20,042 nt of DNA from a virus, in the IMG/VR virus record IMGVR_UViG_3300042462_000096, positions 1 through 20,042 of that record. The stretch is one strand, 5' to 3'. Each line of letters opens with the position of its first letter. The first letter of the stretch is position 1. The notes beneath the pieces were generated by a model that was given only the letters and a program-made list of their open reading frames with translations, made no database searches and was not told the origin of the DNA. Positions 1 through 20,042 of the stretch are shown here, piece after piece. Made by a program: the position numbers and the translations under genes.

Positions 1-459
1 CTTTGGTAGTCTTGTTCCTATCATGTTTTCTTTTAGTATCTGTGGATCATTCCACATTGTTATTTGTCCCGCAAAAACTTTGGCTAGGGTATCTTTACTC
101 ATTTTAATAGTAATCTTGTATCCGTCAAGTTTATAGATAATTCCAATTGGCCCTGCAACTAATGGCACGTAGGTAAACTCTTTTGATGGTTTTTGTTCTG
201 TACCAGAGTAAGGAACATCTGACATAGCAAAGTCTGTTACTCCATTTGAAAACATATTCTTTCCAGCACCTGAGCCTGATGCTCCATAGACAACAGAATC
301 TCCTGTTGATTTCATAAATTCGACCCTGCATCTGTCTATAAAATTAGCAGCAAATGTAGATCCAGCACCTTGAAGGTTATCAGCATGTGAAGGGGTAATA
401 AAAAAAGCATTAGCAAATATGGCTAATACTATTGGTAAAGCAATGAATTTAAATTTCAT
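1..459 (-). CDS. pstS: PstS-like phosphate-binding protein, 5' part (cut by window edge)
   Basis: The substrate-binding protein of the high-affinity phosphate ABC transporter binds phosphate outside the cytoplasmic membrane. Only the first 153 codons are in the window; the family is usually about 320-380 aa, so the rest lies before base 1. Residues 1-26 look like a signal peptide: a basic start, a hydrophobic core, and a cleavage site after SHA26. Next come three PstS phosphate-loop motifs: GAGSTF at 31-36, GASGSGAG at 59-66 and DFAMSDVP at 76-83. Further on are a YVPLVAGPIG segment and an AKVFAGQITMWND segment, both typical of PstS. No frameshift is visible. The gene lies downstream of Hsp20 after a 200-base gap and has its own -10 box. 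Phage pstS genes are known from cyanophages as host-derived auxiliary genes. Confidence in the family is high; its role here is inferred. Confidence 0.93.
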   Translation of the reverse strand, partial: MKFKFIALPIVLAIFANAFFITPSHADNLQGAGSTFAANFIDRCRVEFMKSTGDSVVYGASGSGAGKNMFSNGVTDFAMSDVPYSGTEQKPSKEFTYVPLVAGPIGIIYKLDGYKITIKMSKDTLAKVFAGQITMWNDPQILKENMIGTRLPK

Positions 460-471
460 ACTTATAGTATA
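460..471 (-). promoter_or_regulatory. Candidate leaderless promoter of pstS
   Basis: A TATACT -10 box lies at 466-471, six bases before the pstS ATG. Initiation at the usual distance from the -10 would put the first transcribed base at or next to the ATG, giving a leaderless mRNA. There is no Shine-Dalgarno sequence before the ATG, which fits. No clear -35 box is visible. Leaderless mRNAs are common in Actinobacteria. Confidence 0.45.
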
Positions 472-660
472 TCTGACAACACTATAAACTTTTGTTATAA
501 ATGGTAAACAAACAAATAACTTTAGATGAATAATGAGCAGTTTATAGACGACTGCTCAGGTCTATTAGCCACGAAGATTCAACTCCTGCCAACTCTCCCC
601 TCATGGGAGTATCCGTTGCAAAACCTTTTAAAGTCTCATAGCGGAATGTTATCTATTATA
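460..660 (-). other. Intergenic region between Hsp20 and pstS, possible small RNA
   Basis: No convincing protein gene lies in these 200 bases; the best minus-strand frame is only 20 codons from an ATG. A TATAAT box sits at 655-660, directly after the Hsp20 stop codon. About 100 bases downstream is an inverted repeat with arms at 534-540 and 552-558 (TGAGCAG/CTGCTCA, 11-base loop), followed by a weak T-rich stretch. A second small hairpin, CTCCC/GGGAG, lies at 595-609. This could be a short RNA, a 5' leader or terminator for neighbouring genes, or simply spacer. Evidence for an RNA gene is weak. Confidence 0.25.
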
Positions 661-1077
661 CTACTTAATTTTAATAGACTTGGGCTTTTTATCTTCAGGA
701 ACAATGCGTACTACATGAACATGCAGCATGCCATCCTTAAGTTCTGCAGAAGTTACTTCCATATATTCTCCCAGTGCAAAAGATCTTACGAACTTTCTTC
801 CTGCGATTCCCTTATGAACTACCTCTGCATCTGTAACTTCAACAATCTCACCCTTGATAATCAATGTTCCGTTATCTACTGAAACATCAATATCGTCTTT
901 TGAAAAACCAGCGACAGCCAGTGAAATCTTGTATGTATCTTCATCTAGTTTGATTAGATCATACGGAGGGTATGACTGTGAGTTTGTTTTATGTGCTGTA
1001 TTTAGGCGATTTAACTCTCTGTTAAAGCCAATAAAAAAAGGATCATTGAATAGATCCCTAGGATGTGTTATTACCAT
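661..1077 (-). CDS. Hsp20 / IbpA-type small heat-shock protein
   Basis: This 138-aa protein is a small heat-shock chaperone that would hold unfolding proteins in the cytoplasm. The alpha-crystallin domain covers about residues 37-128. It opens with YPPYDLIKL and contains the AVAGF...DIDVSV stretch typical of IbpA-like proteins. The C-terminus carries the I-x-I motif (IKI, 135-137) that docks into a neighbouring subunit during oligomerisation. The length is normal and the frame intact. The start ATG is preceded by AAAGGGG at good spacing. The gene has a consensus promoter of its own, placed immediately after an intrinsic terminator, so it is probably transcribed as a separate unit. Hsp20 genes recur in T4-like cyanophages and other aquatic phages, where a role in virion assembly or host stress is suspected but unproven. 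Confidence 0.93.
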   Translation of the reverse strand: MVITHPRDLFNDPFFIGFNRELNRLNTAHKTNSQSYPPYDLIKLDEDTYKISLAVAGFSKDDIDVSVDNGTLIIKGEIVEVTDAEVVHKGIAGRKFVRSFALGEYMEVTSAELKDGMLHVHVVRIVPEDKKPKSIKIK

Positions 1078-1134
1078 GTTATTCCCCTTTCAAGCGAATA
1101 AGTTAATTTACCCCCCTATTGGGCAGGTATAAAT

Positions 1135-1163
1135 ATTATAGCATAGAAAAGCAGGCCTGTCAA
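1135..1163 (-). promoter_or_regulatory. Consensus sigma70-type promoter of the Hsp20 gene
   Basis: The -35 box TTGACA (1158-1163) and -10 box TATAAT (1135-1140) are both perfect matches with the optimal 17-base spacing. The -10 is also extended (TGC before TATAAT, 1141-1143). Transcription would start near 1128, leaving a leader of about 50 bases that contains the AAAGGGG ribosome binding site. The -35 box lies inside the hairpin of the preceding terminator. Confidence 0.85.
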
Positions 1164-1176
1164 ATAACAAGCCTGC
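1147..1176 (-). terminator. Intrinsic terminator after the holin-like gene
   Basis: On the minus strand a 9-bp stem (arms 1168-1176 and 1151-1159, one G-U pair) encloses an 8-base loop and is followed by TTTTCT. It begins 16 bases beyond the stop codon of the 98-aa gene and should end the long upstream operon. It overlaps the -35 box of the Hsp20 promoter. Confidence 0.8.
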
Positions 1177-1191
1177 CAGTCTATAGTAAGA

Positions 1192-1488
1192 TTACTTTAC
1201 TTGCTGAGTTTTTCCTCCGCCAGATGACTTCTTTGCAGGAGCCTTCTTTGCGGTCTTCTTAACAACCTTAGCAGTCTTAACTGCTCTGTCTACCTCTTCT
1301 ACAGATGGCATCTTGCCAAATGCAGGATCGTTAGGATTGGCTGCTCTCAATGCTACGGGGATTAGTGCTCCAAGTAGTGAGTATGCTAGTGTCTTTGGAT
1401 CTGTTACACCAGAGGCATACATTGCTGTTGCTGCTCCAAGTACTGATCTTCCGTATGACGCTAGTGCGTTTTTGATTTGTTTATTCAT
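1192..1488 (-). CDS. Holin-like small membrane protein with SSGGGK tail
   Basis: This 98-aa protein has a hydrophobic centre at about residues 17-50 (one or two membrane segments, ending near the RAANPNDPAFG stretch). A charged linker follows, then a Lys/Ala-rich C-terminus, KKAPAKKSSGGGK. The tail resembles the end of the CHAP endolysin at 9163-9810, suggesting a shared localisation or interaction. Small size, a membrane core and a basic tail are holin-like, but I recognise no named family. The start follows an exact AGGAGG at six bases, one of the best ribosome binding sites in the window, which suggests high expression. It is the last gene before a terminator. Confidence 0.7.
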   Translation of the reverse strand: MNKQIKNALASYGRSVLGAATAMYASGVTDPKTLAYSLLGALIPVALRAANPNDPAFGKMPSVEEVDRAVKTAKVVKKTAKKAPAKKSSGGGKTQQVK

Positions 1489-1506
1489 TTCATTCCTCCT
1501 AGGATA

Positions 1507-1659
1507 TTACTTTGTTAGTTCTGTATAATGATCTATACAGACATCTCTGATTTGAGTTTCTGTGGCATACAGTTTCTCTGCTTCAACCTCACACTCTAAT
1601 ACATGGCATGAATAAAAAGCCTCATATGCCAGATCTTCGTATGATTTGAAGGTTATCAT
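1507..1659 (-). CDS. 50-aa hypothetical protein
   Basis: This short open frame is likely a real gene. Its ATG overlaps the TGA stop of the preceding gene in an ATGA, so it is probably translated by coupling, and it fills the space up to the holin-like gene 18 bases further on. The protein begins MITFKSYEDLAYEAF and contains cysteines at residues 19, 24 and 42 and many Glu residues. It is predicted soluble and mostly helical. I recognise no family. Confidence 0.65.
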   Translation of the reverse strand: MITFKSYEDLAYEAFYSCHVLECEVEAEKLYATETQIRDVCIDHYTELTK

Positions 1660-2084
1660 TTATCTATTTTACCATAGTCTTCTGGCAGCAAGTTCTTTAA
1701 TTCTTTGACTGAGGCTGATATTTTCTTCATAGAATTGTAGTTTGGCTCTGCAGCCATAAGGTCTCCATAGGTATCAAAGTACAGTATTTCTGGCTCAACA
1801 TCAGAAATAAACTTATCTAATGACTGCTGGACTTCATCAATGTACTGGTAGGCCCAGTCTCTAGAATCTGAAACAAACTTCAAGAATGCTTCTGCAGATG
1901 GATCTGAAGGTCCCCTTGGCTGATCTGCCAACTCAGCAAGTTTTTCAGATATAAGGGTTTTGTCTATGTGTGCCTTAATTAGTTCTATCGTAGTTTGAGA
2001 TAACTTTATACTAACCCTAACATACTTAACTATTAACATAAAGAATAAAATAATTACTATTGAGAATGCAATTAAATCAATCAT
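1656..2084 (-). CDS. 142-aa protein with N-terminal membrane anchor
   Basis: A single strongly hydrophobic segment at about residues 3-23 anchors an otherwise polar, helical protein. The body contains an EAFLKFVSDSRDWAYQYIDEVQ stretch with coiled-coil character, followed by a short acidic C-terminus. No enzyme motif is visible. Its ATG overlaps the stop of the 78-aa gene before it (ATGA), and its own stop overlaps the ATG of the 50-aa gene, so the three look translationally coupled. The function is unknown; the topology suggests a membrane-attached cytoplasmic protein. Confidence 0.8.
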   Translation of the reverse strand: MIDLIAFSIVIILFFMLIVKYVRVSIKLSQTTIELIKAHIDKTLISEKLAELADQPRGPSDPSAEAFLKFVSDSRDWAYQYIDEVQQSLDKFISDVEPEILYFDTYGDLMAAEPNYNSMKKISASVKELKNLLPEDYGKIDK

Positions 2085-2317
2085 TCTTCTTTGCCACCTT
2101 CTCTTACCAGCATTACGATTGCCCCATTCTCTTCTAGTGCTTTCTTTGCACGAATCATATACTCCACGGCCTCTTTTCTTTCTTCACCAGACAGGCTCAT
2201 GAACTCTTTTTCACTTGCCTTTACTGTTAAGAAATGATCGTGGTCAACTATTTGTAGTTGAAAACCCTTTGGTCCTCTTAATGATCTAAATGCTCTTCTC
2301 ATTGAGTCTGTGTACAT
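2081..2317 (-). CDS. 78-aa hypothetical protein
   Basis: A small soluble alpha/beta protein. The first part is basic (MRRAFRSLRGPKGF), the middle reads like a beta strand pair (FQLQIVDHDHFLTVKA), and the second half is a charged helix with SLSGEERKEAVEYM followed by a final strand, AIVMLVRE. I recognise no family or catalytic motif. It shares one base with the stop of the membrane gene before it (TAATG) and four bases with the next gene. Confidence 0.75.
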   Translation of the reverse strand: MYTDSMRRAFRSLRGPKGFQLQIVDHDHFLTVKASEKEFMSLSGEERKEAVEYMIRAKKALEENGAIVMLVREGGKEE

Positions 2318-2547
2318 TAATCTTCTCTCTTCCAGTGCAAATATGATTTAATATAAACAATTGAATAGGCTATTGCAGCAAATATAAAACCATACTGCTT
2401 AGTGCTTATTGCATAATATATCCACATTGCTTCATTAAGAGTAGCCCAGATCCATCCCCATATGCGCTTTCTTCCAATAAAATATATTGCTGCAACACCA
2501 CTGCCTGCAAGCACATATGATGCATAGTTGTTCATCCATTGTTCCAT
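2317..2547 (-). CDS. 76-aa multi-pass membrane protein
   Basis: Three hydrophobic, aromatic-rich segments fill most of the protein: about residues 9-24, 31-47 and 51-67. They are separated by short basic loops (GRKRIWG and STKQYG), and the C-terminus is charged (HWKRED). The layout resembles small phage membrane proteins of unknown role. A transporter fragment or a holin/antiholin cannot be excluded. It follows WhiB by one base and overlaps the next gene by one base, so it belongs to the same operon. Confidence 0.75.
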   Translation of the reverse strand: MEQWMNNYASYVLAGSGVAAIYFIGRKRIWGWIWATLNEAMWIYYAISTKQYGFIFAAIAYSIVYIKSYLHWKRED

Positions 2548-2548
2548 A

Positions 2549-2833
2549 TTATTGCTCCGTTGTTAATCTTTGCCAAGTGTTTGCCCAGTCTATCTTAGAC
2601 TTATGCTTGGAGAACTCTTTAGATATCTGTCCACTTTCAAGGTAGACTCCACCCCAGATTCCCCACTCTTTTTGAGAAACACCAACGGCAAAACACATCT
2701 TAGACACTGGGCACATAGAACAAAGTTTGTCTACTGCTGGTCTTAGAAGTTCATCATCTTCATACTTTTCAAAGAATATATTTGTGTCGTAATCTAAACA
2801 CAAAGCATCATCTTTCCATTCATGCTTTGGCAT
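2549..2833 (-). CDS. WhiB-family iron-sulfur transcription factor
   Basis: WhiB-like proteins carry a [4Fe-4S] cluster and bind the principal sigma factor to change promoter choice. They occur only in Actinobacteria and their phages, so this gene is the best host indicator here. The four cluster cysteines are present in the usual spacing: C12, then C38-x2-C41-x5-C47. The family's G[IV]WGG turn follows at 58-62. A short basic C-terminal region (KHKSKID) could contact DNA. The length of 94 aa is typical. Mycobacteriophage WhiB proteins (for example TM4 WhiBTM4) are known to interfere with host WhiB2. Whether this one represses the host or activates phage genes cannot be told. Confidence 0.95.
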   Translation of the reverse strand: MPKHEWKDDALCLDYDTNIFFEKYEDDELLRPAVDKLCSMCPVSKMCFAVGVSQKEWGIWGGVYLESGQISKEFSKHKSKIDWANTWQRLTTEQ

Positions 2834-2834
2834 A

Positions 2835-3044
2835 TTAACTCACAAACTTGTCTGGTATATCCCATCCATTCTTAGAAGGTACAAAACGACGCTGCATGTG
2901 CCACTTGCCATCCTTGAAGGCCCCTTGTGGGGCTGTTCTACCCTTCTCAGAAGGATAAGAATTAACTACTGTCCACCCATCCCACATCAAAGCCTTGTTG
3001 TTATTAACAATTGCTTCCATTTTCTCTAATGATTTAATTTGCAT
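2835..3044 (-). CDS. 69-aa hypothetical protein
   Basis: A small, soluble, tryptophan-rich protein. It begins with a charged helix (MQIKSLEKMEAIVNNNK), followed by a likely beta-rich part with WDGWTVVNSY, GAFKDGKWHMQRRFVPS and NGWDIPDKF. I recognise no named family. Its stop lies one base before the WhiB start, so the two are probably expressed together. It might work with WhiB, but only the adjacency suggests that. Confidence 0.7.
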   Translation of the reverse strand: MQIKSLEKMEAIVNNNKALMWDGWTVVNSYPSEKGRTAPQGAFKDGKWHMQRRFVPSKNGWDIPDKFVS

Positions 3045-3053
3045 TATGATCTC

Positions 3054-3404
3054 CTAGTACCTAAAAATGCCGTATTCGACATTATTTGTTTTTGCATCGT
3101 CAACAAGTTTTGACACCTGTTCTCTTTCCTTACTTAAAAAAGCAAAGTAGTTTATATCTGAAATATTTTCTGTAATCCACGATGGTGGAACAGCCTTATA
3201 CTTAATACTTTTACCACGAGCCTTTAGCCCTCGTTCTGACAGGTTAGAAAACTCCATAGCCATTAAGTTAATGTTGGCTGGTCCTGCAGAATAGAGATAG
3301 AAGTACGGATCATCTTCCTTTAAAGAAGACATCGTAACAGCCATGGCTCTAAGAAAAACCTTGTAGTCATCAAAACTACTGGTCCCTTGAATCCCCACTA
3401 TCAT
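3054..3404 (-). CDS. 116-aa protein, possibly SLOG/DUF2493-like
   Basis: The protein opens with a strand-loop, MIVGIQGTSSFDDY, and continues through a helix to YFYLYSAGPANINLMAMEFS. This order recalls the SLOG (YspA/DUF2493) Rossmann-like fold, in which a glycine-rich first loop and an SGG/ArG second loop bind a nucleotide-derived ligand. The match is by eye and partial: the second motif is SAGPANIN rather than SGGARGVD. Its start lies 29 bases inside the preceding gene and is preceded by GGGAAG. The C-terminus ends in VEYGIFRY. The gene itself is likely real; the family assignment is weak. Confidence 0.6.
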   Translation of the reverse strand: MIVGIQGTSSFDDYKVFLRAMAVTMSSLKEDDPYFYLYSAGPANINLMAMEFSNLSERGLKARGKSIKYKAVPPSWITENISDINYFAFLSKEREQVSKLVDDAKTNNVEYGIFRY

Positions 3405-3798
3405 TTTTCTTCCCGTCTCTAAGTTGATCCATTATAAACAGCATCTTATCTAATTGTACCTTATCCATACCCATCGTGTCAACTAGGGTTGCATTGGCTC
3501 CGTCTATCTCTGTACCGTGCATTTCTGCACAATAGAATTTTGCATCTCTAACAAAATAGGCTTTGTTATCAAAAATAACAACCTTAATATTTGTCTTTTC
3601 TTCTTGGTTCCTTGATTGGCGTGGAATAATTTTTTTATATTCTCTTAGATTTGGCACTAAAGGAGAAATAATCTCATGGATATGGCTTTGGCTATATCTG
3701 AAAGGGTTTTCTTTTATGACATTTTTTTCTGAAGATATCAACTTGGTCGCAACGAACATCGCAACCATTGTTATTACTGAACCCAAAAAGTATTCCAT
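3376..3798 (-). CDS. 140-aa protein with N-terminal membrane anchor
   Basis: One hydrophobic segment at about residues 3-21 is followed by a polar region. The middle holds a basic stretch (KKIIPRQSRNQEEK). A likely beta hairpin follows, in which VVIFDNKAYFVRDAKFYC alternates hydrophobic residues. The last 40 residues form an acidic helix, and the tail reads GKKNDSGDSRDQ. No known domain is recognised. It overlaps the next gene by 29 bases, the longest overlap in this operon, and is the second single-anchor protein here. Confidence 0.72.
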   Translation of the reverse strand: MEYFLGSVITMVAMFVATKLISSEKNVIKENPFRYSQSHIHEIISPLVPNLREYKKIIPRQSRNQEEKTNIKVVIFDNKAYFVRDAKFYCAEMHGTEIDGANATLVDTMGMDKVQLDKMLFIMDQLRDGKKNDSGDSRDQ

Positions 3799-3819
3799 AG
3801 TTTCTCCAAGGTAATTATA

Positions 3820-4152
3820 CTACATCTGTAGACTAATTATCCTTATAATCTCTTTTAGGGTGTACTGCTTTTCCTTGCTGAGTTTTCTGATCTCAGCATC
3901 GTCAAAAGCCTTTGGAGTAAGCCTAACCATTGGATTTGTTTCAGTCACATCTATATCTAAGAAACCCTCAGCCCATAAAGACATAGTTTCTGTAGAAATA
4001 TAGTCAGACATATCTTTAAATAGTTCAGGACTAATGTCTTTAAGTTTGTCTGTAAAGTTGTAAAGCATTTCTCCAGTGTCAATATCTACACCAGAAACCT
4101 CAAGTGCTCCGCTTAAGATCAACTCTTCAATTCTATCCCCTGCTTCAGACAT
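3820..4152 (-). CDS. 110-aa hypothetical protein, tandem paralogue A
   Basis: This soluble acidic protein shares a clear pattern with the next-upstream 73-aa protein: a helix ending in SGALE, then DIDTGEMLYNFTDKLKD and SPELF. The 73-aa protein has NQGAIQ, DIDYEGNVLYSITDKLQQ and HPDLY at the same places. Beyond the shared part this copy extends by about 50 residues, including LWAEGFLDIDVTE and a basic helix near the end. The two genes overlap by 8 bases. They look like a tandem duplication with divergence. The function is unknown; the size suggests an adaptor or regulator rather than an enzyme. Confidence 0.78.
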   Translation of the reverse strand: MSEAGDRIEELILSGALEVSGVDIDTGEMLYNFTDKLKDISPELFKDMSDYISTETMSLWAEGFLDIDVTETNPMVRLTPKAFDDAEIRKLSKEKQYTLKEIIRIISLQM

Positions 4153-4366
4153 TGATTCTCCAATTCATTGTAGAAGGACCCTTCTTAATTAGTTTAAACA
4201 TGTGGTCCTCATACTGCTCTTTAAGTTCTGCATATAAATCTGGATGGACCTGCTGCAACTTATCAGTAATGCTATAAAGAACATTGCCTTCATAGTCAAT
4301 ATCAGCCATCTGAATTGCTCCCTGGTTTAATAGATGATTCAAGAGTTCTTGCTTCTTGATGTCCAT
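4145..4366 (-). CDS. 73-aa hypothetical protein, tandem paralogue B
   Basis: The shorter member of a tandem pair with the 110-aa protein at 3820-4152. The shared block runs from about residue 7 to 47, with DIDYEGNVLYSITDKLQQ as its core. The C-terminal part differs and ends in a basic stretch (KKGPSTMNWRINV), about 40 residues shorter than its partner. The ATG shares one base with the stop of the nuclease gene (TAATG), so translation is probably coupled. No function can be assigned. Confidence 0.76.
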   Translation of the reverse strand: MDIKKQELLNHLLNQGAIQMADIDYEGNVLYSITDKLQQVHPDLYAELKEQYEDHMFKLIKKGPSTMNWRINV

Positions 4367-4773
4367 TACTTACCTGACTTTGATCTGGCCTTCTTCAAAG
4401 CATCAAAATCTTTGACCTTTGTGTCTCCCATATATCCCCAGGCATAGCCATCATTAATCATCTTATCATTGAGAGATTCTGTATCTCCATTTACATAGAC
4501 CCAACCAAGAATACGACCATACTTTTCAGATGAGTCCATCTTTTCAGTCTTAATTACAACAGACTTAGCATCCTTAAGATGCTTCTTTAGGTATTCCTTA
4601 GACTCAAGACCAAGAGCCTTTTCAGCAAGATCCTTTGTACGAGACTCAGGGGTATCAATACCAGCCAGTCTCACACGGGATTGAAACAAAATATCAAACC
4701 CTAAATCAATTAGAACGTCGATAGTATCTCCATCTACTACGTTCTCTACTTTTCTTACATAGTATTCATACAT
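4366..4773 (-). CDS. Staphylococcal-nuclease-like (thermonuclease) protein
   Basis: This 135-aa protein matches the SNase fold, a calcium-dependent phosphodiesterase that cuts DNA and RNA. Visible motifs are VVDGDTI (12-18), R35, the GIDTPE block with D40, T41 and E43, and EKYGRILG with R87. These match the residues needed for calcium binding and catalysis in the staphylococcal enzyme, so it is probably active. There is no signal peptide, so it would work inside the cell, where host DNA breakdown or phage DNA processing are possible roles. It starts 8 bases inside the sulfotransferase gene and its stop overlaps the next ATG. Confidence 0.92.
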   Translation of the reverse strand: MYEYYVRKVENVVDGDTIDVLIDLGFDILFQSRVRLAGIDTPESRTKDLAEKALGLESKEYLKKHLKDAKSVVIKTEKMDSSEKYGRILGWVYVNGDTESLNDKMINDGYAWGYMGDTKVKDFDALKKARSKSGK

Positions 4774-5575
4774 TTGTAGCCTCCTTGTTTTTTACAAAAT
4801 TATAAACCTGTAGGTCTATATTATTTAACTCTAACACTCTATCTTTTTCATCTTGAGTTAATAGATTTACGAAGTATCCAGAAGAAACAGGTTCTTCATT
4901 TAACTTAGACGGTCCAACATTAATCTTAGTATTAAAATCAAAATTAATGTCAATACTGTGGTTTAGCATAAACCAGTTCTTAATTTTACCACAAAAGGCC
5001 TCCATGTTTTCAACAGTATTCACTATCTCAAAACTATTTATGTTGTGAATTGCATTATCAATAGAGGTATTTTCATTTTTAACAAACCAATCAAACCCTT
5101 TGCCTTCATAAAAATGACTCATCATCTCTGATTTATGCTTTGTATAAAAGGACTCTGGATCCCAAGATCTTGGGTCTGAAGGATTACAAATAAACCTGCT
5201 TTGATAGTTGTTATGAATTAAAAAGTTCTTATCTTCAAACAAATAATATAAAAATCTTTCTCTATTGCTAGGTAGATCTTTGTATTCGTTTCTGTTATAT
5301 AGATATCTTGGGTATATAAAATTAAAATAACTCGCTCTTGCTGACAGGGGATCTCTAATCAAAGTTGCTACAGAAACATCTTCCAATAGTTCTATTGGGT
5401 AAGTACCTGCGTGGGCTGATATATAAATCTTTGATTTTAAGAATTCATTATTGTTTGGGAAAATGGTACTTGTATAGCACAATAGATCATTGCTAATACT
5501 TTTTTTTATGTTTTCTGAAACAAAACTTCCAGCAGTCTTTGGTATGTGAAGAAAATACAATTGCTTTAATGACAT
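4766..5575 (-). CDS. Sulfotransferase family protein
   Basis: The 269-aa protein has both hallmarks of PAPS-dependent sulfotransferases. The N-terminal FLHIPKTAGS (about residues 8-17) is the 5'-phosphosulfate loop. ATLIRDPLSARASYFNF is the 3'-phosphate-binding strand and helix. The HIPKTAG form is typical of carbohydrate sulfotransferases of the Sulfotransfer_2 type. An early His (SAHAG) could serve in catalysis. The length is normal. The acceptor cannot be deduced; glycans or a small molecule are both possible. The sequence is AT-rich like the halogenase next door. An APS-kinase domain that could help supply PAPS lies 2 kb upstream. The gene overlaps the nuclease gene by 8 bases. Confidence 0.87.
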   Translation of the reverse strand: MSLKQLYFLHIPKTAGSFVSENIKKSISNDLLCYTSTIFPNNNEFLKSKIYISAHAGTYPIELLEDVSVATLIRDPLSARASYFNFIYPRYLYNRNEYKDLPSNRERFLYYLFEDKNFLIHNNYQSRFICNPSDPRSWDPESFYTKHKSEMMSHFYEGKGFDWFVKNENTSIDNAIHNINSFEIVNTVENMEAFCGKIKNWFMLNHSIDINFDFNTKINVGPSKLNEEPVSSGYFVNLLTQDEKDRVLELNNIDLQVYNFVKNKEATNV

Positions 5576-5586
5576 TAATTGTCCCC

Positions 5587-5871
5587 TTAAACCCAGTACT
5601 TAATTATAGCACTTGTAGCAAGGATTGTCCACAGGATGTTAAACCAAATAATTGTAGGCAAAGTCTTAACTGTTGATGACCAGATCAATGCAAGGCTTGA
5701 TACTAGGGCAAATATGTATAGCCACCACCATTGCTTACCAAACAATAAGCCTGGAAATATAATAGATATCTTTGTCATGAAAGCAAAAAATTCAACAGTA
5801 TTAGGTCTATCCCAATATTTTTTATGTCTCATTGTCTTTAGGGCATTAATCCACTCTGTTCTAAATTTCAT
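5587..5871 (-). CDS. 94-aa membrane protein in the halogenase cassette
   Basis: After a polar, basic N-terminus of about 30 residues (MKFRTEWINALKTMRHKK) come two or three hydrophobic segments rich in Trp, at about 31-48, 50-66 and 72-90. The ATG overlaps the halogenase stop codon (ATGA), so it is translationally coupled to the halogenase, and the sulfotransferase begins 11 bases after its stop. That placement suggests it acts with them, for instance as a membrane dock or exporter component, but no family is recognised. Confidence 0.75.
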   Translation of the reverse strand: MKFRTEWINALKTMRHKKYWDRPNTVEFFAFMTKISIIFPGLLFGKQWWWLYIFALVSSLALIWSSTVKTLPTIIWFNILWTILATSAIIKYWV

Positions 5872-7391
5872 TTTAAATACTCCAAAAATTTATTATGATC
5901 CATACATCTATAACTTTGATCTTTTTGATAGTTAACAAAGTTCTCGTAGGCATTAAGACCTGCCTCATATTCTTCTGAGTTTTGAACATAAGTAGTTCCA
6001 AAAGTTTTATTAATTGTTTCCTGTGCAGATCCAATTAAAATCCAACTATTAACATCCCAATAATCTCCAGTATCTTGGTTATCTGGCATCCTGTTTTGCC
6101 ATAAATTTATTTTTTCTTTTAATTTTTCTGGAGCATTTTCATATGAGAATTTTTGCCAGAACTCAGTATCTTTTCTCATTGACAAATAATGAAAATACAA
6201 AAATTCAACAATATCATTATTCATAGAAACAATTTTTTTATTAAATTCATCCCTAACCGAAACTGAATTGTTTGTTATCCAGTTTGTATTTCCAAAAATA
6301 TGAATAAGTCCAACCATACTTACCCAGATAGATGTTGCCTCCAATGGTTCTACAAAGTTTCCTGCAAGACCTATGGCAACACAGTTATTTATCCATGTCT
6401 CTTCATATGATCCAGCACTAAACTTAAAGCCACCCTTATCTTTTCTTGGGTAGAATGGCTCATATCCTAAGAACTCTTCTATCTCTTTTGTTGCTTCTTT
6501 TTCTGATATTAAAGATGAATCATAAACATATCCACATCCAAACCTATTTTGTAATGGAATCTTCCACATCCATCCATACTTCATTGCAATAGCCTCTGTA
6601 TAAGGTGGTATCTCTTCTGTCATTTCAGTAAAAAATGGTACAGCAGAGTCACATGGCAATAGATCACTATAACTTTTCCATTTTGAATTAAAGACTTTAC
6701 CAATAATTAATCTATGAAAACCGCTACAGTCAAAAACAAAATCACACAGAATCTCTTCTTTGCTTTCCAGTATTAAACTTTTAATGTATTTTTCTTTATC
6801 TAAAGATACTTCTTCTACAATGCCATCTATTACTTTGATTCCACGTTCAATACCTATTTCTTTTAGTCTATTTGCAAGTTTTGTAGCATTAAAATGTATT
6901 GAGAATGCTCCAATATTTTCATAATCTTTTATTGGGTTACCACCCAAGGCTTTTTTAAATATAAAAGCAACTTTGTTTTGATCTGAAATTTTTTCTGAAA
7001 AATCAATTTCTTTTAAACTACTGTTTAAATGTAGGCTTGCTGCTTGAAGAGGGCTTGCTGATAAAAACCTAGTAGAAACTGCTTGTGGCCCTAGTTCTTG
7101 CTCTGTTGGAGGAAAGCCATGATAGTAATAATCATTATCATTATTCCAGTTAGTAAACTTTATTCCATTTTTTATTGTTGCATCACAATTTTTAACTAAG
7201 TCTGGAATAGTAATTTCTAAATGTCTAAAAAACTGAATAAATGTTGGCACAGATCCTTCTCCAGCACCCAATATCCCTATGTCTTCTGATTCAATTAAGA
7301 CTATGTTTAGTTTTGGGTATGACTTTTTAGCCATCAGTGCGGTAAGCCATCCAGCAGTTCCTCCACCAACAACAACTATATTCTTTGTCAT
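5868..7391 (-). CDS. Flavin-dependent tryptophan-halogenase-like protein
   Basis: This 507-aa protein matches the tryptophan halogenase family (PF04820), which uses FADH2, oxygen and halide to make hypohalous acid and halogenate an aromatic or other electron-rich substrate. From the chosen ATG, the FAD-binding GGGTAG is at 9-14, the catalytic lysine is K74 in DATIKNGIKF, DCSGFHR is at 221-227, and the halogenase signature WMWKIP is at 274-279. A GNFVEPLEATS stretch follows, carrying the active-site glutamate region. All key residues are intact and the length is normal. The ATG at 7391 overlaps the DUF2061 stop (TAATG) behind GGGGAAG; an in-frame ATG ten codons earlier is less likely. A cyanophage halogenase (VirX1) has been described. 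No flavin reductase is seen in the window. The gene is very AT-rich. Confidence 0.95.
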   Translation of the reverse strand: MTKNIVVVGGGTAGWLTALMAKKSYPKLNIVLIESEDIGILGAGEGSVPTFIQFFRHLEITIPDLVKNCDATIKNGIKFTNWNNDNDYYYHGFPPTEQELGPQAVSTRFLSASPLQAASLHLNSSLKEIDFSEKISDQNKVAFIFKKALGGNPIKDYENIGAFSIHFNATKLANRLKEIGIERGIKVIDGIVEEVSLDKEKYIKSLILESKEEILCDFVFDCSGFHRLIIGKVFNSKWKSYSDLLPCDSAVPFFTEMTEEIPPYTEAIAMKYGWMWKIPLQNRFGCGYVYDSSLISEKEATKEIEEFLGYEPFYPRKDKGGFKFSAGSYEETWINNCVAIGLAGNFVEPLEATSIWVSMVGLIHIFGNTNWITNNSVSVRDEFNKKIVSMNNDIVEFLYFHYLSMRKDTEFWQKFSYENAPEKLKEKINLWQNRMPDNQDTGDYWDVNSWILIGSAQETINKTFGTTYVQNSEEYEAGLNAYENFVNYQKDQSYRCMDHNKFLEYLK

Positions 7392-7594
7392 TACTTTCTT
7401 CCCCATTGTATATAGTTCCACCCACGCTCATGGAAGTAATAAAGGATTGTCTTTGTAACTACCTCGAAACTTGCAATTGCACCTGCTGTAACTGGCTCTT
7501 TGGTTATTACCCAAGATATAACAAATGTATCTGCTGTTCCAATTATACGCCATGTGATAGCCTTTAGTGCTGATCTTTGTTTGGATACATTCAT
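7391..7594 (-). CDS. DUF2061 membrane protein, copy 1
   Basis: A 67-aa protein of the DUF2061 family (PF09834), which are small two-helix membrane proteins of unknown function. The signature is clear: RSALKAITWRIIGTADTF near the start, and EVVTKTILYYFHERGWNYI near the end, with hydrophobic stretches between. I chose the ATG at 7594 because GGAG lies eight bases before it; an in-frame GTG three codons earlier is possible. It precedes the halogenase with a one-base overlap. A second DUF2061 gene lies at 8945-9163. Confidence 0.88.
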   Translation of the reverse strand: MNVSKQRSALKAITWRIIGTADTFVISWVITKEPVTAGAIASFEVVTKTILYYFHERGWNYIQWGRK

Positions 7595-7639
7595 GATGGC
7601 CACTCCATATTGTTAGGCTTAGTAATTAAAGTCCAGACT

Positions 7640-8398
7640 TTAGATACCCATCTCTTTACGTTTTTGCGTAGCCGATATAGCATGAATGTCTGCCCCCAAA
7701 TCTACTTGTTCAATCTTGTATCCCACATCACGACCATAAACAATGTTGGTAATGTTGGGTAGTCTTAGTACTAATGCGCCGTCCATAAATTCGTCCTTGG
7801 CAATATATTCTTTTACCTGATCAAACTTGAGAGGATCCTTTTCGCTTGTATTATAGGTATTACGGACTCCAAGAAGTACTTGGTCAGTTCTCTTGCCAGC
7901 CTCCCTGTAAAGGGCGTGGTGGCCCTCGTGCCAGGGCTGGTACCTACCCAGCATAAGAGTTGTAGGGGCTGTCCAGTCGTGTAACTGGCAAGCGGCAATG
8001 ATAAGGTCAGCCTCTTCTTCTACGGTCATCCCACAGGGGATTCTGACATCGCATGACTCTGGATCTTCCCACATCTTATTTGTATCTTCAAATCTTCCAA
8101 ACTCAATTCTGTCTACCCAAATTAAAATATCTGGCTTACCAAATGCTGCACGGGTTAGATCAGTTGGACATACAAAATCAACTACTACTGGAGCAACTCC
8201 TTGCTTAGCAATAAGCCTTGCCATGTCACCCATACGCCTTGCCTGTTCAATTCTATCTTCAGGACTAAAACCTAAGTCTGAATTTACTGTTGCACGAACC
8301 TCATCAGCATTAAGATGAATAGCGTTAATTCGTTCTTTTAGTGCCTTCGCTAGTTCTGTTTTGCCAGAACCTGGAAGACCAATAATCTGAATAATCAT
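7640..8398 (-). CDS. APS-kinase-like domain fused to a nucleotidyltransferase domain
   Basis: The 252-aa protein has two parts. Residues 1-140 resemble adenylylsulfate kinase (CysC): Walker A GLPGSGKT at 7-14, NADEVR at 30-35 in place of the usual DGDNVR, and DLGFSPEDRIEQARRMG at 41-57. APS kinase phosphorylates APS to PAPS, the sulfate donor of sulfotransferases. Residues 145-252 resemble a HxGH-type nucleotidyltransferase (NMN adenylyltransferase or cytidylyltransferase class). They carry GRYQPWHEGH at 151-160, GRDVGY at 222-227 and an ISATQKR motif at 241-247. ATP sulfurylase belongs to the same superfamily and is fused to APS kinase in animal PAPS synthetase, but this domain is much shorter. 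The true substrates are uncertain. It lies upstream of the halogenase and sulfotransferase. Confidence 0.85.
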   Translation of the reverse strand: MIIQIIGLPGSGKTELAKALKERINAIHLNADEVRATVNSDLGFSPEDRIEQARRMGDMARLIAKQGVAPVVVDFVCPTDLTRAAFGKPDILIWVDRIEFGRFEDTNKMWEDPESCDVRIPCGMTVEEEADLIIAACQLHDWTAPTTLMLGRYQPWHEGHHALYREAGKRTDQVLLGVRNTYNTSEKDPLKFDQVKEYIAKDEFMDGALVLRLPNITNIVYGRDVGYKIEQVDLGADIHAISATQKRKEMGI

Positions 8399-8400
8399 TT

Positions 8401-8643
8401 TTAGTCCTTTAGTCGGTCTTGCTTTAACTTATCTCTTTCATCAACAATGCTAATCATAAAGGACATCATGCTGTTGTACCCGTCTGGGATTGCCATTATT
8501 TTGTTGTAGTGGTGACCACAAAACAGCAGGTCTCCACTTATCCCTGTGACCTTAACTAAGGCCTCAGCACTACATCTATCACACCGATCTAAAGGTGATA
8601 GCAGCCAATCTTGCTTTACTTCATCTTTAATCATTGTAAACAT
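8401..8643 (-). CDS. DUF7455-like small zinc-binding protein
   Basis: An 80-aa protein with a treble-clef or ribbon-like metal site: CDRCSAEALVKV supplies two cysteines and LLFCGHHYNK supplies another cysteine and two histidines. The spacing resembles DUF7455-type proteins of actinobacteria and their phages, where the site reads DRCDRC...FCGHH. The C-terminal half is a charged helix. The start at 8643 avoids a large overlap with the FmdB-like gene. A second Met three codons later is also possible, because a TATAAT lies seven bases before it. Its exact role is unknown. Confidence 0.75.
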   Translation of the reverse strand: MFTMIKDEVKQDWLLSPLDRCDRCSAEALVKVTGISGDLLFCGHHYNKIMAIPDGYNSMMSFMISIVDERDKLKQDRLKD

Positions 8644-8647
8644 TATA

Positions 8648-8836
8648 CTACCGCTTTCTGTTGTCTGTGGAATAATAGCCAGAGCCGTTAAAAACAACTC
8701 CTACATTAGAGTATACACGTTCCAGTGGTAGATTGCAAGTTTCACAATCATACCCTGGATCGTTGTCTTTAATTGAACGCTGTTTGATTATTGTACCTTC
8801 GCATTTTCCAGTACAGGTATATTCATAAACAGGCAT
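8648..8836 (-). CDS. FmdB-like zinc-ribbon protein
   Basis: This 62-aa protein starts MPVYEYTC, the usual opening of the FmdB regulatory zinc-ribbon family. It has C8 and C12 (spacing CTGKC), then YDCETCNLPLERVYS supplying the second cysteine pair, and VGVVFNGSGYYSTDNRK at the end, also typical. The first pair is spaced C-x3-C rather than the usual C-x2-C. The ATG at 8836 is chosen because the family begins there and the preceding gene stops two bases before it. FmdB-like proteins are common in actinophages, with no firm function. Confidence 0.88.
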   Translation of the reverse strand: MPVYEYTCTGKCEGTIIKQRSIKDNDPGYDCETCNLPLERVYSNVGVVFNGSGYYSTDNRKR

Positions 8837-8837
8837 A

Positions 8838-8945
8838 TTACTTCTTTTTCTTTTCCTTAACATACCAGACAGGTAGTTTTAATTCATCGCCAGACCACTC
8901 ATACCCAAGTGATTTGACGACAAACTTAATTATCTTAATACGCAT
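8838..8945 (-). CDS. 35-aa hypothetical protein
   Basis: A very small gene supported by its packing. Its ATG overlaps the stop of DUF2061 copy 2 (TAATG) and its stop lies two bases before the FmdB-like ATG. The product begins with a basic, hydrophobic helix (MRIKIIKFVVKSLGYEW), has a short acidic turn, and ends PVWYVKEKKKK. It may be an amphipathic, membrane-touching peptide or a nucleic-acid-binding one. No family is recognised. Confidence 0.6.
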   Translation of the reverse strand: MRIKIIKFVVKSLGYEWSGDELKLPVWYVKEKKKK

Positions 8946-9163
8946 TATTTTACCTTGTGTCCAAACTTTGCCCAGACTCTCTCATGTAGGTAATAGAATG
9001 TCATTTCTAACGCCATGTATGAAAGTGCATATAGTCCAACATACTCCCATTCAGCCTCACCATAAATTATATGGCTTGCTGCAAATAAAATTCCAGCAAC
9101 AAAAGTAAAATGTACAAATGGCCAACTGATTGTTTTTAGTAGTGATCTTTTTTTGGAATCCAT
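8945..9163 (-). CDS. DUF2061-like membrane protein, copy 2
   Basis: A 72-aa membrane protein related to the gene at 7391-7594. It begins KKRSLLKTISWPFVHF and ends MTFYYLHERVWAKFG, where the HERVW block is the DUF2061 end signature. The central part is hydrophobic (FTFVAGILFAASHIIYG and YVGLYALSYMALEM). It differs from copy 1 in having Pro where the family normally has Arg after the first Trp, so it is a divergent copy. It directly follows the endolysin with a one-base overlap and may be co-expressed with lysis functions. Confidence 0.82.
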   Translation of the reverse strand: MDSKKRSLLKTISWPFVHFTFVAGILFAASHIIYGEAEWEYVGLYALSYMALEMTFYYLHERVWAKFGHKVK

Positions 9164-9810
9164 TATAGGGCTACCTGAGCCTTTCCTCCGCCACCAGAAG
9201 ACTTCTTAGCAGCAGGCTTAATTTCCTTTGGTGCTGCCTTCTTAACTGGTGCTGCGGTAGTTGCAGATGCAACGATCTTGTTTAGTAGTGGAGCATTTTC
9301 TTCACCAGTGTATACTGGACGACCCCAACCAACAACAGCGTTAACTAACTTCTTCTTATTGTTCTTTACATATGCACGAGTTTTTTCTACGCACATTCCT
9401 CCATTGCGCTGGTCTCCCTTTGCAGTTCCTGAAGTGTTTCCCTCAATAACCTGGATTGTTCCATCGCCATTATTCTTAATGCAAAGGCCAACGTGTGAAA
9501 TACGATTTACACCATCATCTGGGAAATCAAAATAAATCCAGTCTCCTGCTTGTGGGTCATCATTGCGAGCATCTGCCCAACGACCTTCTTTTTTAAACTG
9601 ATCTGATGCTGCTACTGTTGATGCAGACTTAGGGAAAGACTTTACTCCCGCAGTAAAAGCACACCAAGAAACAAACGACTGGCACCATGGTTGGAAGTTA
9701 ACCTTAATCCATGCACCATACTTTGTTTCATTATCTTTAGGGCCTTCAATTGTGCCCACTTCTTTCTTTGCAACCTCAATGATTGCCTCTAAACTTCCTT
9801 TTGCTGACAT
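9163..9810 (-). CDS. CHAP-domain endolysin (peptidoglycan hydrolase)
   Basis: The 215-aa protein has an N-terminal CHAP (cysteine, histidine-dependent amidohydrolase/peptidase) domain that cuts peptidoglycan to release progeny. The catalytic cysteine is C43 in PWCQSFVSW, the histidine H106 in RISHVGL, and polar partners E123 and N125 lie in VIEGNTS. The GDWIYFDF strand is also typical. Residues from about 170 form a low-complexity Ala/Lys/Pro linker ending in AAKKSSGGGGK, similar to the end of the holin-like protein at 1192-1488. There is no signal peptide, so export needs a holin. An exact AAGGAGGT precedes the ATG, and an extended -10 promoter lies about 30 bases before the start. Confidence 0.93.
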   Translation of the reverse strand: MSAKGSLEAIIEVAKKEVGTIEGPKDNETKYGAWIKVNFQPWCQSFVSWCAFTAGVKSFPKSASTVAASDQFKKEGRWADARNDDPQAGDWIYFDFPDDGVNRISHVGLCIKNNGDGTIQVIEGNTSGTAKGDQRNGGMCVEKTRAYVKNNKKKLVNAVVGWGRPVYTGEENAPLLNKIVASATTAAPVKKAAPKEIKPAAKKSSGGGGKAQVAL

Positions 9811-9839
9811 GATTACCTCCTTATAGGTATCTTTATATT

Positions 9840-9848
9840 ATTATATCA
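9840..9848 (-). promoter_or_regulatory. Extended -10 promoter of the endolysin gene
   Basis: TGATATAAT reads as an extended -10 (TGn plus a perfect TATAAT at 9840-9845). No -35 box is clear at 16-18 bases. Transcription would start near 9833, giving a leader of about 23 bases with a strong ribosome binding site. A short CCCTATAAGGG inverted repeat just upstream overlaps the stop codon of the methyltransferase gene and could be an operator or a weak hairpin. Confidence 0.65.
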
Positions 9849-9858
9849 CGAGTTGCCC

Positions 9859-10446
9859 TTATAGGGATTCCCACCTAAAGTGCTTTCTATATTTTTCTAA
9901 GTCAATAACACTTGGATCTACCCACCAGTCCTCATGGTATTCTCTTGCAACTAAAGAATACCCCAAAGAGTCAAGAATCTCTCGTTGAACATCTCTCATT
10001 GCAATATTTCTCCAGTACATATTTGCGTCGTGCTCAAATGTTATTACTGAAAATCTATATTTATTTAGTGGCACAGCAATTAATCCGTGTAAGGATAGAT
10101 AGGCATTGCCATCAGGTCTTCCGTTAAGTTTATATCCAGAGTCAATGTCAACTTGTAGATAGTCTATTTGATTAGGAAAGTTATTTTCTTCAAAATATTT
10201 AATGTAATTAAACTGAGTAGCATCGCCCAAGATGCAAGGGTTCTTTCTATTTTCGGTAATCTCTTTGTGTAGTTCTGGAACAATCTCAAACGATACTCCG
10301 TTCCAATCAAACTCTGTCTCTAGCCTGTAGGTGTTGCTTCCATTCTTAGAGTGGAACGCTCCTAGTTCTACATAGTACCCACCAGTTTTTTGATCTAACA
10401 GGTCTATGACAAATTCTTCTTGCCTACTTGTAGGTTGAAATTGCAT
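9859..10446 (-). CDS. FkbM-family methyltransferase-like protein
   Basis: A 195-aa protein resembling FkbM-type SAM-dependent methyltransferases (Methyltransf_21). The SAM-binding motif I is GYYVELGAFHS (23-33), followed by SNTYRLE and VSFEIVP, where the acidic E would hold the ribose. An NPCILGDAT segment and YLQVDID correspond to later motifs. It is shorter than many members (about 230-250 aa) but appears whole. The ATG at 10446 follows AAAGGA; an in-frame TTG five codons earlier is less likely. FkbM enzymes O-methylate sugars or small molecules; in phages they are often linked to glycan modification. The substrate is unknown. It follows the tRNA gene. Confidence 0.82.
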   Translation of the reverse strand: MQFQPTSRQEEFVIDLLDQKTGGYYVELGAFHSKNGSNTYRLETEFDWNGVSFEIVPELHKEITENRKNPCILGDATQFNYIKYFEENNFPNQIDYLQVDIDSGYKLNGRPDGNAYLSLHGLIAVPLNKYRFSVITFEHDANMYWRNIAMRDVQREILDSLGYSLVAREYHEDWWVDPSVIDLEKYRKHFRWESL

Positions 10447-10471
10447 ATCGTTTCCTTTCAATAGTGTTACG

Positions 10472-10544
10472 CTGCCCCACCTGGCCTCGATCCAGGGACA
10501 TCCGAATTAACAGTTCGGCACTCTACCAACTGAGTTATAGGGCA
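10472..10544 (-). tRNA. tRNA-Asn (anticodon GTT)
   Basis: The 73 bases fold into a full cloverleaf: acceptor TGCCCTA/TGGGGCA (one G-U pair), D arm ACTC/GAGT with loop AGTTGGTA, and anticodon arm CCGAA/TTCGG with loop CTGTTAA (anticodon GTT). A five-base variable loop and the T arm CCTGG/CCAGG complete it. The discriminator base is G and no CCA is encoded. The T loop is ATCGAGG, so base 54 is A instead of the near-universal T. It probably supplements a host tRNA during late expression. Confidence 0.93.
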
Positions 10545-10584
10545 AAGTGGGCAGTTTTAGTCATGCCTAGGACTTTAAATATTA

Positions 10585-11520
10585 TTACTTAGAACTAACA
10601 GCAACTACTCTTACTGCTTCAAATGTAGGAACTTTTTGCTTACCTACCATAGTAAAGTAGTCAACAAACTTAACTGATTCTTTTGTAAGAGAATTTAAAT
10701 ATTCTACAAAAGTTTTATAAGTATTGTTTTTAGTATACGCAGATGCAGAGATTGCTGCTGCTCCTGATGTTCCACCAAGGTTAAACTGTGCTCCATTTAC
10801 CTTAGTAATAGAGAGTCCTCCAACTGCTAACAGGTCAAGTCCTGGACCTCTATTAGTTTGTGTCTCTCCAATTCTAACACCAGCATCAACTTGTTCAGTT
10901 AGTGATCCAACACCAACTACTCCAGCAACACACGCTGGGAATCCAACAGAAGTTTTATTTGTATCGTTACCTGTCGCAGCAAATACTGGAACATTCTTAG
11001 AGTTAAGCAATGAAACCGCATTGATTGTGACATTGTCTGTTGTGCACCAAGTTGGAATATTTATACTAGATTGACTAATTGATAAGGCATCAATACTATA
11101 TTTTTCTGAGTTCTTTGATACCCAGTCGATTGATTTGCGTAAACTGTCAGCCCAGTTTGTGTACACAACCCTCTTGTTGGCAGTGTACTCTTCAGCATAT
11201 CTAATAAATACAATCTTAAGGTTTGGATTAATTGCCAAGGCAGCCTTTACCATAGCATCACCGTGATATGCAGACATATTGTTTGAGTCTGCTGGGGGAG
11301 TTGCTATTGCTGCTGCTCCCTTTCCTTCCATAAAATTTGTCTTGTTTGGACAGGAATTTTTGTATGTATTAAAGCATACCTCATGAATGATCTGAGGGAA
11401 CTTTCTTGAATCAATAGCAGTATCAATAATGGCTAGAACCTTTTGATCTTCTGCCTGTGCTGGCTGTACTACTGTAATTAATAGTACTGCTGATAGTAGT
11501 GCTAGTAGTGTTTTTTTCAT
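10585..11520 (-). CDS. Secreted subtilisin-like serine protease (S8)
   Basis: A 311-aa protease with an N-terminal signal peptide (MKKTLLALLSAVLL..., cleavage after AQA23). The S8 triad is visible: D33 in IIDTAID, H86 in YHGDAM and S252 in GGTSGAAA. The oxyanion asparagine is N185 in AATGND. Paired cysteines (C49/C57 and C159/C197) could form disulfides outside the cell. No propeptide domain is evident between the signal and the catalytic Asp, so it is a compact form. The ATG at 11520 is chosen for the signal peptide and a GAGAGA stretch before it; an in-frame start 25 codons earlier would overlap the preceding gene. It would act on cell-surface or external proteins. A phage-encoded exported subtilase is unusual. 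Confidence 0.9.
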   Translation of the reverse strand: MKKTLLALLSAVLLITVVQPAQAEDQKVLAIIDTAIDSRKFPQIIHEVCFNTYKNSCPNKTNFMEGKGAAAIATPPADSNNMSAYHGDAMVKAALAINPNLKIVFIRYAEEYTANKRVVYTNWADSLRKSIDWVSKNSEKYSIDALSISQSSINIPTWCTTDNVTINAVSLLNSKNVPVFAATGNDTNKTSVGFPACVAGVVGVGSLTEQVDAGVRIGETQTNRGPGLDLLAVGGLSITKVNGAQFNLGGTSGAAAISASAYTKNNTYKTFVEYLNSLTKESVKFVDYFTMVGKQKVPTFEAVRVVAVSSK

Positions 11521-11543
11521 TTTTGTCTCTCTCTTTGTTGTTG

Positions 11544-11762
11544 TTATTGTTTGATTTTTAAAACTACTTGGCAAGGGTCTCCGCCCTCTTCCCATTCTTT
11601 TTGCTCTTCTTCATCCATATATGGATCACCTTCGTGTGTATTGCAGAATGGTTCTGTTACCCATCCTCGTTCAATACCGTTTTCAAGCCAGATTTCAAAC
11701 TCGTCAAAATCTGATTCTATATTTTGGATATCTCTTAGGATCTCGTCAAATTCTTCGCTCAT
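11544..11762 (-). CDS. 72-aa acidic protein
   Basis: A strongly acidic small protein (MSEEFDEILRDIQN... and YMDEEEQKEWEEGGD). A central GWVTEPFCNTHEGDPYM motif and a closing GGDPCQVVLKI resemble small conserved actinophage proteins. Cysteine and histidine in CNTHEGD could bind metal. The opposite strand is also open here, but the composition and neighbours support this strand. It starts six bases after a TATACT box with no ribosome binding site, so its mRNA may be leaderless. The secreted protease follows 23 bases after its stop, so the two are likely co-transcribed. Confidence 0.75.
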   Translation of the reverse strand: MSEEFDEILRDIQNIESDFDEFEIWLENGIERGWVTEPFCNTHEGDPYMDEEEQKEWEEGGDPCQVVLKIKQ

Positions 11763-11774
11763 GTATTAAGTATA
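11763..11774 (-). promoter_or_regulatory. Candidate leaderless promoter of the 72-aa gene
   Basis: TATACT at 11769-11774 is followed by six bases and then the ATG at 11762. Its arrangement is the same as before pstS. There is no Shine-Dalgarno sequence in between and no clear -35. It would drive the 72-aa gene and probably the protease. Confidence 0.45.
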
Positions 11775-11777
11775 CCT

Positions 11778-12302
11778 TTAAAGGCTTACGATGTCAACTG
11801 GACCCATACAGGATGGGTTAAATTTAATAGCAGCATTTACTGCCTGCATTACTCTGTTCCTTGCATTTTTCTGTTTATCTGTTGCATACAAAACACCATA
11901 GGCATATTCTGCACCAGAACCCATAGCAAGATAAGGAAGCATGTATTTAGATAAAGACATATCTCCAGAACTATGTTCATAGATTTCTCCACGGACTGCA
12001 ATAATCAAACCCAGGTCTCCATCTTTAGATGTGTCAACCCAGAACTCATTATAAAATTCTTTGAGTTCTTTAATAAATTTTGTCTGCATAAACTTGTCTG
12101 TGTCTTTAATGTTGGGTGGTGTTGGTTTAAAGTTATAACGGATTCTTTCTCCGTCCATTGATCCAGCATATCCAATTAGATATGGACCAATCTTCCAAAC
12201 CTTTGGAGCAGTAAGTGCTAAGATGGTTCCATCATCTGATGCCCCACGGTCTCCAGCCATGTAGATTTTATCTTCATGTTTTACTACAGCAATACAGGTC
12301 AT
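11778..12302 (-). CDS. Proteasome-beta/HslV-like Ntn hydrolase
   Basis: A 174-aa protein of the N-terminal-nucleophile hydrolase fold, resembling the HslV (ClpQ) peptidase and proteasome beta subunits. It begins MTCIAVV, so removal of Met exposes Thr1 with no propeptide. Counting from that Thr, D17 (GDRGAS), K33 (APKVWK) and G46-S47 (YAGSMDG) match the core proteasome active site, and AMGSGAEYA supplies the later Ser/Gly loop. HslV needs the HslU ATPase, and the actinobacterial proteasome uses Mpa/ARC; no ATPase gene lies in this window. It could use a host partner, process capsid proteins or act alone. It is the first gene after an extended -10 promoter and an inverted repeat overlapping its ribosome binding site. 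Confidence 0.85.
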   Translation of the reverse strand: MTCIAVVKHEDKIYMAGDRGASDDGTILALTAPKVWKIGPYLIGYAGSMDGERIRYNFKPTPPNIKDTDKFMQTKFIKELKEFYNEFWVDTSKDGDLGLIIAVRGEIYEHSSGDMSLSKYMLPYLAMGSGAEYAYGVLYATDKQKNARNRVMQAVNAAIKFNPSCMGPVDIVSL

Positions 12303-12307
12303 GGTAA

Positions 12308-12358
12308 AGCCCTCTCCAGATAGGTGATACTCAAGTATACCATTGCCCAGAGAGGGCT
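12308..12358 (-). promoter_or_regulatory. Promoter inside an RBS-masking inverted repeat
   Basis: A perfect 9-bp inverted repeat has arms at 12350-12358 (AGCCCTCTC on the minus strand) and 12308-12316 (GAGAGGGCT). The second arm includes most of the GGAGAGG ribosome binding site of the Ntn-hydrolase gene. Between the arms is an extended -10, TGGTATACT (12334-12342), with a predicted start near 12327. Read-through mRNA from upstream would carry both arms and could hide the binding site. mRNA from the internal promoter lacks the first arm and would be free to translate. Phage T4 uses this design for genes such as e. Confidence 0.6.
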
Positions 12359-12379
12359 GTCAACTACCGCCAATAATGA

Positions 12380-12664
12380 CTAATTAGCCTTTTTGTCTAC
12401 CGTCTTAAACGCATCATTGATCTCTGCCAATGTGAGTTTTCCATCGTCCAAAAAAGCCCTTGCCAGTCTTTCAATGACTGTTGCTACGCCTAATAGTCCT
12501 GCTAAGAATACTGCCTGAACTGTGTCAATTCCAACTACTGCTCCAGCACCAAGTACTGATAGACCAGATGCTGCAAAGACTGCGACAATACGCATAAGGA
12601 TATTAGTGATTGCCTTTTGTGGGTGCTCCTTCTTAGGAGGCTCTACTACCTTTTTAGTTGCCAT
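12380..12664 (-). CDS. Holin-like membrane protein with acidic C-terminus
   Basis: A 94-aa protein. A Lys-rich start (MATKKVVEPPKKEHPQK) leads into two hydrophobic stretches, about residues 19-42 and 47-63. The C-terminus, DDGKLTLAEINDAF, resembles a single EF-hand-like loop and is followed by a basic end. The layout fits phage holins, which time lysis by opening the membrane. The ATG at 12664 follows AAAGGAGGA, a strong ribosome binding site; an in-frame start 35 codons earlier would overlap the previous gene heavily. It sits next to another small membrane protein, a pairing often seen for holin and antiholin. Confidence 0.75.
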   Translation of the reverse strand: MATKKVVEPPKKEHPQKAITNILMRIVAVFAASGLSVLGAGAVVGIDTVQAVFLAGLLGVATVIERLARAFLDDGKLTLAEINDAFKTVDKKAN

Positions 12665-12666
12665 AT

Positions 12667-12894
12667 TTAGTCCTCCTTTCTTAGCGGGATTGTGATAAGC
12701 CAAATTACTGTTGTTGCAAGTACTGCAATACCAACAATGTCTCTTGCTGATCCCGTTAAAGTTAGCCATGCGATAAAGAAGCCAAGGAGGGTGAATGCCT
12801 GTGCAATTAATTCCATTCCTGCGTCTTTAAACCATTTAACTAATCCCTTTAGGATTTTACCTACGAGATTAAAGGCTTTTTTGATTATCTTCAT
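12667..12894 (-). CDS. Second holin-like small membrane protein
   Basis: A 75-aa protein with a basic amphipathic N-terminus (MKIIKKAFNLVGKILKG) and two membrane segments at about residues 29-46 and 52-69, ending in PLRKED. The size, two segments and charged ends fit class II holins or an antiholin. The ATG overlaps the stop of the PA14-domain gene (ATGA) and follows AAGGAGGAAC. The endolysin lies nearly 3 kb further on, so lysis genes are not all together. Confidence 0.72.
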   Translation of the reverse strand: MKIIKKAFNLVGKILKGLVKWFKDAGMELIAQAFTLLGFFIAWLTLTGSARDIVGIAVLATTVIWLITIPLRKED

Positions 12895-15032
12895 TTGTTC
12901 CTCCTTATAACTGCCCCTGCAATTTGTGATGCTATGACCACTGGGATAATTACTTCTTGTGCTTTCTCTCTCTGATCATCTGTCATATCCATACCTAACT
13001 CAGAGAAATTAGATAATAGTTCTGTAACATCCACTTCAAATACTGCTCCAAGTGGGTCTGCTAAGAATGCCTCTGTTTGTACTTCTGTTACTGCATCTGC
13101 TAATGTAAATGGCATTGGTGTCTCCCCTGCCTCTGCTTCTCTATCTGTAAACTCAACAAATGCTTCTGCAAGTGCTGGGTTAGACTTCATCTGCTCAGCA
13201 ATTTGTGCAACTTCTGAAGGCTTAATTCCAAGATCTTCTGCAACCTCAGCCTTTGCTTCTTGAGTCAAGGCTCTGAGTGTTTGGCTAACTGCTGTTACTT
13301 GTTCAGGGGAAAGAGTAACCAACTTGTTATCACTACTTGTAAGGTTAGCAATAACATTAGATAAATCTTCTTCTGTTCCAGTCCCCTTTTCAGGAACCAG
13401 GGCTGCTAATACCTCATCAGTAATTTCTACATCTGGTTCATTCCAAGGGTTCTCTTCTGGTTCTGGCTCTGGCCCAGGTTCTGGTGTAGGTTCTTCAGTA
13501 GGTTCTACAACTGGCTCTTCAGTTGGTTCTGGATCTGGGGTAACCTCTGGTGTGGGCTCTGGTGTGGGCTCTTCTGTAGGGTCTACTGTAGGCTCTGGTG
13601 TGGGCTCTGGTGTTGGCTCTTCTGTAGGGTCTACTGTAGGCTCTGGTGATGGCTCTGGGGTAGGTTCAGGCGTTGGTTCATCTGTAGGCTCTTCGGTTGG
13701 TTCTGGAGAAGGTTCTGGGGTGGGTTCTGGGGTAGGCTGATTGGCTGCAGCATTGGCTGCTGCTTGAGCAATAGCAGCATTAAGTTCTCTTTCTGATTGC
13801 TCATAATAATATTCCCATGCATCACTAATAGCATTATTTAAATCAATTATTGACTGATTGTATATCTCTATTCTGCTATTCTTCAAGTCTAAAGCATCTT
13901 CTGTATCTGCAATAGCATCAAGATGTTCCTGTGTCTTGGTTTGCAAAACCTGATTCATTGATGACAGTGTTGTATTCTCAGAATTGTATACGCTTAGTTT
14001 GTCATTGTATACTGCCAATTTATTGTTATAGTTTGTTTGTGCTATAGCCTGTGCTGCAACAGCATCATTGTAAGCATCTGTCTGTTCCTGTGTTGGTCCT
14101 GAGCCAGAAGAAAATGTATTAAGATTACAACTAAAGTTTTGTCCCCATACTCTTGGATTTCCAGCATAGTCACAACCTGCTCCAGTCCATCCTCCAGGAA
14201 TTGCCCATCCAAGAAGGTAGGATCCAGGGCCTCCTCCGTTGTACCACCATATTTCTACATCTAAAGTTTTGTCTTCACTAACATCATATACGGGAGAGTA
14301 ATCGCTCCAAGTTGTCCCTTGCTCTACCCAGTTATCAACAGCAAGTTGCCCGTCTACATACATTCTAAATCCATCATCTGTATATCCTGCAAAATATGTT
14401 GATGTGAACCAGGACGGTACTGTTATTTGACCAGTAAATTTAACTATAAAGTTTTCGTATCTGTTACCACAAACTGGTAGTTGCATGTGGCTTGAGTTCC
14501 AAGTACCAGAACAAAGAACAGATCCTGGGGTAGCAACATTACCCTGTCTAACAAGAGTATAAACAGTGTATGCAAAACCTGTTCCTCCAGCAGACTGCAT
14601 GTTAGATTGTGCTGTTTGTAGATTAATGTTGGCTATGCTGAGAGCATCCTGTGCATCGTTTCTTTCTTCAAGAGCATTGTCTTTATGTTCAAGGGCCAAG
14701 GCTACTGTGGCTGTCTGACCATCAACATTTGACTGGGCAAGGTTCTTTGCTTCTAAGGCTGTGGCTTCTGCTTCTACTGCATCTTCGTGGGCATCATAGG
14801 CATCATCTTTAAGTTCCTTCGCATTTGTGGCTGAGGCAAACTTATTTTCTGCTATGTCTATAAGATCTATAAAGTTATCCTGATAGCCAAGGTCATCTAC
14901 GCTATCGTTAAGTTCCTGTATTTCTTGGGCTGCTACTGTGAGTGGATCATCAGAGTGGGCTTCCTGGGGGGCTATAAGTAGCCAGCCAAAGGCTAGAACT
15001 GTGGCTGTTACTATTCTTAGTAGTCGTTTAAT
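12891..15032 (-). CDS. Exported PA14-domain / coiled-coil / Pro-Glu-Pro protein (ATT start)
   Basis: The 713-aa reading frame has no usable ATG, GTG or TTG before codon 112, yet it is plainly coding from an ATT at 15032: AAGGGGG lies seven bases before it and the product then has a signal peptide (KRLLRIVTATVLAFG... ending near EAHS27). Helical repeats rich in Ala/Glu follow to about 148. A PA14-like carbohydrate-binding domain at about 150-305 contains GYTDDGFRMYVDGQL and LDVEIWWYNGGG, and more coiled coil follows. Pro-Glu-Pro/Thr repeats fill about 432-528, and the C-terminal helical region ends in a hydrophobic segment and IRRNK. It looks like a cell-surface or virion adhesin. If the start were TTG at 14699 the signal peptide would be lost. 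The stop overlaps the next gene (ATGA). Confidence 0.85.
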   Translation of the reverse strand: MKRLLRIVTATVLAFGWLLIAPQEAHSDDPLTVAAQEIQELNDSVDDLGYQDNFIDLIDIAENKFASATNAKELKDDAYDAHEDAVEAEATALEAKNLAQSNVDGQTATVALALEHKDNALEERNDAQDALSIANINLQTAQSNMQSAGGTGFAYTVYTLVRQGNVATPGSVLCSGTWNSSHMQLPVCGNRYENFIVKFTGQITVPSWFTSTYFAGYTDDGFRMYVDGQLAVDNWVEQGTTWSDYSPVYDVSEDKTLDVEIWWYNGGGPGSYLLGWAIPGGWTGAGCDYAGNPRVWGQNFSCNLNTFSSGSGPTQEQTDAYNDAVAAQAIAQTNYNNKLAVYNDKLSVYNSENTTLSSMNQVLQTKTQEHLDAIADTEDALDLKNSRIEIYNQSIIDLNNAISDAWEYYYEQSERELNAAIAQAAANAAANQPTPEPTPEPSPEPTEEPTDEPTPEPTPEPSPEPTVDPTEEPTPEPTPEPTVDPTEEPTPEPTPEVTPDPEPTEEPVVEPTEEPTPEPGPEPEPEENPWNEPDVEITDEVLAALVPEKGTGTEEDLSNVIANLTSSDNKLVTLSPEQVTAVSQTLRALTQEAKAEVAEDLGIKPSEVAQIAEQMKSNPALAEAFVEFTDREAEAGETPMPFTLADAVTEVQTEAFLADPLGAVFEVDVTELLSNFSELGMDMTDDQREKAQEVIIPVVIASQIAGAVIRRNK
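13449..13737 (-). repeat. Tandem Pro-Glu-Pro/Thr coding repeats
   Basis: Low-complexity DNA inside the PA14 gene encodes many PEPTPEP, EPTEEP and EPTVDP units. It includes an exact 34-base repeat at 13567-13600 and 13615-13648, offset by 48 bases (16 codons). The number of units probably varies by slippage. The encoded stalk is likely extended and stiff and would hold the PA14 head away from the C-terminal anchor. Confidence 0.85.
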
Positions 15033-15057
15033 TACCTTTCCCCCTTGCAGACGACAT
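15028..15057 (-). CDS. Possible 9-codon leader peptide overlapping the ATT start
   Basis: An ATG at 15057 opens a nine-codon frame, MSSARGKGN, whose TAA stop (15030-15028) overlaps the ATT start of the PA14 gene at 15032-15030. The frame lies fully within the predicted leader of that mRNA. It has no ribosome binding site of its own, and its AGG and GGG codons form the binding site of the main gene. It may be chance, or it may couple translation to the ATT start. Confidence 0.3.
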   Translation of the reverse strand: MSSARGKGN

Positions 15058-15070
15058 GTCTGATAGGATG

Positions 15071-15079
15071 ATTATACCA
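15071..15079 (-). promoter_or_regulatory. Extended -10 promoter of the PA14 gene
   Basis: TGGTATAAT (TATAAT at 15071-15076) lies 39 bases before the ATT start, with initiation expected near 15064. There is no clear -35; the terminator T-run and stem fall at that place. The leader begins with a five-base inverted repeat (CAGAC/GTCTG, 15048-15062). Confidence 0.7.
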
Positions 15080-15090
15080 TTTTATTGCAC

Positions 15091-15120
15091 AAAAAAGGGG
15101 CTACCGTAATTGGTAACCCC
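15091..15120 (-). terminator. Intrinsic terminator after the Ig-like surface protein
   Basis: A 9-bp stem GGGGTTACC/GGTAGCCCC (15112-15120 and 15097-15105, one G-U pair) with a six-base loop is followed by TTTTTT at 15091-15096. It starts 16 bases after the stop codon of the 390-aa gene. This is the strongest terminator in the window and lets the PA14 promoter act independently. Confidence 0.92.
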
Positions 15121-15136
15121 TTTAATGTTGGACTAA

Positions 15137-16309
15137 TTACTTAACTAGAGTAACCTTAGCCTTTGGATTCTTCTTGTTCCACTTTGTAGCAAGTGCATTG
15201 AATGACTTCTTCAAAGAAGAAAGTGCTGCTGCATTATCTGCAGTCAACTTAGCAATCTGTGCATCCTTAGCAGCAAGAGCAGCATCTGATGCTACCTTTG
15301 CATCTGCAAGTGCCTTATCTGAAGCAGCCTTTGCCTGAGCAACTGCTGTTGTTGTGTCGTCCTTGAACTTTGCAAGTTCTGCATTCTTAGCAGCAAGTAC
15401 TGCATCTGAAGCAACCTTTGCAGCAGCAGCATCTGATGCAGCCTTAGCAATGGCAGCAGCAAGAGCATTCTCTGCAGCAATCTTTGCAGCAGTCTGTGCA
15501 GCAAGTTCTGATACTAGATCACGAACTGCGATCTCTGCAAATGGTGCAAGTGCACGAGCAGGTAGACCAACTACATCTGTAGTTGTTGCATCTCCAGCAG
15601 TTGTTGGAGCAAATGTAATTAGTGAACGTGTTCCAGTTGCTGGCAATGTTGCATTAAACTTTGCAACTCCAAAATCTGAAAGTGTAGCACCAGTTGTTGC
15701 TGTTGCTGTATCTAGTACTGCTGTTGAAGCAAATACTGTTGCAGTAATTGACTTACCAGAAACCTTGTTGCCAAATGTATCTGTAGCAGTTACTGTGATC
15801 TCTTGCTTAGTTCCTGCTGCACCTGCTGAAGGTGCTGAAACTGTAAGAGCATTGATCTTACCAGCAGTTCCCTGTACATAGTATGTAAGGGTTGTTCCAC
15901 CGTTGTTGATTACAACTGTGCCAATTGCTGTTGTCTTTGTATAGACATAGAATGTTGCAGTTGTTCCAGTACCTGTTGCAATTGTCAAAGATGATGATCC
16001 TGATGATGCTCCGACTGGTGCTGCTGATGTGTGTAGTGCTGATACGATTGTTGCGTTAGTTGCTACTGCAGAAACTGATGTTCCTGCTGCTACTGTTGCT
16101 ACAAAGCGTAGTGCATCTGCTGCATCGACTGTGTTATCTGATGGGACTGGTAATGTGGCAGGGGTAGCAATTACACCATTAGTTGTGTTTGCTGTTCCGT
16201 CTAGCGTTACCGCTACTGTCATTACTGTAGCATTTGCAGGTGCTACTGCGACCATGCCCAAAGTCATGGCTGCAACCACGGCTAGTGCGATTTTCTTGAA
16301 TGAATTCAT
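15137..16309 (-). CDS. Exported Ig-like / Ala-rich surface protein
   Basis: A 390-aa protein that looks like an actinobacterial surface-layer or cell-wall protein. Residues 1-27 are a signal peptide (MNSFKKIALAVVAAMTLG... cleaved after ANA). Residues 28 to about 250 are Thr/Ala/Gly/Val-rich beta domains; one resembles a bacterial Ig-like domain (LTVSAPSAGAAGTKQEITV, TATDTFGNKVSGKSITATV). About 265-365 is an Ala/Lys coiled coil with ASDAALAAKDAQIAKL-type heptads. The end, SFNALATKWNKKNPKAKVTLVK, is basic and may attach to the cell or virion. AAGGAGA precedes the ATG. It follows the large terminase without a clear promoter and ends in a strong terminator. A structural decoration protein or a mimic of a host surface protein are both possible. 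Confidence 0.8.
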   Translation of the reverse strand: MNSFKKIALAVVAAMTLGMVAVAPANATVMTVAVTLDGTANTTNGVIATPATLPVPSDNTVDAADALRFVATVAAGTSVSAVATNATIVSALHTSAAPVGASSGSSSLTIATGTGTTATFYVYTKTTAIGTVVINNGGTTLTYYVQGTAGKINALTVSAPSAGAAGTKQEITVTATDTFGNKVSGKSITATVFASTAVLDTATATTGATLSDFGVAKFNATLPATGTRSLITFAPTTAGDATTTDVVGLPARALAPFAEIAVRDLVSELAAQTAAKIAAENALAAAIAKAASDAAAAKVASDAVLAAKNAELAKFKDDTTTAVAQAKAASDKALADAKVASDAALAAKDAQIAKLTADNAAALSSLKKSFNALATKWNKKNPKAKVTLVK

Positions 16310-16326
16310 TCGGTATTTCTCCTTGT

Positions 16327-18108
16327 TTATAGTAGATTGAATCTATCCAGATAATCTTTTACATCATCTGGCATAGGTTTATAGTGTATCACATTATCTC
16401 TACCCATGTCAACCTGCTTAGGTCGATCACTAATAGTATGAACTTCAATGACCTGATTTTGGTCTTTTGGGGTATGTGATATTGCCCCAAATATTGCCCC
16501 ACACACAGCATCAGCCAAGTCCTTTGACTTTTTGCGGGGGTGGTCAACTCTATCATTTTTCATTATCTTTAACTGGGTTAGTTCATCAAACAGAAGTTCG
16601 ATAGATGGCATTGCAAGTCTTTCCTCATAAACAAGCATAGCCATATCTTCATAATGTTTCTTAGCAACAGAAACAGTATCAGTTCTCATACCAACCTGCT
16701 TCAATTCATTTTGTATATCAAATGATTGCCAACGGTCAAATGAAACCATCCCAATATTGAATCCAAGTCTTCTCAGATTCTGAATCCACTGTTTAACTTC
16801 TGAAAGATTAACTGGGCCCTCTACTTTTGGCTCCCACCAAGCAACAGCATCTACAACTACAATTGGTGCAACTTGCTCATAGTTATTAATTACCTGAATG
16901 TTTACCCACTTATCTACGTGAGCAATTGCTACAGCACACTTGTCGTGCTTTTGTGCAAGGTCAGCATGTACATAATAAACCTTATCTGGGTCAGGCTTAA
17001 AGGCTTCATCGAACCTTCTAAAATTATCTACAGGGTTACGAAGAGTCATACAGTTTCTAACTTTATCTACTTGCTTAAAGAATGCATCAGAAGCAAAGGT
17101 TGGTACACAGGCAAAGCGTTGCATAGCATCACCCAGGTCAGTCATAAAAGCAATCTTAAAATCATCAATATTTCTTGTTGGGTTTACTTCCCATGTTGGT
17201 CTTTTTAGTGCAAACACTCCTGGGTATTTATATGAAATGATTTGATCTTCGTCCCACGAAATTTGAAACTTATTGCTTGGGTCTGTGTCTGGCAGTAATG
17301 GATTAATTATAAACTCATGGGTTCTTTCAATAACTTCTTTTTCAGCAATAACTGCATCATACTTTTCTGAAATAAAGTCGCCTGGATATCTTGGGAATGA
17401 AAGTAAAACAACTTTGCCAAGGTCAGGAAAGCGGGAGTCTACTGATCCACGGAATGCTTTGTAAATGTTGTCAGCAGTCTTTCCCTGCTCGTTACCAGTT
17501 CCAACCTCAGATGCAAAACCAGAAATCTCATCAAGCACTGCAAGAAGAAGGTTCAAACCCTCATGCGATTCTCTTTCTGAGTGTCCAGAGTAAACAGTAA
17601 TTGATTTATTAAACTCAACTGAGTCAGCCTTTGCATAATACTTGCCAATGAACCAAGGAGACCTTTCGATCTTAGACTTAAAACCTTTAAAGAAAACATT
17701 CTTTGCTTGTTGTGCGTTAATAGCAACGTTGATTAGGTCAATAGCATCTCCAGAGGGCTTACCAAAATACTTTGCTGGGTCCTTTAAACATAGCAGTTTA
17801 TATACGATGTATGAGCATGCTACGGTTGATGTGAAGTCTTTTCCAGATCCCTTGCCCAGTTGCAGGATGATTTCATTCTTTGTGTACTTGTTGTAGTATT
17901 GAGTTCCTTTTTCTTCCCCCAGCAAATTTATAAGATCTTCTTTACGATAGATCTGGCTCATGGCTTCTACAATGTCGTACTGAATATCAGACAGGGGTGG
18001 CTGTCCAAGGTACTCTTCACCTTCAACAAATGTTCTTGCATCTACAGGAATCTCTTCAAAGTGATCAGACTTTAGTGCTTCAAGGAACTCATTGAACATC
18101 GTGGACAA
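16327..18108 (-). CDS. terL: Terminase large subunit
   Basis: The 593-aa DNA-packaging motor has an N-terminal ATPase and a C-terminal nuclease. Walker A is GKGSGKD at 85-91 and Walker B is LLAVLDEI with the acidic pair D193-E194; a GHSERESHEG stretch lies just before it. The RNase-H-like nuclease shows the acidic residues in YYVHADLAQ, VSFDRWQS and KSKDLADAV. The length is normal. The start is either TTG at 18108, which has GAGGTG seven bases upstream, or ATG at 18099, which has none; I keep the TTG. It overlaps the end of terS by 20 bases. The order TerS, TerL, then a surface protein instead of a portal gene is unusual and implies that the portal and capsid genes lie elsewhere. Confidence 0.96.
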   Translation of the reverse strand: MSTMFNEFLEALKSDHFEEIPVDARTFVEGEEYLGQPPLSDIQYDIVEAMSQIYRKEDLINLLGEEKGTQYYNKYTKNEIILQLGKGSGKDFTSTVACSYIVYKLLCLKDPAKYFGKPSGDAIDLINVAINAQQAKNVFFKGFKSKIERSPWFIGKYYAKADSVEFNKSITVYSGHSERESHEGLNLLLAVLDEISGFASEVGTGNEQGKTADNIYKAFRGSVDSRFPDLGKVVLLSFPRYPGDFISEKYDAVIAEKEVIERTHEFIINPLLPDTDPSNKFQISWDEDQIISYKYPGVFALKRPTWEVNPTRNIDDFKIAFMTDLGDAMQRFACVPTFASDAFFKQVDKVRNCMTLRNPVDNFRRFDEAFKPDPDKVYYVHADLAQKHDKCAVAIAHVDKWVNIQVINNYEQVAPIVVVDAVAWWEPKVEGPVNLSEVKQWIQNLRRLGFNIGMVSFDRWQSFDIQNELKQVGMRTDTVSVAKKHYEDMAMLVYEERLAMPSIELLFDELTQLKIMKNDRVDHPRKKSKDLADAVCGAIFGAISHTPKDQNQVIEVHTISDRPKQVDMGRDNVIHYKPMPDDVKDYLDRFNLL

Positions 18109-18625
18109 CTGTAATCACCTCGTTGTCTTTTGCAAATGAAGATAGCCTACGCATAATCTCATCACGAACCTGTGGATATTCGGATGCAATGTCTTTTAGT
18201 ATAGCAACAAGAACTTCTTGACGGCGCTCAATCTCCATCATTTCTTCTGCTAATTCTTTATTCTCAAGGAGTCCAGCCTTCTGCAACATATCAATTCTTT
18301 TGGACTCAATATCCATAACAAGTTTAATGCCTGCTGTTTTTGCACTAAGATTATTAGTCATAGATGCTTCGTCAATAACTTCGTATGTGCGAGATACCAG
18401 TTTGCTATAGTGTGTATCTGCTGCTGCCAGGGCTTCTTTAGCACGAGCACGGATAGCATCATTAGCAGATGCCATAACCTTCCACTCGTTAATAAGTGTT
18501 ACAACCTTTTGTCTTGGTATTGCAAGTTGCTTAGAGATTACAGTTGGGTCATTACCCTTAAGGTATTCTTCTACTACCTGGTTTACTTGATCAAGGTGCT
18601 TAACTAGATCATCTTCAGTTGACAT
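18089..18625 (-). CDS. terS: Terminase small subunit
   Basis: A 178-aa helical protein directly before terL. The N-terminal third has a helix-turn-helix with GNDPTVISKQLAIPRQKVVTLI, which would recognise the packaging site. A long helical middle (about 55-140) with ERRQEVL and KRIDMLQKAGL would form the ring-oligomerisation region, and the C-terminus would contact TerL. The position, length and HTH support the assignment, though TerS sequences diverge so far that family membership rests partly on context. The start overlaps the DUF3310 gene by 11 bases. Confidence 0.85.
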   Translation of the reverse strand: MSTEDDLVKHLDQVNQVVEEYLKGNDPTVISKQLAIPRQKVVTLINEWKVMASANDAIRARAKEALAAADTHYSKLVSRTYEVIDEASMTNNLSAKTAGIKLVMDIESKRIDMLQKAGLLENKELAEEMMEIERRQEVLVAILKDIASEYPQVRDEIMRRLSSFAKDNEVITVVHDVQ

Positions 18626-18857
18626 ACTTTCCCTCTAGTCTATTAATTTCATCTTTGATGTAGAAGATTGCTTTTTCTAAATCCTGAATGGTCTTTGCTT
18701 CGTCCTTGAGTCCTGCTCTCCACAAATACTTAAAGGCATTGCCAATGTTAAAGTTTCTATGTCTGGTAATCTCAATGCACTCAATACCTGAAGGATCTGA
18801 TGTGTAGTGCAATGGGTTATTTACTTGGTCAACTGTTATGTTTAAGTTATCACTCAT
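18615..18857 (-). CDS. DUF3310 protein (phage nucleotide-kinase-like)
   Basis: An 80-aa protein with the DUF3310 signature: VNNPLHYTSDPSGIECIEI, then FNIGNAFKYLWRAGLKD, then DLEKAIFYIKDEIN. Members are widespread in phages and are sometimes labelled nucleotide kinases, but no kinase motif is present and the function is open. The ATG at 18857 follows GAGGA and overlaps the preceding small gene by eight bases; an in-frame start ten codons earlier is less likely. Confidence 0.93.
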   Translation of the reverse strand: MSDNLNITVDQVNNPLHYTSDPSGIECIEITRHRNFNIGNAFKYLWRAGLKDEAKTIQDLEKAIFYIKDEINRLEGKYVN

Positions 18858-18984
18858 AGGATTCCTCGTCATCAAGTTCCCAGTCAAACGCTTCTGGGAT
18901 TCCTTTTAGTGTAGCAAATGCAAAAGCAAAACCAACAGTGCCTGCTACTGCAAGTGCTACCAAAGCCTTCTCAAATTTACTCAT
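18850..18984 (-). CDS. 44-aa membrane protein
   Basis: A short gene bounded by overlaps on both sides: its ATG overlaps the HTH stop (ATGA) and its stop lies within the start of DUF3310. The product has a basic start (MSKFEKA), one hydrophobic segment of about 22 residues (LVALAVAGTVGFAFAFATL) and a very acidic end (PEAFDWELDDEESYE). It is a single-pass membrane peptide of unknown function, possibly an inhibitor of a host membrane protein. Confidence 0.7.
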   Translation of the reverse strand: MSKFEKALVALAVAGTVGFAFAFATLKGIPEAFDWELDDEESYE

Positions 18985-19136
18985 CGTCTCGACTTCCTTA
19001 ATCCAAATTTAGCAAGGTAAACATAAATGGTCTCTAGACTCACTCCGCACTCCTTTGCAATCTCTTCTGGAGTCTTCTTATCCATAAGATATCTCTTACG
19101 CATAAAAGTCTCGCTTGTATATAGTTTAGCAGCCAT
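18981..19136 (-). CDS. 51-aa helix-turn-helix protein
   Basis: A short DNA-binding protein with a helix-turn-helix: TPEEIAKECGVSLETIYVYL followed by AKFGLRKSRR. The layout resembles homeodomain-like or sigma-region-4-like HTH units. The start at 19136 has no ribosome binding site; an in-frame ATG at residue 12 has GAGAC before it and would give a 40-aa HTH. A TTGACA...TAAACT pair with 17-base spacing overlaps the start and could support the shorter form. It sits two genes before DUF3310 and three before terS, so it could be a regulator or a packaging accessory. Confidence 0.7.
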   Translation of the reverse strand: MAAKLYTSETFMRKRYLMDKKTPEEIAKECGVSLETIYVYLAKFGLRKSRR

Positions 19137-19140
19137 GAGT

Positions 19141-20042
19141 CTATTTGTCAACCCCAGGAACTTTCCAGTCTAAGTCTTCCCTTGTTACGGGGGCAGTATC
19201 TTTAATTGACATCATATGCTGATAACCATCGACCTTGTCATATTCTGGATTATATTCTGTCATTTTTAAATTAATACCACTTCTTCTGCAATACTCTTGA
19301 GTAACCTCTAAAGGTATGTTTCCATGTACCCCAGTTAGCCTTCCAGAAAAAAGCAAGTTAAGTTTTAACATCGCATTCCTTGAGTGTTCCCAATGATCTT
19401 TTTTCTTATCGTCTGCCCATGGTCTTGCAGTACTATATCTGCTTAACTTTTCCCCTGGGTACTGCCTTGAAAGATGGTGGTAAGCAAAAATTTTTGATGT
19501 TGCAAACATTCTCCATCCTCTACCCCAAGACTGTAAAGCAACATATGGCTCTTCTCCATTAAAATTCATTTCTGGATCTAGAGGAACTTCATCAATGTAT
19601 GATTTTTCTGCAAAACACCATGTGAAGTGTACCCAATAATTCTCATGAACATCGTCGTCGTCAGGTGGAACACTTCCAACTGGAAACCAATACCCTGGAA
19701 TAAAGTCTGTTACTTCCTGAATTCTTGGGTCCCAACCAGTTATAGATGGGTGGTATAGGTTTGTCCTTACCTTATCCTTATATCTAATAGACCAATCATC
19801 ATTGTACTCAAAGTCTGGTGGACAAAGAGTTAGAATTGCTTTACCAGTTTCAGACTTTGCTTTTGCTTTTGCATACTCTTCAAGAGATGTAGTGTCCCAG
19901 TCTTGCTCAAACCTTGTATGCCCACAAATAAAAAGAACGTAATCATACTCAAATGGCAACTCTCTTGTTGTTAGATCTCGTGCCCAAAGTATTCCTCTGT
20001 ATTCTGAAAGATCAAACTTTCTGTAAAGCATTTGCTTTTCTG
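19141..20042 (-). CDS. GlcNAc-transferase-like glycosyltransferase (N-terminus outside window)
   Basis: A glycosyltransferase resembling the UDP-GlcNAc transferase family seen with Skp1 (PF11397). The core reads FEYDYVLFICGHTRFEQDWD and AILTLCPP, and LQSWGRGWRMFATSKIFAYHHL follows. Family members usually have about 100 residues before this, with an IPSYRD-type first strand. The frame is open to the window edge (EKQ before the internal ATG at 20031), so the gene likely continues past 20042. In most members the first motif is DSHTRF; here it is CGHTRF, so the expected acidic residue is missing. It could glycosylate virion proteins or host surface glycans. Confidence 0.82.
   Translation of the reverse strand, partial: EKQMLYRKFDLSEYRGILWARDLTTRELPFEYDYVLFICGHTRFEQDWDTTSLEEYAKAKAKSETGKAILTLCPPDFEYNDDWSIRYKDKVRTNLYHPSITGWDPRIQEVTDFIPGYWFPVGSVPPDDDDVHENYWVHFTWCFAEKSYIDEVPLDPEMNFNGEEPYVALQSWGRGWRMFATSKIFAYHHLSRQYPGEKLSRYSTARPWADDKKKDHWEHSRNAMLKLNLLFSGRLTGVHGNIPLEVTQEYCRRSGINLKMTEYNPEYDKVDGYQHMMSIKDTAPVTREDLDWKVPGVDK

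Follow-up and report, generated by a model that had tools for sequence, protein, structure and literature searches.

A probably functional flavin-dependent halogenase overlapping a small membrane protein gene in an actinophage

A 20,042-base stretch of DNA from one IMG/VR virus record, hereafter called the window, was found to carry on its minus strand (5868..7391) a gene for a flavin-dependent halogenase of the PF04820 family. Taking the sequence and a structure model together, we estimate at roughly 0.8 the probability that this is an accessory gene of a phage of (probably freshwater) Actinobacteria and that its product works as a FADH2-dependent halogenase of the two-component type. Enzymes of this class add chlorine, bromine or iodine to aromatic compounds. 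They are already known in phages, and the window enzyme would be a good further example, apparently functional, in an actinophage. New here is the translational coupling of the halogenase to a 94-aa membrane protein, TM94, which was shown by overlapping frames in essentially all relatives. This coupling, together with the exchange of one halogenase lineage for another at a single site, is the part most worth following.

The halogenase frame runs from an ATG at 7391 to a stop codon at 5868-5870 and encodes 507 aa. An in-frame GTG (7421) and an in-frame ATG (7406) lie upstream; the start in relatives is the ATG at 7391, and this same ATG is part of a TAATG that joins the frame to the upstream gene. 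The PF04820 profile matched the protein at 363.9 bits (E 1.6e-108, the curated cut-off being 21 bits) from profile position 1 to 447 of 458, and PHROG 2928, 'tryptophan halogenase', matched it with E 5e-104; at the sequence level, a chance match to either family is excluded. The motifs, in protein numbering, are GGGTAG at 9-14 (GxGxxG type), K74, WMWKIP at 274-279 (WxWxIP, with W274 and W276) and a block F346-V-E348-P-L-E351-A-T-S354, in which the catalytic pair K74 and E351 corresponds to K75 and E354 of PyrH. The first-pass annotation had described a complete halogenase of normal length with GGGTAG, K74, WMWKIP and EPLEATS intact, and the near-full profile match and the motif alignment confirmed it.

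The structure model of the halogenase (mean pLDDT 92.5) matched PyrH with Z 43.9 and an rmsd of 2.0 over 479 residues, followed by Xcc4156 (Z 43.5), BrvH (Z 41.0), MibH (Z 39.8) and VirX1 (Z 37.7). Whole-length Foldseek/VIA matches were PyrH, Xcc4156, Thal, RebH, PrnA and VirX1. Model and alignment showed a complete PrnA/PyrH-type fold and catalytic set, although sharing a fold is no proof of activity. Compared with PyrH, the window protein keeps E45, K74, H91, F93, W274, W276, I278, P279, F346 and E351, each of them invariant in 26/26 sampled members of its clade, and the stacking F451 of PyrH is W445 in the window (W in 24/26). In contrast, Q160, Q163 and Y454 of PyrH, which we take to contact the amino acid moiety of tryptophan, are P153, N159 and N448 in the window and are variable within the clade. 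Because these anchoring residues are not kept, free tryptophan is unlikely as a substrate, and we infer that the substrate is aromatic. The earlier label of 'tryptophan-halogenase-type' enzyme was thus apt for the PF04820 family but not in the sense of substrate.

What this aromatic substrate might be can be framed in two ways. With a little less than an even chance, the target is a metabolite or signal of the host (indole, phenol, pyrrole, quinone or a pigment precursor), whose modification would change competitors or the physiology of the host; the same has been proposed for cyanophage halogenases as auxiliary metabolic genes. Indeed, BrvH, an open-site enzyme that shares the S of the halide motif, halogenates indole (PMC7336383), VirX1 accepts a broad set of substrates (PMC8407142), and the window gene is accessory, being found in 3/16 contigs of its terminase lineage; yet biosynthetic partner genes are absent alongside, and no target metabolite is known in these hosts. 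We consider it rather unlikely that the enzyme acts on a polypeptide, halogenating its aromatic side chains while TM94 keeps the enzyme at the membrane; the target could be a protein of the virion or tail, or one of the host surface or envelope. Halogenated Trp/Tyr or masked surface features would then alter adsorption or superinfection. Such a role would suit the kinship in fold with MibH, a lanthipeptide Trp-5-halogenase and a known case of a protein-bound substrate, the lack of anchors for the amino and carboxylate groups of tryptophan, the conserved membrane neighbours DUF2061 and TM94, and, anecdotally, the fact that other phage halogenases have tail-fibre assembly or 2OG oxygenase genes as neighbours. 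However, the window gene adjoins lysis-type and metabolic genes, not tail genes, and no substrate motif was identified.

One part of the active site departs from the canonical form. The strap motif reads FVEPLEATS in the window, versus FVEPLESTG in tryptophan halogenases and VirX1, so that in the tunnel motif Fx.Px.Sx.G the F and P are kept, S is replaced by A (A352) and G by S (S354). The last position is G in most known enzymes, while S is found in BrvH and in two X. campestris halogenases that have been characterised (PMC7336383). Judged from sequence, A352 and S354 would count against a working halogenase, though BrvH is active with S in the place of G. A possibility was that the protein, its fold unchanged, is no longer a halogenase and serves as a flavin monooxygenase or oxidase. 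Besides these two replacements, the lack of a reductase gene and the existence of a phage copy with lost motif residues (that of DSL-LC01, see below) are in line with it. We regard it as quite improbable: K74, E351 and WxWxIP, the last of which is believed to prevent monooxygenation, do not vary within the clade, and enzymes of the BrvH type halogenate with S in place of this G.

A two-component halogenase needs FADH2 from elsewhere, and the first-pass annotation had noted that no flavin reductase was visible. This was also our finding for the window, and the 507-aa protein contains no reductase domain. Moreover, PF01613 was not found in 16 related records and PF03358 not in 13, mostly long contigs (fragments), whereas both profiles matched in 13/14 control genomes, Corynebacterium glutamicum included. 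Since these families are missing from the phage records and present in the controls, supply of the reductase by the host is plausible. On established family chemistry, FADH2 delivered by a host flavin reductase would react with O2 to give the C4a-hydroperoxide; halide would be oxidised to hypohalous acid, which would pass through the tunnel to K74; and K74 with E351 would then halogenate an electron-rich aromatic compound held between H91, F93 and W445. As a guess from linkage, the most likely role of TM94 during infection would be to bring the enzyme, or what it makes, to the membrane.

The host assignment rests on two other genes of the minus strand. A WhiB-family regulator, a marker of actinobacterial hosts, is encoded at 2549..2833 (PF02467 profile match, E 1e-10), and WhiB is common to 64/80 halogenase-bearing IMG/VR relatives. 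The terminase large subunit (16327..18108) is 55% identical over its full length to those of Streptomyces phages of the Stanwilliamsviridae. By the sequence of these two genes, the contig is that of an actinophage. Its host is probably a freshwater (lake-type) actinobacterium, the freshwater part being the one that we infer. The window also carries a tRNA-Asn (gtt) at 10471..10544 on the minus strand, and its phage late region encodes HslV/proteasome-like (11778-12302) and subtilase/mycosin-like (10585-11595) proteins.

IMG/VR holds at least 169 relatives of the halogenase, and the counts given here rest on 80 of them. A full-length frame from a start codon was present in 74/80; five others were cut at a contig end or had no plausible N-terminal start, and a single one (L031) was broken, with a stop after 44 codons. 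Pairwise dN/dS values between the window halogenase and nine relatives were 0.13-0.22 (around 0.18), indicating that the gene is under purifying selection. The open frames in relatives and the dN/dS values rule out a pseudogene.

We placed the enzyme in a careful tree of 47 rows; DSL-LC01 was omitted for its very long branch in a first tree, and RebH and PrnA figure in the structure comparison only. The window halogenase fell in a phage-only clade of IMG/VR phages and the Pelagibacter phage HTVC008M (support 100/98.6). An actinobacterial clade with PyrH, SttH, Tar14 (6nsd) and AbeH (100/97) excluded the window, and the window clade (100/98) excluded those enzymes. VirX1, which is CPUG_00131 of Syn10 by identity to PDB 6qgm, lay in a separate clade (100/100) near actinobacterial tryptophan halogenases; this clade includes two IMG/VR contigs, L305 and L314. 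A single clade of window and VirX1 enzymes was rejected (p-AU 0.0008), as was a single clade of all sampled phage halogenases (p-AU 0.0005), both values being optimistic since the groups were named after seeing the first tree. Kinship of the window enzyme with VirX1 is ruled out by the tree and the AU test, and the window enzyme does not extend the VirX1 lineage. Placement among non-halogenating monooxygenases, also considered in the first-pass annotation, was not observed in this PF04820 tree with VirX1 and actinobacterial enzymes. Recent uptake from a host actinobacterium is not favoured, as the nearest bacterial sequences among the matches listed were proteobacterial (37%, Tabrizicola), not actinobacterial. 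Incidentally, the halogenase of MT837902 (L087), a faecal 'bacteriophage', was near-identical to the Sphingomonas yabuuchiae copy in the tree, and this record may be bacterial DNA.

About 60 records of cyanophages and pelagiphages are already known to carry halogenases, and one review counted such genes in 20/153 cyanophages (PMC10452541). The closest named relative of the window enzyme is the HTVC008M tryptophan halogenase (AGE60413), with 40% identity over 82%, the same clade and the same EPLEATSIW; it differs in that its gene lies between the terminase subunit genes without TM94, in a member of the Kyanoviridae with an alphaproteobacterial host. VirX1 of cyanophage Syn10 shares the PF04820 fold, the catalytic K and E, a phage genome and the lack of a reductase, but it is only 29% identical, belongs to a separate branch, has EPLESTG and a Y for H91, and is an iodide-preferring trimer of known activity. 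In the Syn10 record (L084, HQ634191) the VirX1 gene is annotated 'hypothetical protein' and an adjacent second halogenase 'tryptophan halogenase'. In the S-PM2 record NC_006820 (L088) the halogenase frame stops after 75 codons and is unannotated, while S-PM2 record LN828717 annotates the gene.

A 2023 paper (PMC10611076) described DSL-LC01, a putative actinophage assembled from a metagenome, and reported in it WhiB genes and a homologue of tryptophan 7-halogenase. Its ORF137 (Actinomycetia phage, OQ999401) resembles the window gene in its annotation as tryptophan halogenase and in its setting, a putative actinophage of fresh water that also has WhiB and whose host is predicted. However, it is 28% identical to the window protein and has S for W276, R for F346, D for E351 and A for G44, and no TM94 match for DSL-LC01 was found in the phage collection. 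Because several catalytic-motif residues are missing from its sequence, its halogenase activity is doubtful. The suggestion that an actinophage enzyme extends phage halogenases to a new host group therefore stands insofar as a complete, selected enzyme is present in an actinophage, but the window is not the first case beyond cyanophages, HTVC008M and DSL-LC01 having preceded it. Among bacterial enzymes, PyrH, SttH and AbeH of Streptomyces and relatives are the best PDB matches in structure and sequence, with the same catalytic set; they differ by their location in secondary-metabolite clusters, by keeping the tryptophan anchors Q160/Q163/Y454 and by EPLESTG. BrvH and Xcc4156, proteobacterial open-site halogenases, have the same fold, and BrvH shares the S at the last tunnel-motif position, but they are bacterial, lie in another clade, and most such relatives keep the S at the earlier position.

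From 4366 to 8398, the genes described here all lie on the minus strand. TM94 (5587..5871), with three predicted hydrophobic helices, starts within the halogenase stop (ATGA). On the other side, a DUF2061 small membrane protein gene (PF09834, 7391..7597) ends in the halogenase start (TAATG), and in 62/80 relatives no more than 5 kb separates DUF2061 from the halogenase; a second DUF2061 membrane protein is encoded at 8945-9163 in the window. Next come an adenylylsulfate-kinase-like (APS-kinase/apsK) and nucleotidyltransferase domain fusion (7640..8398), a conserved neighbour in most relatives, and, after TM94, a protein whose N-terminus, read by eye, is sulfotransferase-like (4766..5575; no family match, minority of relatives) and an SNase-type nuclease (4366..4773). 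The overlap of TM94 with the halogenase stop measures 4 bases in 74/80 relatives and 11 bases in 5/80, the remaining one being the broken L031. TM94 is more conserved than the halogenase; it had no match in Pfam, PHROG or the phage collection, and its structure model was poor (pLDDT 57). A literature search, light on subscription papers, returned no report of the window clade or of TM94.

Gain and loss of the two genes could be followed within the terminase lineage. In a 112-kb relative (L492), the order is apsK, DUF2061, SNase; the halogenase-TM94 pair is missing, the nuclease abuts DUF2061, and the SNase ATG replaces the halogenase ATG at the TAATG junction. Three of the 16 terminase-lineage contigs had both genes and 13 had neither; adjacent genes share a fragment, so that absence weighs heavily in the long contigs (112 and 99 kb) alone. 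This comparison of gene orders showed that the pair is gained or lost as a unit. In another contig (L207/L249, IMGVR 3300042197_000926; TM94 at L249:3501), an internal deletion left a 21-codon halogenase remnant between DUF2061 and TM94, both overlaps surviving, and the end of the contig holds part of a second PF04820 gene. Lastly, L305 and L314 have the same TM94, directly preceded in an overlapping frame by a VirX1-type halogenase with 31% identity to the window enzyme; L305 is another WhiB-bearing phage with a similar neighbourhood. Three related genes of about 240 aa surround the pair in L305 (4526-5242, 3786-4526 and 1248-1976).

The halogenase might nonetheless be a passive neighbour of TM94, the link reflecting stable gene order with neither gene aiding the other, and this we hold to be possible, at somewhat worse than even odds. 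Indeed, PF04820 was absent in 17/19 tested contigs with distant TM94 copies, all of them fragments of up to 39.5 kb, which weakens the idea of TM94 as a dedicated halogenase partner; and two contigs carry both genes far apart, one within 50.8 kb (L322) and the other at a distance of about 27 kb (L323). Conversely, joint presence and absence within the terminase lineage and the occurrence of two unrelated halogenase lineages before the same TM94, with overlapping frames, argue against mere neighbourhood. The strongest form of the coupling, namely a two-gene membrane-associated halogenation module (PF04820 and TM94) in actinophages, whose enzyme was swapped between two unrelated lineages while TM94 was retained and in which TM94 defines a new type of system at the host envelope, is at present a doubtful proposal.

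Collectively, these records form a set of several hundred natural variants of one phage lineage, among them close relatives free of the gene, a single case of internal deletion and exchanges of one halogenase type for another. The enzymes of the window clade are candidate biocatalysts distinct from VirX1. The conserved neighbour gene TM94 could lead to the substrate.
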